A stretch of 64,000 nucleotides of DNA, taken from the NCBI RefSeq assembly GCF_030824455.1, contig NZ_JAVBXR010000117.1, positions 1 to 64,000 of the forward strand, written 5' to 3'. Within the stretch, counting starts at the first letter, position 1, and each line of letters starts with the position of its first letter. The DNA is from Desulfobulbus sp. (GTDB lineage: Bacteria > Desulfobacterota > Desulfobulbia > Desulfobulbales > Desulfobulbaceae). The notes under the pieces are model-generated. The model had not been told where the DNA came from and ran no database searches. It saw only the letters and a list, made by a program, of their open reading frames with translations. Both the position numbers and the translations under genes were made by a program. This document shows, in pieces, positions 1-64,000 of the stretch.

Positions 1-651
1 ATGAACGATCAAGCGATCCGTGTCCCGGCCCTCGATCTCGGCGCCCATGGCGACGAGCATGTCCACCAGGTTGCCGACCTCAGGCTCCTTGGCCGCATTT
101 TCAATGATGGTGTCGCCTTGGGCGACCACCGAGGCCATCAGCACATTTTCCGTTCCAGTCACCGACGGGATGTCGAAATAGACCGCCCCGCCCCGCATCC
201 GTCCTTCGACCACAGCCTCGACATAGCCCTGTTCAAGCCGTGAAATCGCCCCCAACTTCTCAAATCCCTTGAGATGGTAGTTGATCGGCCGGGCGCCGAT
301 TGCGCAACCGCCGGGCAACGAAACGCGGGCAAAGCCGGAACGGGCCAACAACGGCCCCAGAACAAGGACCGAGGCGCGCATGGTCTTCACCAGTTCATAG
401 GGCGCCTCGACCCCGGTCAGACAATCGCTGTTGATGCGGACGGTCTGTCCTGCCCGCTCCCAGTGCGCGCCAAGAATCTCAAGCAGCTTGAGCATGGTTC
501 TGGTGTCGCGGAGATCAGGAACATTATGCAGGGTGTGTACGCCGGGAGCGAGCAGGGTCGCGGCCAACAGGGGCAGCGCCGCATTTTTCGCGCCGCTGAT
601 GCCGACTGTGCCATACAGTGGAAGGCCGCCTTCGATGATCAGTTTATCCAT
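1..651 (-). CDS. murA: UDP-N-acetylglucosamine 1-carboxyvinyltransferase, 3' end cut by window edge
   Basis: MurA transfers enolpyruvate from PEP to UDP-GlcNAc, the first committed step of peptidoglycan synthesis, in the cytoplasm. The 217 visible codons are the N-terminal half of an enzyme usually about 420 residues long; the rest lies beyond position 1. Visible signatures are the start MDKLIIEGG, the [11 protein letters not shown] stretch near residue 20, and the [10 protein letters not shown] loop holding the PEP-binding cysteine (Cys116 here, Cys115 in E. coli). The reading frame stays open to the first base. The ATG at 651 matches the family start; the ribosome site before it is weak. 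It lies 49 bp downstream of prmC and is probably cotranscribed with it. Confidence 0.95.
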
Positions 652-700
652 ATCTCTGTAAAAAATAATTGGTAAGGGTATGCTGCGGGGAATCGACCGG

Positions 701-1561
701 TCAAACGACCGGCGTGTAACGCGCCTGGGCGACTCGCGCTCGGCCGGCCCAGTCATCGAGCACCGCCACGTCGCCATACCGGCGCTCCGGCGCGGCGAGC
801 AGGGCGCGGACTGCTTCTTTCTGATCAGCGCCGATCTCTAAAAAAAGCCAGCCGCCGGGCCGCAGAAACGATTCAGCGGCAACGGCTATGCGCGCAATGC
901 AGTCCAGACCGCCTGTACCGCCCGAGAGAGCCAGTCGCGGTTCAAACCTGGCGACTTCCGGCTCCAGGCCTTCAATTTCCCCGTCCACAACATACGGGGG
1001 GTTACTGACGATCAGGTCGTATTGCTGCCGAGGATTCAGGCCCGCAAACAGATCGCTGCACACCAGATCAACTCGGTCCGCAACATTATGGCAGGCGACA
1101 TTGGTCGCCGCAACCGCCAAGGCGGCCTCGGAAAGATCAACCGCCGTCACCGGGCAGGCAAGCTCCCGCGCCAGCACGACCGCAATCACCCCGCTGCCGG
1201 TGCACATGTCGAGGGCGTGTTCAATACGGCTGCCTACACAGATCGTCAACGCCTGTTCCAGCAAAAATTCCGTTTCAGGACGGGGTATCAACACCGCGGG
1301 CGAGACGATGAAATCCAGCGACCAGAACTCCTGCGAGCCGATCAGATGCTGCAGGGGAATACGTTGGCCGCGTTGTTCGACAAGTTGGCAATACTGGTTG
1401 AGCAGGGAAGAATCCACAGCCCTGTCGCCGTGCAGCACCAACTCGCTTCTGGTCATCGCGCTCAGATGCTGCAACAGGAGTCGGGCGTCAAGGGCCGGGT
1501 TGTCGACGCCCGCTTGTTCCAGTTGCCGAGTTGCAACAGTCAGAAGTTCATCAATGCGCAT
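701..1561 (-). CDS. prmC: Peptide chain release factor N5-glutamine methyltransferase PrmC (HemK)
   Basis: PrmC methylates the glutamine of the GGQ motif of release factors RF1 and RF2, using S-adenosylmethionine. The 286-residue protein shows an N-terminal helical domain (about 1-85), the RPETE motif at 94-98, a SAM-binding loop TGSG at 121-124, and the NPPY substrate-glutamine motif at 187-190. Length is normal for the family. It lies 24 bp downstream of prfA, whose product is its substrate, so enzyme and substrate are probably made from one transcript. Start ATG at 1561. Confidence 0.95.
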
Positions 1562-1585
1562 CGCTTGCGGACAGGGCCAAAGCTG

Positions 1586-2656
1586 CTACTGGGTGGATTT
1601 AAGCGCTTCGGTTTGATAATGGGTGATAATCGGCAAAATGACGTCGTCGAGCATACCAGACACCACCTGTTCCAGGCGGTAGATGGTGAGATTGATCCGG
1701 TGATCGGTAATCCGTCCCTGAGGATAATTGTAGGTGCGGATTCGCTCACTGCGGTCGCCCGAACCAACCTGACTTTTCCGATCCTCGGAAATCCGGTCGT
1801 GCCGTTCCTGCTCCAGTTTGTCCAGCAACCGGGCCCGCAGCACTTGCAGCGCCTTGGCCTTATTTTTGTGCTGGGATTTTTCGTCCTGACAGGTCACCAC
1901 CAAGCCGGTGGGCAGATGGGTCACCCGAACGGCGGAATCGGTGGTGTTGACCGATTGGCCGCCGGGGCCGGAGGAGCGATACACGTCGAACTTGAGTTCA
2001 TGGGGCTCGATGTGCAGATCAACCTCTTCGGCCTCGGGGATGATGGCGACCGTGACCGCCGAAGTGTGAATGCGGCCCTGGGTTTCGGTGTCGGGCACGC
2101 GCTGCACGCGGTGCACCCCGGATTCATATTTCAGCCGGGAGTAGACCTGAGCGCCGCTGATCAAGGCAATGATCTCCTTGAACCCGCCGATGCCGATGGG
2201 ATTCGAACTCATCACCTCCACCTTCCAGCCCTGGGTCTCTGCGTATCTGCTGTACATGCGAAAGAGATCGGCCACGAACAGGGCCGCTTCGTCGCCGCCG
2301 GTTCCGGCCCTGATTTCAAGAAAAATATTCTTTTCATCATTGGGATCTTTGGGCAACAGGCGAATGCGGATGGCTTTTTCCAACTCGGTTTGCCGTAGGG
2401 CAAGCTCTTCCAGCTCGGCCTTGGCAAGTTCGACCAGGTCAGGATCGTCCTGTTCGGTACGGAGCAGTTCCTGATTTTCCACAATCTGCAGGCGGACCGA
2501 CGTGTAAGCGGCGTACAACTCAGCGACCTTGGACACGTTGGCGTGCTCGCGGACCACATCCCGATAGCGTTTCTGATCGCTGACCAACTGGGGGTCGGAG
2601 AGTTGCCGCTCCAACGCCTTCAGTTTTTCATCTATATCGCGCAGATTCTCAAACAT
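1586..2656 (-). CDS. prfA: Peptide chain release factor 1
   Basis: RF1 recognises UAA and UAG stop codons and triggers peptide release. In the longest frame (GTG at 2665) the GGQ hydrolysis motif is at residues 235-237, and the stop-codon-reading tripeptide is PDT at 191-193. That fits the PxT pattern of RF1 rather than the SPF of RF2. I place the start at the ATG at 2656 (MFENLRD...), which matches the family N-terminus; the in-frame GTG three codons earlier is the alternative. There is no strong Shine-Dalgarno sequence for either. It sits between rpmE and prmC in the order rho-rpmE-prfA-prmC-murA. Confidence 0.95.
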
Positions 2657-2803
2657 GCCCAGCACGGCTCAAAAAAAGAAAATCCCCCTTGACCACAGGC
2701 GCCGAGTTGCCGGCATCTGCCCGCAGACGTCGCGAGACAGGAAGTACGACATGCGGCCACGCCCGTGGTCAGGAGGGATAATGAAAAAAGTGGGACAGGC
2801 AGG

Positions 2804-3022
2804 TTACTTTTTGTTTGTTCCCTGATAGCCGGCGTATTTTTTCTTGAATTTTTCAATACGGCCGGCAGTGTCGACCAATTTCTGCTTGCCGGTAAAAAAC
2901 GGATGGCAAGCGGAACAGATTTCAACGCGCATCTCGCGGTTTACCGAACCGAGTTCGATCTCATTGCCGCAAGCGCACATTGCTTTGATTTGATGATATT
3001 CTGGATGGGTGTCTGGTTTCAT
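2804..3022 (-). CDS. rpmE: 50S ribosomal protein L31, zinc-binding form
   Basis: L31 is a small protein of the 50S central protuberance that helps bridge the two subunits. The 72-residue product has the Cys pattern of the zinc-binding (C+) paralogue: CAC near residue 16 and CSACH near residue 37. An AAGGAG ribosome site lies 8 nt before the ATG at 3022. It is directly downstream of rho, as in many bacteria. No zinc-independent copy is seen in the window. Confidence 0.95.
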
Positions 3023-3120
3023 GGTCCTACTCCTTCTGAAAATTTTTCCCGCAATGAAATTTGCACAAAAAAGTTTACTTTATATCTTTTTCCATCGTTT
3101 CTTGGAAGGAAAAACGTATC

Positions 3121-4368
3121 CTACCGGTTCATCGAGGCAAAAAACTCCTGGTTGGTCTTGGTTTGTCCCATTTTATCCAAAAGAAAATCCATGGCGTCGG
3201 CAGGATTCATTGAAGACAGCAGCTTGCGCAGAATCCAAATTCGATTGAGATCCTCCGGAGGCAACAGCAGGTCTTCCTTGCGGGTTCCGGACTTCTGAAT
3301 GTCGATGGCCGGATAAATGCGCCGATTGGCCATTTTCCGATCCAGGACAATCTCCATATTGCCGGTGCCCTTGAACTCCTCGAAGATAACCTCGTCCATA
3401 CGGCTGCCGGTGTCAATCAGGGCCGTGGCCAGGATGGTCAAACTGCCGCCCTCTTCGAGGTTACGGGCTGCGCCGAAAAACCGTTTGGGCCGGTGCAGGG
3501 CGTTGGCCTCGACGCCGCCGGAGAGTATTTTGCCCGAAGCCGGGGTGACCGTGTTGTACGCACGGGCCAAACGGGTGATCGAGTCCAGCAGGATAACCAC
3601 GTCCTTCTTGTGCTCCACCAACCGTTGCGCCTTCTGGATTACCATTTCCGCCACCTGAATGTGACGTTGCGGCGGTTCGTCGAAGGTTGAGCTGACCACC
3701 TCGGCGTCGACGTTCCGGCGCATGTCGGTGACCTCTTCCGGCCGCTCGTCAATCAACAAGACAATCAGAATGATCTCTTTGTGATTGGCGACGATCGAGT
3801 TGGCGATTTTCTGCATCAGCACCGTCTTGCCGGTGCGCGGCGGCGCGACAATCAATCCGCGCTGCCCTTTGCCCAGCGGCGCGGCAATGTTGAGCACCCG
3901 CATGGAGAGGTTGTCCGGGGTGGTCTCAAGATTGATCAACTCCTCGGGATGGAGCGGCGTCAGATTGATAAAAGCGGTTTTGTTCTTGGCCGCTTCCGGC
4001 AATTCATAATTGATGGTGTCGACCTTGAGCAGGGCGAAATAGCGCTCGTTGTCCTTAGGCGCCCGCACCTCGCCTTCAACACTGTCGCCAGTACGCAGAT
4101 TCAATCGGCGAATTTGGGACGGCGACACATAGATGTCGTCCGGCCCTGGGAGATAATTGTAGTCCGGAGCCCGGAGAAAACCGAATCCATCCTGAAGGAT
4201 TTCAAGCACCCCACTGCCTCGCAACTTGCCGTCTTCATCCGCCTGCTCCTTGAGGATGGCGAAGATCAGCTCCTGCTTGGTCATATTGCTATACCCCTCA
4301 ATATTGAGAGAGGCGGCAAGGCTGACGAGTTCTTTAATTTTTTTATTCTTCAACTCAGTTGGATTCAT
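3121..4368 (-). CDS. rho: Transcription termination factor Rho
   Basis: Rho is a hexameric RNA-dependent ATPase that ends transcription of untranslated RNA. With the ATG at 4368 the protein is 415 residues, close to the E. coli length (419). Domains in order are the Rho N-terminal SAP-like domain (about 1-45), the cold-shock-like RNA-binding domain (about 50-120), and the RecA-type ATPase with Walker A PPRTGKT near residue 175 and the SGGVEANAL segment. The start follows the conserved [11 protein letters not shown]-terminus and a GGAGG site 12 nt upstream. An in-frame ATG at 4416 would add 16 unconserved residues. A possible upstream mini-ORF (ATG ACC GGT CAA TGA) overlaps the start codon. 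Confidence 0.95.
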
Positions 4369-4772
4369 TGACCGGTCATTCCTCCAGGAGGTCAGTACGA
4401 TAAAAACCGCTGACAACCGTCAGCTGCAATAAATTGGATTTTTCTTCGAAGTGGAAAGAGCGGCGCGATAGAGTCCGACGCCAACATGTCCGCGCTTTTC
4501 GCGCCAAGATAGCTCTATTGAGAGAAAAAGGAGTGTTTTATAGTATTGTACAGCGGCTAACTGGATACAAAGGGAGCAAAAACCCAATGAAACTCAGATT
4601 CCTGTAGATTTGACCTCTCAGGTCGACACGTCGTTCCTGGATTTTGGTCAAATTATATATACGTTGCGTGAAATATCAGAACAAGAAACCGATGGATAGA
4701 AATCGATCTGTTGAGACGTTACCTGTTAGATATTTGTTTCACGTTCGACTGTCAAGCACTTTCTCGCCCCAA
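4369..4772. other. Intergenic region upstream of rho (rho leader and promoter)
   Basis: These 404 bases separate coaE from rho and hold no convincing gene. They contain a candidate minus-strand promoter at 4727-4755, giving a leader of roughly 350 nt before rho. A short hairpin GACCT-CTC-AGGTC lies at 4612-4624. Long leaders upstream of rho that allow Rho-dependent autoregulation are known in other bacteria. That this leader acts the same way is inference. Confidence 0.6.
4727..4755 (-). promoter_or_regulatory. Candidate sigma-70 promoter for rho
   Basis: On the minus strand a perfect TTGACA (4750-4755) is followed after 17 bp by TATCTA (4727-4732). The -35 box and spacing are ideal; the -10 box is moderate. 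Confidence 0.45.
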
Positions 4773-5378
4773 TTACCCCGCAAACCGTTCGGAAAGCTCA
4801 TTTCCCAGCCCTACAACCCGTTGCCGAACACAGGCCCAGGAATCGCTGTTGTCGATGACATAGTCGGCCATCTCGGCTTTGTCGCCAAGGTTCATTTGCG
4901 CCGCTATGGCCTGCGCCGCTTTTCGTCGGGAAACCCCGTCTCGTCGCATGATCCTGCAACACTGGGCGCCGCGGCGCGCATACACCACTAGCACCGCATC
5001 GACCTCGCTTTGCCACCCCGCCTCGTACAGCAAGGGAATTTCAATCAAAACCAACGATTCCTGGCAACTTGCCGCCGCGCGGCGCATCGCCTCGCGGGCC
5101 AAGGGGTGCAACAGCCTGTCAACCTGACAACGGAACTGCGGTTCGCTAAAAAGTCGTTCCCGCAAAGCAGTCCGATCAACCGCGCCGTTAGCCTGCAAAA
5201 AAACGTCGCCAAAGGCTGCGCGGAGGGCCAGCCAACCGGGCTGATCAATCTCAAGCAGTCGCCGGCAACACTGATCCACGTCAACAAGCGGCGCCAGACA
5301 GTAACTCGCCAGCAGGCGACTGACGCAGCTTTTACCCGACCCGATGCCGCCAGTAACGCCAAGCAAGAAGGGCGTCAA
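4773..5378 (-). CDS. coaE: Dephospho-CoA kinase
   Basis: CoaE phosphorylates the ribose 3'-hydroxyl of dephospho-CoA, the last step of coenzyme A synthesis. The 201-residue P-loop kinase has Walker A GGIGSGKS at residues 10-17 and a normal family length. Because the P-loop lies so close to the N-terminus, the start must be the TTG at 5378, preceded by a GGAG site about 9 nt away. This TTG overlaps the stop of the upstream pseudouridine synthase (TTGA), suggesting translational coupling. It ends 404 bp before the rho start. Confidence 0.95.
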   Translation of the reverse strand: MTPFLLGVTGGIGSGKSCVSRLLASYCLAPLVDVDQCCRRLLEIDQPGWLALRAAFGDVFLQANGAVDRTALRERLFSEPQFRCQVDRLLHPLAREAMRRAAASCQESLVLIEIPLLYEAGWQSEVDAVLVVYARRGAQCCRIMRRDGVSRRKAAQAIAAQMNLGDKAEMADYVIDNSDSWACVRQRVVGLGNELSERFAG

Positions 5379-6358
5379 GATTCGGCGCTCCGCAACGCAT
5401 CAAGCATGGTTTGCATATCACCCCAAAGAGGGGCGGTAAAACAGAGCTCCGCGCCGGTTGACGGGTGGTGCAGTTTGAGCGAACTCGCATGCAGCAGCTG
5501 ACGGAGAGGCTGCAACGGAGCATGACGGCCTGTAGCTCCTCCGTACAAGGCGTCACCAACCACAGGCGCCTTCACCGACGCCATGTGCACCCGAATTTGA
5601 TGCGTTCTTCCGGTTTCGATGCCGATTTCCGCAAAGCACCAGCCATTGGCGAAATATTCAAGAATATGCCAATGGGTCGCCGCATATCGACCATGAAGGG
5701 GACGAATGGCCATCTTTTTCCGATCAATCGGATGCCTGCCAATAGGCGCGACCACCCGACCGTCGCGCTCTCGGGGGGCATGGAGCAAGAGCGCGTGATA
5801 GGTTTTCTGAATTTTCCTGTCTTTGAAGTCGGCCATGAGTGCGCACAGGGCCTGCTCAGTTTTTGCAACAAGCATCACCCCCGAAGTATCTTTGTCCAAA
5901 CGATGAACAATGCCAGGGCGACTGCTGGCGGAGGAAGGGAGGTCTTGATGCCTGTACAGCAATCCATGCGCCAAGGTGCCGGAGGAGTGGCCGCAGGCAG
6001 GGTGAACAACCAAACCGGGCGGTTTGCTGATCACCAGCAGGTGTTCGTCCTCAAAAAGGACAGGAAAATCGATCTGCTCCGGGACCAAATCCCTGGGCGG
6101 CGCCGGCGGCCACGAAACGCTGACCAAGTCGCCCGCCCGCAGGCGATGGCCAGCTTTGACGGTCTTTCCGTCGACGCGCACATGACCGGCCTCGATGAGC
6201 TTATGCAGTGAGGAACGGGAATGTTCAGGATATTGATGAACAAGAGCGTGGTCGAGCCGCTGTCCGGCTTCGGCAGGCGACGCTGCAAACCCAGCCTCCG
6301 ATGCGACCTGCGGCGGATGTTCCAAAGCCACCCAGCCATTCTCCGCCAAACCTGCCAT
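5375..6358 (-). CDS. rluD: RluA/RluD-family 23S rRNA pseudouridine synthase
   Basis: This enzyme converts uridine to pseudouridine in rRNA. An N-terminal S4 RNA-binding domain (about residues 32-85) is followed by the catalytic domain, with HRLDKDTSG at about 152-160 carrying the catalytic aspartate, and RTHQIRVH further on. The S4 plus RluA architecture and length (327 residues) fit RluD best; the RluC family is the alternative. I start at the ATG at 6358; a TTG lies immediately upstream. It is 22 bp downstream of carD and overlaps coaE. Confidence 0.88.
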   Translation of the reverse strand: MAGLAENGWVALEHPPQVASEAGFAASPAEAGQRLDHALVHQYPEHSRSSLHKLIEAGHVRVDGKTVKAGHRLRAGDLVSVSWPPAPPRDLVPEQIDFPVLFEDEHLLVISKPPGLVVHPACGHSSGTLAHGLLYRHQDLPSSASSRPGIVHRLDKDTSGVMLVAKTEQALCALMADFKDRKIQKTYHALLLHAPRERDGRVVAPIGRHPIDRKKMAIRPLHGRYAATHWHILEYFANGWCFAEIGIETGRTHQIRVHMASVKAPVVGDALYGGATGRHAPLQPLRQLLHASSLKLHHPSTGAELCFTAPLWGDMQTMLDALRSAES

Positions 6359-6380
6359 CAATCACCCGCAGCGGATGTAT

Positions 6381-6872
6381 TTAACAGAACAACTTTTCGA
6401 TCTGTTGCTCAATCATCGCCTCTTCCATCTGTTTGGCAAGCGACAGTTCTTTAACAAGCAAACTTTTGGCGGTGTCCAACATCTTCCTTTCACCATAGGA
6501 AAGGTCCTTGTCTTCTTTCAGCAGAAAAAGATCGCGCAACACCACCGCCACTTCGAACACAGAGCCGGTTTTGATTTTTTCCATATACTCTCGGTACCGG
6601 CGATTCCAAGTCTGAGCGGTGATGATAATGTCGCGCTCTTGCAAAATCTCAATGACCTTTGCGACCTCTTCGCCAGAGATAATGGCCCGCAAGCCAACAT
6701 TTGCGCTGGTGGCCGTCGGGATCATGATGGTCATGTCGTTGTCGAGAATTTTCATCACATAAAAACTTTGATCAACACCGCCGATGGTTTGCGTTTCTAT
6801 GGCCTCAATGAGTCCTACGCCGTGGGCCGGATACACAGCCATATCACCTTCTGAAAACACATGGACCTCCAC
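6381..6872 (-). CDS. carD: CarD/CdnL-type transcriptional regulator
   Basis: CarD/CdnL proteins bind the RNA polymerase beta subunit and stabilise open complexes, notably at rRNA promoters. The 163-residue protein has the N-terminal RNA-polymerase-interacting Tudor-like domain (about 1-65; AVYPAHGVG near residue 12) and a helical C-terminal domain with the conserved Trp in TWNRRYREYM. A GGAGG site sits just before the ATG at 6872, and a good promoter lies 60-90 bp upstream. It heads a likely operon carD-rluD-coaE. It could be called CdnL by analogy with Myxococcus. Confidence 0.9.
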   Translation of the reverse strand: MEVHVFSEGDMAVYPAHGVGLIEAIETQTIGGVDQSFYVMKILDNDMTIMIPTATSANVGLRAIISGEEVAKVIEILQERDIIITAQTWNRRYREYMEKIKTGSVFEVAVVLRDLFLLKEDKDLSYGERKMLDTAKSLLVKELSLAKQMEEAMIEQQIEKLFC

Positions 6873-6931
6873 AAACTAGGATAGACGTACACTGATCAGA
6901 CTTGGAAAAATCAGCGTATTCTTAAAATGCT

Positions 6932-6960
6932 ATAGTAGCATATTTTTTAATTATTGGCAA
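6932..6960 (-). promoter_or_regulatory. Sigma-70-type promoter for carD
   Basis: On the minus strand TTGCCA (6955-6960), a 17-bp AT-rich spacer, and TACTAT (6932-6937) lie about 60 bp before the carD start. The rest of 6873-7087 shows no gene. Confidence 0.6.
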
Positions 6961-7087
6961 AGGTTGCATGGTCGAAGAGACCGAGAAAGATTGGGCAGGT
7001 AAAAACCCTGATTGATATCTGGCAGCTATCGCCCCACGCACAAACCAGCAAGAGGGAGAAACACCGGCGGAGTCGCTTGGAGCGGCG

Positions 7088-7678
7088 TCATCTGCCGTTG
7101 ATCTGATTCATGCACCGCCCGATTCCTTCACGGACGAACAACTCGACCGCCTCTGCAACGAACGTGTTACGCTGTTCAAACAACCCCAACTCGTCTTCAC
7201 TCATCCGCGAAAGCACAAATCGATCCACCGGTTGCCCTTGCCCCTGGGCGTCCACTTCTGGCCGTCCCACGCCGATCTTCAGCCGCGCAAATTCCAGTGT
7301 GCCGAGATGCTGAGCCACAGAGCGCACGCCATTATGACCGCCAGCCCCGCCCTTACTCACCACCTTGATGCGCCCAGGCCCAAGATCGATGTCGTCGTGC
7401 AACACCAACAGGTGTTCCATCGGAATCTTGAAATAATCGAGAAAACTCCTGACGCATTCGCCGGAGCGATTCATATACGTCTGCGGTTTGAGATACAGCA
7501 CCTGACTGCCGTAGGCGCGTCCCTGGTGGAACAACCCCTGCATTTTCGGGGTGTCAATCCGCACCTGCGCAGCAAGGGCGAGATGATCGAGGAAATAAAA
7601 ACCTATATTGTGCCTGGAAAGGTGGTAATCCGGTCCGGGATTGCCAAGACCGACGAGCAGAAATTTGGAATCCGCCAT
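7088..7678 (-). CDS. pth: Peptidyl-tRNA hydrolase
   Basis: Pth cleaves peptidyl-tRNAs released from stalled ribosomes and recycles the tRNA. The 196-residue protein has the family signature GLGNPG near residue 10 and SRHNIG with the catalytic histidine near residue 23. TYMNRSGE near residue 70 and the HDDIDL and GGAGGHNG segments are also present. It follows rplY, separated by a 14-bp hairpin that may end most rplY transcription. Confidence 0.95.
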   Translation of the reverse strand: MADSKFLLVGLGNPGPDYHLSRHNIGFYFLDHLALAAQVRIDTPKMQGLFHQGRAYGSQVLYLKPQTYMNRSGECVRSFLDYFKIPMEHLLVLHDDIDLGPGRIKVVSKGGAGGHNGVRSVAQHLGTLEFARLKIGVGRPEVDAQGQGQPVDRFVLSRMSEDELGLFEQRNTFVAEAVELFVREGIGRCMNQINGR

Positions 7679-7700
7679 GAATAGAGAAAAGCCAAGAAAC

Positions 7701-7733
7701 AGATCGAGCCGAAAACTAGTTTCGGCTCGATCT
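7701..7733 (-). terminator. Strong hairpin between rplY and pth
   Basis: A perfect 14-bp inverted repeat (7701-7714 with 7720-7733) closes a 5-nt loop just after the rplY stop in the transcription direction. It is followed on the minus strand by GTTTCTTGG, a poor T-tract. It may be a leaky terminator or a processing site between rplY and pth. Confidence 0.65.
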
Positions 7734-7778
7734 CTGCATGATTAAAACGTGGAAAACCCTAGTGCGGAGAAGTGTTGC

Positions 7779-8336
7779 TCAATAGACCGCAACGCAGGTG
7801 GTGGCGGCCTTTTCGAGCATTTCAACGTTTGCGGGAACCGGAAGATCGCCGTAGGTGAGACCAGCCTGCCCTTGCTCGAGCGGCGTGATGTCAACCTTGA
7901 TCACATCGGGGATATCCAACGGGCAACCGCGCAACCGCACGGTGTCCTTGAACACCTGCAGCTCGCCGCCGAGGTCCACGCCTTTTGCAGTGCCGACGTA
8001 TTCAATCGGAACGGTAAAAGCGGCAGGTTTGGCAAGATCAATCTCCAAGAAGTCGACATGCAGCAGACTGCCGTTGATAGGCGCCTTTTGGATCTCCTGA
8101 ACAAGCACATGGCGCTCGCCCTTGCTATCGCCCTCAATCTTGAGGCTCAGAACAGCATTGCGACCGTGGATAAACAAGAGACTCTTATAGAGCTTAGCTG
8201 TCTCAAACTGGAGGGACACGGATGCGACTCCGCCGCTATACAAATTAGCAGGCGTGACGTCGCGCATCCGCAACTGCCGCATCGGCCCTTTTCCAAAAAC
8301 CGTACGCACTGTAGACTCGATATTTACTTGAAGCAT
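7779..8336 (-). CDS. rplY: 50S ribosomal protein L25, long (CTC/TL5) form
   Basis: L25 binds 5S rRNA. The 185-residue protein is the long CTC form, with the N-terminal 5S-binding domain (about 1-92; SLLHVDFLEID at its end) and the C-terminal beta domain (about 93-185). A purine-rich AAGGGGGGAGGG site precedes the ATG at 8336. It lies 55 bp downstream of prs, in the common prs-rplY-pth order. Confidence 0.93.
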   Translation of the reverse strand: MLQVNIESTVRTVFGKGPMRQLRMRDVTPANLYSGGVASVSLQFETAKLYKSLLFIHGRNAVLSLKIEGDSKGERHVLVQEIQKAPINGSLLHVDFLEIDLAKPAAFTVPIEYVGTAKGVDLGGELQVFKDTVRLRGCPLDIPDVIKVDITPLEQGQAGLTYGDLPVPANVEMLEKAATTCVAVY

Positions 8337-8391
8337 AAACGCCCTCCCCCCTTACTCTGGGATCTATAACAATTCGTTGTCATTTATAAAA

Positions 8392-9330
8392 TTAAACAAA
8401 CAGATAACTGACGGAATCTTCATTGTGGATTCTGCTGATAGCCTCCCCCAGCAATTCCCCCACCGACAGCACTGTTATTTTATCACACTGCCTGGCTTCT
8501 TCTTTCAGCGGTATGGAATTCGTCACCAAAAGCGATTTCAAGCAGGATCGCCCGATGCGCTCAATGGCCGGCCCAGACAAAACGCCGTGCGAGCAACAGG
8601 CGTGCACTTCTTTGGCGCCGACTTTTTTCAGTATTTCTGCGCCGCCGCACAGCGTGCCGGCGGTGTCGACAATATCGTCCAGCAGGATGGCCGTTTTCCC
8701 GGCAACATCGCCAATGACATGCACCGCTTCGCATTCGTTGGCCCGTTCGCGACGCTTGTCGATAATCGCCAACCCCGCGTTCAGCCGCTTGGCAAAGGCA
8801 CGGGTGCGCTCCACTCCGCCGGCGTCGGGAGAAACCATCACCACGTCGGTAAAGCTCTCCCGGATATACTTCAAGATAATGGGGGCTGCGTAGAGATGAT
8901 CAACCGGGATATTGAAAAACCCCTGAATCTGTCCGGCGTGCAAATCCATGCAAAGCACCCTGCGGGTCCCAACCACCATGAGCATTTCGGCAACCGCCTT
9001 GGCGGTTATCGGCACACGGGGCCGCACCTTGCGGTCCTGGCGGGCATACCCGTAATAAGGTAGAACCGCGGTAATTCTTCGCGCAGAAGCCCGCCGCAAC
9101 GCATCGATCATGATCAACAACTCCATGAGGTGATGATTGACCGGGGTGCAGGTGGGCTGCACTACAAACACATCGGCGCCGCGAACATTTTCGCCGATCT
9201 CGACAGAAATTTCACCGTCCGAGAACTGCTTCACCTCAGCTGCGCCGAGCGGCGCACCCAGGTATTCACAAATTTCTTGAGCAATGGCCGGATTGGCGTT
9301 GCCGGTGAAAATCTTCATATTTTTGGGCAT
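8392..9330 (-). CDS. prs: Ribose-phosphate pyrophosphokinase (PRPP synthetase)
   Basis: Prs makes 5-phosphoribosyl-1-pyrophosphate from ribose 5-phosphate and ATP, feeding purine, pyrimidine, His, Trp and NAD synthesis. The roughly 312-residue protein has the two-lobed phosphoribosyltransferase fold, the ATP-loop segment YARQDRK, and the PRPP-binding loop DDIVDTAGT near residue 220. I prefer the ATG at 9330 ([11 protein letters not shown]), which matches the family N-terminus; ATG at 9339 is the alternative. The tRNA-Gln gene ends only 21 nt upstream, so the tRNA is probably processed from the same transcript. Confidence 0.95.
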
Positions 9331-9351
9331 GACGACCATCTCATCTCAGAG

Positions 9352-9426
9352 TGGCTGGGGCGGGAGGATTCGAACCCCCGAATGCAAGGATCAAAACCTT
9401 GTGTCTTACCGCTTGACGACGCCCCA
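9352..9426 (-). tRNA. tRNA-Gln (anticodon TTG)
   Basis: Folded on the minus strand, the acceptor stem pairs TGGGGCG with CGCCCCA, followed by discriminator G and an encoded CCA (9352-9354). The anticodon stem CAAGG/CCTTG holds the loop TTTTGAT, giving anticodon TTG. The T arm contains GGTTCGAATCC. Total length is 75 nt. It lies between ispE and prs, a conserved location in many proteobacteria. The window also carries glnS, which should charge this tRNA directly. Confidence 0.97.
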
Positions 9427-9467
9427 GCACATTGCCAGATACACTGTACGGACAGTGACATTCAATT

Positions 9468-10334
9468 TCATTGGACAGGATCAACTAAATAGGTGTGGGC
9501 AAAACGACGATTCATAACCGCCCAGCACGTTTCCGCCTGCCGGGGATCAGCAAACAATCCAAACACCGTTGGGCCGGAACCGGACATCAACGCCCGAACC
9601 GCCCCATTTTGCAACAATTCAGCCTTCAACCGCTCGATCTCGGGATATTTGCGAACAGTGACAGCTTCAAGATCATTTCGCGATGCGGTCGCCAGCGACC
9701 CATCAACATCTTCCTGCGAATTTTTTAGGTTACTTCCGTTTTCCTGTCTTGTCAATGCAAAAGTCTGATAAACCCACCGGGTGGAGACGGAAAACCCCGG
9801 ATTAACCAGGAGAACGCTGTGCCCGCTCAACGGCGAAACCGGTGTAAGAATTTCGCCGATTCCCGTGGCCACGGCCGCCGGGGCGTCAGCAAGAAAAAAC
9901 GGCACGTCCGCGCCAAGGCGCAACCCCATGGCCGCCAATTCTTCATCGGCGCACCCGCAACCATACAACTGGTTCAGCCCTTTCAGCGTGGCGGCCGCAT
10001 CGCTGCTGCCGCCGCCAAGTCCGGCTGCGACCGGTATTCTCTTGGTCAGGGCCAGCTTCACGCCGCCAACCGAACCATTGCGTCGCGCCTCGGTCGCCTG
10101 CAGGAACACCTCTGCCGCCCGATAGACCAAATTGCCCCGATCATGGGGAATGCCCTTGCCGGCGCACTGCAAATGAATGCCCGCCGCGCACGGCTGCAGC
10201 TCAAGCTCGTCATACAAGCCGACCTTCTGCATCAGCGTCTCAAGACAGTGGTAGCCGTCGGCTCGTTGCCCCGTTACCTTGAGATACAGATTGATTTTAG
10301 CCGGAGCCTTGAGCGTCAGCCGATCTTGCCGCAT
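9468..10334 (-). CDS. ispE: 4-diphosphocytidyl-2-C-methyl-D-erythritol kinase
   Basis: IspE phosphorylates CDP-methylerythritol in the MEP pathway to isoprenoids. The GHMP-kinase fold is shown by APAKINLYL near the N-terminus, the glycine-rich ATP loop PVAAGLGGGSSDAA near residue 100, and the C-terminal SGSGPTVFG motif. From the ATG at 10334 the protein is 288 residues, close to E. coli (283). A TTG 13 codons upstream would overlap the DUF1844 gene and is less likely. Next comes tRNA-Gln, then prs. Confidence 0.93.
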   Translation of the reverse strand: MRQDRLTLKAPAKINLYLKVTGQRADGYHCLETLMQKVGLYDELELQPCAAGIHLQCAGKGIPHDRGNLVYRAAEVFLQATEARRNGSVGGVKLALTKRIPVAAGLGGGSSDAAATLKGLNQLYGCGCADEELAAMGLRLGADVPFFLADAPAAVATGIGEILTPVSPLSGHSVLLVNPGFSVSTRWVYQTFALTRQENGSNLKNSQEDVDGSLATASRNDLEAVTVRKYPEIERLKAELLQNGAVRALMSGSGPTVFGLFADPRQAETCWAVMNRRFAHTYLVDPVQ

Positions 10335-10356
10335 TGCCTGTTCCGCGCTTAAAGTT

Positions 10357-10671
10357 TCAGGCCAGCTTGACAAACCGCATCTTCAATTCATAGAGAATGC
10401 GGGTCAGCAACTCGTTTTCGTTGGCGTCAAGGTTGCCTTTGGTCTTGACGGCAAGCAGAGTCAGGGTGTCGATGGTGTGCTTGGCCAACTCCCGGTCGAC
10501 TATCCGTTGCCCGGTTTCCGGATGCGGCAGTTCGCCCATGTGATAGAGGGCGGACGTGTTCAACGAGAGAATAAAGGAGGCAAAGGTGACCTCGGGCATG
10601 ACGCATCTGCCGGACGCATCCTTGACCCGGCCATCCGGGCATTCATCGCAATTTGAAAGGTTCTCGCTCAT
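10357..10671 (-). CDS. DUF1844 family protein
   Basis: A 104-residue conserved protein of unknown function. The part from residue 27 on (VTFASFILSLNTSALYHMGE through ELKMRFVKL) matches my knowledge of the DUF1844 family, common in Desulfobacterota and Planctomycetes. The N-terminus has a small CDEC...C segment (Cys8, Cys11, Cys23) that may bind a metal. No signal peptide or clear membrane segment is seen. It probably heads the ispE operon, ending 22 bp before the ispE start. Start ATG at 10671 with a weak GAAGAG site. Confidence 0.75.
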   Translation of the reverse strand: MSENLSNCDECPDGRVKDASGRCVMPEVTFASFILSLNTSALYHMGELPHPETGQRIVDRELAKHTIDTLTLLAVKTKGNLDANENELLTRILYELKMRFVKLA

Positions 10672-11030
10672 AACTCTTCACACACCGTTCGATTGCCTGC
10701 CGCTCCCCGACGCATAAGAGCGCCGCAGGGAAAACAAGCCTCATAAAGGATTCGGTTGAAACAGCATCGCCTGTGGCTTGCGGGCCGACAAGTCAACTCG
10801 TCGCTTAATCCGCCGAAATGCTGTTGCGCGAATATACCGGCATTCCCGGACGCCTACAATGTTAAAGTAGCGGCGATCAATTCCTCTGCCGCGACTTCCG
10901 CCGACCGCCGGCAATCGGGAAAACCGGCGCAGCTTCCCCTTGAAGTGAAACCTTTTAGGCGCTATATATTTGCAGTTTTCCGCACCATAATCGCGAAAAA
11001 CAGAATCTGAGTCACCAACAGGAGTTCTCC
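10672..11030. other. Intergenic region between divergent DUF1844 gene and gltX
   Basis: These 359 bases separate divergent operons. The right part carries the gltX promoter and an AGGAG ribosome site (about 11019-11023). I see no convincing gene. An open frame at 10756-11010 has no family features and runs through the gltX promoter. Confidence 0.6.
10940..10968 (+). promoter_or_regulatory. Sigma-70-type promoter for gltX
   Basis: TTGAAG (10940-10945), a 17-bp spacer and TATATA (10963-10968) lie 62 bp before the gltX ATG. Both boxes are close to consensus. Confidence 0.65.
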
Positions 11031-12518
11031 ATGGAAGAAGTACGCGTTCGCTTTCCCCCCAGCCCCACCGGTTACCTGCACATCGGGGGCGCCAGAACCG
11101 CGTTGTTTAACTGGCTTTTCGCCAAACAGCACAACGGCAAGCTGATCTTGCGCATTGAAGACACCGACGAGGAACGATCCACCCAGGCCTCGATTGACGG
11201 CATCATCGACGGCTTGCAATGGCTTGGCATTGATTGGGACGAAGGCCCGTATTTCCAGACCGAATTCGCCGCCGATCACATTGCCGCCGCCAACCGGCTG
11301 CTGGCCGCAGGACATGCGTACAAGTGTTTTTGCACCAAGGAAGAGCTCGAGAAAAAACGCGAGACCGCCCTGGCCGAGAAAAAACGCGAGGTCGGTTACG
11401 ACGGAACCTGCCGTCATTTGAGCGCTGAACAGATTAGCGAAAAAGAAGCGCAAGGGTTGGACGCCGTCATCCGCTTCAAGGTCCCCGAACGGCCGGGCAC
11501 GATGTTTTACGACGACGAGGTCCTGGGCCGGATCGAGCGGGCCTACAGTGAGATTGAGGATTTTGTCATTGTCCGCTCCAACGGCAAGCCGCTGTATCTG
11601 CTGTGCAATGTGGTTGACGACATCCGCGACCGCATCACCCACATCATCCGCGGTCAGGACCACATGACCAACACCACCCGCCAGGTTCTGCTCTACGAGG
11701 CCCTGGGCGCCAAACTCCCGGTGTTTGCCCACATGCCGCTGACTCTGGATCTGCAGAAGCGCAAAATCTCCAAACGCAGCCACGGCGAGATCGTGGCGGT
11801 GCAGTTTTACCGGGACCGGGGCTTCATCCCCTGGGCACTGTGCAATTTCCTTTGCCTGCTCGGCTGGAATCCCGGCACGGATCAGGAATTTTTCTCCCGC
11901 GACGAATTGATCGAGGCCTTCAGCCTTTCCCGCATGAGCCGGGTCAACTCGGTGTTCAACTTCAAACCGGGCGATCCCAAATTTTTCACCGACCCCAAGC
12001 TGATCGCCGTCAACGAGCACTACCTGCGCACCATGGACCTGGAACAACTTGGGGCGCTGGTGCGGCGGGAACTCGAGGCCGAACACCTCTGGGAACCGGC
12101 CTACGAAACCAGCCGCCGCGACTGGTTTCTGGCCACCCTGGGGATGATCCGCGACCGATTCCACACTCTCAAGGATTTCACCGCCGCTGGCCGCGCCTAT
12201 TTTTCCGACAGCTATGACATCGATCCCAAACCGCTGGCCAAAAACGTGCTCAAATTTCCGGAGTTGCGCGACTGGCTGCCTCTGCTGGCAGAGCGTTTCG
12301 CCGCGTTAACCGACTTCAGCGCCCTGGAAAGCGAGCGCGTCTGCCGCGAACTGGCTGATGAGCTTGCGGTCAAGCCCGGCACGCTGATCAACGGCATGCG
12401 GACCGTGCTCACCGGGCAGTTGGCCGGCCCCTCGATGTTTGACGTCGTTGTCGCTCTCGGCCAGGAACGGGTTGTGGCGCGACTTCGCCACATTGATCGC
12501 CTGTTCGCCGCAGCCTAA
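11031..12518 (+). CDS. gltX: Glutamyl-tRNA synthetase
   Basis: GltX charges tRNA-Glu with glutamate. The 495-residue class Ic synthetase has the HIGH-type motif ([11 protein letters not shown]) near residue 10 and the KMSKS-type motif KISKRSHG near residue 245. A C-terminal anticodon-binding helical domain follows. AGGAG lies 7 nt before the ATG at 11031. glnS follows 25 bp downstream. Because a dedicated GlnRS is present, this GluRS is probably discriminating, charging only tRNA-Glu; that is inference. Confidence 0.95.
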
Positions 12519-12543
12519 CCTTTTGCAACGGGACACCACTTTC

Positions 12544-14235
12544 ATGACCACAGAAAAAGAAACCGCAAGCAAACCGCTTGATTTCATTCGTCAGATCATT
12601 GCCGAGGATCTGGCCTCCGGAAAGCACCAAACCATCGTCACCCGCTTTCCCCCCGAACCCAACGGCTTTCTTCACATCGGCCACGCCAAGTCGATCTGCC
12701 TCAATTTTGGGATCGCGGTGGAAAACAACGCCACCTGCCATCTGCGCTTCGACGACACCAATCCGGGCAAGGAATCCACCGAATATGTAGAGTCAATCAA
12801 ACGGGACGTGCGCTGGCTGGGCTTTGACTGGGGCGACCACCTCTACTACGCCTCGGATTATTTTGATCAACTCCACGATTTTGCCGTTGAACTGATCAAA
12901 ATGGGCAAGGCCTACGTGTGCCACCTAAGCGGCGACGAGACCCGCGTATACCGCGGCACCCTGACCGAACCGGGCAAGGAGAGCCCGTACCGCAACCGGA
13001 CCGTGGCCGAGAATCTCGACCTTTTCGCCCAGATGCGCGCCGGCCAACTTGAGGAAGGCGCTTGCGTGCTGCGGGCCAAAATCGACATGGCCTCGCCCAA
13101 CATCGTCCTGCGCGACCCGGTGATTTACCGCATCCTCAAGGCCAGCCATCACCGCACCGGCGACAAATGGTGCATCTACCCGATGTACGATTTCACCCAC
13201 TGCCTCTCCGACATGCAGGAAAAAATCACCCACAGCCTCTGCACCCTGGAATTCGAAAACAACCGGGCCCTGTACGACTGGGTGCTGGACACCCTGCACA
13301 CCCCCAACCATCCCCGGCAGATCGAATTTGCCCGGCTCAACATCAACTACACGGTCACCAGCAAACGCAAACTGCTGCAGCTGGTGCAGGACGGCCACGT
13401 CTCGGGCTGGGACGACCCCCGGATGTTGACCATCTCGGGCCTGCGCCGCCGGGGATACACGCCGGCCTCGATCCGCAACTTCTGCGCTACCATCGGCATC
13501 GGCAAACGGGAGAGTTGGATTGACATGGGCGTGCTGGAAAACGCGGTGCGCGACGATCTCAATCTCAACGCCCCCCGGGTTTTCGGCGTGCTTGATCCGC
13601 TCAAGATCGTGATCACCAACTATCCGGAAGGGCAGACCGAGGAGATCCGGGCCCAGAATCATCCGCAGAACCCAGAAATGGGTGAGCGGATTGTGCCGTT
13701 CTCCCGTGAAATTTATATCGAACGCTCGGATTTCATGGAGGACGCGCCCAAGAAATTCTTCCGCCTCAGCGTGGGCCGGGAAGTGCGGCTGCGCTACGCC
13801 TACCTCGTCACCTGCCAGGAGGCGATTAAAGACGATCAGGGCCGGGTGGTGGAACTGCGCTGCGTTTACGATCCGGCCAGCCAGGGCGGTTCGGCTCCGG
13901 ACGGCCGCAAGGTCAAGGGCACCATCCACTGGGTTTCCGCTCCCCACGCCCTGCGGGCTGAGGTGCGGCTGTATGATCGGCTGTTCACCGCCGAGTATCC
14001 GGATGCGGACAAGGAAAAGCATTTCAAGGAATTCCTCAACCCCGCCTCGCTGACCGCGCTGCCCGAATGCATGCTGGAGCCGGGACTGGCCGGGGCAACG
14101 ATTGAGGACCGGTTTCAATTCGAGCGGCAGGGATACTTCTGCCTCGACGCGGTGGCTAGCAGCCCGGACAAGCCGGTGTTCAACCGCATCGTCACCCTGC
14201 GCGACAGCTGGGCCAAACTCAACGAAACGGAATAG
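12544..14235 (+). CDS. glnS: Glutaminyl-tRNA synthetase
   Basis: GlnS charges tRNA-Gln directly with glutamine. From the ATG at 12544 the protein is 563 residues (E. coli 554). It shows the GlnRS HIGH motif in [15 protein letters not shown] near residue 38, the KMSKS-type VTSKRKL, and the two beta-barrel anticodon domains at the C-terminus. Many bacteria lack GlnRS and use GatCAB transamidation; bacterial glnS is generally thought to derive from eukaryotic genes by transfer. It sits between gltX and feoA with short gaps, and its cognate tRNA gene is at 9352-9426. Confidence 0.96.
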
Positions 14236-14244
14236 AGGGCCGCC

Positions 14245-14481
14245 ATGGCGCTTATGAACCTACGAAAAATGGCGATCAACCAGACCGGCGTCATTGTCTC
14301 GGTCAAGGTGGGCGGCGAACTTGGTCACCGCATCCGCGAAATGGGCCTGGTGCCGGGCGCCGAAATCACGGTGAAACAGCGCGCCCCCTTAAACGACCCG
14401 GTCGCGCTCCGAATCATGGGCGGCACCCTGACCCTGCGCAACAACGAGGCGGATTTCATCGAGGTGGACGTCGCCTCCTGA
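14245..14481 (+). CDS. feoA: FeoA family protein (first copy)
   Basis: FeoA is a small SH3-like cytoplasmic protein needed for FeoB-dependent ferrous iron uptake. The 78-residue product spans the whole fold: the GELGHRIREMGLVPG segment is diagnostic, followed by NDPVALRIMGGTLTLR. It starts 9 bp after the glnS stop and so may be read through from the synthetase operon, whereas the second feoA and feoB appear to have their own promoter at 14651. No Cys cluster is present, unlike the second copy. Confidence 0.9.
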   Translation: MALMNLRKMAINQTGVIVSVKVGGELGHRIREMGLVPGAEITVKQRAPLNDPVALRIMGGTLTLRNNEADFIEVDVAS

Positions 14482-14650
14482 CCAGCGCCTCCAGCCAAAC
14501 GCGCACCCACAGGAGGGCAGGCCGCCGGGCCGCGCCCTTCTGCGGGCCGCTCATCGCGACAATCGTTCCTTGCCGCCGCATCCGCGGCAGGCAGCCCCCT
14601 TCGCCCAAATAAAAAAACGCCAACGACACGCCCGCGTCTTGGCAAAGCTG

Positions 14651-14685
14651 TTGACAGTGGCCATTGTTTGGAATAACTAACAATG
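14651..14685 (+). promoter_or_regulatory. Promoter of the second feoA/feoB unit overlapped by an inverted repeat
   Basis: TTGACA (14651-14656) is followed after 17 bp by TAACTA (14674-14679). A perfect 7-bp inverted repeat, CATTGTT (14662-14668) and AACAATG (14679-14685) with a 10-bp spacer, covers the spacer and -10 region. This looks like a repressor operator. It does not match the usual Fur box (GATAATGATAATCATTATC), so the regulator is unknown. Confidence 0.5.
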
Positions 14686-14795
14686 ACTGTTGCGCCCGAC
14701 CGCTGTTGACGGGAGAAACATTTTTCTCGGCCGCAAATCCGTCGCGGCAAAGCCAGCAGGCAATCAATCCTTCGCAACCGGCACAGCTTGCATTT

Positions 14796-15119
14796 ATGAC
14801 CAAAGAGCAATCAGAAACATCTTGCCTCCTGCTCAGCGACGTCCAGACCTTGTGTCACCGGCGCAAGCGGTGCGGCAATCGCATGGTCCAGGAGGGCACG
14901 CCCTTGCCTGAGACCTGCTGCAACAGCCGTCTCCGGGTGTGCGCCGTGAACGGCGACAGGCGCACCTGCGCCAAGATGGCGAATATGGGGCTTCTTCCCG
15001 GTTGTGAGTTGGAGTTGCTGTGCAAGGGGGGCGGTCAGCAGTGCATGATCAAAGTCAACGGCGGCACCATCAGCCTGGATGCACCCACCGCCGCCAACAT
15101 CCTGGTGACCCCGGCCTGA
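14796..15119 (+). CDS. feoA: Cys-rich FeoA-domain protein (second copy)
   Basis: A 107-residue protein whose C-terminal half (about 45-107) is a FeoA SH3-like domain (MANMGLLPGCELELL, then IKVNGGTISLD). The N-terminal half is rich in cysteine: C9, C20, C26, C42, C43, C49 and C58 by my count, of which a CC pair is followed by CAVNGDRRTC. These could bind iron or another metal. The in-frame ATG at 14796 is chosen because the conserved part begins soon after; its ribosome site is poor. It follows its own promoter and leads the small Cys-rich membrane protein and feoB, making a likely ferrous-iron operon with two FeoA types. Confidence 0.8.
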   Translation: MTKEQSETSCLLLSDVQTLCHRRKRCGNRMVQEGTPLPETCCNSRLRVCAVNGDRRTCAKMANMGLLPGCELELLCKGGGQQCMIKVNGGTISLDAPTAANILVTPA

Positions 15120-15156
15120 GCCGATCGACACCGCAACCTTTGCTGGAGGCAACACG

Positions 15157-15333
15157 ATGCAGCATATTCTCGTTGGCGTTGCAGTGGGCTGCGCAGCCTT
15201 TTTTATTGGCCGGCGCTTGTGGCGGGCCATGCGTCACCCGGCAAACCTTTCCTGCGGTTGCGGGTGTTCCGGGTGCGTCCCTGACCCTGACGCGACAAAA
15301 TACAAACCTTCGCTCCCTATGTACAAACCGTGA
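15157..15333 (+). CDS. Small FeoB-associated Cys-rich membrane protein
   Basis: A 58-residue protein with a GGAGG site 7 nt before its ATG. Residues 4-18 form one hydrophobic membrane segment, followed by basic residues (RRLWRAMR) and then the cluster CGCGCSGC (Cys33, 35, 37, 40). Position and layout match the FeoB-associated Cys-rich membrane proteins known next to feoB in other bacteria, which may stand in for FeoC. Iron or iron-sulfur binding is inference. It lies between the second feoA and feoB. Confidence 0.78.
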   Translation: MQHILVGVAVGCAAFFIGRRLWRAMRHPANLSCGCGCSGCVPDPDATKYKPSLPMYKP

Positions 15334-15484
15334 GCTAGCAGGCGTTTCGATTCGTTGCCCAACCGGAGGGCGCGCATGATCGTTTGAAGCCCCTTGCCCC
15401 GCGCGCGGTTGTCAATTGCCGCGTTCGCCTCCGTTGTCCTGCATCCAGCCTTTGCGCCCCTCAACCATACCCTGAAGCAAACCC

Positions 15485-17659
15485 ATGGAAAAAGCCCTGA
15501 CCATCGCCCTGGCCGGCAACCCCAACGCCGGCAAGACCACCCTGTTCAATCATCTCACCGGCGCCCGTCAGCATGTCGGCAATTATCCCGGCATCACCGT
15601 TGAACAGAAGGAAGGCTGCTGCCTACATCAAGGCCAGGGGTTGCGCGTGGTCGATCTGCCCGGCGCCTATTCCCTGACCGCCTACTCGGTTGAGGAACTG
15701 GTGGCCCGTGATTTCATCATCAATGAAAAACCCGAGGTGGTGGTGGACGTGGTCGACGCCGCCAATCTGGAGCGCAATCTCTATCTCAGCTGTCAATTCC
15801 TGGAATTGGGAGCGCCGCTGGTGATTGCCCTCAACATGGTCGACGCCGCTGAAAAACGCGGCATCACCATCGACGCCAAGGAACTGAGCGCCCGCCTCGG
15901 CGTGCCGGTGATTCCCATCGTGGCCCGCAACGGCCGGGGCGTGGACCAGCTCCTTGACGCCGTGCTGGCGACGGCGGCCTCCCAAGACCGCCCCCAGCCC
16001 GCCTTTCTCCGCTACGGCTCGGACATCGACGAAGCGCTCTCCGACATGCTTCCGGACATCGAGCAATGCACGGAACTGACCGCCGTCTACCCCCTGCGCT
16101 GGCTGGGGGTCAAATTTCTGGAAAACGACGAGCAGATCGTGCAAAAGGCCTTGGCCACCCATCCGGAGGCCGCGCAGCGACTGACCGCGCGTTGCGACGA
16201 GGTCGTCCAGCACCTCCAGGACACCCTGGGCGTGTATCCGGAGGCGGTGATCGCCGATCACCGCTACGGCTACATCAAGTCGATCATCCACCAGGGCGTG
16301 GTCACGCGCAAATTCGTCGCCGACCGGCTCTACGCCACGGACAAAATCGACAAGATCGTCACCCACCGAATTCTCGGGCCGCTGATCATGGCCGGGATTC
16401 TGTTCGCGCTCTACACCTTCACCTTCAGCTACAGCACGGTGCTGGTCGAATGGCTGGCCAGCTTTTTTGGCCTGATCAATCAGGGCATTGACGCCCTGCT
16501 CCCCGACGGACCGTTGAAATCGATGATAACCTCAGGCGTGGTCGACGGCGTCGGCGGCGTGCTCGGCTTTGTGCCGATCATCATGTTCATGTTTTTCGGC
16601 ATTGCGGTGCTCGAGGATTCCGGCTACCTGGCCAGGGTCGCCTTCATGATGGATCGCATCTTTCACTTTTTCGGCCTGCACGGCTCCTCGGTGATGCCGT
16701 TCATCGTTTCGGGCGGCATTGCCGGCGGCTGCGCCGTGCCCGGCGTCATGGCCACCCGCACCCTACGCTCCCCCAAGGAGCGATTGGCCACCCTGCTGAC
16801 CGTGCCGTTTATGAACTGCGGCGCCAAGCTGCCGGTGCTGACCCTGCTGATCGGGGCTTTTTTCTCGGCTCATCAGGCCCGCTACATGTTTCTCGCCACC
16901 CTGGCCGCCTGGATCGTGGCCCTGTGCGCGGCCAAATTTCTGCGCATGACCGTGCTTCGCGGGGCCTCCACCCCCTTTGTGATGGAATTGCCGCCCTACC
17001 GGTTCCCGACCGTCAAAGGCCTGTTCATCCACACCTGGGAACGGACCTGGCAGTATATGAAAAAAGCGGGCACCGTAATCCTTGGCATCTCGGTGCTGAT
17101 CTGGGCGATGATGACCTATCCGGGACTGCCCGAGGACCGGGTCGCCCAGTTCGAGCAGCAGCGGCAACAGGCGCAGACGCTTCACGCCGCTGCGGGTGAG
17201 GAGGCGATGTCCAAGGCGCTGCAGGAGATCAAGGCGGACGAGGCCATGGAAGGATTGCGCCATTCCTTTGGCGGCCGGATCGGCATTGCCTTTGAGAGCG
17301 TCAGCCGCTACGCCGGCATTGACTGGCGCACCAACATCGCCCTGATCGGCGGGTTTGCCGCCAAGGAAGTGATTATTTCAACGCTCGGCACCGCCTATTC
17401 GCTGGGCGCAGTCGACCCGGACGCCTCGACCTCGCTCAGCGACCGGCTGGCCAAGGATCCCAAATGGAATCCGGTGGTGGCCCTGGCGGTGATGGTGTTC
17501 ATCATGTTCTATGCCCCCTGCTTTGTCACCGTGGTCTGCATCGCCAAGGAGGCGGGCTCGTGGAAGTGGGCCGCTTTTTCGATGGCCTTTAACACCCTGT
17601 TTGCCTTTATCCTGGCGGTGGCGGTCTACCAGATTGGGGCCCTGCTCTATCTCGGCTGA
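15485..17659 (+). CDS. feoB: Ferrous iron transporter FeoB
   Basis: FeoB is the inner-membrane GTP-dependent ferrous iron permease. The 724-residue protein starts with a G domain: P-loop GNPNAGKTT at about 10-18, DLPG near 58, and NMVD near 117. A helical regulatory domain (about 170-270) and two Gate membrane domains follow, the first with GCAVPGVMATR and the second with GGFAAKEVIIS. The ATG at 15485 directly precedes the G1 motif; its ribosome site is weak. It completes the feoA-small protein-feoB group. In an anaerobe ferrous iron is the main available form, fitting the presence of this system. Confidence 0.96.
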   Translation: MEKALTIALAGNPNAGKTTLFNHLTGARQHVGNYPGITVEQKEGCCLHQGQGLRVVDLPGAYSLTAYSVEELVARDFIINEKPEVVVDVVDAANLERNLYLSCQFLELGAPLVIALNMVDAAEKRGITIDAKELSARLGVPVIPIVARNGRGVDQLLDAVLATAASQDRPQPAFLRYGSDIDEALSDMLPDIEQCTELTAVYPLRWLGVKFLENDEQIVQKALATHPEAAQRLTARCDEVVQHLQDTLGVYPEAVIADHRYGYIKSIIHQGVVTRKFVADRLYATDKIDKIVTHRILGPLIMAGILFALYTFTFSYSTVLVEWLASFFGLINQGIDALLPDGPLKSMITSGVVDGVGGVLGFVPIIMFMFFGIAVLEDSGYLARVAFMMDRIFHFFGLHGSSVMPFIVSGGIAGGCAVPGVMATRTLRSPKERLATLLTVPFMNCGAKLPVLTLLIGAFFSAHQARYMFLATLAAWIVALCAAKFLRMTVLRGASTPFVMELPPYRFPTVKGLFIHTWERTWQYMKKAGTVILGISVLIWAMMTYPGLPEDRVAQFEQQRQQAQTLHAAAGEEAMSKALQEIKADEAMEGLRHSFGGRIGIAFESVSRYAGIDWRTNIALIGGFAAKEVIISTLGTAYSLGAVDPDASTSLSDRLAKDPKWNPVVALAVMVFIMFYAPCFVTVVCIAKEAGSWKWAAFSMAFNTLFAFILAVAVYQIGALLYLG

Positions 17660-17874
17660 ATTGACTTCGGAAACGGGGAGCATTCAGCGGAGAGTCTTCA
17701 GGAACGGATGTGTGATGGTTCACGCTGGGTGCGAGCGGGAACCATCGCGCATATCGAGCGCAGACGAGATGGAACTGTCCGGCAATTCAATACACTGTCC
17801 CTACATTGCCACGCTAGGGTTCAGGCCGAGGAACCAGCCCATTCTGGCGGCGTCTCAGCCGACGAGGGGAACGC

Positions 17875-18507
17875 TCAGACGGCCTTGTACCCTTGGAAGC
17901 GACGCAGCACCTCGGCCATCTCCGCAGCCGGCAACACCGGCGGTTCCGTTACCTGGAGGGCCTGGAGATACATCCGGGCCAGGGTTTCCACCTCAACCGC
18001 CAGGGCCAGAACCTGATCAAGATCGGCGGCAAAGCAGATCATGCCGTGATGGCCGAGCAGGGCGGCGGATCGGTCGCGCAGGGCCTCGATTGCCGCGTCC
18101 GAAAGGGCCTGGGAGCCAAAGACGGCATAGGGGGCACAGCGGATGGAATCGCCGCCGGCCACGGCCACCATGTAGTGAAAGGCCGGGATGGAGCGCTCCA
18201 GGCAGGCCAGGGTGGCGCAGTAGAGGCTGTGGGCATGAAGAACCGCGCCGGCCTGAGGATAGCGCCGGTAGACGTCGCCGTGCATCCGCCACTCCGACGA
18301 AGGCCGGCGACGCCCCTGCGGCTGACCGGTTCCATCCATCCACACCACATCTTCGGGTTGGCACAAATCATAGGCCAGGGCCGAGGGCGTTATCCAATAC
18401 CCTTCGCCGTCGCGCACGCTGACGTTGCCGGAGGTTCCCTGATTGAGCCCCTGGCTGTTCATGGCCCGAGCAATGGCCAGCAGTTGCAGGCGCAGATTGG
18501 AATCCAT
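17875..18507 (-). CDS. Class II aldolase/adducin-fold protein, probable 5-deoxyribulose- or methylthioribulose-1-phosphate enzyme
   Basis: The 210-residue protein has the zinc-dependent class II aldolase fold: GTSGNVSVR near residue 24, SSEWRMH near 70 with a candidate catalytic Glu, the metal ligands HAHS near 92, and LGHHGM near 150. Its start overlaps the mtnA stop (TAATG), so the two are translationally coupled. Two roles fit: a DHAP-shunt aldolase cleaving 5-deoxy- or 5-methylthio-ribulose-1-phosphate to DHAP plus an aldehyde, or MtnB dehydratase of the methionine salvage pathway. No mtnC, mtnD or mtnE genes are nearby and the organism looks anaerobic, which favours the aldolase role. 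That is inference. Confidence 0.75.
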   Translation of the reverse strand: MDSNLRLQLLAIARAMNSQGLNQGTSGNVSVRDGEGYWITPSALAYDLCQPEDVVWMDGTGQPQGRRRPSSEWRMHGDVYRRYPQAGAVLHAHSLYCATLACLERSIPAFHYMVAVAGGDSIRCAPYAVFGSQALSDAAIEALRDRSAALLGHHGMICFAADLDQVLALAVEVETLARMYLQALQVTEPPVLPAAEMAEVLRRFQGYKAV

Positions 18508-19604
18508 TATTTGCCCTGCTCCGGATAGAGGCCCAGCAACCCCTGCCGACTGGCCGGGCAGACGCCCCGCTCGGTGATCAAACCGGAAACCAACCGGGCC
18601 GGGGTGACGTCAAAGGCCGGGTTGACCGCCGGCGTCGCAGCCGGGGCGATGGCGATGGCGCGCAGCGTTCCCTCGTCGTCCTGGCCCTGCAGCCGCAGCA
18701 CCTCCTCCTGGCCCCGCTCCTCAATGGGTATTTCCGCAACCCCGTTGTCCACGCTCCAGTCCACCGTCGAGCCCGGCAGGGCCACATAGAACGGCACTTG
18801 GTTGTCAAAGGCGGCGAGCGCCTTCAGATAGGTGCCGATCTTGTTGCAGACGTCGCCGCTGGCCGTGGTCCGGTCAGTGCCGACGATGCAGCAGTCGACC
18901 AGGCCGTGCTGCATAAGATGGCCGCCGGCGTTGTCGACAATCAGGTGGTGCGGTACGCCAGCCGCCACCAATTCCCAGGCGGTGAGGCTCGCGCCCTGGT
19001 TGCGGGGCCGGGTCTCGTCCACCCAGACATGGACCGCAATCCCCTGTTCCACGGCCTTGAAAATCGGCGCCAGGGCCGTGCCCCAGTCCACAGTGGCCAA
19101 CCAGCCGGCGTTGCAGTGGGTGAGGATGTTGACCGGCTCACCTAGCTTTTTCTTCTCCGCCAAGGAGGCAATCAGGGCCGCGCCGTGCCGGCCGATGGCC
19201 TCGTTGGCGGCGACGTCCTCTTCGCAGATCCGGCCGGCCTCCTGGTAGGCGGCGCGCAGACGCTGTTCCTCGGGCAAAGGCAGGAGCACGCGCAGCATCC
19301 GCTCCACCGCCCAGCGCAGATTGACGGCGGTCGGACGGCAGGCGATCAGGCGAACCGCCATCTCTTCCAGGGCGGCCGATGAGGCGCCGCTCCGTAGCCC
19401 CAGGCAGACTCCGTAGGCCGCAGTGGCCCCGATCAGCGGCGCGCCCCGAACCAGCATCCGGCTGATCGCCGTTGCCGCCTCTTCCAGGGTGTCGAGCCGA
19501 GCAACCACAAAGCGAAAGGGCAGCTGGGTCTGATCAATAATTTCAACCCCAACGCCGTCTGCCGCCAACCAAATGGATCGATATGCCTGTCCGTTTACCT
19601 TCAC
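18507..19604 (-). CDS. mtnA: S-methyl-5-thioribose-1-phosphate isomerase (or 5-deoxyribose-1-phosphate isomerase)
   Basis: MtnA converts 5-methylthioribose-1-phosphate to the ribulose form; some members also use 5-deoxyribose-1-phosphate. The protein has RGAPLIGATAAYG, THCNAG with the catalytic Cys, the VDETRPRNQGA loop, and GTDRTTASGDVCNKIGTY with the catalytic Asp. I place the start at the GTG at 19604 (365 residues): it has an AAGGGGG site at good spacing, and the added residues from the TTG at 19664 are not family-like. It is the first gene of a two-gene operon with the aldolase-fold protein. Confidence 0.9.
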   Translation of the reverse strand: MKVNGQAYRSIWLAADGVGVEIIDQTQLPFRFVVARLDTLEEAATAISRMLVRGAPLIGATAAYGVCLGLRSGASSAALEEMAVRLIACRPTAVNLRWAVERMLRVLLPLPEEQRLRAAYQEAGRICEEDVAANEAIGRHGAALIASLAEKKKLGEPVNILTHCNAGWLATVDWGTALAPIFKAVEQGIAVHVWVDETRPRNQGASLTAWELVAAGVPHHLIVDNAGGHLMQHGLVDCCIVGTDRTTASGDVCNKIGTYLKALAAFDNQVPFYVALPGSTVDWSVDNGVAEIPIEERGQEEVLRLQGQDDEGTLRAIAIAPAATPAVNPAFDVTPARLVSGLITERGVCPASRQGLLGLYPEQGK

Positions 19605-19849
19605 AACCGCGCCCCCTTGGGAAAAATGAACCGTGGACCAACCAATGGCCGAGACACTACCCAACCGCGCCGGAGGGGGTCAAGGCAATTTTCTCTGCGT
19701 CGAACCGGTTCGAGAGAGGAACCAGGCCCTGACCGCCCGGCCGACAATCCACAACTGCCGATTGCGCGCCGCTGAATTTTTGCAAAACGCTTTGCTCTAC
19801 AGGCAACATCCGTTATGCTTGGATAAAATTCTTCCTCCCCCAGCCAACG

Positions 19850-21976
19850 ATGAACAGCCAGCACCAAATTCTTTACAATCTCAAAATCTCCGGCAACCTG
19901 CCAAGCATGCCGCAGGTGCTGGTGCAACTGATCGACAGTTGCCACGATCCGGAAATCCAGCTCCAGGTCATTGCCCGCATCATCGACAAGGACGCCGCCG
20001 TCAGCGCCAAGGTGCTGCAACTGGTCAATTCCGCGTTTATTGGCGCGCGCAAGGCCATCGCCGACATCGAGCAGGCCGTGGTCTATCTGGGCATGGACGC
20101 GGTCAGGAATCTGGCCATCTCCATCTCCGTGCAGCAGGTCTTCCGCCGGGTGGAAAGCAACGGCATGCTGGCCATCGACCGTTTTTGGCGTCATTCCCTG
20201 CATAGCGCCCTGCTGGCCCGAAACATTGCCGCTGCCGTCGCCCATCCCGATCCGGCCGGGGCTTATCTGGCCGGATTGCTCCACGACATCGGCAAGCTGC
20301 TGTTATGGAGAGCCTTTCCCGGGACCTACGCGCCGCTTTTGCTCAAGGGGGTGCGCTGCCACAACGCCCGGCTCGCCTTTCTCGAAGAGGAGAAGCTGCA
20401 CGTCAACCACTGTCAGGCCGGGGCCTGGCTGTGCGAGCAGTGGCGGCTGCCTTCCCTGCTGGCCGACGCCATCCGCTATCACCACCATCCCCTTGAGGAG
20501 GTGGCGCAGGCCCTGCCGCTGACCAAAATTGCCTGCCTGGCCGACCTGCTCAGCCACAGCGATTCCGGCAACCAGGAAGGGCTGGACGCAGCCGCTCAAT
20601 TGTTTGCACTCAGCCCGGACCAGGTGGCGTCGCTTTTTGCCGGCCTGGACGAAGAAATTGCGCTGCTGGCCGAGCAGATGGGCATTCGCGTTCCCCCCGA
20701 CGGCAAGACCTCGCACGATCAGGAACCGGAAAGCGAGGCGGCCCACAAAGAAACCTCGCTGGGGTTGATCAACCGCATCCGCGACATCTCCCAACTGAGC
20801 GGCCTGCTCGACAACCTGTTGCGCGCCGAAAACCGCGACCAGATCGTCGGCGCGGTGGAACAGGGGCTGAAAATCCTGTTCAACGAAGACACCTGCCTGC
20901 TGCTGCTGCCCGACGGCGCAACCGGTCAGTTGCGCGCCCACCCCTCAGAGGACAACAACCTCGCACGGGACGCCGGCGGCTTGGTCTTTGCGCCGGAACA
21001 GCACCCCGACAGCCTGCCCGCCCAGGCCCTCCGGCAACAGCGTTTGCGCCATTCATTCGTGGAAAAGCCTGCCGGCAAGGGCGCACCCAATCTCTTTGAT
21101 GCACAACTGCTGGGGCTTTTGGCAACCGAGGGCATGGCCGCAGCGCCCCTGATCCATCGGGGCCAAACCGAGGGGTTGCTGCTGATCGGCCTGTGGAAAA
21201 AATCATTCCGCACCCTGACCTCCCAGGCGACGCCGCTGCAGCTGCTGGCCAACCACGCCGCCGTGGCCCTGCACCTGGAAAGAAGCAAGGCGGAACAGGC
21301 GGAGCGCATCGCCGCCGAACGGCTGGCCGCAGCCACCCTGGTGGCCCGCAAGATTGCCCACGAAATCAACAATCCGCTGGCCATTCTCCGCAACTACCTC
21401 CACATCCTTGAGCGGAAGGGCGCGCAGGGCGAATCCATCCAGGCGGAAGTCGCCGTCATCGACAACGAGCTGGAGCGGATCAGCCAGATCACCCAAGGCC
21501 TGGAGGACCTGGCGCAGGAACGCGACCCACTTGCGGTGGAACCCCTCCTCGTCCATCCCCTGCTAGAAGAAATCGTCAGCCTGTTCCGGGCCTCGCAGCC
21601 CAAAGACCGCAACCTCAGCCTGTCGTATGTCCCCTGCGAAGAGCCCCTGACCCTGCAGACCGACGCCAATCGTCTCCGCCAGATCCTGCAAAATCTGCTC
21701 GGCAACGCCCTGGACGCCGCCCCCTCGCAGGGCGTGGTCACGGTGCGCTCCCGCCGCGACCGCGACGCCGTGGTCCTATCCGTGGAGGACAATGGCCCGG
21801 GCGTCGACCCGGCCGTGGGCGACGCCCTCTTCCGGGCCGGCGTTTCCACCAAAACCGGCCGTCACAGCGGTTTAGGATTGCCCATAGCCCGCCATCTGGC
21901 GCAGCGGATGGGCGGCTCGCTGACCTACGCCACAGAACCCGGCGCCACGGTGTTCACCCTTACGCTTCCGGCCTGA
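19850..21976 (+). CDS. HDOD-GAF-histidine kinase
   Basis: A 708-residue soluble signalling protein. Residues about 10-205 form an HDOD domain that keeps an HD pair (LLHDIGK, 143-149). About 330-478 form a GAF-like domain. A HisKA region follows with phosphoacceptor His504 in KIAHEINNP, then an HATPase_c domain at 590-705 with NALDAAPS, DNGPG and GLGLPIA boxes. HDOD usually senses or regulates; here it is fused to a complete kinase. No receiver or membrane segment is present, so a partner receiver is needed. It is divergent from mtnA and followed 160 bp later by a receiver-kinase gene, a possible partner. Confidence 0.88.
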   Translation: MNSQHQILYNLKISGNLPSMPQVLVQLIDSCHDPEIQLQVIARIIDKDAAVSAKVLQLVNSAFIGARKAIADIEQAVVYLGMDAVRNLAISISVQQVFRRVESNGMLAIDRFWRHSLHSALLARNIAAAVAHPDPAGAYLAGLLHDIGKLLLWRAFPGTYAPLLLKGVRCHNARLAFLEEEKLHVNHCQAGAWLCEQWRLPSLLADAIRYHHHPLEEVAQALPLTKIACLADLLSHSDSGNQEGLDAAAQLFALSPDQVASLFAGLDEEIALLAEQMGIRVPPDGKTSHDQEPESEAAHKETSLGLINRIRDISQLSGLLDNLLRAENRDQIVGAVEQGLKILFNEDTCLLLLPDGATGQLRAHPSEDNNLARDAGGLVFAPEQHPDSLPAQALRQQRLRHSFVEKPAGKGAPNLFDAQLLGLLATEGMAAAPLIHRGQTEGLLLIGLWKKSFRTLTSQATPLQLLANHAAVALHLERSKAEQAERIAAERLAAATLVARKIAHEINNPLAILRNYLHILERKGAQGESIQAEVAVIDNELERISQITQGLEDLAQERDPLAVEPLLVHPLLEEIVSLFRASQPKDRNLSLSYVPCEEPLTLQTDANRLRQILQNLLGNALDAAPSQGVVTVRSRRDRDAVVLSVEDNGPGVDPAVGDALFRAGVSTKTGRHSGLGLPIARHLAQRMGGSLTYATEPGATVFTLTLPA

Positions 21977-22136
21977 ATCCCTTGTCACTCCTATACAATT
22001 GACTTTTTTCATGGACATTTAAAAGCAAACACGCTTGAATGACGGGTAACGTAATCCACCAACCTTTTTTCATGAACACCCCCGGTCTCACGCATGCGCA
22101 ACCCGCACCGCATCCCCTACCCTTCCTTCTAAAATC

Positions 22137-24101
22137 ATGCAGGCCATACACACCATGCACACCGTTCTCATCATTGATGATGAAGCTCGTTTCAGCGCCA
22201 GCCTCGATTATTTGCTCAAAGCGGAAGGGTATCAGGTGCAGGTGGCCAATTGCGGCGAAGCGGCTTTCGCCCTGCTGCAGCAACAGACCTTTTCGGTCGC
22301 CCTGATCGACATCAACCTGCCCGACTTCAGCGGCAACCTGATTGCCGCCCGCATCCGCGAGGAGCATCCCGGCACCGCGATCATCATCCTCACCGGCAAC
22401 GCCACCATCGACAACGCGGTGGAATCGTTGCGCCAGGGCGTCTACGATTACCTGCGCAAGCCCTGCGCGCCGGAACGGTTGTTGCGAACCGTGGCCCGCA
22501 GCATTCAGCACAAGCAGCTCACCCGCGATCTGCACAACAGCGAAAAACGTTTCCGTCAATTGGCCCAGGCCACCTGGGAGGGCATCATCATTTATGATCA
22601 GGGCGAGTTGCTCCAGACCAACCCGCAACTGTGCAAAATGTTTGGCTATACCGAAACCGAACTGCTGGGCAAACAGATTTTCGACGTGCTGCTGGACCGC
22701 AACACCATCCGCGCCATGGATTACCCCGCCGACCCGGAAACCATTGGCCCGTTCGAGGCCCGGGGCGTGAAAAAGGACGGCTCCGCCTTTCCGGTCGAAT
22801 TTCGGGTCAAACACATTGATTACCAGGGCCGCCAGGTGCAGGTGGCCGCCATCCGCGACGTCACCGACAGCGAAATTGCCCTGAAGCAAAAAGTAACCCT
22901 GATGGAAAAGCTGGCCGACGCCCAGCGCATGGAATCGCTTGGTTTGATGGCTAGTTCCGTGGCCCATGACCTCAACAACATCATGGCCGGCATCATCACC
23001 TACCCGGAACTGCTGCTGATGGATCTGGGCGAGGACTTCAAATACCGGGAAGAACTGATGATGGTCCGCGAGGCGGGCAAACGGGCGGCGGCGGTGGTCA
23101 ACGATCTGCTGACCGTGGCCCGGGGCGCGACCTGCAAAAAAGAGGTCCAGGACGTCAACGCCCTGATCAGCGGCTACCTCAACTCGGTGGAGTTCAAGGA
23201 AATCTGCCAGCGCTACCCGGAGGTCAAGGTCGCCTCCTACCTGGAGGGCAAACTGCAGAACATCAGCTGCTCAGTGATGCACCTCAGCAAATCAATCATG
23301 AATTTGGTCAACAACGCGGCGGAAGCCATCCAGACCAAAGGCCAGATCACCCTGTCCACCAAGAACGTTCGCCTTACTGCGCCTCACCAGGGATACGAAA
23401 CTATTGATCCGGGCGAATACGTGATGATTTCGGTGGAAGACGACGGCCCGGGCATCTCCCCTCTGGACATTCAGCAGATTTTCAGCCCCTTTTACAGTAA
23501 AAAGGTCATGGGCCGTAGCGGCACCGGCCTGGGCTTGGCCGTGGTGTGGAACACCGTGCACGACCACGGCGGCTTCATCGACGTGGTCAGCGGCAACGGC
23601 GGCGGCTCAATGTTTGCCCTCTATTTCCCGGTCAATAAATTCGGAGCCTGCAAACCGGCGCTGCAATCGCCGATCATCAACCAATACCAGGGCAACGGCG
23701 AGCGGGTGCTGGTGGTCGACGATCAGAAGAGCCAACGCGAAATCGCCAGCCGCCTCCTCGCCCGGCTGGGCTACCAACCGCTGACGGTCACCTCCGGCGA
23801 AGAAGCGGTGGAGTACGTCAAAAAAACGCCGGTGGATCTGGTGATCCTCGACATGCTGATGGATCCGGGCATCAACGGCTGCGAGACCTACGAACAAATC
23901 CTGCGGCATGTCCCCGGTCAAAAGGCGATCATCACCAGCGGCTATTCCAACGCCGACGACATCAACCGGGCCATGGATCTGGGCATCAGCCAGTTCGTCA
24001 AAAAACCCTATTCCCTCCACGAACTGGCCCAGGCGCTCAAGATGGAAATCAACCCTCCCCCCTCTCCAGCCTTCTCCGGCGGGAGCGGGTGCGGCCAATA
24101 A
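22137..24101 (+). CDS. Receiver-PAS-histidine kinase-receiver hybrid protein
   Basis: The 654-residue protein begins with a CheY-like receiver (about 8-122; acidic DD at 14-15, phosphoacceptor Asp58, Lys108). A PAS domain follows at about 138-245, then HisKA with His277 in SVAHDLNN, then HATPase_c (about 380-505; N box VNNAAEA, DDGPG, GTGLGLAV). A second receiver is at about 522-640. No membrane segment is seen. Having receivers at both ends suggests it takes phosphate from another kinase, perhaps the HDOD kinase just upstream, and relays it. The ATG at 22137 is used; the ATG at 22155 is equally possible. Confidence 0.88.
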   Translation: MQAIHTMHTVLIIDDEARFSASLDYLLKAEGYQVQVANCGEAAFALLQQQTFSVALIDINLPDFSGNLIAARIREEHPGTAIIILTGNATIDNAVESLRQGVYDYLRKPCAPERLLRTVARSIQHKQLTRDLHNSEKRFRQLAQATWEGIIIYDQGELLQTNPQLCKMFGYTETELLGKQIFDVLLDRNTIRAMDYPADPETIGPFEARGVKKDGSAFPVEFRVKHIDYQGRQVQVAAIRDVTDSEIALKQKVTLMEKLADAQRMESLGLMASSVAHDLNNIMAGIITYPELLLMDLGEDFKYREELMMVREAGKRAAAVVNDLLTVARGATCKKEVQDVNALISGYLNSVEFKEICQRYPEVKVASYLEGKLQNISCSVMHLSKSIMNLVNNAAEAIQTKGQITLSTKNVRLTAPHQGYETIDPGEYVMISVEDDGPGISPLDIQQIFSPFYSKKVMGRSGTGLGLAVVWNTVHDHGGFIDVVSGNGGGSMFALYFPVNKFGACKPALQSPIINQYQGNGERVLVVDDQKSQREIASRLLARLGYQPLTVTSGEEAVEYVKKTPVDLVILDMLMDPGINGCETYEQILRHVPGQKAIITSGYSNADDINRAMDLGISQFVKKPYSLHELAQALKMEINPPPSPAFSGGSGCGQ

Positions 24102-24234
24102 CCCCGACGCCCGCAACACTCCCAAACCCTCCCGCAACTTCCCGGAAACTCACCTGCGCAACCCATTCCGCTTGCTCCGGCATGGCTGAATACGGTATTC
24201 TCTCCAATGCATCTCTGTCGGGCAACGCTGACCC

Positions 24235-24256
24235 AGCGCCCTAGCGCCCTAGCGCC
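24235..24256. repeat. Short tandem repeat AGCGCCCT
   Basis: Two full copies and one partial copy of the 8-bp unit AGCGCCCT sit in the intergenic region before sppA. No function is evident. Confidence 0.7.
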
Positions 24257-24340
24257 ACTTCGCGCTCAACAAACGCTTCCAGCCCTCTGCCCGGCATTGC
24301 CAATGCGCCCCTCCACTCTTTTCCCGCTGCGAGACAGACC

Positions 24341-26206
24341 ATGAAACAATTTTTTCAGATTCTCTTCCTGCCCCTGCGCTGGCTATGGAAGTTCCTCAGC
24401 ACCGGATTGACGGTGCTGACCAACCTTATTTTTCTCAGCGTGTTGCTCCTCGGCCTAGCCGCCGCCCTGTATACGCCCAAGGTCCAAGTGCCCAACGGCA
24501 GCGCGCTGGTGCTGGCGCCGGAGGGCGACATTGTCGAGGAGCGCTCGCCCATGGACCCGCTTGCCAAGGTGTTGAGCGAGATGTCCGGAACGCCGCTGCA
24601 TGAGGAAACCTTTCTCCAGGACGTCCTTGACGCGGTTGTGGTCGCCGCCGACGACCCGCGGATCAAAATGCTGGTGATCAACACCAACCGCATGGGCAAT
24701 GCCAGCCTTGATCAGATCCAGGCCATCGGCGCGGCCCTGGACGACTTCAAAACGACCGGCAAGCAGGTCGTTGCCCTGGGCGACGCCTTCAACCAGGCCC
24801 AGTATTATCTGGCATCCAGGGCGGACAAGATCTACCTCCACCCCATGGGGGCAGTCAATGTCCACGGTTTTTCGGTGTTTCGGCTGTATATGCGAGAGAT
24901 GCTCGACAAACTGGCGGTCAATTTTCACGTCTTTCGAGTGGGAACCTTCAAATCGGCGGTGGAACCTTTTCTGCGCAACGACATGTCGCCCGAGGACAAG
25001 GAATCCAACCGTCTGTGGCTGAGCAACCTGTGGAAGGCCTACAGCGCCGACGTCGTCCAGCGCCGCAAACTCGATCCAGGGGTGTTTGCCGACAACGTCA
25101 ACCAGATGGTGTCGCAACTGGCCTCGGTGGACGGCGACCGCGGTCAACTGGCCCTGGCCACCGGCCTGGTGGACGGCTTGAAAACGCATCAGGAATTGGA
25201 ACAGATGCTCAAGGAGCAGGTCGGAACATCGACCGACAAGAAAAGCTTCAACCACATCGGCTTCCAGGACTACCTGCAAACAGTTGTTCCTTCGTACACC
25301 GATGCTGAAAACAAGAAAGACCTGATCGGCATCATCACCGCCTCGGGCAACATTCTGCCTGGGGAAGGGGCTGTCGGTCAGATCGGCGCCGACGACCTGA
25401 TCAAGCGCATCCGCAAGGCGCGGCAGGACGTGCGCGTCAAGGCGATTGTCCTGCGGATCAGCACCGGCGGCGGCAGCGCCTTTGCCTCCGAACTGATTCG
25501 CCAGGAGCTGGTTCAGGCAAAAAAAGAAGGGAAAATCGTGGTTGTTTCCATGGGCGCCATGACTGCTTCCGGCGGCTATTGGCTGGCCGCCGACGCCGAC
25601 GCCATTGTGGCGGCGCCGACCACCCTCACCGGATCGATCGGCATCTTCGGGGCCATCCCCACGGTGGAACAAACCCTGGCCAAGATCGGCGTCCACGGCG
25701 ACGGCGTCGGCACCACCGACATCGCCCATTTCGGCAACCCGACCACCGCCATGAGCGCTGCGGAGGCCTCGGCCATCCAATCTGAAGTTGAGCAAGGATA
25801 CCGGCGGTTCATCGAAATCGTCGCCAAGGGACGGAAGATGAGCCCGGCGCAGGTGGAAAAAATTGCCGAGGGAAGGGTGTGGGACGGCGCGACCGCGCTG
25901 CAACTGGGGCTGGTCGACAAACTGGGCAACCTGGAAGAGGCGGTTGCCGAAGCGGCCAGACTGGCCAAGGTACCCGAGGAGAACGGCTTTTTCATTGAGC
26001 TTGCGCCGAAAAACTACCTGGAACGCTTCAAGCGGGCCGACCAACCGGTTGAGGCCCTTGTCGCCCGGATGGTCCGCTCACCACTGCTGCCTGCTCCTCT
26101 GCAGCGCGCCGCTGTCGAGCAATTCGATTTCCTGCTGCACAGCGGCGACCCTAAGGGATTGTATGCCCACAGCCTGCTGCCGTTGTCGGCGCTCGCCTTT
26201 CGCTAA
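24341..26206 (+). CDS. sppA: Signal peptide peptidase SppA, 67K type
   Basis: SppA is a membrane-anchored serine protease that degrades cleaved signal peptides. The 621-residue protein is the long, internally duplicated form: one membrane anchor at about 24-45, the N-terminal ClpP-like domain carrying Lys204 in VGTFKSAVEPF, and the C-terminal domain with Ser410 in GAMTASGGYW. These correspond to the Ser409/Lys209 dyad of the E. coli enzyme. It is convergent with rtcB; only 14 bp separate the stops. Confidence 0.93.
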   Translation: MKQFFQILFLPLRWLWKFLSTGLTVLTNLIFLSVLLLGLAAALYTPKVQVPNGSALVLAPEGDIVEERSPMDPLAKVLSEMSGTPLHEETFLQDVLDAVVVAADDPRIKMLVINTNRMGNASLDQIQAIGAALDDFKTTGKQVVALGDAFNQAQYYLASRADKIYLHPMGAVNVHGFSVFRLYMREMLDKLAVNFHVFRVGTFKSAVEPFLRNDMSPEDKESNRLWLSNLWKAYSADVVQRRKLDPGVFADNVNQMVSQLASVDGDRGQLALATGLVDGLKTHQELEQMLKEQVGTSTDKKSFNHIGFQDYLQTVVPSYTDAENKKDLIGIITASGNILPGEGAVGQIGADDLIKRIRKARQDVRVKAIVLRISTGGGSAFASELIRQELVQAKKEGKIVVVSMGAMTASGGYWLAADADAIVAAPTTLTGSIGIFGAIPTVEQTLAKIGVHGDGVGTTDIAHFGNPTTAMSAAEASAIQSEVEQGYRRFIEIVAKGRKMSPAQVEKIAEGRVWDGATALQLGLVDKLGNLEEAVAEAARLAKVPEENGFFIELAPKNYLERFKRADQPVEALVARMVRSPLLPAPLQRAAVEQFDFLLHSGDPKGLYAHSLLPLSALAFR

Positions 26207-26220
26207 ACAGGCCAACGCGG

Positions 26221-27399
26221 CTAGCCCTTGAGCACCGCCAGGGGTTGCAACTCGACAACCACCTCGATCAAATCGCGCTGGTTGTCGATCACCTTGCCGA
26301 TATCCTTGTAGGCCCCCGGCGCTTCCTCCAGATCGCTGCGGTTGCGCAGCGAATGGAGGACATGGCGGGCGTTGAGCTTGTCGATTTCCTCACGCAGGTT
26401 GAGCGTCCGCTGAGCCTCTTTTCGGCCCAACACCCGCCCGGCGCCGTGGGAACAGGACATGAACGACTGCGGATTGCCCAGCCCCCGGACAATATAACTG
26501 CAACTGCCCTGGGAACCGGGGATGATCCCGTATTCGCCCAGCAAAGCGCGGGTGGCTCCTTTGCGGTGCACCCAGACCTCCTGGCCGAAATGGGTTTCGC
26601 GAGCCGCATAGTTGTGGGCCACATCAAGCGGCTCTCCAAACTGATCGCAGCCGGCGACCTCGGCCACGATCTCCTGAAACGCGGCCATCATCTCGCCCCG
26701 GTTGGCGCGGGCAAAGGCCACGCAGTAGTTCATCTCTCGCAGATAGCGCCGCCCCTCCTCCGAAGCCGCCGGCAACATGGCCAACTGCTGTTCCTTGGGG
26801 ACCGCGTCCTTCTGATTGCGGGCCAATTGCATGGCTAGGGCGTTGTAATGGCCGGCCACCTTGTATCCAAGATTTCTGCTGCCGGAATGGACCATCAGCC
26901 AGATCCGGTTGTCGCTGCCCCGCTGGAGCTCGATAAAATGGTTGCCGCCGCCCAGGGTGCCGAGCTGCCGCCGGGCGCTGGCGAATTCCTCGGCCACCAC
27001 CGGCAGTTCCTGATCGATGCGATCCATGGAGCTAGGATCGGGCAGGACCCGAAGCGGTCGCGGCTTGTCGTGGTGTTTGAACCCCAGGGGAACGGCCTTG
27101 CGCAGACCTGCCAAAATCTTTTTCAGCGCCGCAGGTTCGATCTCGGTCAGACCGGTGCGCACCGCCCGCATGCCGCAGCCAATGTCAACCCCCACCCCGT
27201 TGGGTACAACAGCGTCCACGGCGGCCAAAACCCCGCCGATCGGCATGCCGTAGCCCACGTGGGCGTCGGCCATCACCGCCACATGGTGAAAGGCGCAGGG
27301 CAGGTTGGCCAGATTGCGCGCCTGCGCCAAGGCCTCGTCGTCCAGCGCATCCGCCCACAGCAGCAGCGGTATTTTCTCGGTTGTCACGATCCTGACCAC
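26221..27399 (-). CDS. rtcB: RtcB RNA ligase
   Basis: RtcB joins RNA 2',3'-cyclic phosphate (or 3'-phosphate) and 5'-OH ends using GTP and Mn2+. Visible active-site signatures are DIGCGM near residue 75 (metal-binding Cys), GGGNHF, MVHSGSRNLG, and SCSHGAGR with the guanylylated histidine. I choose the GTG at 27399 (392 residues), which has AAGGGG 5 nt upstream and starts just before the conserved TTEKIPLLLWAD; a TTG at 27450 would add 17 unconserved residues. No rtcA, rtcR or archease gene is adjacent, so its control is not apparent here. Confidence 0.92.
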   Translation of the reverse strand: MVRIVTTEKIPLLLWADALDDEALAQARNLANLPCAFHHVAVMADAHVGYGMPIGGVLAAVDAVVPNGVGVDIGCGMRAVRTGLTEIEPAALKKILAGLRKAVPLGFKHHDKPRPLRVLPDPSSMDRIDQELPVVAEEFASARRQLGTLGGGNHFIELQRGSDNRIWLMVHSGSRNLGYKVAGHYNALAMQLARNQKDAVPKEQQLAMLPAASEEGRRYLREMNYCVAFARANRGEMMAAFQEIVAEVAGCDQFGEPLDVAHNYAARETHFGQEVWVHRKGATRALLGEYGIIPGSQGSCSYIVRGLGNPQSFMSCSHGAGRVLGRKEAQRTLNLREEIDKLNARHVLHSLRNRSDLEEAPGAYKDIGKVIDNQRDLIEVVVELQPLAVLKG

Positions 27400-27527
27400 A
27401 GTGTCCCCTTGCTCTCTTTTCCATCTGGTATATAGTGCCGCCTCATGCAAGGATAGGTTGGCGGCCGCAGCGTGCTCGCGCGGGTGATCGAACTATCCCC
27501 CGATCAACGTTTTACGTCCGCCCGCCC

Positions 27528-28496
27528 ATGATCACACAAGAGACCCTGACCCATCTCTGGCTCCACCTCGGCTGGCCGCTCTTACGCCTGCTCGTCTATC
27601 TTGCCGTTGGCCTGCTGGCCGCCCTGTTCATCGAATCGCTCAACTGGACGCGCAAGCTGGCGGTGGTCGCCCGGCCGCTGACCCGATTCGGGCGTCTCTC
27701 GCCGCTCACCGGGGCCTCGTTTTCCCTCTGCTTTTTCTCCGGCATGGCCGCCAACACCATGCTCGCCGAAGGATACGACAATAAAAAATTGAGCCGCAAG
27801 GAATTGATCCTGGCCAACCTGTTCAACAGCCTGCCCAGCAATTTCCTTCACCTGCCGACCACCTTTTTCATTGCCGCTCCGATCATCAAGGGCGCGGCCT
27901 TTGTCTATATCGGCCTGACCATCAGTGCGGCGGTGCTGCGCACCCTGTTCATCGCCTGCGTGGGACGGATGCTGCTGCCGGCGGGCAACAGCGAAATCGA
28001 ATATGCCCCGCTGCCCGCAGATCCGGCCAATCCTTTTCGGTCCGCCCTCAACAATACCATCAAACGGTTCAAACGGCGCATCCGCAAAATCATCAGTTAC
28101 ACCGTGCCGATCTACATCTTTTTCTACTATCTCTCCGAGGCCGGGTTTTTTACCGCCGCCGAGCAATTCATGGGCCAACATCTTGCCTGGCTGTCGTGGC
28201 TCACGCCCCAGGCCCTGTCGATCCTCACCTTTCAGATGGCCGCCGAGTTCACCGCCGGGCTGGCGGCCGCCGGCTCGCTCCTGGCCAGCGGTTCGATGAG
28301 CGGGCGGGAAATCGTGCTGGTCCTGTTGATCGGCAATATTCTCTCCTCGCCGGTCCGCGCCGTCCGGCATCAATACCCCTACTATGCCGGCATCTTCAAG
28401 CCGGTGCTGGCGGCGGAGCTGATCCTGTTCAGTCAGAGCTTCCGGGCCTTAAGCATAGCCTTTGTCGCCTTCATGTATTACATTTTAACGATGTAA
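27528..28496 (+). CDS. Polytopic membrane protein, possibly nucleoside-recognition (Gate) domain
   Basis: From the ATG at 27528 this is a 322-residue integral membrane protein with about 7-8 hydrophobic segments (for example around 16-36, 65-85, 110-150, 185-205, 235-265 and 295-320). The FSGMAANTMLAEGY and LPSNFLHLPTT segments resemble proteins annotated as nucleoside-recognition or Gate domain proteins, the membrane unit also found in FeoB and Spore maturation proteins. I do not know its substrate. It is followed 62 bp later by a universal stress protein and may be cotranscribed. Confidence 0.65.
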   Translation: MITQETLTHLWLHLGWPLLRLLVYLAVGLLAALFIESLNWTRKLAVVARPLTRFGRLSPLTGASFSLCFFSGMAANTMLAEGYDNKKLSRKELILANLFNSLPSNFLHLPTTFFIAAPIIKGAAFVYIGLTISAAVLRTLFIACVGRMLLPAGNSEIEYAPLPADPANPFRSALNNTIKRFKRRIRKIISYTVPIYIFFYYLSEAGFFTAAEQFMGQHLAWLSWLTPQALSILTFQMAAEFTAGLAAAGSLLASGSMSGREIVLVLLIGNILSSPVRAVRHQYPYYAGIFKPVLAAELILFSQSFRALSIAFVAFMYYILTM

Positions 28497-28558
28497 ATCG
28501 GGCAGCTCCAAGCGCTCTTGAAAAAGGAAGCGTTCGAACAAACGCCAAGGAGGCGCAG

Positions 28559-29482
28559 ATGGAAAGAACCATTCTTGTTGCAATCGACGGTTCGGTGTAC
28601 AGCTCCAACAGCCTTGATTATCTGGCGCATCTCTTTGGCGCGGATCGCGGTCTGTCCATCCATCTGTTGAGCGTTGTTGCGGGGGGAGGGGCGGACAAGG
28701 AGTGGATGTACGACGTTGATCCGCTGCGCACCCAGGCGCCGGGATCGGAAAAACGCGCCGCGCTGGCCCGCCGGCAGCTCAAGGAGGCTGAAGAACGGTT
28801 GATGCGCAACGGCTTTGCCAAGGAACGGATCGAGTCGCGGGTCAAGACCGCCTCAAGCGTCAGCACTGCCATCCGCGACGAGGCGGAACGCGGCAATTAC
28901 GACGCCGTTCTCATTGGCCGTCGCGGCCTGGGGGCGGTGGGCAATATGTTTTTTGGCAGCACCTCAAGCGATCTGATTGAAAAATGCCACCGGGCCCCGC
29001 TGTGGATCGTCGACGGCAACGTCAACGCCTCCCGCTTCCTGCTTGCGGTGCAGAGTCACCCCGCCTCGCTGACGGCGGCGGATCACCTCGCCTTTATGCT
29101 CAAGGGCCACCCGAGCGCCGAGATCTGCCTGTATCACTCCAATTCGGTCTTCGGCAGCCAGAAACCGTCGCCGGCCGAAGATTTTCACGCCCAATGGGGC
29201 AAGTCCTGGTGCGATCAGCACCTCGACCTGGACAACTTTCTCTTTTACGCCCACGCCCAATTGCTGGCCGACAGCGGCATCCCCCGCCATCGCATCACCC
29301 AGCTGCCGGCCCAGATGCACCTGGATGTGGGCGCTGATCTCCTCAAGCAGGCCAAACAGCACCACTGCGGCACGATCGTCATTGGCCGGCGCCGGCGCGA
29401 TCTGGCCAAGGGCCAACTCAAGGGCGTCTCCGACAAAACCCTCAAGCAGGCCCAGAACATCGCCGTCTGGTTGGCCGGGTAA
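28559..29482 (+). CDS. Tandem-domain universal stress protein
   Basis: A 307-residue protein with an AAGGAGG site before its ATG. The first Usp domain (1-155) begins TILVAIDGS and has the nucleotide-binding pattern GRRGLGAVGNMFFGSTS near residue 122, so it probably binds ATP. The second half (about 160-307) keeps the fold with CGTIVIGRRRRD but lacks the typical GxS/T end of the motif. Target and signal are unknown. Its stop is 19 bp from the convergent M16 protease stop. Confidence 0.85.
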   Translation: MERTILVAIDGSVYSSNSLDYLAHLFGADRGLSIHLLSVVAGGGADKEWMYDVDPLRTQAPGSEKRAALARRQLKEAEERLMRNGFAKERIESRVKTASSVSTAIRDEAERGNYDAVLIGRRGLGAVGNMFFGSTSSDLIEKCHRAPLWIVDGNVNASRFLLAVQSHPASLTAADHLAFMLKGHPSAEICLYHSNSVFGSQKPSPAEDFHAQWGKSWCDQHLDLDNFLFYAHAQLLADSGIPRHRITQLPAQMHLDVGADLLKQAKQHHCGTIVIGRRRRDLAKGQLKGVSDKTLKQAQNIAVWLAG

Positions 29483-29501
29483 ACGGCGACCACGCCCCGG
29501 T

Positions 29502-32387
29502 TTATTTTTCAGAGGGGCTGACAATCACCGTGGCCGCCTGGTCCGGCCGCAGATATTGCCGGGCCAAAGCGGTCAATTCCTCGGCCTTGATCGCGGCAAA
29601 GCCTTCGCTGATGGTCAGCGGCCACTGCAGTTGCTGCGGATGGCGGCCGGACAGATTCAGCACCGATTCCATCCAATAGCGGTTGTTGCGCTTAATGTCC
29701 TTGATCGAAGTCAGGGTCGGTTCCATGGCCCGGTGCAACTCGTCCTCGCTCACCCCTTGGTCGCCCAGACTGCCGGCCGCCTCCTTGACCACCTTGGCAA
29801 GGCTCAGGGCCTGTTCCGGGGCAACGATCAGACTGCTTTTCAACAATCCGAAGCCCTCGTTGCCGCGACTGGGCATGCTAAGCACCTGGGGCGAATAGGC
29901 GGCCCCCAACTCCTCGCGAATCTTGACCCGCAGACGATCGTCGAGAATGGCCGCCAGCAGGTTGAGCCGCCGGGTGCGGCCGATGTCCCAGAAATCGCTG
30001 GTTTTCCAGGCAACCGTCAGCATCGCCTTGTCAATCGAGCTGGCCACGGGCAAGCGACGTTCCTCGCCGGCGGGAAAAACAATCGGTTTTCCGGCCAGGA
30101 TCGGCTCCAGTTGCCGCTGCTCGGCGCCAAAATATTTGGCCGTCAGGCGTGCGGCCTCCTGGGGATCAATATCGCCCACCACATTGATCTCAAGCGGCGC
30201 CTGCGCAAAAACCGGGTTCAGCCAGTCGCGTATCTGGTCCAGCTCGATTGTCTCAACCTGCGCCCATTCGGCCAGCCCATATTCCGGGCTGGAACCGGCG
30301 AGAAACCGCTCGCCCCGCACCTGTTGCACGCCTTCCACCGAGCTGGTCAACTGCTCATACATCCGGCGCATATTCTCCCGACTGCGGCGAAAGGCCTCGG
30401 GGCGATAGGCCGGGTCGTGCAGGCGATGGTAGAGCAACTGCAGCAGCAGTTCAAATTCATTGCTCAGGCTGGAGCCGCTAAACGCAAAACTCTCCGGCCC
30501 CACCTTGAACTCCAGCCCCACGTTGGCGCCGGCCAGGGCCTCGGCCAACTGCTCCCGGCTCAGCTTGCCCACCCCGCTTTGACTGATCACGGCCTCGGCA
30601 AGCAAGGCCATCCCTTCGGCTGGTTCGGCCTGCTTGCCCCGGCCGAACTGCACCGACAGCTGCACCTGCTTGGCCTGGAAATCGGTGGGTTTGACGTTGA
30701 GACGCACCCCGCCTGGGAATTGATAGCTGGTCACGCCAATGTCGGCATGACGCGCCGGTTCTGGAACCTTGCTTACTGCCGGCGGCACGCTCAGGTACGG
30801 GAAGGGGGCGCGCTGTTCTTCCACCCAGGCCGGCACGGATTGGCCTTCGGTTTCAAGGCAGGCCTTCCGCACCTGCATCTCGGCTTGATCTTTGGCCTGA
30901 TCTCCGGCCAGTTCCGGGGCAACAACGCCCACCACTTCCACCAGCCGGCGCGGTTGACTCCACAGCTTGCGGAGCGTCGCGTTGATCTCGGCCAGCTCCA
31001 TTTTTTCAAGCGCCGGGCCATACAGGGCCATCTCCTGGGCGGGAGAAAGCAGCACTTGCTGATCGTTCAATCTGCGGACAATATCCTCAGCCAACTGCCG
31101 ACTGTCGCGGGTCGAGGCGGTTTGCGCCGCCTTTTCCAGCAGAGCCGCGACCTCCCGCTTGCCCCTGGCCAATTCGGTTTCAGTGAAGCCGTCTCGCAAA
31201 GCCTGGGCCAGGGTGACCTGCAGGAGCGCAAGCCCCTGCCGCCAGTTGGCGGCTTCGGTGCGGGCCGCCAGGGTGGCGTAGCCAAAACGCCGCAACAGGA
31301 CGCCGTTCTGCGCCTTGGGCTGAGCCAACGGACTGTTCGGCCGCTGTTCCAATTGTTCCAGCCGATTGCTCAACAGGGCCGCCGCAAGATACTGGCGGAG
31401 TTGCTCGATTTCCCAGTTCAGGGTGTCGGGGCCGGGCACGCTGTTGAACACCGTGGTCAGGGCCAGCCCGGTGTAGCCCAATTCGGGTTCGGGCAGGACC
31501 AGGACATCGGTCCCGGTTTCCCGCACCTTGCCCAAATCCGGACACTCGCCGCGTTGTTCCGCACCCTGCAGGCCGGCAAACGCGCTGTGCAGCATCTTTT
31601 CGGCCTCCTGCGGGTTGACGTCGCCGACCACCACCACAATCATATTTTCCGGCCGGTACCAGGCGTCGTAATAGGAGCGCAGCAGGCGGCTGTCCGCCGC
31701 TTTGATCACCTCCTCGGTCCCGATGGGGTCGCGTTCCGCCGCCAAGGTTCCAGCAAAATCAAACTGCATCTGTCGTTTGGACACCCGGGAGGCTGCGGAA
31801 TCGCGGCTGCGTTTTTCGGCCAGGATGATTCCCCGCTCCCGTTCCACCTCCTGTTCCAACAGCAAGGCGCCGCGCGCGTAATCGGCCAGCACCTTGAAGC
31901 CCTCTGCAACCGCCTTGGGATCGTTGGCGGGCAGGAGCAGATTATAGACGGTTTCGTCAAAACTGGTGTGGGCGTTGGTGTCGCCGCCAAAACCCATGCC
32001 CAGGCTCTGAAAATATTCGACCAAGGTTCCGGGGGGATAGTGGGTGGTGCCGTTGAACAGCATGTGCTCAAGGTAGTGGGCCACGCCGCGCTGGGATTCG
32101 GTTTCGTGAAGCGAACCGGATTGAACGTTGAGATACAGCGCCACCCGGTTCTTGGGCTCGGCGTTGGCCATCAGCACGTACCGCAGGCCATTGGCCAACT
32201 GCCCAAACGACAGGGCCGGATCCGGCTTGAGATCGCTTTGGTCGTGGGGCCAGCCCGAGGTGAGGCAGCCGAGCGGCGCGGCGATGGGGGCCTCGGCGCG
32301 CACCAGGGCAGGCGCCGGGGACAGAAGAAGGGACAGCAACAGACTGAAAATGATCCGGGACGATGCCCGGGAAAGGCTCTGCTTCAT
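29502..32387 (-). CDS. M16 (insulinase-like) zinc metalloprotease, periplasmic
   Basis: A 961-residue exported protease. Residues about 10-32 look like a signal peptide ending near VRAEA. The first M16 domain has the inverted zinc motif HYLEH at 104-108 and a downstream Glu in VERERGIILAE. Three more M16-type domains follow; the later ones keep the fold but not the zinc motif, as in PqqL-like and processing-peptidase-like enzymes. The substrate is unknown. It is divergent from the SDR gene, with only 76 bp between the starts. Confidence 0.9.
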   Translation of the reverse strand: MKQSLSRASSRIIFSLLLSLLLSPAPALVRAEAPIAAPLGCLTSGWPHDQSDLKPDPALSFGQLANGLRYVLMANAEPKNRVALYLNVQSGSLHETESQRGVAHYLEHMLFNGTTHYPPGTLVEYFQSLGMGFGGDTNAHTSFDETVYNLLLPANDPKAVAEGFKVLADYARGALLLEQEVERERGIILAEKRSRDSAASRVSKRQMQFDFAGTLAAERDPIGTEEVIKAADSRLLRSYYDAWYRPENMIVVVVGDVNPQEAEKMLHSAFAGLQGAEQRGECPDLGKVRETGTDVLVLPEPELGYTGLALTTVFNSVPGPDTLNWEIEQLRQYLAAALLSNRLEQLEQRPNSPLAQPKAQNGVLLRRFGYATLAARTEAANWRQGLALLQVTLAQALRDGFTETELARGKREVAALLEKAAQTASTRDSRQLAEDIVRRLNDQQVLLSPAQEMALYGPALEKMELAEINATLRKLWSQPRRLVEVVGVVAPELAGDQAKDQAEMQVRKACLETEGQSVPAWVEEQRAPFPYLSVPPAVSKVPEPARHADIGVTSYQFPGGVRLNVKPTDFQAKQVQLSVQFGRGKQAEPAEGMALLAEAVISQSGVGKLSREQLAEALAGANVGLEFKVGPESFAFSGSSLSNEFELLLQLLYHRLHDPAYRPEAFRRSRENMRRMYEQLTSSVEGVQQVRGERFLAGSSPEYGLAEWAQVETIELDQIRDWLNPVFAQAPLEINVVGDIDPQEAARLTAKYFGAEQRQLEPILAGKPIVFPAGEERRLPVASSIDKAMLTVAWKTSDFWDIGRTRRLNLLAAILDDRLRVKIREELGAAYSPQVLSMPSRGNEGFGLLKSSLIVAPEQALSLAKVVKEAAGSLGDQGVSEDELHRAMEPTLTSIKDIKRNNRYWMESVLNLSGRHPQQLQWPLTISEGFAAIKAEELTALARQYLRPDQAATVIVSPSEK

Positions 32388-32463
32388 TGTCGAACCCTAA
32401 GGATTGGTGTAAGGAGTTGGGAATAATTCACAAAGTATAGTGCGCGCACGGAGGGGAAACAAG

Positions 32464-33330
32464 ATGAATATTGCGGGAAAAAAGGCGCTGGTGCTCGGGG
32501 CCTCGCGCGGCATTGGCCTGGCCATTGCCAGAACGCTCGCCGATCAGGGCGTGCGGCTGGCCCTGCCCTGGTTTGATTGGCCGGAATCCGCTGCGGCGAT
32601 GGCGCAGGAATTTGGCGGGGAAACGGGCGACAACCTGATCATCCAGGTCGATCTGCGCAAGCCGGACGAAACGGCCGGGCTGATGGCGGCTATTGAAGCG
32701 CGCCTCGGCGGACTCGACATCCTGATCAACAACATCGAGCGCGGGGGCATGCCCATCCTGCACGGCGGCTACCACCGAGAGGTCAACCGCGAACAGTGGC
32801 AATTGGAAATGGAGACCACCCTGCACGCCAAGTGGATTGTCTTTGAACAAGCCCTGCCCCTGCTGCGCCGCAGTCCGGAAGCCGCAGTGGTCAATGTTTC
32901 ATCCATCGCAGGCCTCATCGGCCGATCCGGCCCGGCGGGACTGCTGTTCAACGACGGCTACGCCGCCGCCAACCGAGGCGTTTCCTCGCTGACCGAAACC
33001 TGGGCGCGGCTGGGAGCGCCAACCATCCGGGTCAATGAAATTATGTTGGGATTGATCGACCAGCGGCATGGGCCGGGCACGCGGGGATGGGGGCTGCTCG
33101 CCGAAGCGCAGCAACGGGAATTGCTCGACCACACCCTGCTGCGCCGGACAGGAACGCCGGAAGAGGTGGCGCGCGCCGTGCTTTTCCTGGTGCGGGACGC
33201 CGATTTTATGACCGGGACGGTCCTGAAAATGGACGGTGGATATGTGCTGGGCGGTGAACAGCCTGCGGACATGCCGGAAGGCATGCTGGAAGCAAACGAA
33301 ACGGGAGGCGAGCGGCGCTCAGTCCTCTAA
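32464..33330 (+). CDS. Short-chain dehydrogenase-like protein lacking the catalytic lysine
   Basis: A 288-residue Rossmann-fold SDR protein preceded by a GGAGG site. It has the cofactor motif LGASRGIG (11-18), NN at 89-90 in place of NNAG, and NVSSIAG with the active-site Ser at 146/147. Tyr166 is present, but the YxxxK lysine is Asn170 (YAAAN). The C-terminus has the common FMTGTVLKMDGGY ending plus a 30-residue tail. With Lys missing, ordinary dehydrogenase activity is doubtful; it may bind a cofactor without classic catalysis. The last 12 bases overlap the convergent gene at 33319. Confidence 0.85.
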   Translation: MNIAGKKALVLGASRGIGLAIARTLADQGVRLALPWFDWPESAAAMAQEFGGETGDNLIIQVDLRKPDETAGLMAAIEARLGGLDILINNIERGGMPILHGGYHREVNREQWQLEMETTLHAKWIVFEQALPLLRRSPEAAVVNVSSIAGLIGRSGPAGLLFNDGYAAANRGVSSLTETWARLGAPTIRVNEIMLGLIDQRHGPGTRGWGLLAEAQQRELLDHTLLRRTGTPEEVARAVLFLVRDADFMTGTVLKMDGGYVLGGEQPADMPEGMLEANETGGERRSVL

Positions 33331-33579
33331 CACCCACTCGGGAAGGTGACGCATGACGTACTCGGTGACCTTTTCCTTGGCGTCAGGGTCTTTCTCCTTG
33401 ATGCCGGCGTCGCGCATAACTTCCTCGAAGTCAAACCAGCAGAGCTCTTTTTCCTGACGGCTGTAGACCGTAAGGATGCGATGATCAGGATCATCGATGT
33501 CTTCCTCTTCCTGAATGGCGGCCACCACTCGAACCGCCTCTTCATAGGGCAAAAAACGGATCTGTTCCTCTTCGCTCAT
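33319..33579 (-). CDS. Conserved hypothetical small acidic protein
   Basis: An 86-residue, strongly acidic soluble protein (many EEE, EDIDD, DPD) with one Cys and no membrane segment or known motif that I recognise. The ATG at 33579 has GGAG at proper spacing; a GTG at 33600 is the alternative. Its 3' end overlaps the SDR gene by 12 bp on the opposite strand. It lies just beyond the rpmB terminator, so it probably has its own promoter within 33580-33628. Confidence 0.6.
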   Translation of the reverse strand: MSEEEQIRFLPYEEAVRVVAAIQEEEDIDDPDHRILTVYSRQEKELCWFDFEEVMRDAGIKEKDPDAKEKVTEYVMRHLPEWVLED

Positions 33580-33628
33580 CGGCAACTCCACGGTGCTCAC
33601 GGGCTTTAACGCGTCACTGCAACATCAT

Positions 33629-33664
33629 AAAAAAAGGGCGAGTGAACCAAGTCAACTCGCCCTT
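33629..33664 (-). terminator. Rho-independent terminator of rpmB
   Basis: A perfect 10-bp stem, AAGGGCGAGT (33634-33643) with ACTCGCCCTT (33655-33664), is followed on the minus strand by a run of seven T residues. It lies 20 bp after the rpmB stop. Confidence 0.9.
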
Positions 33665-33684
33665 ACATCACTAACAAGGCAGGT

Positions 33685-33876
33685 TCAGGCAGGCTTGACA
33701 ACAGCGCCCGAGCGGATGCAGCGGGTGCAGGCGTTGACGTGCACAGTGCCACCGGGGGTGGCCATGCGAACTCTCTGCAAATTGGGCAACCAGCGACGAC
33801 GGGTCTTGTTATGGGCGTGGCTGACGTTGTTCCCGGTAGCGGGGCCTTTGCCACAAATCTCACAATTACGAGCCAT
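33685..33876 (-). CDS. rpmB: 50S ribosomal protein L28, zinc-binding form
   Basis: L28 is a 50S protein near the E site. The 63-residue product has the Cys pairs CEIC (5-8) and CTRC near residue 50 of the zinc-binding form, and the conserved [11 protein letters not shown] segment. It has an AGGAG site, its own promoter at 33918-33945 and its own terminator, so it is a single-gene transcript. Confidence 0.95.
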
Positions 33877-33917
33877 AATGATATCTCCTAAAGAAATTCA
33901 ATTTTTAATAACCTCCC

Positions 33918-33945
33918 ATTTTACCCGCGCCCCATGAAAAATCAA
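33918..33945 (-). promoter_or_regulatory. Promoter of rpmB
   Basis: On the minus strand TTGATT (33940-33945), a 16-bp spacer and TAAAAT (33918-33923) lie about 40 bp before the rpmB start. Confidence 0.6.
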
Positions 33946-34130
33946 GTTCTTTTCGTCAAGGGACCACAGGACGCAGCGCTTATTCAACTGCACAACACCC
34001 TTTCCGCCCCAAGCAACCGTCCAAGTTTACAGAAAAACACCGACAGCGACAACATCCGGAAAAACCATCAACGCTCTCTGCGCCCAATCGCCAACCACAA
34101 TGCGCCCAAGAGCGCCGCCTGGAAATAATC

Positions 34131-34159
34131 TTCGTACAACGGTTGGTTTTTGTTATAAT
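34131..34159 (+). promoter_or_regulatory. Extended -10 promoter of the diadenylate cyclase gene
   Basis: TGTTATAAT (34151-34159) is a consensus TATAAT with an extended -10 TG. The -35 region TTCGTA (34131-34136, 17-bp spacing) is weak, as often seen with extended -10 promoters. It lies 97 bp before the start codon. Confidence 0.6.
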
Positions 34160-34255
34160 CATTCTTACAATCACTGCCGGACCGTCGCCAAGGCGACCGC
34201 GCGGCACAGACGGCGGCCGCGACCGCACGCGACAACCTTCACAAGGAAGCAATCC

Positions 34256-35689
34256 ATGGGGCATTCCGTTGCTCTGGCATACGAATTTTTTTCCTGGCGG
34301 GCAGTGCTCGACATCCTGCTGATCAGCGCCGGTCTCTTTTTCCTCTATCGAACCCTGCTGCGCCTGGGCACCTGGAAGATCATGGCCGGTATATTGTTGG
34401 CCCTGGTCATGTTCATTCTGGCCAATGCCCTGAACCTCAGAGGCATCGAGTGGATCTACCAGAACCTGAGCCATGTGGCCGTTCTTGGTTTGATCGTCAT
34501 CTTTCAGCCGGAGCTTCGCAAGGTTTTGGAAAAGGCGGTGTCGGTTCCGCCGCATCGCCCCCGCGATCATGACACCCAACTCCAATCGATGATCGCCGAG
34601 AGCCTGATCAAACTGGCTCAGGAGCGTTGCGGCGCCATTCTCGTGTTCCCCGGCAAGGAACCGATCACCGATAAAATATCCGGCGGCTATCAACTCAACG
34701 CCATGCCCAGCGTGCCGTTGATCCTCAGCATTTTCGACCCCAATTCCCCAGGTCACGACGGCGCGGTGATCATTGAGGGCAGCAAACTGACCCAATTCGG
34801 CGTCCGTCTGCCCATGTCCCAGTCAACACGGCTTTCCGAAGAATTCGGCACCCGCCACCACGCCGCCATGGGGCTGGTCGAACAGACCGACTCCCTGGCG
34901 CTGGTTGTCTCCGAGGAACGCGGCCGGGTTTCGATCTTCACCAACGCGGAGATGCGGCCGGCGCGCGACACCGAGGACATCACCAAAGCCATTGTCGAAC
35001 ACCAGCAGGAAATGGGCTTTTTCCGCCGCGACAATGCCCCTAAAATCCGCAAGCGCACTCTGGTGCAAATTGCCGCCAGCTTCATTATTGCCGTGGTCTT
35101 CTGGTCGACCCTGATCGTCTCGCAACGCGAGGTGGTGGAACGCGTTTTGCCGGTGAACATCGACTACACCTCGCCAGCGGAGGATTTAGTGCTGGTGGGC
35201 GACAAGGCCACGGAAATCAAACTCCACCTCACCGGGCCGAAATCCGACATCGACAATTTGGCGATCAATCCGCCGAGCGTTAAGATCGACCTGTCCAGGA
35301 TGGCTAAAGGCAGCCAAACCATTATCATCACCAGTGAAAACATGCGTCTCCCCAAGGGCGTCACCCTGCTCGACACCGCTCCGCAGCAGTTGAAGCTGAC
35401 CCTGGCTGCGGTGGTGGAAAAAACCGTGGCCATTACCCCGCAGATCATCGGCAAGCTGCCGGGCAATCTCAAAATCAAAAAAATCACCGTAACCCCGGAA
35501 ACCGTGCTGGTGACCACCCCGGTCAGCAGAGACGAACGGGCCTCGGACGAGGTCCTGACCACCCCGATCTACCTGGAATCCATTTCCACCGACAGCAAAC
35601 TCTTCTGCAAGGTGATCGCCCGCCCCTCAATCCAACCGGTGGCCAAACGCTGGCCGGACGTGGAAGTGTTCATCGAACTGAAGCAGTAA
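34256..35689 (+). CDS. cdaA: Diadenylate cyclase fused to YbbR domains (CdaA-CdaR fusion)
   Basis: The N-terminal part makes c-di-AMP from two ATP. From the ATG at 34256 (AAGGA site 6 nt upstream) the protein has 477 residues. It has about three membrane segments (16-92), a DAC domain with DGA at 168-170 and GTRHHAA at 198-204, a further membrane segment at 269-289, and then two YbbR-like repeats (about 300-385 and 388-475) predicted outside the inner membrane. In Firmicutes the cyclase CdaA and its YbbR regulator CdaR are separate neighbouring genes; here they are one chain. glmM, the usual third partner, is not adjacent. Confidence 0.92.
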   Translation: MGHSVALAYEFFSWRAVLDILLISAGLFFLYRTLLRLGTWKIMAGILLALVMFILANALNLRGIEWIYQNLSHVAVLGLIVIFQPELRKVLEKAVSVPPHRPRDHDTQLQSMIAESLIKLAQERCGAILVFPGKEPITDKISGGYQLNAMPSVPLILSIFDPNSPGHDGAVIIEGSKLTQFGVRLPMSQSTRLSEEFGTRHHAAMGLVEQTDSLALVVSEERGRVSIFTNAEMRPARDTEDITKAIVEHQQEMGFFRRDNAPKIRKRTLVQIAASFIIAVVFWSTLIVSQREVVERVLPVNIDYTSPAEDLVLVGDKATEIKLHLTGPKSDIDNLAINPPSVKIDLSRMAKGSQTIIITSENMRLPKGVTLLDTAPQQLKLTLAAVVEKTVAITPQIIGKLPGNLKIKKITVTPETVLVTTPVSRDERASDEVLTTPIYLESISTDSKLFCKVIARPSIQPVAKRWPDVEVFIELKQ

Positions 35690-36062
35690 ATCCCCATCCA
35701 GCGACGGCGTCACACGCCGTCGCCGGATACACCCATCTGTGCCCCCCGCCTCGAATCGATCCCGCCTCTCCAAACTTTCATTTTTGTCTATTTTAAAACA
35801 AAATAATAATAAAAATGTAACATTTTTTCCTTCTCGGAAAATCCAGCAACCGCGTTGCAACGAAAACGTACTGACATTGCACTAAAAATTTAAAATTTAA
35901 TACCGGTACAAAAAATGGCGCCGCAAGTGCTTAGTGAAAGGCACAAGCGCATGACCTGTTGTTCAAGGATTCCCCCTTGCCTCCGATGCCCGATGGACGC
36001 GCGAGCCGCCAGGGATAGGAAATTATGACAAAATTTGGATTCTTATTTTCAAAGGAGAGAAC
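35690..36062. other. Intergenic region upstream of the barrel protein gene
   Basis: No gene is evident in these 373 bases. The left part carries a strong hairpin. The AT-rich middle (about 35775-35825) and a perfect palindrome CGTTGCAACG (35853-35862) lie upstream of a possible promoter starting at CTGACA (35871-35876). The leader to the next gene is then about 150 nt, with a good AAAGGAGAG ribosome site at its end. Confidence 0.55.
35701..35723. terminator. Perfect 10-bp hairpin after the cyclase gene
   Basis: GCGACGGCGT (35701-35710) and ACGCCGTCGC (35714-35723) form a stem with a 3-nt loop, 11 bp past the stop codon. No T-tract follows, so it is either a transcript-end stabiliser or an atypical terminator. 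Confidence 0.5.
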
Positions 36063-36818
36063 ATGAAACGGATATTTTCCATGACCGCCTTGGTCGCCCT
36101 GACCGCCGTCGGCGCAGCAACCCAAGCAAACGCAGCCACCGCCGTCGCCGCACTCGACGTCAACAGCGCCTACGTCTGGCGCGGTCTGACCTTCAACGAC
36201 GGATTGGTCCTCCAACCGAGCATGGACGTCTCCGCCAACGGATTTGCCTTCAACGTCTGGGGCAATTACGACGTGGACGACTATAACGGCAATGTGGACG
36301 ACAACGAATTTTCAGAGATCGACCTCACCGCTTCCTACGCCTTTAAGCTGGGCGCAGTGGACACCAGCGTCGGCGTAATTCATTATATCTTCCCGACCAC
36401 AGACATGACTGCGGAAGGCGCAGACAGCAGCACCACAGAGCTGTTCCTCGGCCTGGGATACGACCTCGGTCACGGCTTCAACATCTCCACCAAGATTTAT
36501 TACGACTTCGATCAGGTGGACGATTTCTACATGACCGCAGGGCTCGGCTACAGCTACAGCATCAACGACAAGACCACCCTAGGATTGAGCGGATTGATCA
36601 GCTACGCCGGCGAAGATTTTGCCGAAGCATACGGCGGCGGGACCGACAGCGGTTTCTTCAACTACATGCTGACCGCATCGATAAAATACATGGTCACCGA
36701 CGCCTTTGGCGTAGGAGCGAACATCAATTACACCGACTCCATGGACGAGGACGCACTGCCGGACGAAACCGTCGACACCACCGTTTTTGGCGGACTTAAT
36801 CTGACCTACACGTTCTGA
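36063..36818 (+). CDS. Outer-membrane beta-barrel protein, TorF-like putative porin
   Basis: A 251-residue exported protein. Residues 1-24 form a signal peptide ending in QANA. The mature part has alternating hydrophobic/polar strands, many Tyr, Asp and Gly, and ends in YTF, the aromatic C-terminus typical of outer-membrane barrels. NSAYVWRGLTFNDG near residue 34 is the start seen in the TorF family of putative porins. The solute is unknown. It has a strong ribosome site, a long leader and its own terminator, and is very acidic in its loops. Confidence 0.75.
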   Translation: MKRIFSMTALVALTAVGAATQANAATAVAALDVNSAYVWRGLTFNDGLVLQPSMDVSANGFAFNVWGNYDVDDYNGNVDDNEFSEIDLTASYAFKLGAVDTSVGVIHYIFPTTDMTAEGADSSTTELFLGLGYDLGHGFNISTKIYYDFDQVDDFYMTAGLGYSYSINDKTTLGLSGLISYAGEDFAEAYGGGTDSGFFNYMLTASIKYMVTDAFGVGANINYTDSMDEDALPDETVDTTVFGGLNLTYTF

Positions 36819-36834
36819 TCCCCACCAACCTCTC

Positions 36835-36879
36835 CCCTTCTCCCCGTTCAAGGCGCATCGCCGCGGGGAGAAGGGTTTT
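36835..36879 (+). terminator. Rho-independent terminator of the barrel protein gene
   Basis: A perfect 12-bp stem (36835-36846 with 36864-36875; CCCTTCTCCCCG and its complement) is followed by TTTT, 17 bp after the stop codon. Confidence 0.85.
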
Positions 36880-36895
36880 CCCAACCTCCCTTCCC

Positions 36896-38365
36896 TCACC
36901 TCGCCTGCAACATGGCCGCAAGCCGCCCCAACCGGCGCATGCCGCCTTCCATCTGTTCGTTCCAGGGCGCTCCGCAACTGATGCGGACGCAGTTTTTAAA
37001 CCGTCCGGCGCCGCTGGAAATCGCCCCTGGAATCACGAAAATCTTCTCCGCCTTGGCCAGATGAAACAACTCCACGCCGTCGACGTTGGCCGCCAACTCC
37101 ACCCATAAAATAAATCCGCCGTGGGGCGCGGTCAGTTTCGTGCCCTCGGGAAAATAGCGGGCAATCGCCTGGGTGGCGCTGCTCACCTGATTTTTGAGCG
37201 CAACCCGCAACTTCCTGAGATGCCGATCATACTTGCCGGTTTCGAGAAAATCGGCAACCACCATCTGCTGCAGCTTGCTCTGGGCAATGGATGAATTGAA
37301 CTTCAATCGCAAGATCCGCTCCCGGAAGCGGCCGGGCACAATCCAGCCCACCCGAAAATCCGGAACCAGGGTCTTGGAGAACGAAGAGCAGTAGAGCACC
37401 AACCCCTTGGCGTCGAAACTCTTCAACGGCGCCGGCCGCACAGGCCCGAAATGCAGCTCGCCGTAGATGTCGTCTTCGATCAGCGGAATTTCATGGGCCG
37501 CCAGCATGTCAACCAGCTCCGCCTTGCGCTGGACCGGCATTTCAAAGCCCAAGGGATTCTGGAAGGAGGGATTCAGCAGACAGGCCGCGACCCGGTTGCG
37601 CCGCCAGGCCCCGTTAAACAGAGCCTCCTCGAGCAGGTTGAGATCAATGCCGGTGCTCGGATCGGTGGGGATTTCCAAGGCGAGCAGCCCCAACTCCTCG
37701 ATCAATTGCAGGTAGCAGGTAAAGGTCGGCGATTCGGTGACCACGATGTCGCCCGGCCTGGCCACGGCCCGCAGGCAGAGCTGGATGGCGTCCATGCAGC
37801 CGTTGGTCACAATGACGCCCTCCGCGTCGACGTCTGAGCCAAAGCCGATTGAGCGGGCGGCAATCTGACGTTTCAGCGCCGCTATCCCATCGGGCGGTCC
37901 GTAATTCAATCCGCCGTCGGCAAAGTACCGACCGGCAACCGTGCGGGCGGAGGCGGCCAGCTGACCGACCGGCAGCAATTGACAGGCTGGCAGCGCAGCG
38001 CCAAAGGGCAGCATCTCCGGGTCGTGGATCACCGAAAGAATCGATTCCGCCAAGGAATTGACCGTGACCTTGCGCGGCCGGGTGGCGGACTGCTCCCCCA
38101 TCTGCGGCGCCGGCAACAAATTGTGGAGCTGCGGTCGAACAAAATAGCCGGACTTTTCCCTGGGTTCGACCATGCCGCGCGCCTCCAGCTCCACATAGGC
38201 CTGGGCAACGGTGGTGATGCTTAAGCCGGTGCGATTGTGCAGATCGCGCAGCGAGGGCAAACGTTCGCCCACCTTGTACAGGCCGCTGCTGATTTTCTCT
38301 TCCAGCTCGGCGGCCAACTGCTGATAGCGAAAACCAGCGGAAACGGTTGTTCCTTGGGTCACCAT
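36896..38365 (-). CDS. MocR/PdxR-type transcriptional regulator (GntR HTH fused to PLP aminotransferase)
   Basis: A 489-residue regulator. Residues about 10-80 are a GntR winged helix (LPSLRDLHNRTGLSITTV is the recognition region). About 110-485 are a fold-type I aminotransferase domain with the PLP lysine in SSFSKTL, and NPSFQNPLG and GGFILWVE segments. MocR proteins sense PLP or an amino-compound and often control the divergent gene. Here the divergent genes are a small membrane protein and a GNAT acetyltransferase. Two identical 10-bp direct repeats, 31 bp apart, lie in the intergenic region next to its start codon. Confidence 0.9.
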   Translation of the reverse strand: MVTQGTTVSAGFRYQQLAAELEEKISSGLYKVGERLPSLRDLHNRTGLSITTVAQAYVELEARGMVEPREKSGYFVRPQLHNLLPAPQMGEQSATRPRKVTVNSLAESILSVIHDPEMLPFGAALPACQLLPVGQLAASARTVAGRYFADGGLNYGPPDGIAALKRQIAARSIGFGSDVDAEGVIVTNGCMDAIQLCLRAVARPGDIVVTESPTFTCYLQLIEELGLLALEIPTDPSTGIDLNLLEEALFNGAWRRNRVAACLLNPSFQNPLGFEMPVQRKAELVDMLAAHEIPLIEDDIYGELHFGPVRPAPLKSFDAKGLVLYCSSFSKTLVPDFRVGWIVPGRFRERILRLKFNSSIAQSKLQQMVVADFLETGKYDRHLRKLRVALKNQVSSATQAIARYFPEGTKLTAPHGGFILWVELAANVDGVELFHLAKAEKIFVIPGAISSGAGRFKNCVRISCGAPWNEQMEGGMRRLGRLAAMLQAR

Positions 38366-38373
38366 GCATGCCC

Positions 38374-38414
38374 CATCTGTTATGGTTACAAATCAAAACT
38401 TCTGCATCTGTTAT
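38374..38414. promoter_or_regulatory. Pair of direct repeats, candidate MocR operator
   Basis: CATCTGTTAT occurs at 38374-38383 and again at 38405-38414, in the same orientation and 31 bp apart (about three helical turns). The first copy is 9 bp from the regulator start codon. MocR proteins such as GabR bind direct repeats with multi-turn spacing, so this is a good candidate site for autoregulation and control of the divergent genes. Confidence 0.5.
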
Positions 38415-38472
38415 TTCTTTACCGGATCAGGTAGCGTACTGCAACCGTGAACCACCAACCAAGGCAGCGACC

Positions 38473-38694
38473 ATGCAGAAACCCGACCGATCCGTCTTCG
38501 TCCTTTTCCTCTGTTTCCTGTTCCATCCCGAAGATTCCAGCGCGGCGGCAACCTCGCCGGGAAGACGACGGCAGTTCGCCCGTTTTGACAATCGTCTGGC
38601 AGGGACGCTTAAAATCGCCTTCTGGATTGCGGCGGTCATTCTGTTCTGGACCGGAATCCCGGTTATTTGCTGCTCCATCAGGCATTTTTTCTAA
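38473..38694 (+). CDS. Possible small membrane protein, 73 residues
   Basis: A short frame with hydrophobic segments at about 8-17 and 47-66 around a basic middle (GRRRQFARF). It is the first frame on the plus strand after the MocR operator, and the GNAT gene begins 10 bp after its stop. I recognise no family. The ribosome site is poor. It may be a real member of the GNAT transcript or a chance frame in the leader. Confidence 0.35.
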   Translation: MQKPDRSVFVLFLCFLFHPEDSSAAATSPGRRRQFARFDNRLAGTLKIAFWIAAVILFWTGIPVICCSIRHFF

Positions 38695-38704
38695 GAGGCG
38701 CACA

Positions 38705-39190
38705 ATGTACACTCTGGAACCCCTGAGGGAAGCCCACCGACGCGCAGTGGTCGACATCTTCAACGTCCATGTCGCCCAAGGCGGGGGAACCTTCTTTGAA
38801 GAACCGGTCAGTGCGGCGTTTTTTGATCTGCTGCTGCGCGCGGTTGGCGATCACCCGGCGCAAGCGGCCACGGCAAACGGCCGTCTGGCCGGCTTTTCCC
38901 TGCTGCGGCCCTACCACACCCTGCCCGTTTTTCGACGCACAGCGGAGATCAGCACCTTTCTTGCCCCCGAGCACATGGGCAAAGGGTTGGGCGCGCTGTT
39001 GCTGGCGGAAATGGAAAACTTGGCCAAGGCGCGGCAGATCGATAACCTGCTGGCCGCCATTGCCGCCGACAATGCCATCAGCCTTAGCTTTCACGGCAAG
39101 CAGGGATTTCAACTCTGTGGCCGATTTGCCCGAATTGGCGTCAAACAAGGCAACGATCTGGACGTGGTCTGGATGCAGAAAGTGCTCTGA
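38705..39190 (+). CDS. GNAT family N-acetyltransferase
   Basis: A 161-residue acetyltransferase of the phosphinothricin/Pat-like GNAT subgroup. Signatures are the N-terminal LREAHRRAVVDIFN, a TAEISTFLAPEHMGKGLG acetyl-CoA pyrophosphate-binding stretch near residues 80-97, and NAISLSFHGKQGF near the end. It would move an acetyl group from acetyl-CoA to an amine; the substrate is unknown. Its place opposite a MocR regulator suggests control by an amino compound or PLP state. Confidence 0.8.
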   Translation: MYTLEPLREAHRRAVVDIFNVHVAQGGGTFFEEPVSAAFFDLLLRAVGDHPAQAATANGRLAGFSLLRPYHTLPVFRRTAEISTFLAPEHMGKGLGALLLAEMENLAKARQIDNLLAAIAADNAISLSFHGKQGFQLCGRFARIGVKQGNDLDVVWMQKVL

Positions 39191-39313
39191 AGCCGTGAAT
39201 GAGCGCTCGGGAGACCAGCCTACGGTTTGGGAAGTGTGTGTTTTCGACGAGCACAACGGGGTTTTGCTGTGCGCAGCATGCCTCGTTTGCTTGAGCAATG
39301 GAATCATTGCCCA

Positions 39314-39322
39314 ATCTGTTAT
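39314..39322. repeat. Third copy of the ATCTGTTAT motif
   Basis: The 9-bp core of the repeats at the MocR promoter occurs again in the same orientation in the convergent intergenic region between the GNAT and AEC genes (39191-39466), which otherwise has no clear gene. Confidence 0.35.
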
Positions 39323-39466
39323 GCTTTTTTATCACGAAAACTGTCACTGTTTTGCCGGAGCAGCAAAAAAAACGCGGCAGGCGGCGAGACAATCGCAGCC
39401 AAAGTCAGCACTCAAGGGTTGGCCGACGCGCTGCGCGGTTCGCCCAGATTGCCGCCCCGCACAACA

Positions 39467-40375
39467 TCACAACAGTTGCAACAGTTGATAGAGCAGCGGC
39501 AGGGTGACAAAGCTCAGCAGCACGCCCACCCCGACCATGGCGGCGGCCAGTTGCGGCGACAGGTTGACCATGATGGCCAAGCCCCCGGCCGCCACCATCG
39601 GCGGCATGCCGGCCTCCAGGATCGCCACCTGCACCGTCTCGCCCTCAAGCCCCAGCAATCGGCAGGCTAAGAAGGCCGTCAGCGGCGCAGCAACCAGCTT
39701 GATTGCCAATCCCACGGATAGTTGCCCCAACACCGCCCGGCTCAGTCGCAGGGTCAGTTGAAAACCAACCGCGATCATCACCACCGGAACCAGGGTCGCG
39801 GCCAGGGTTTCCAGCAGCGGCTGCGCCAGGGCCGGAAAAGTGACGCCGTGCAGCAGCAGGGCGCAGAGCAAAGCGAGAAAGGGCGGGAATACGACGATCT
39901 TTTTCACCACGGTGGTGATCGTCGGCTTGGCGGCGCCCGTGCCGTACAGGGCCAGGATCAGGGAACCGTAGGTTGCCAGGGCCAGGAACGAGCCGAATTG
40001 ATCGTAAAACAGGGCATAGGGGATGGCGTGATCGCCGAAAAACGCTCGGACCATGGGAATGCCGAAAAACGAGGCGTTGGCCAGAGGCGCCAGCAGGAGC
40101 AAGCAACCGGTGGTGGGCCGATCCCAGGCAAACAGACGTGAGGCGGCAACAACCAGCGCCCAGGAGACCGCCAGCATCCCCCAGGGCATCAGGGCCAGGA
40201 TCAGCAGATCGCTTGAGAAGGCCAACTTCGGGACCCTGAGCAGAATCATGGCCGGCAAGGAAATATGGATGACAAAGGCGTTGAGAACCAGGCCGGTGTC
40301 CCGATGAAAGCCCGGCGCCCGGCGCAGCCCCATGCCAATGAGCAGATAGGCCAGGGTGGCAACAAAATTTTCCAT
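39467..40375 (-). CDS. AEC family transporter (auxin efflux carrier-like permease)
   Basis: A 302-residue inner-membrane permease with about ten hydrophobic helices arranged as two five-helix halves. The LANASFFGIPMV and EAGMPPMVAAGGLA segments are the broken-helix motifs typical of the AEC/BASS fold. Bacterial members move organic acids such as malate or malonate; the substrate here is unknown. It lies 21 bp after a YciI-like gene and is probably cotranscribed. GGAG lies 8 nt before the ATG. Confidence 0.87.
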   Translation of the reverse strand: MENFVATLAYLLIGMGLRRAPGFHRDTGLVLNAFVIHISLPAMILLRVPKLAFSSDLLILALMPWGMLAVSWALVVAASRLFAWDRPTTGCLLLLAPLANASFFGIPMVRAFFGDHAIPYALFYDQFGSFLALATYGSLILALYGTGAAKPTITTVVKKIVVFPPFLALLCALLLHGVTFPALAQPLLETLAATLVPVVMIAVGFQLTLRLSRAVLGQLSVGLAIKLVAAPLTAFLACRLLGLEGETVQVAILEAGMPPMVAAGGLAIMVNLSPQLAAAMVGVGVLLSFVTLPLLYQLLQLL

Positions 40376-40396
40376 GGCAAGGTCTCCTCAATTCGT

Positions 40397-40687
40397 TCAG
40401 GCTTCGTTCAGCCCGGCATATTCGGGCAGCGTCATACTGGGGACAAACTCTGTGATCTCGTATTCGGCAACGCCATGGCGATGAAAGGGATCCTGCTTGA
40501 GGACGGCAAGCAAGGCCTCCCGGCTTTCCGCCCTGGCGAGAATGACGCCTCCGGTTCGCGGAATTTTACGGCCAGAGGCAACAAAGATCCCGCGCGCGAA
40601 CTGCTCGCCCAGATACGCCACATGGGCCGGCAGCAGTCGGTCGACCTCGGGCAATGGCTTGAGGTAGGTCAACGAAACAATAAACAT
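40397..40687 (-). CDS. YciI family protein
   Basis: A 96-residue ferredoxin-like-fold protein. YLKPLPEVDRLLPAHVAYL with a conserved His, and ILARAESREALLAVLKQDPFHRHGVAEYEI, are typical of YciI-like proteins, some of which have hydrolase or dehalogenase activity through a His-Asp pair. The ATG at 40687 follows an AAGGAG site. It is the first gene of the pair with the AEC permease. Its reaction is unknown. Confidence 0.82.
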   Translation of the reverse strand: MFIVSLTYLKPLPEVDRLLPAHVAYLGEQFARGIFVASGRKIPRTGGVILARAESREALLAVLKQDPFHRHGVAEYEITEFVPSMTLPEYAGLNEA

Positions 40688-41333
40688 CAGCAAACTCCTT
40701 AACGGGAAATTATACGCAGTTGTGAGCCGTTGCATGCAGTTGGCGGTTTTGAGGCGCTGGCTTCGCGGGTCCGCAAAATCTGGCGTCTTTTTGTGACGCC
40801 CGCGATCTGAGGCCCGTCTTCTGACGCCGGCGCGACGCCTTGCGATTTCTCCGGCACAGGCCAAACGACAACCAGAAACAAACTCAACCTGAATGCAGAT
40901 TGCAATGATTCAGTGCTCGGCCAACAAGCCCAGCGGTTCAACCGGGCGAAAACGTTCTCGCAACGCCCCTCGTCCGCAGCTTTAAACACTCCCACCAGCC
41001 GGTGCGCGGAGGGTCTTCAGCCGGCTCCACTGTACCTGGGCGCTTGTTTTTTTCAACCTTCGGGCAACACACAACGACAATCCGCCTCCCCTTCTCCCAA
41101 GCGGCTCCCCTCTTCTTTACCCGGCACCCACACGCTTCGTCCAAACGCCGAACTTCGTTCCATTCAACCCCGTTGCCGAACCGCAGGACAAACAATCCCT
41201 TGCAAAAATTAACAACAATTTGACAATGTTTTCGCGTTGTGCGTCAATGAACCAAGAACAAGATACGTTCTCACCAACCCCCAAACGCCAGATCCTATCT
41301 GGCTTACAACTCGCAGCAAGGAGACAATGCACA
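40688..41333. other. 646-bp intergenic region before the chemoreceptor genes
   Basis: No gene or RNA that I can recognise. The right end has a possible promoter TTGACA (41220-41225) with a weak GTCAAT 17 bp downstream, and an AAGGAG ribosome site before the receptor start. I looked for a c-di-GMP riboswitch and a sigma-28 motaxis promoter and found neither. Confidence 0.5.
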
Positions 41334-42998
41334 ATGTTAAAAAATTTCAAAATCGGTTCACGATTGGGCTTGGCCTTTGGGCTTATTCTGGCGCTGATGA
41401 TGATTGTCGGCGGCTACGCGATCAAGGACATCAAATCCCTGGACAAAGATATCGACGAGCTGGTCAACAACCGAATGGTCAAGGTTGAGCAGCTCAACAT
41501 CATTATCGACAACATCAACCTCCTGGCCCGCTCCCTGCGAAACATCATTATCGACGACAACAAAGACCATCAAGCCGATGAAATGCGAAGGATTGCCGAA
41601 GCCCGCAAAAAAGTGGGAGAACTCATGGCGGAGTTGGAGAAGACCATCACCAACGAAAAAGCCATTGTGCTTTTCAATAAAATAAAAGAGGCGCGGGGGG
41701 AATACGTTCGATCCACCGAGGCCTACATGGAATTGGTCAAGGCCGGGCAGAGCGAACAGGCAAAGAAGATGCTGCTCTCCGAAATTCGCCAAACGCAAAA
41801 GCCCTATTTGGATACGCTGGAAGAGTTGATCATCCTCCAAACCAACCTCGCCAAGAAACTGGGCGCAGCGGCCGGCGAGGCAGCCTCTGCCGCAACCACC
41901 ATCATCTCGGTGCTGCTGGGAACAGCCCTGGTGCTGAGCATTGTCCTGGCCATTGTCATTATCCGCTCGATCACCGCCCCAGTGGGCAAGGCCTCGGCCC
42001 TGGCCGAACTGATGGCCAAAGGCGATTTCACCACCAAACTTGACATCAATCAGCAGGATGAAATCGGCCTGATGGCCAAGTCGCTCAATTCCATGATCGA
42101 GCAGTTGGCCTCGATGATCCGGGAAATCGTCGGCGGGGTCAACCAACTGACCGCCTCTTCCGCCGACATGGCCGCCGTCTCCCAACAACTCACGTCCGCC
42201 GCCCGCGACACCTCCAGCAGGTCCGAAACCGTGGCCGCCGCCACCGAGGAGATGAACGTCAATTTCCAGTCGGTTTCAGCAGCCATGGAGCAATCCACGG
42301 CCAACGTCAACATGGTGGCCTCGTCGACCGAGGAGATGACCGCCACGGTCAACGAAATTGCCCAGAACGCAGAAAAAGCGCGGTCCATTTCCGAGGGCGC
42401 GGTCAAGCAGTCGCGCCAGACCAGTGAAAAAATGGCGGAACTGGGCGAATCGGCCCGCAAGATCGGCCGGGTAACCGAGACCATCACTGAAATTTCCGAG
42501 CAAACCAACCTCCTGGCCCTCAACGCCACCATCGAGGCGGCCAGGGCAGGCGATGCCGGCAAAGGCTTTGCGGTGGTCGCCAACGAGATCAAGGAACTGG
42601 CGCGGCAGACCGCCGAAGCCACGGTGGACATTAAAAACCAGATCAGCGAGATGCAGCGCACCACCGCCGTCACGGTCGAGGACATTGAGCGCATCTCCGA
42701 GGTGATCGTTGAAATCAACAACGTCATCAACGGCATCGCCACCGCCGTGGAAGAACAATCCGCCGCCTCCAGTGAGATCGCGGGCAACATCTCCCAGGCC
42801 TCGCAGGGCATTGCCGAGGTCAACGAGAATGTGGCCCAGTCAACGGTGGTTATCGGCGACATCGCCCGCGACATCGCCCTGATCAACCAACAATCGACCC
42901 AGGTGGACAACGGCAGCGGCCAAGTCCAAGCCAGCGCCCAGGGGTTGTCGGCCCTGGCGACGCAACTGGAAGGACTGGTTAAGCGGTTTAAGGTTTAG
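41334..42998 (+). CDS. Methyl-accepting chemotaxis protein 1
   Basis: A 554-residue chemoreceptor. The N-terminal membrane helix is at about 10-30. A periplasmic four-helix-bundle sensor domain (about 31-188) follows, then a second membrane helix at about 190-213, a HAMP domain to about 265, and a long cytoplasmic coiled coil. The signalling tip contains the conserved [21 protein letters not shown] stretch near residue 390. No C-terminal CheB/CheR-tethering pentapeptide; it ends LVKRFKV. Start ATG at 41334 with AAGGAG upstream. The next gene is a paralogue with a nearly identical cytoplasmic part (41985-42998 matches 43694-44713). Confidence 0.93.
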
Positions 42999-43042
42999 CA
43001 TGGCGTGATTTGCGCCAACACACAACACAAGGGGGAGCGTGT

Positions 43043-44713
43043 ATGAACTGGTTCGTTAATTTGAAAATCGGGCAAAAGTTGTTGATGGTTGCAGTGCTGG
43101 CTTCGCTGACCCTGGGCGGACTGGGCGGCTTTTTCATCAGTCAGATGCGCACGGTGTACGACGCGGCCAATTACGGCAACATCAACACCGTCCCCAGTTT
43201 GGAGGTGATGTTTCGCATCGTTGAAGGCAGCAAGGATTTCTACATCTCCACTCTGCGCCACATCCTGAACACCGACGCGGCGGGCATGGCCAGGATGGAA
43301 GACCTGATCAACAAGGCGCAGGCAAATACCGAAAAGGCGCTGGCTGATTATGAAAAACTGATTTCTGACGACACCGACCGGCAGATGCTGGCCACCGAGC
43401 GCGGCTTGTTCAGCGACTTTGTCCGCGCCGAGCAGGAAATGCTTCCCCTGTCCCGCGCCAACAAGACCGAAGAGGCCCGATTCGTGCTGCGGGAAAAAGG
43501 CCTCCCGGCGCAGGAAAAATTGAGCAAGTCGCTGGAAGAACACATGGCCTACAACATGAAATTGGCCAGCGCCGGCGACAAAACTGCCGCAGATCTGTAC
43601 AGTTCGGCGCGACGCAACGGCATCATCGTCATTGTGGTCGCAGCGATTGTACTGTTCACCGTTGTCGTCCTGATCAGCCGCTCGATCACCGGGCCGGTGG
43701 CCAAGGCCTCAGCCCTGGCCGAACTGATGGCCAAAGGCAATTTCACCACCAAGCTCGACATCCAGCAGAAGGATGAAATCGGCATGATGGCCAAGTCGCT
43801 CAACAGCATGGTCGAGCAACTGGGCGGCATGATCCGGGAGATCGTTGGCGGGGTCGACACGCTCACCTCTTCCTCCACCGATCTGGCGGCGGTTTCCAAA
43901 CAGTTGTCGTCCGCAGCCAAAGACACCTCGGCACGGGCCGGCACGGTTTCGGTGGCCACCGAGGAAATGAGCACTAACGTCCAATCGGTGTCGGCGGCCA
44001 TGGAGCAATCCTCGGCCAACGTCAACATGGTGGCCTCGTCGACCGAGGAGATGACCGCCACAGTCAACGAGATTGCCCAGAATGCAGAAAAGGCGCGCTC
44101 CATTTCCGAAGGCGCGGTCAAGCAATCGCAGCAGGCCACGCAAAAAATGGCCATACTGGGCGAGTCGGCGCGCAAGATTGGCCGGGTGACCGAGACCATC
44201 ACCGAAATTTCCGACCAGACCAACCTGTTGGCCCTCAACGCCACCATCGAGGCGGCGCGGGCCGGAGACGCGGGCAAGGGCTTTGCGGTTGTCGCCAACG
44301 AGATCAAAGAACTGGCGCGGCAAACCGCCGAGGCCACGGTGGACATTAAAAATCAGATCGGTGAAATGCAGAGCACCACCGCCACCACGGTGGAGGACAT
44401 TGAACGCATTTCAACGGTTATCGCCGAAATCAACAACGTCATCAACGGCATCGCCACCGCCGTGGAAGAGCAGTCCGCCGCCTCCAGCGAGATTGCCAGC
44501 AACATCTCCCAGGCATCGCAGGGCATCGCCGAGGTCAACGAGAACGTGGCCCAAACCACGGTGGTGATTGCCGACATCAGCCGCGACATCGCCGGCATCA
44601 ACGAGCAATCGACCCAGGTGGAACAGGGCAGCGACCAGGTGCAGGCCAGCGCCCAGGGGTTGTCGCAACTGGCCGTGCAACTGCACGATCTCATCAAACG
44701 CTTCAAGGTCTGA
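43043..44713 (+). CDS. Methyl-accepting chemotaxis protein 2
   Basis: A 556-residue paralogue of the receptor just upstream, 44 bp away and probably cotranscribed. It has membrane helices at about 10-30 and 190-213, a periplasmic four-helix-bundle domain that differs clearly in sequence from that of receptor 1, then HAMP and a signalling domain almost the same as receptor 1, with [21 protein letters not shown] at the tip. It ends LIKRFKV. The pattern suggests a tandem duplication followed by divergence of the sensing part only. A GGGGGAG site precedes the ATG. Confidence 0.93.
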
Positions 44714-45206
44714 CCGTTTTCCCGCTCCGGGCGGAGTCCGACGCCGGATTCCGCCCTCCCGCCCTTTTTCCCTGCCGCCGCTCTTCCTTTGCAGTTATCT
44801 GGCTGCCCTGCAGTGGCCGACGCCTTCCCGGAGAGGCTTGACCGGACGCTCTCCCGCGTGGCCACGCTTGTCGCGTTGAGGACCAAAAAGCAGAAAACAC
44901 CTTAACCGCAAAGCCGCCGCAGACTGCTGGAACGCCTGTTCCAGGCCCTTACATTTGCTCAGGCGCATGGGCGCGCGTCCTGCACCTCAAAAACCACTCA
45001 AAGCCGCATTATTTTTTGCATTCACTTGGCAGCGCCGGAGCCATTATTCGCCGAGACAAACGCCAGACACCGTTTCCCTGAAAGGCCTGTCACACAAGCA
45101 ATTTGCCTCAGGTTGCGCTTGTTTCTGACCTGCCCTCTGTGGTACAAAGAACCAACAATTGAGGCGAAACCCCAGTTGAATGCTTTTCCTTTCCCGGAGC
45201 ATCACC
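44714..45206. other. 493-bp intergenic region after the chemoreceptors
   Basis: Its left part carries the receptor terminator. The rest, up to the kinase at 45207, shows no gene, RNA or strong promoter that I can recognise. Confidence 0.5.
44729..44769 (+). terminator. Rho-independent terminator of the chemoreceptor pair
   Basis: A 12-bp stem with one G-T pair (44729-44740 with 44745-44756), GGGCGGAGTCCG and its complement, closes a 4-nt loop. A T-run follows at 44765-44769. Confidence 0.75.
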
Positions 45207-48074
45207 ATGCAAGACACCAGCCCCTCACCGACCAACCCGGAACTGAACCTCCAGTTCGTTTTGGACGCCTCGCCGGTGGCCATGCTGGTGTTCAACCACC
45301 GGGAAGAGATCATCCTGACCAATGCGCCCGCACATCGGCTGTTCGACCTTGCCGCCAACACCGGGCGACCACGGAAGTGCGGCGATTGTTTCCGGTGCGC
45401 CAACCGTCTCAAGGAGGCCCTAGGCCGCGGCCATTCTCCCCTCTGCCCCGTTTGTCCTCTCCTTAAGGATCTGCGAACAACCCTTGCCGCCACGGCAACA
45501 GAAAGCCTGGAAGGAGAGGCGCAGTTTGCACGCGAACCAGACGGCTCCCCGTTCTGGATCCGTTACAAGATCACCCCCCTGAGCATCTCCGACAAGCCTG
45601 CCGCCCTGCTCACCCTGGACGACATCACGGCACTGCGACACTCCGAGCGGCAATATGCCGTGCTGTTTCATGAAATGCTCAACGCCTTTGCCTTACACGA
45701 GATACTCTGCAATGACCAGGGGCAACCGGTCGACTACCGTTTTCTCGAGGTCAACCCCGCCTTTGCGCGCATGACCGGCCTCAAGGCCGACCAAGTGGTG
45801 GGACGCACGGTCCGGAGCGTTATTCCCGATCTCGACGAGCACTGGATACGCACCTATGGCCAGGTGGCCCTGACCGGTCAGCCGGTTCGTTTTGAAAGCT
45901 ACTCGCCCGAGGTGGGCAAACATTTCTTGATCAACGCCTTCAGTCCGACACCCGGCCAGTTCGCCACCCTGTTCGAGGACATCAGCGACCTCAGGCTGGC
46001 CGAAGCCTCCCTCCAAGAAAACGAGGCCCGTTTGCGTGGCGTCACCAATTCGGCCAAGGACGCCATCGTGATGATGGACCCCGCCGGTCGCATCTCTTTC
46101 TGGAACCCTGCCGCCGAAGCCCTGTTCGGGTACACAGAGGAGGAGGCCATGGGAGCGGATCTCCACCGGCTCCTTGCGCCGCCACGCTTCCTGCATATCT
46201 ATCAACAGGCATTCTCCGCATTTCAGCGGACAGGGCAAGGCAAGGCAATCGACGCCATCATTGAGCTTGCCGCCTGTCATAAACAGGGCCATGAAATTCC
46301 CATCGAGCTGTCGCTTTCCGCCCACCACCAAACGGACGGCTGGCATCCAATCGGTATCCTCCGCGACATCAGCGAACGCAAACAGGCGGAACAACTGGTC
46401 CGGCGCAATGAGGAACGGTTGCGGAAACTGGTGGAAATTCTGCAGCACCCGACCGACACCTCCCAGGAGTTCCTGGATTACGCCCTTGAACAGGCCATTC
46501 AACTGACCGGCAGCACCATCGGCTATATTTACTATTACGATGAGCAGCGGGAACAATTCAGCCTCAACTCATGGTCCAAAGAGGTCATGCCCGCCTGCGC
46601 CGTCGTCAATCCGAAAACCTGCTACGCCCTGGCGCGCACAGGCATTTGGGGCGAAGCGGTGCGACAGCGCCGTCCGATTGTGGTCAACGATTTTCAGGCC
46701 GCCGACCCATTAAAACGGGGGTACCCGGAAGGTCACGTTCCCCTGCGCAGATATATGACGGCGCCGATATTCAGCGAAGAACGGATTGTCTGTGTCATCG
46801 GCCTGGCAAACAAGGAGACCGAGTACGATCAAACCGATGTGCTGCAGACTTCCCTGCTGATGGAAACCGTGTGGAATATTGCCGAGCGTAAACGGGTGGA
46901 GGAAGAACAGAGGCGGCTGCAGACGCAGCTCAACCATGCCCAGAAGATGGAGGCCATTGGCGCCTTGGCAGGCGGCATCGCCCATGATTTCAACAACATT
47001 CTCAGCGCGGTTCTCGGCTATGCCGAGATGGCCAGAGACGACAGCCCGCGCAATTCAATGGCCGCCAAGGGCATGGAACGAGTTCTGGAAGCAGGCGGCC
47101 GGGCTGCGGCCCTGGTCAAACAGATCCTTGCCTTCAGCCGCGAGGGGAAAAGCGAACGCATCCCGGTCGATCCCGGCAGCATACTCAAGGAAGTGTCCAC
47201 ACTGCTGCGCCCCAGCCTGCCTTCCACCATCACCATTCAACAAAAAACCGCCGCCACCCGAGCCATTCTCGCCGATCCAACCCAGATGCACCAGATTCTC
47301 ATGAATCTCTGCACCAACGCCTTCCACGCCATGGAGCAGACTGGCGGCGCCTTGGAAATCGCCATCGAGCAGGTGACCCTGTCGGCAGCCGATCTCAGCC
47401 GGCAGCCAAGCATCGCGCCCGGAGATTTTGTGATGCTCTCGGTGTCCGACACCGGTCCGGGCATTGCGCCGGAAATCCGCGACCGGATTTTTGAGCCTTA
47501 CTTCACCACCAAGGGAGTCGGCCAGGGCACCGGGTTGGGCCTTTCCATTGTCCACGGCATCGTCACGGAATACGGAGGCTTCATTACCTGCGAGAGCGAT
47601 GCGGGCAAGGGCTCGATCTTCCGAGTCTTTATCCCGACCATCAACGACCTGGCCAGCCTTGAACACCAGCCAGCCGAGCCGGTCCCGTCCGGCAGGGAGC
47701 ACATCCTCTTGGTGGACGACGAACAGCTCCTTGCCGAAATGGGCCAGTCCATGCTCGAACGGCTCGGCTACGAGGTGACCGTCCACGCCAGCAGCGCCGA
47801 CGCCTTGGCCGATTTCCAGAGGTATCCGAACCGGTTCGATGCGCTGATCACCGATCAGACCATGCCGGGCATGACCGGCCTTGCACTTGCCCGGCGGATA
47901 CTGCACCTCCGTCCCGACCTGCCGATCATCCTCTGCACCGGATATAGCAGGCTTGTCGACGAGGATCAGGTCCGGAGTTGCGGCATCAGAGGATTTGTCA
48001 TGAAACCATTCTCCATAAAAGAGGTGGCCGCCCTGCTCAGGACAGTGTTGGACACCAGCGACGATGCGGCCTAA
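45207..48074 (+). CDS. Multi-PAS/GAF hybrid histidine kinase with Cys-rich first PAS
   Basis: A 955-residue cytoplasmic hybrid kinase; GGAG lies 7 nt before the ATG at 45207. Order: PAS 1 (about 12-135), PAS 2 (140-260), PAS 3 (272-390), GAF (415-560), HisKA with GGIAHDFNN near 590, HATPase_c (680-800; [16 protein letters not shown]), and a C-terminal receiver (825-945; LITDQTMPG with the phosphoacceptor Asp). PAS 1 carries a cysteine cluster C58-x2-C61-x2-C64-x15-C80-x2-C83 that could bind a metal or iron-sulfur centre, suggesting redox or metal sensing. Its last 11 bases overlap the start of a decayed kinase gene. Confidence 0.9.
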
Positions 48075-48569
48075 TCTCGACCAGCTGGCCCAGCTCAGAC
48101 AGACGCGGCAGGATCTGCTGGCCATCATCAACGCCTCGCCCGAGGCGATCTTCCTGATGCGACCCGACGGCGCCGTCATCCTGGCCAACGAGGCCCTGGC
48201 CAGACGGGTGCGCACCCCCGTCGAGCAGCTTCCCGGCCGAGACATTTACAGCTTTCTGCTACCGTTCACCGTAGCTGACGGGCGGGACCATCTGGGAGGT
48301 GGAGACCCAAGGACGAACCTCGACCTGGCAACACCGTCTGCCTCATCCGGGTGCTGCTCCGCCATGACGACGGCAGCTACCCCCTGATGGTCGCCGAAAA
48401 CGGGATCGGCCGGCCGCCGGAGCTGAATTGGACCCAAACCCGAACCCAGGGCATTACCCTGGTCCGCATGCCGGGCCAGAATCAACTCGGCGGCCGCTAT
48501 ACCCTGGATGGGCGGGACGGCACGGCCCTGACCCTGCACTTCACCCCTGAAACAAGGAAGCGCCCATGA
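48064..48569 (+). pseudogene. Decayed HisKA_2-type histidine kinase (internal deletion and frame change)
   Basis: The first part (ATG at 48064, to about 48270) encodes a good start of a PAS domain: LLAIINASPEAIFLMRPDG, then ILANEALARRVRT. The frame then turns into unrelated sequence and stops at 48387. From about 48321, in another frame, the C-terminal end of an HATPase domain appears (AENGIGRPPELN, MPGQNQLGGRYTLD), matching the end of the kinase at 63437-64000. The phosphoacceptor region and the N box are missing. Its remnant stop codon still overlaps the next gene start (ATGA at 48566), as in the intact cassette. It is therefore a deletion remnant, not a working kinase. Confidence 0.82.
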
Positions 48570-51500
48570 ACCACGCCACGCTGCTGATCGTCGAAGACGA
48601 CGGCATTCTCGCCGCCAACCTTGAGAACACCGTTCTCCGTCTGGGATACGCGGTCCTTGGCCCGGTGGCCACCGGCGAGGAAGCGATCGCCGCCCTGGAC
48701 GCCCATCAGGCCGATCTGGTGCTCATGGACATCGAACTGGCCGGCGCGCTCAACGGCATCCAGACCGCTGAAATCATCACCCGCTCGCGGGATATTCCGA
48801 TTGTCTTCCTGACCGGCTTTTCCCAGGATCGCCTGTTGGAACAGGCCAAGATTGCCGCGCCCTACGGGTATCTGATCAAACCGGTCCCGGAGCGCGAACT
48901 GGCTGCGACCCTGACCATGGCCCTGCATCGGCACGCCCTGGACCGGCAGCTCAAAGAGAGCCGCGAAGCCCTGGCGCAGAGCGAGGCCCGCTATCGCAAC
49001 CTGTTTGAGCATTCGCCCCTGGGCATCTTCCGCTCCACCCTGGACGGCAAGGTCCTGTCGATGAATCCGGAGATGGCGCGCATGCTCGGCTGCGCCTCCT
49101 CGGAGGAGGGAGTGGCGCACTTCACCGATCTGGCCCGCCAATTCTATGTCGATCCTCATCGCCGCACGCAGTTCACCGAGGCCCTGCTGGCCCGGGGAAA
49201 CGTCCGGCACTTCGATTGTCAGGCCCGGAAAATAAATGGCGAACCGGTGTGGATTTCCCTCAACGCCCGTTTGGCCCCGGAAGATGAGGCCAGTCCCCAC
49301 CACGGCGATCTGGTCATCGACGGCTTTGCCCTGGACATCAGCGAACGGAAATTGGCGGAACAGGGCCTGGAGGAGAGCGAGCAGCGCCATCGCACCTATC
49401 TGACCACCACCCCCTACGGGGTGTTTGCCATCGACCTCGAGAAACGGTTTGTGCAGGTCAACCCGTCCGCCTGCCGGATCACCGGCTACGCGGAGCAGGA
49501 GTTGCTAACCATGACCATCCACGACCTCTACTGTGCGGAGGATCGGGCCGAAACCGAACGCCACTTCCAGACGGTGCTCAAGCAGGGCCAGTTTCAGGGC
49601 GAGCTGCCGTTTCGCACCAAAGACGGGGAACGCCGTTGGATGTCGCTCACCGCGTGCAAGGTGGGCCCGCAACGGGTGGTTGGATTCTGCCACGACATCA
49701 CTGAACGCTTGCGGGCGGAGGCGGCCCTGCGGGAAAGCGAAACCAATTTCCGCAATTTTTTTGCATCGATGACCGACATGGTCCTGGTCGCCGACCTGGA
49801 CGGCAAAATTGTGACCGCCAACGAGATGTGTTGCCACACCCTGAGCTACAGCGTCGATGAACTCAAGGGGTTGCCAATTGCCGACCTCCACCCCGCCGAG
49901 CAACGCCGGGAGGTGGTGATGTGCCTCTCCTCCCTGTTGCGCGGGGACTCCCGTGACTGCCGCCTGCCCCTCCGCGCCAAGAACGGCGACCTGGTGCCTG
50001 TGGTTTCACGGGCCTGGTTCGGCTCCTGGGATGGAGCGGACTGCCTCTATGCCACCTGCCGGAATTTGAGCGACGAGCAGGAATTGGAACAGCGCTTTGA
50101 ACGGTTGTTCCGCCATAATCCCGCCCTCATGGCCCTCAGCACGGCGGACGACCAGCGCTTTGTCGACGTCAACGAAGCTTGGCTGGAGACCACCGGCTAT
50201 TCCCTGGCAGAGGTCATTGGCCGGACAGCGAGTGAACTCAATCTCTTTCCCTGCCCGGAACAGCAAGAACAGGCGGCGGAGCAGTTGCGGCGACACGGGC
50301 GAATCACCAACATCGAGATGCAGATCCGCTGCAAGGACGGCGCCCTGCGCCACGGTCTCTTTTCTGGGGAACAGATCCGCAGCCATGGCCGGTTCTCTTT
50401 CCTCACCGTGATGATCGACATCACTAAACGCAAACAGGCCGAGCAGCAACTGCGCACCACCCTGGAGCGGGTGCAGATCATTCTTTCCAGTCTGCACACC
50501 GGTATTCTGCTGATCAACAGCGAGAACCGGGTTGAATTCGTCAACCCATCCTTCTGCACCCTGTTTGATCTTGACCAAAGGCCGGAAGATCTCATCGGCC
50601 TGTCCGCCTCGGAGTTGATCCACAAAACGGAGGGGATGTTTGCCGATCCCGACAATATGGCAAACCGCATCCGAGAGCTCGTCGCCCAACAGCAGCCGGT
50701 ACAAAATGAACCCATCGCCATCAAGGGGGCGCGAACCTATCTGCGCGACTTTATTCCCATCACCATCGGGCAGGCGGAACATGGCCGTCTCTGGCACCAC
50801 TCTGACATCAGCGAGCGCAAACGGGCCGAGGACGCCCTGGAGAAACGGATGATCGCCCTGGTTCAGCCACTGGACAGCACCGATGATCTAGCCTTTGACG
50901 ACTTGTTCAATCTGGAACAACTCCAGCGCATCCAGGATGCATTTGCCTCTGCCGCCGGCGTGGCTTCGATCATCACCCACACCGACGGCCGGCCCATCAC
51001 CAGGCCCAGCAATTTCAGCCGCCTCTGCTCCGACATTATCCGCAAGACAGACATTGGCCTGCGCAACTGCCGCCGCTCCGATAGCCTGATCGGGCAGGCC
51101 TGCATCAACGGCCCAACCGTGCAGCCCTGCCTGAGTTGCGGCCTGTGGGACGCGGGCGCCGGCATTACCGTCGGCGGCCGACACATTGCCAGCTGGCTGA
51201 TTGGCCAGGTCCGCGACCAAACCCAGACCGAGGAGCGGATGCGGGTTTATGCCCGGGAGATCGGCTCCGACGAGGAGCAGTTCATCGAGGCTTTTCGCGA
51301 GGTCCCGACCATGTCGCGCGACCAGTTCGAGAAGGTCGGCCAGGCCCTTTTCACGCTTGCCAATCATCTGTCGGCCTCGGCCTACCAAAATGTGCAACAG
51401 GCACGATTCATCACCGAGCGCAAGAGGGCCGAGGCGTTGCTGCGGGAAAGCGAGGCCCGCTATCGTGAACTGGTGGAAAACGCCAACAGCATCATCCTGC

Positions 51501-52987
51501 GCATGGACAATGAGGGCAGGTTGCTCTTTTTCAACGAATACGCCCAACGCTTTTTTGGCTACCAGGCCGACGAGGTGATCGGCAAAAGCGTGATCGGCTC
51601 CATCGTGCCCGAGACCGAGTTCACCGGCAGGGATCTGCGGGGCATGATCGCTGACCTTGGCCACCGGCCCGCCCGTTATGCGACCAATGAAAACGAAAAC
51701 ATGCGTCGGGACGGCAGCCGCGTCTGGGTCTCGTGGACCAACAGACCACTGTACAATGCCCAGGGCGAAGTCAGCGAAATCCTCTGCGTGGGCAACGACA
51801 TCACCGACCGTAAACGCGCCGAGGCGGAGACGCGGCAGTTACAGGCCCAGCTCATTCAGGCCCAGAAACTGGAGGCCATCGGCACCCTGGCCGGCGGCAT
51901 CGCCCATGATTTCAACAACATCCTCGCCGCGGTCATCGGCTATGCCGACATGGCCAAGGAGAGCGTTCCCCCTGAAAGCCGCGTGGCCAAGGACCTGGAA
52001 CAGATCCTCAAGGCAGGCCATCGGGCCAAAGACCTGGTGCAGCATATACTTGCCTTCAGCCGTCAGGCAGCGACCGAGCCGGTCACTCTCTATCCGGCGC
52101 TCATCGTCGGCGAGGTAATCAAGATGCTTCGCCCCTCGCTGCCGTCCACCATTGCCATCGAGCAGCAGATCGACAGCAAAGCCGGGCCGGTGCACATCGA
52201 CCCCACCCAGTTGCACCAGATTCTGATGAACTTGTGCACCAATGCCTATCACGCCATGGAGGAGACCGGCGGCCAACTGACTCTTGGCCTCGCCACCCGC
52301 CAACTCGATGCCGAGGAGGCCAGCCTCCAGCCGCAGGCGCAGGCAGGCGCCTATGTCCAGCTCACGGTCGCCGACACCGGCTGCGGCATCGCCCCGGACG
52401 TCCGGGAACGGATCTTCGATCCCTTCTTCACCACCAAGGAAACCGGCAGGGGCACCGGCATGGGTCTTTCCATCCTCCACGGCATCGTCGCCGGCAATGG
52501 CGGCTTCATTACCTTGGACAGCGCGCCGGGCCAGGGATCGGTGTTCCGCGTCCACCTGCCCGTGGCGCCCCCGGCGCCGGTGGTGGAAGGCGCCCAGAGC
52601 GAACCGACGCCGGTCGGCAGCGAACATATCCTGTTCGTCGACGACGAGGAAATCCTGACCACCATGACCCAAACCATCCTCGAACGGCTCGGCTACCGGG
52701 TGACGGTGCGCACCAGCAGCCTCGAGGCCCTGACCACCTTTCACAATCAACCCGAGCAATTCGACCTGGTGATCACCGACCAGACCATGCCGGGCATGAC
52801 CGGAATGGACCTGGCCCGCCGGATGATCCAGATACGACCCGATATCCCGATCATTCTCTGCACCGGTTACAGCACCCTCATCTCGGAGGAGAAGGCTAAG
52901 GCCCACGGCATCCGTGGCTTTGCCCTCAAACCGATCACCAAGAACGACCTGGCGGTACTGATTCGCACGGTGCTCAAAACGCCCTGA
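48566..52987 (+). CDS. Giant receiver-first multi-PAS/PocR hybrid histidine kinase
   Basis: A 1473-residue protein. Order: receiver (1-125, phosphoacceptor Asp55 in LMDIELAG), five PAS domains (about 135-750), a PocR-type ligand domain (about 770-940; FNLEQLQRIQDAFA, CLSCGLWDAG, Cys-rich), another PAS (955-1080), HisKA with GGIAHDFNN near 1110, HATPase_c (1200-1320; DTGCGIAP, GTGMGLSI), and a C-terminal receiver (1350-1470). No membrane helix. The N-terminal receiver is a close paralogue of that in the protein at 61827-63440. Its natural upstream kinase is decayed, so the N-terminal receiver may now be orphaned. PocR domains bind small hydrocarbon-like ligands in other proteins. Confidence 0.9.
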   Translation: MNHATLLIVEDDGILAANLENTVLRLGYAVLGPVATGEEAIAALDAHQADLVLMDIELAGALNGIQTAEIITRSRDIPIVFLTGFSQDRLLEQAKIAAPYGYLIKPVPERELAATLTMALHRHALDRQLKESREALAQSEARYRNLFEHSPLGIFRSTLDGKVLSMNPEMARMLGCASSEEGVAHFTDLARQFYVDPHRRTQFTEALLARGNVRHFDCQARKINGEPVWISLNARLAPEDEASPHHGDLVIDGFALDISERKLAEQGLEESEQRHRTYLTTTPYGVFAIDLEKRFVQVNPSACRITGYAEQELLTMTIHDLYCAEDRAETERHFQTVLKQGQFQGELPFRTKDGERRWMSLTACKVGPQRVVGFCHDITERLRAEAALRESETNFRNFFASMTDMVLVADLDGKIVTANEMCCHTLSYSVDELKGLPIADLHPAEQRREVVMCLSSLLRGDSRDCRLPLRAKNGDLVPVVSRAWFGSWDGADCLYATCRNLSDEQELEQRFERLFRHNPALMALSTADDQRFVDVNEAWLETTGYSLAEVIGRTASELNLFPCPEQQEQAAEQLRRHGRITNIEMQIRCKDGALRHGLFSGEQIRSHGRFSFLTVMIDITKRKQAEQQLRTTLERVQIILSSLHTGILLINSENRVEFVNPSFCTLFDLDQRPEDLIGLSASELIHKTEGMFADPDNMANRIRELVAQQQPVQNEPIAIKGARTYLRDFIPITIGQAEHGRLWHHSDISERKRAEDALEKRMIALVQPLDSTDDLAFDDLFNLEQLQRIQDAFASAAGVASIITHTDGRPITRPSNFSRLCSDIIRKTDIGLRNCRRSDSLIGQACINGPTVQPCLSCGLWDAGAGITVGGRHIASWLIGQVRDQTQTEERMRVYAREIGSDEEQFIEAFREVPTMSRDQFEKVGQALFTLANHLSASAYQNVQQARFITERKRAEALLRESEARYRELVENANSIILRMDNEGRLLFFNEYAQRFFGYQADEVIGKSVIGSIVPETEFTGRDLRGMIADLGHRPARYATNENENMRRDGSRVWVSWTNRPLYNAQGEVSEILCVGNDITDRKRAEAETRQLQAQLIQAQKLEAIGTLAGGIAHDFNNILAAVIGYADMAKESVPPESRVAKDLEQILKAGHRAKDLVQHILAFSRQAATEPVTLYPALIVGEVIKMLRPSLPSTIAIEQQIDSKAGPVHIDPTQLHQILMNLCTNAYHAMEETGGQLTLGLATRQLDAEEASLQPQAQAGAYVQLTVADTGCGIAPDVRERIFDPFFTTKETGRGTGMGLSILHGIVAGNGGFITLDSAPGQGSVFRVHLPVAPPAPVVEGAQSEPTPVGSEHILFVDDEEILTTMTQTILERLGYRVTVRTSSLEALTTFHNQPEQFDLVITDQTMPGMTGMDLARRMIQIRPDIPIILCTGYSTLISEEKAKAHGIRGFALKPITKNDLAVLIRTVLKTP

Positions 52988-53174
52988 GGACGGCCGCCGA
53001 CATTTTACTTGCCGGATCGGGCTTTTTTCCCTACGATTTTGCCCGGCTCCTGCTTCAAGGAAAAACTGCAAACAATCCGAAGGCGCCACGCCCCGAACGG
53101 CCCTCGGCCTGGGGTGAGGCCGGACTGAACGAGGCCGTTGCCTCACCTCCTCATTATGAAAGAGCGTTGTCGAT

Positions 53175-56906
<3,732 letters not shown>

Positions 56907-56997
56907 AAGAGGTCCGTTGCCGGACGCGACAGCAAAAGTGACGATTGGCCGGCGGTTGTTTTTTCAGCCGCTGATATAACGGCCAGGTGGCCCCGGA

Positions 56998-57016
56998 GCC
57001 CCCCCGCTCGGGGGGC
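56998..57016 (+). terminator. G/C-rich hairpin after the CheB-CheR gene
   Basis: GCCCCCC (56998-57004) and GGGGGGC (57010-57016) form a 7-bp stem with a 5-nt loop, 57 bp before the next start codon. Only a weak T-rich stretch follows. Confidence 0.5.
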
Positions 57017-57072
57017 ATTCATTTGCACGACCCAGAAATAAAACTAGTCTTTTCAGGCTATTAATTGACCGC

Positions 57073-58800
57073 ATGACTAAGAATAAGAAAAAACACCTCG
57101 ATGATCTGCGCAGGCGGGCCGACGCTCTGCTGTCGTTGACGCCGAATTCTTCCGGCATGGCGCCGACGGATGATGTCAATCAAATCGTCCATGAACTGCA
57201 GGTGCAACAAATTGAGCTGGAACTGCAGAACGAGGAATTACGCAGCACCCAGAGCGCCTTGGAAGAAAGCCGCGCCAAGTATATGCAACTCTATCACCAC
57301 GCGCCCGTGGGGTATGTCGTGCTTGATTATTCCGGAATCATCATCCAGGTCAATGCAACCTTTGCGATGATGGTCAACCGTGATCGTCCGCAAATGTTAG
57401 GCAAGCCATTTCACGAGTTTCTCCTCAGCGAGGATCGGTCAATTTTCCTGGCTCGCGCCAAAGCTTTTTTCAAGAATCCAGTCGACAAGTATCTTGAGCT
57501 CCGGATCGGCAACGCGACAACTTCGACTCGTTATGTCAGCCTGAGGGCCACCCCTGGTCACCGCCCCGAGGAAGGTCAGTCGCCGCACCTTGAGGAACTG
57601 CTGCTGACGGTCACCGACATCTCCGACCGGAAAAGAGCGGAAGAGGCTTTGCGGGCATCGGAGCAGTTCGCTCGCTCGACCGTGGATGCCCTGGCCGCCC
57701 ATATCGCCATCCTGGATGCGACCGGTCATATTGTTGCCGTCAATCGTGCCTGGAGGGATTTTGGCCGCGCCAATCAAGCCGAGCCTGCAGCGGTCAGCGA
57801 AGGCGTCAACTACCTTGCCGTTTGCCGGGCGGTGCAAGGCCACGAAGCCGAAACTGCCGGAGTTTTTGCCGCCGGGATTCTCGCTGTTCTTAAAGGAGAG
57901 CGAGATACTTTTTCCCATGAGTATGCGTGTCACGGGCCGATGGCAAACAGGTGGTTCATTGGCCGGGTCAGCCGCTTTTCCGATGGAGAAGTGGTGCGGA
58001 TAGTGGTTGCCCATGAGAACATTACCGAGCGCAGGCAGCTCGAAAACAAGAACTTGCTGCTGCAGCGACAGGTCAGCCAATTGGAGAAAGAGGAAAGCCT
58101 GGGCCGCATGGCTGGGGCGATCGCCCATCATTTCAACAATCTTTTGACTGCGGTCATAGGAAATATTGAAATGGCTTTGGAGGATGTGCCTCGGGGGCAG
58201 GGGCTGAGCAGGATGCTGACGGCCGCTTTGAGCGGAGCAAAAAGAGCTGCGGAGATAAGCGGCAAAATGTTGACCTATCTTGGGGTTAATTCAACAAAAA
58301 AAGAACAGCTCGATCTTAGTGTAATCTGTCGTCAGAGTCTTCCTCTGCTGCAGATGATAACGCCGAGCGGGGGAACGATGCACGCCGATTTTCCCTCCTC
58401 AGGCCCGGTGGTCTTCGCCGACCTCAGCCAGATACAAGTGCTGCTCACCAATCTGGTCCACAATGGGTGGGAAGCCTGCGAGGGAAAAGACGGTGCCCTT
58501 CATCTGGCAATAAAAACGGTCGACGCAGCAGACATTGTCGGTCAGCACCGCTTCCCCTTTGGATGGCAACCGCAAACCGAGAAATACGGCTGTCTGCTCG
58601 TCCAAGACAACGGCTGCGGGATAAAAAACGAGGATTTGAGCAAAATTTTCGAGCCGTTTTTTTCCAGCAAATTTACCGGTCGGGGCATGGGTCTAGCCCT
58701 GGTCCTGGGTATTCTCAAGGCGCATAACAGTTGTGCAACCGTGGAAAGCAGGCCTGGGGGCGGGACAACCTTTCAGGTGTATTTTCCTGTCCAAGGCTGA
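57073..58800 (+). CDS. PAS-PAS histidine kinase
   Basis: A 575-residue cytoplasmic kinase. A coiled-coil start (about 35-65, VHELQVQQIELELQNEEL) is followed by PAS 1 (68-195) and PAS 2 (200-320). PAS 2 resembles a PAS of the upstream CheB-CheR protein (both share WFIGRV and ENITER). Then comes HisKA with GAIAHHFNN near 355 and HATPase_c (445-575; DNGCGI, GRGMGLAL). No receiver. It lies 166 bp after the CheB-CheR-PAS gene that lacks a kinase, and may act as its separated kinase partner. Confidence 0.87.
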   Translation: MTKNKKKHLDDLRRRADALLSLTPNSSGMAPTDDVNQIVHELQVQQIELELQNEELRSTQSALEESRAKYMQLYHHAPVGYVVLDYSGIIIQVNATFAMMVNRDRPQMLGKPFHEFLLSEDRSIFLARAKAFFKNPVDKYLELRIGNATTSTRYVSLRATPGHRPEEGQSPHLEELLLTVTDISDRKRAEEALRASEQFARSTVDALAAHIAILDATGHIVAVNRAWRDFGRANQAEPAAVSEGVNYLAVCRAVQGHEAETAGVFAAGILAVLKGERDTFSHEYACHGPMANRWFIGRVSRFSDGEVVRIVVAHENITERRQLENKNLLLQRQVSQLEKEESLGRMAGAIAHHFNNLLTAVIGNIEMALEDVPRGQGLSRMLTAALSGAKRAAEISGKMLTYLGVNSTKKEQLDLSVICRQSLPLLQMITPSGGTMHADFPSSGPVVFADLSQIQVLLTNLVHNGWEACEGKDGALHLAIKTVDAADIVGQHRFPFGWQPQTEKYGCLLVQDNGCGIKNEDLSKIFEPFFSSKFTGRGMGLALVLGILKAHNSCATVESRPGGGTTFQVYFPVQG

Positions 58801-58885
58801 CCTGTTGCAGGTGAACGGAACCAGCGGATCATCCAGGAACCGCAGGCCGTCGGCTGCAAATTTCTGCAACCGATCCAGATCGTTT

Positions 58886-61627
58886 TCAGTGCAGATGCTG
58901 GTTGAGCGCGTCCCTGATTTTGGAGGCCAGCTCCTTCTTGGAGAAGGGTTTTTCGAGAAATTGCACGCCGGTGTCCAGCACCCCATGGTGGGCGATGACA
59001 TTGGCGGTGTAGCCCGACATGAACAATGGGGCGATGTTGGGATGCAGGGCCACTATTTGACGGGCCAGGTCGCGGCCGTTCATCCCCGGCATGACCACAT
59101 CGGTCAACAGTAAACTGATGACGCCGTCGAACGATTCCGCCAGGGTCAGGGCCTCCCCGGGAGTGCTTGCCGGCAGAACATGATAGCCCAGGCGCTCGAG
59201 CATGGTTGTGGTCATTTCCAGAATAGCCGCTTCGTCTTCGACCAGGAGGATGGTTTCATCGCCGCGTTTTACCGGTTGCGCCGCGCCATTCTCGGCCACG
59301 AATGCGGACGTAGCCCGATGCCGCGGCAGGTAGATCCTAAAAGTCGTCCCCTGAGCGGGTTCGCTGTAGACATTGATGAAGCCATTGTTCTGCTTGACGA
59401 TGCCATACACCGTGGCCAGCCCGAGGCCGGTTCCTTTTCCCGTTTCCTTGGTGGTAAAGAAGGGCTCGAAAATGTGGCTCAGCGTTTCCATGCCCATGCC
59501 GCACCCATTGTCGCTCAGGGCCAGCTGGACATAGTCGCCGGGAATATAGCCTTGGTGAGCGGCACAGTACCGGGCGTCGAAGGTGGTGTTTGCCGTTTCA
59601 ATGGTGATTTTGCCGACCCCGGCGATGGCGTCCCGTGCATTGACGCAGAGATTGGCTAGAATTTGATCGAGCTGGGAGGGATCCATTTTGACCTCCCACA
59701 GGTTCGCTTTCGGCAGCCAGACAAGATCGATATCTTCGCCGATGAGCCGCTGCACCATGTTGAGCATGCTCGAGACGACCTCGTTGAAATCAAGGACCTT
59801 GGGGGCGATGGTCTGTTTGCGGGCAAAGGCAAGCAATTGCCGGGTAAGGTTGGCGGATCGGACAGCGGCCTTGTAGATATGCTCCAGATCGGCATAGAGC
59901 GGCAGTGAGGGGTCCACACTCTCCTGCGCCATTTCTGTGCGGCCGAGAATGACCCCCAGCATATTGTTGAAATCATGGGCTATCCCCCCGGCAAGGCGGC
60001 CCACGGATTCCATCTTCTGCGCTTGCAGCAACTGCATCTGCAGCCGCTCCCGTTCCGTCTCGTTCTCTTTCTCGGCGGTAATGTCTCTAAATTCAACGAC
60101 TCTGACCTGCTTTCCTTTATAGGGGATGTTTCTCGCTTCAAGCCGCAGGGGATACTCCTCGCCGTTTTTCCGTATGCCCAAAGCTTCATAGGGGTGTTCA
60201 TAGCCCGCCAGGATGTTGGTCTTCACCATATCCCGGGTTCTGGGGGCGATCAGCAACAGCCCATCCATGCCGATGAGTTCGGCGACGGAAAATCCGGTGA
60301 TCTCGGCAAGCCCCTGGTTGCATTCTAGAATCCGGCCCTGATCATGGATGGTAATGCCCCCGAAGGAGGCATTGTGCAAGGCCTTAAAACGTGCCTCGCT
60401 CTCTTTGAGGTTTTCTTCGGACCTCTTCTGCTCGGTTATGTCCCGAAGAAAAACAACGCACAACCCGTCTAATGCGGGGCTGCACTGGGCTCTGATCTCA
60501 ACGTCGAGGAGGATTCCGTCCTTGCGGCGATGCCGGGTGAAAAAACGGTCTTCCTGCTTGGATATCAAATGGCGCATGTGGCTAGCCGTTTCATTCGCGG
60601 TTTCCTTTGCCTCCAGATCGCTGATGTGCATGGAGAGCAGTTCCTGTTCCGTATAGCCGCTCATCCGGCAGTACGTTTCGTTCGTTTCAAGAATGCGGCC
60701 ATGCTCGTTCACGACCCAGAAGCCGTCCATGGCTGTCATGATGATCGCTCGGTGGCGCTCATCGCTCTCACGCAGTGCCGCCATCGCCCGTTTGCGTTCG
60801 GTCAGATCGACACCCAGACAGGTCGCGTCGACGATATTGCCGAGGATGTCCTTGCTGAGCACATTGGACCAGGCCACATTGCGCAGCTCGCCGGCCCTGG
60901 TGACGATCTCGTTTTCGTAATTTGAAAAATCAAGGATACCCTCCTGCTGCATGACGGTAAGGAAGACGGCCCGCATCTGCTCCCTTAGATGAGCAGGTAT
61001 GAACAGATCAAACCAGTCCCGGCCAAGGACCTCGTGTTCCTCCCATCCGACCAATTGCAGAAAATGGGTATTGGCAAAGAGTATTCGTCCCCCCGGATCG
61101 AGACTGATGCCGATGAGCGGGACGGAAATAATAATATTGCGCCATTTTTCCTGGGAACGGATCAATGCCTCTTCCGCCTGTTTCTGCCGGGTAATGTCCT
61201 GGAATATGCAATAGGTCTGCTGGAAATTCCCCCGGGAGTCTTTCCCTATTCTGCCGTTGAAGGACACATGCACGAAACTGCCGTCTTTTTTCCGCATCTC
61301 GAATTCCACCCCGAGGATTTCGCCCACCGCCTTGAATCGGGGGAAATTTTCCTTGAAATGGTCCTGCCAGTCGGGATGGAGAAAATCGCCGAAGTTGTGA
61401 CCAACAACCTCCTCCTGGCTGTATCCCAGGGCATCAAGCCAGGCCTGATTGACCGAGACAAAACAGCCGTTTTCGTCAAGAGACTGGTAGCTGAGCGGCG
61501 CCCGTTCGTAGAGCTGCCGCAACGAAATGTTTTCGGCTGTGAGGCGGGCATTGTGGGACTCCAGCGCGGCGAGTCTGGTTTCAAGTTCATGGATGCGCTC
61601 GCCAGTGGATGGCATCTGTTGGTTCAT
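58886..61627 (-). CDS. Four-PAS hybrid histidine kinase
   Basis: A 913-residue cytoplasmic hybrid kinase with a GAGGGAG site before its ATG. A coiled-coil start (10-35) leads to four PAS domains (about 35-155, 160-280, 285-405, 410-530), HisKA with GGIAHDFNN near 560, HATPase_c (655-775; DNGCGMGM, GTGLGLAT), and a C-terminal receiver (795-910; LLLTDVVMPGMNG). It faces the kinase at 57073; their stops are 85 bp apart. Of the hybrid kinases here it has the most regular PAS series. Its signal is unknown. Confidence 0.9.
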   Translation of the reverse strand: MNQQMPSTGERIHELETRLAALESHNARLTAENISLRQLYERAPLSYQSLDENGCFVSVNQAWLDALGYSQEEVVGHNFGDFLHPDWQDHFKENFPRFKAVGEILGVEFEMRKKDGSFVHVSFNGRIGKDSRGNFQQTYCIFQDITRQKQAEEALIRSQEKWRNIIISVPLIGISLDPGGRILFANTHFLQLVGWEEHEVLGRDWFDLFIPAHLREQMRAVFLTVMQQEGILDFSNYENEIVTRAGELRNVAWSNVLSKDILGNIVDATCLGVDLTERKRAMAALRESDERHRAIIMTAMDGFWVVNEHGRILETNETYCRMSGYTEQELLSMHISDLEAKETANETASHMRHLISKQEDRFFTRHRRKDGILLDVEIRAQCSPALDGLCVVFLRDITEQKRSEENLKESEARFKALHNASFGGITIHDQGRILECNQGLAEITGFSVAELIGMDGLLLIAPRTRDMVKTNILAGYEHPYEALGIRKNGEEYPLRLEARNIPYKGKQVRVVEFRDITAEKENETERERLQMQLLQAQKMESVGRLAGGIAHDFNNMLGVILGRTEMAQESVDPSLPLYADLEHIYKAAVRSANLTRQLLAFARKQTIAPKVLDFNEVVSSMLNMVQRLIGEDIDLVWLPKANLWEVKMDPSQLDQILANLCVNARDAIAGVGKITIETANTTFDARYCAAHQGYIPGDYVQLALSDNGCGMGMETLSHIFEPFFTTKETGKGTGLGLATVYGIVKQNNGFINVYSEPAQGTTFRIYLPRHRATSAFVAENGAAQPVKRGDETILLVEDEAAILEMTTTMLERLGYHVLPASTPGEALTLAESFDGVISLLLTDVVMPGMNGRDLARQIVALHPNIAPLFMSGYTANVIAHHGVLDTGVQFLEKPFSKKELASKIRDALNQHLH

Positions 61628-61826
61628 GCTCCCTCGGAGTTTTTTTTGTGGGTTGGATCAGGGATACCAAGCGTATTGTTGGATCGCAAGCGGCGTAACC
61701 GCTGCACTTTTTTGTCTTGGCGGTAATATTGCGGTCCTGCAGCGGCTCGTGCCACATCGCGGGCATGGTCCGCTCCTACCCCACGGGGTATCGCGCCTGC
61801 CAGTAGGATGAGCAAGGTGGCGCGGG

Positions 61827-63440
61827 TCATGGGCGTTCCGCCGCTGGCGAACAGCGTTCTGCCGGTTCCGGGCCGCGCCGCCCGTGGCCGCCGTCAATGG
61901 GCAGCCGCAGCGTGCACAGGGCGCCTTGACCGGGTTGGCTGGTGATGTCAATCATCCCCTGATGCTCCTTGATGATGCCGTGCACCACGGCCAGCCCCAG
62001 GCCGGTGCCTTTGACCTGGGATTTGGTGGTGAAGAAGGGTTCGAAAATGTGCTCCATGTCGTCTGGTTTGATGCCCGCGCCGTTGTCCTTGATCGCCAGG
62101 ACTACATATTCGCCCTCCTGCCGCGTCGTCAGGTCAATCTCGCACCCCTGCGGCGGACAGGCATCCATGGCGTTGCTGAGGAGGTTGAGGAGCACCTGTT
62201 TGATCTGATCGGGAACGGCGAAGATCTGGGGCAGGTGTTCGCCATGCGCCACGGTGAGCGTGATCCCCTTGGTTTTAAAATCGTAGGTGTTGAGCAGCAG
62301 CACCGAATCAATAGCCTCCTCCAGATGTATCAGGGATTTTTTACCGGGAGAAGGGCGGTTGAAATCGCGCAGCGAGGCGATCAGTTTTTTGATCCGGAGT
62401 CCTTCGTTGATCGCCGCCTGCAGCAGCTGGCTGTCCTCCTTGGCCATGGTGGCTCGTTTCTGCAGCCCTTTGAGGATGAGGAGAATCCCTTGCAGCGGGT
62501 TGTTGAATTCGTGGGCCACGGATGCGGCGAGTTTGCCGATGGCCGACAGCTTCTCGGCATGGAGCAACTGTTTCTGCTTCTCCTGCAGTTCCAGGGTGCG
62601 CTGCTCCACCTTGCGTTCCAGGACCTCGTTGGCCGCCATCAGCTGCGATTCAATGGCCTTGCGCCAGGTGATGTCCTGGGCGAAACCGTCGATCACCGGG
62701 CCGTCCTGCCCGGGGGTGTTGCTGGCGGCGGTGAGGCGGGCGTTCATCAAGACCCAGATGGGCTCGCCGTTTTTCTTCCGCCCCTGGTATTCAAAATTGC
62801 GCACCTCGCCGTGGGTCTGCAGCAGGTCGATAAAATTTTTGCGCTCGCCAGGGTCCGCATACAGCTGGTGCGCCAGGTCGGTGAAGGTGTTGAGGGCCTC
62901 TTCGGGACTGGCGCAGCCGAGCATGTTGGCCATCTCCGTGTTGGCGAGCAGGCTTGTGCCGTCCATGGTGGTGCGGAAAATGCCCAGTGGCGCATCTTCA
63001 ACCAGGCGGCGATACTTGGCCTCGCTCTCAGCCAGGGCCATCCGGCTCTGCTTCAACTGCTGGTCAATGGCATGGCGGTGCAGACTGATGGCCAGGGTCG
63101 CGGCCAGTTCCCGTTCGGCCACCGGTTTGATCAGATAGCCGTAGGGGGCGGTGAACTTGGCCTGTTCGAGCAGGGGCTCCTGGGAGAATCCGGTGAGAAA
63201 GACGATGGGCACATCGGATCTGCTGGTGATGATCGCGGCGGTCTCAATGCCGTTCAAGGCGCCGGCCAGTTCGATATCCATCAGCACCAGATCGGCCCGC
63301 TGGTCCTCGAGCAGGGCCAGGGCCTCTTCGCCGGTGCTTACCGGGCCGAGGACGCCGTAGCCGAGTCCCATGATCACGAACGAGAGGTTGGCGGCCAGGA
63401 TGCCATCGTCCTCGACAATCAGCAGGTTGTTGGTAGTCAT
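61827..63440 (-). CDS. Receiver-PAS-histidine kinase
   Basis: A 537-residue protein. The N-terminal receiver (1-125) has phosphoacceptor Asp55 (LMDIELAG) and closely matches the receiver of the 1473-residue protein at 48566. A PAS domain (135-265), a coiled-coil linker, HisKA with ASVAHEFNNP near 325, and HATPase_c (410-520; DNGAGI, GTGLGLAV) follow. No C-terminal receiver. Its ATG overlaps the stop of the upstream HisKA_2 kinase (ATGA), so the two are translationally coupled; the upstream kinase probably phosphorylates this receiver. Confidence 0.9.
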   Translation of the reverse strand: MTTNNLLIVEDDGILAANLSFVIMGLGYGVLGPVSTGEEALALLEDQRADLVLMDIELAGALNGIETAAIITSRSDVPIVFLTGFSQEPLLEQAKFTAPYGYLIKPVAERELAATLAISLHRHAIDQQLKQSRMALAESEAKYRRLVEDAPLGIFRTTMDGTSLLANTEMANMLGCASPEEALNTFTDLAHQLYADPGERKNFIDLLQTHGEVRNFEYQGRKKNGEPIWVLMNARLTAASNTPGQDGPVIDGFAQDITWRKAIESQLMAANEVLERKVEQRTLELQEKQKQLLHAEKLSAIGKLAASVAHEFNNPLQGILLILKGLQKRATMAKEDSQLLQAAINEGLRIKKLIASLRDFNRPSPGKKSLIHLEEAIDSVLLLNTYDFKTKGITLTVAHGEHLPQIFAVPDQIKQVLLNLLSNAMDACPPQGCEIDLTTRQEGEYVVLAIKDNGAGIKPDDMEHIFEPFFTTKSQVKGTGLGLAVVHGIIKEHQGMIDITSQPGQGALCTLRLPIDGGHGRRGPEPAERCSPAAERP

Positions 63441-64000
63441 CGTTTGCCTCGCTGTTCGCTGAAGGAGAGGGTGAAGCAGAGTCCGTCGTTCTGGTCAATT
63501 GCATACCTGCCGCCCAACTGGTGTTGGCCAAGCATGCGGACGAGCACCATGCCCAGGGTTGTGGCGCAGCTCCAGTCAAAACCAGCCGGCAACCCGACGC
63601 CGTTGTCGGCGACGCTGAGCGTGCAAACGCCTTTCTCCTGGCCCATGTGCACCTGGATGCGGCAGGTGTCCTTGCCGGGGGCGGGCTGGCCGCCCGGGAA
63701 GGCATATTTAAGGGCATTGGTCATCAGCTCGTTGACGATCATGCCGCAGGGCACGGCAAAGTCCAACGGCAGTTCCACGCCCTGAGCTTCGGTCTGGCAC
63801 TGGATGCGGGGCGAGCCGTAGGAGGTGCGCAGGTGGGAGATCAGCGCCTGGAGGTACTGCTGGAAATCGATCCGGGCCAGGTTGTCGGCACGGTAGAGTT
63901 TTTCGTGGATTAGGCTCATGCTGCGGATCCGCCCAGCCAGTTCGGTCAGGATATCCTGGCCCTGGGGATCTTCGAGCATCCGGCGCTGCATGTCCAGCAG
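63437..64000 (-). CDS. HisKA_2-type histidine kinase, 5' end beyond window
   Basis: The visible 187 codons are the C-terminal part of a HisKA_2/HWE-like kinase: the end of the dimerisation region (RIRSMSLIHEKLYRADNLARIDF) and the HATPase domain with N box VNELMTNALKYAFPGG, DNGVGLPAGFD and a final HQLGGRY segment. The N-terminus, likely with a PAS domain, lies to the right of the window. It is the intact counterpart of the decayed gene at 48064-48569. Confidence 0.88.
   Translation of the reverse strand: MLDMQRRMLEDPQGQDILTELAGRIRSMSLIHEKLYRADNLARIDFQQYLQALISHLRTSYGSPRIQCQTEAQGVELPLDFAVPCGMIVNELMTNALKYAFPGGQPAPGKDTCRIQVHMGQEKGVCTLSVADNGVGLPAGFDWSCATTLGMVLVRMLGQHQLGGRYAIDQNDGLCFTLSFSEQRGKR

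Follow-up and report, generated by a model that had tools for sequence, protein, structure and literature searches.

A probable unitary pseudogene of a HisKA_2 sensor kinase in front of a live receiver-hybrid kinase gene in Desulfobulbus sp.

Results

The 64,000-nucleotide stretch of Desulfobulbus sp. DNA analysed here (the window) carries at 48064-48569 what we regard, with a probability of about 0.88, as the unitary pseudogene of a sensor kinase in the HisKA_2 family (PAS-GAF-[PAS]-HisKA_2-HATPase), followed by a live receiver working without its old partner. On comparison with intact relatives, the remnant is most simply read as the product of a single internal, frame-changing deletion of roughly 1.4-1.8 kb. 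The features of the locus are collected in Table 1.

Table 1. Coordinates of the remnant, its neighbours and the paralogous pair within the window.
Feature	Position	Strand	Evidence
N-terminal remnant: PAS of the lost kinase, cut short	48064..48294	+	PF00989 positions 2-50/113; 42-46% identity to relatives
Deletion junction	about 48294..48303	+	PAS homology stops, HATPase homology starts, frame shifts (tblastn, full-length relatives)
C-terminal remnant: HATPase end, from just 5' of the mutated G1 box ENGIG to the C-terminus	48303..48569	+	48% identity to L028, branch 1.07
Live downstream gene: 1473-aa REC-PAS(n)-PocR-PAS-HisKA-HATPase-REC hybrid kinase	48566..52987	+	Pfam domains, motifs, REC branch 0.11
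Upstream neighbour: 964-aa PAS-PAS-PAS-GAF-HisKA-HATPase-REC hybrid kinase	45180..48074	+	Stop overlaps ATG 48064; Pfam domains
Paralogous REC-hybrid kinase, paired with the 1587-aa HisKA_2 kinase	61827..63440	-	REC 74% identical
C-terminal end of intact paralogous HisKA_2 kinase (1587-aa ORF, runs past the window edge to C18:68200)	63437..63991	-	

Two ends of one kinase gene

The PAS domain lies in the frame of ATG 48064, a start that overlaps the stop of the upstream gene, and its Pfam profile match (E 2e-4) is just short of Pfam's cut-off. It matches PAS domains belonging to full-length HisKA_2 kinases, among them the N-terminal PAS of L028 and the PAS of the organism's own 1587-aa kinase. 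The +2 frame holds the C-terminal ~87 residues of a HATPase of HisKA_2 type (about 48303-48566, with TGA at 48567-48569), which align over 87 aa with L028 (E 4e-24) and are matched by all 15 full-length or C-terminal relatives (38-50% identity, E 1e-14 to 1e-24). By these alignment scores the homology is well beyond chance, and in the profile search no Pfam model matches the C-terminal part any longer. The first-pass annotation had described such a PAS start and HATPase end joined in different frames within 48270-48330. Both the joining and the interval were borne out, and alignment with related genomes, as it proposed, gave matches of both ends to L028 and L040.

The HisKA_2 phosphoacceptor segment (PF07568, LLREVHHRVKNN) is absent from the remnant, the genome's only two matches lying elsewhere. 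The HATPase N-box (NELxTNAxKYAF) is missing as well, with homology beginning 3' of it, as the first reading had stated of both regions. The G1 box DxGxG is not intact, reading ENGIG in place of DNGIG or DNGVG. Judged by motif, the remnant would retain none of the three features of a functional HisKA_2 histidine kinase (phosphoacceptor segment, N-box and G1 box).

The best matches for both remnant ends belong to one gene type, represented by L028 (genome G021) and L021/L040 (Desulfobulbus alkaliphilus DSM 24258), whose layout, taken from their sequences, is an N-terminal PAS, GAF, one or two PAS, HisKA_2 and HATPase. In tblastn the remnant aligns with both ends of the L028 and L040 kinases and with nothing of their middle. 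At both of these loci the gene order is hybrid kinase, intact PAS..HisKA_2 kinase, REC-hybrid kinase; in the window it is hybrid kinase, remnant, REC-hybrid, the remnant occupying the slot of the intact kinase. In its C-terminal part, gene 45180-48074 shares 59% (L028) and 56% (L040) identity with the gene that precedes the intact kinase. The matches to the two ends of an intact relative come in the same order and in the same gene neighbourhood, as expected of a pseudogene. The deletion is estimated at about 470 aa with L028 as the reference and at about 600 aa with L040, the exact length varying with the relative chosen as stand-in for the ancestor. The long branch of the remnant makes its placement in the kinase tree uncertain, and its orthology is carried by synteny rather than by the tree.

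Decay of the remnant and the state of the assembly

The terminal branch of the C-terminal part measures 1.07 changes per site; the median over all rows (87 shared columns) is 0.20, and the receiver (REC) of the same locus has a branch of 0.11. Of the 25 near-invariant columns, defined as at least 90% conserved among intact kinases, the remnant has 6 altered, whereas none of the 21 intact relatives has more than 2; the changes in the remnant include D to E at the ATP-binding Asp of the G1 box, L to Q and L to P. The C-terminal part is thus under relaxed constraint relative to both its intact homologues and the neighbouring gene. Both fragments retain high GC3 (0.82 and 0.79) and the C-terminal frame is free of stops, which counts against a pseudogene, but for an 88-codon frame of this composition the same lack of stops arises in about 14% of shuffles and, with 10-20% drift, in 28-53% of simulations.

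An assembly or binning fault, in which the organism has an intact kinase whose middle went missing, for instance because repeated PAS/kinase modules collapsed, might be suspected in a draft assembly of 127 contigs with PAS linkers and HK-REC modules recurring around the locus. We consider it very improbable, because the remaining C-terminal end is decayed, where a fault should have left ends that look normally conserved, and because the lost part occurs nowhere else in the assembly. A search of the assembly for the missing middle (GAF, HisKA_2) gave no unaccounted or orphan fragment and only two HisKA_2 segments, each in an intact gene. Nor does the assembly hold a second copy of 48064-48569 that could cause a collapse; the junction lies in unique sequence, and the longer local repeats are merely 71-85% identical, with none spanning it. 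This indirect evidence favours a deletion that is real and not very recent. Scarcely any credence is due to a third account, in which the remnant is kept because it is useful, whether as a leader for translational coupling of the receiver gene, as a short PAS protein or as a frameshifted PAS-HATPase protein. It could draw on the ATGA overlap with the next gene, the open C-terminal frame, the gene-like GC3 and a C5 run right before the frame-1 stop that could in principle slip. However, the open reading frame from ATG 48064 terminates at TGA 48385-48387, about 180 nt 5' of the downstream ATG and thus before the overlap; no Shine-Dalgarno sequence is visible before GTG 48351; the PAS is severed near its middle; the ATPase part lacks its N-box and has a mutated G1 Asp; near-invariant residues are lost; and the receiver gene carries a Shine-Dalgarno sequence of its own. 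No sigma-70-like promoter or terminator was seen within the remnant. A programmed -1 frameshift linking both frames was considered and rejected, the only candidate being the C5 run right at the frame-1 stop, with no sensible product.

The downstream gene and its neighbourhood

The N-terminal receiver (Response_reg, PF00072) of the 1473-aa hybrid is presumably the former partner of the lost kinase. Its active site is kept (EDD at 10-12, D in LMDIE, T in FLTGF, K in LIKP), and the kinase core of the same protein has H-, N-, G1- and G2-box motifs. The acidic pair, the phosphoacceptor Asp, the Thr and the Lys are all in place, as in a live receiver. The early description of a dead kinase in front of a live receiver fits the losses in the kinase and the short branch of the receiver, and what was called a receiver gene does begin with an intact REC domain, although it encodes a hybrid kinase and not a bare receiver. 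The ATGA overlap also proved half right: TGA 48567-48569 does overlap ATG 48566, but this stop closes a frame without a credible start. It is no evidence of purposeful retention, because the downstream gene has its own start with a Shine-Dalgarno-like aaGGAa about 7 nt 5' of the ATG, and because kinase-receiver overlaps across the family range from -1 to +29 nt (4 nt in the organism's own 1587-aa kinase pair and in L035). The claim that the remnant had been kept found no support, given this explanation of the overlap and the decay of the C-terminal part.

Several observations concern the neighbouring genes. Residues 7-423 of the 964-aa HisKA hybrid (window 45180-46450) share 46% identity with the N-terminal part of a HisKA_2 kinase of genome G003 (L046:2542-3792), and the C-terminal 395 aa of this hybrid share 67% with the one encoded after that kinase; from these similarities, the 964-aa gene may be a fused former kinase-receiver pair or the result of a sensor module swap. 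The receiver-hybrid gene of G003 (L046:4280-5808) seems frameshifted, with a 338-aa ORF and homology that goes on in another frame, possibly through a sequencing error in a low-coverage MAG. Direct repeats at 47273-47970 and 52198-52895, at a constant spacing of 4925 nt and with 71-84% identity, correspond to the HATPase-REC ends of the hybrid kinases on either side of the remnant, ends which on this similarity are paralogous. Further downstream lie a 1243-aa CheB-CheR-coiled coil-PAS fusion protein (53175-56906) and a PAS-HisKA-HATPase kinase (57073-58800). Upstream, two adjoining methyl-accepting chemotaxis proteins (41220-44713) have the layout 4HB_MCP_1-HAMP-MCPsignal in common and are possibly a tandem duplication.

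Receivers and HisKA_2 kinases across the family

Receivers of this type (E <= 1e-30) occur in 11 of the 74 family genomes searched, in two genera, and in that set are nearly confined to the genus. Sixteen of the 24 such receivers have an intact HisKA_2 kinase immediately upstream, whereas six have none in the upstream sequence examined (G015, three in G008, G020:C290 and G021:C238, the last with only about 950 bases examined). The remaining two are one at a contig end and the window's own receiver with its remnant. Receivers without an adjacent kinase are thus not rare, and the window captures one such loss midway. A tblastn search upstream of the kinase-less receivers L022, L026, L030, L032 and L043 revealed no HisKA_2 or HATPase relics; the genes there are unrelated or of other signalling types.

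The assembly has only two HisKA_2 kinases, at C18:63437-68200 and C18:70522-73551, 15-25 kb from the receiver. Their own receivers are 74% and 69% identical to that of the window, and all have the helix 1 start GILAA in common. The two kinases and their REC-hybrids (window 61827-63991 with C18:63437-73551, locus L016) form tandem pairs on the minus strand with overlapping ends and ORFs of 1009, 822, 1587 and 537 aa.

Discussion

We propose the following sequence of events for the locus. In intact relatives, the conserved pairing suggests that the kinase phosphorylates the N-terminal receiver of the adjoining hybrid kinase. Comparison with these relatives indicates that one frame-changing internal deletion took the remainder of the PAS together with the GAF, the phosphoacceptor helix and the N-box, after which the leftover ends would have drifted, as seen for the C-terminal part. 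The receiver and its hybrid kinase appear to remain under constraint and to be translated from their own start, and the receiver would operate without its former partner kinase. It may be fed by a remaining paralogous HisKA_2 kinase, or may act unphosphorylated atop the hybrid's own HisKA core.

Rewiring, in which either remaining kinase phosphorylates the orphaned receiver and one-to-one pairs become a shared network, would extend the pseudogene reading and is compatible with it. It is plausible because two paralogous HisKA_2 kinases, the only ones in the assembly, remain 15-25 kb away; the intact active site and the similarity of the paralogous receivers point the same way, and there is precedent in Bordetella pertussis, where RisA is served by RisK after the loss of RisS (PMC5020355). 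Each remaining kinase has its own partner, however, and the six other receivers without an adjacent HisKA_2 kinase suggest that the family may not need one, so we hold rewiring only tentatively. That one paralogous kinase took over the receiver in trans and now drives two hybrid kinases is, as a specific claim, unlikely. Alternatively, the receiver may need no separate HisKA_2 kinase, acting unphosphorylated or taking its phosphate from the HisKA core of the same hybrid or from the upstream hybrid kinase. The downstream gene may indeed need no new kinase because it encodes a complete HisKA-HATPase-REC core, and other receivers of the family exist without a neighbouring HisKA_2 kinase; against this, every active-site residue of the N-terminal receiver is conserved, which suggests a continuing role for phosphorylation, and we rate this account a serious one at somewhat less than even odds.

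The closest described case is RisA of B. pertussis, and the pseudogene in the window would be a further example of this known kind. There, risS is a pseudogene beside live RisA, and the same gene is required in B. bronchiseptica (PMC5020355). In both cases the adjoining partner kinase was inactivated in one lineage and is intact in sister species, with the receiver intact. Whereas risS carries a frameshift and lies downstream of an OmpR-type regulator, the kinase gene described here has suffered a large deletion and lies upstream of a hybrid kinase; and RisK is supported experimentally as a replacement, whereas the window locus has no known one. A survey using direct-coupling scores suggested that 15-25% of two-component proteins could join out-of-operon crosstalk (PMC3090404). 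Nearer relatives are the Desulfobulbus pairs of a HisKA_2 (PF07568) kinase and a REC-headed hybrid (L028, L040, L035 and the organism's own 1587-aa and 1009-aa genes), which have the same gene slot, end domains and overlapping partner gene as the remnant but, unlike it, possess HisKA_2, the N-box and an intact G1 box. Our literature search found nothing specific on HisKA_2 hybrid systems of this group.

The case is an ordinary loss of a kinase from a two-component pair. In itself it amounts to ordinary gene decay in a large, shuffling set of signalling genes. Because one half of a conserved kinase-receiver pair has been cleanly knocked out by nature, and intact sister loci are there to compare it with, the locus can serve to examine whether a receiver that has lost its kinase acquires another.
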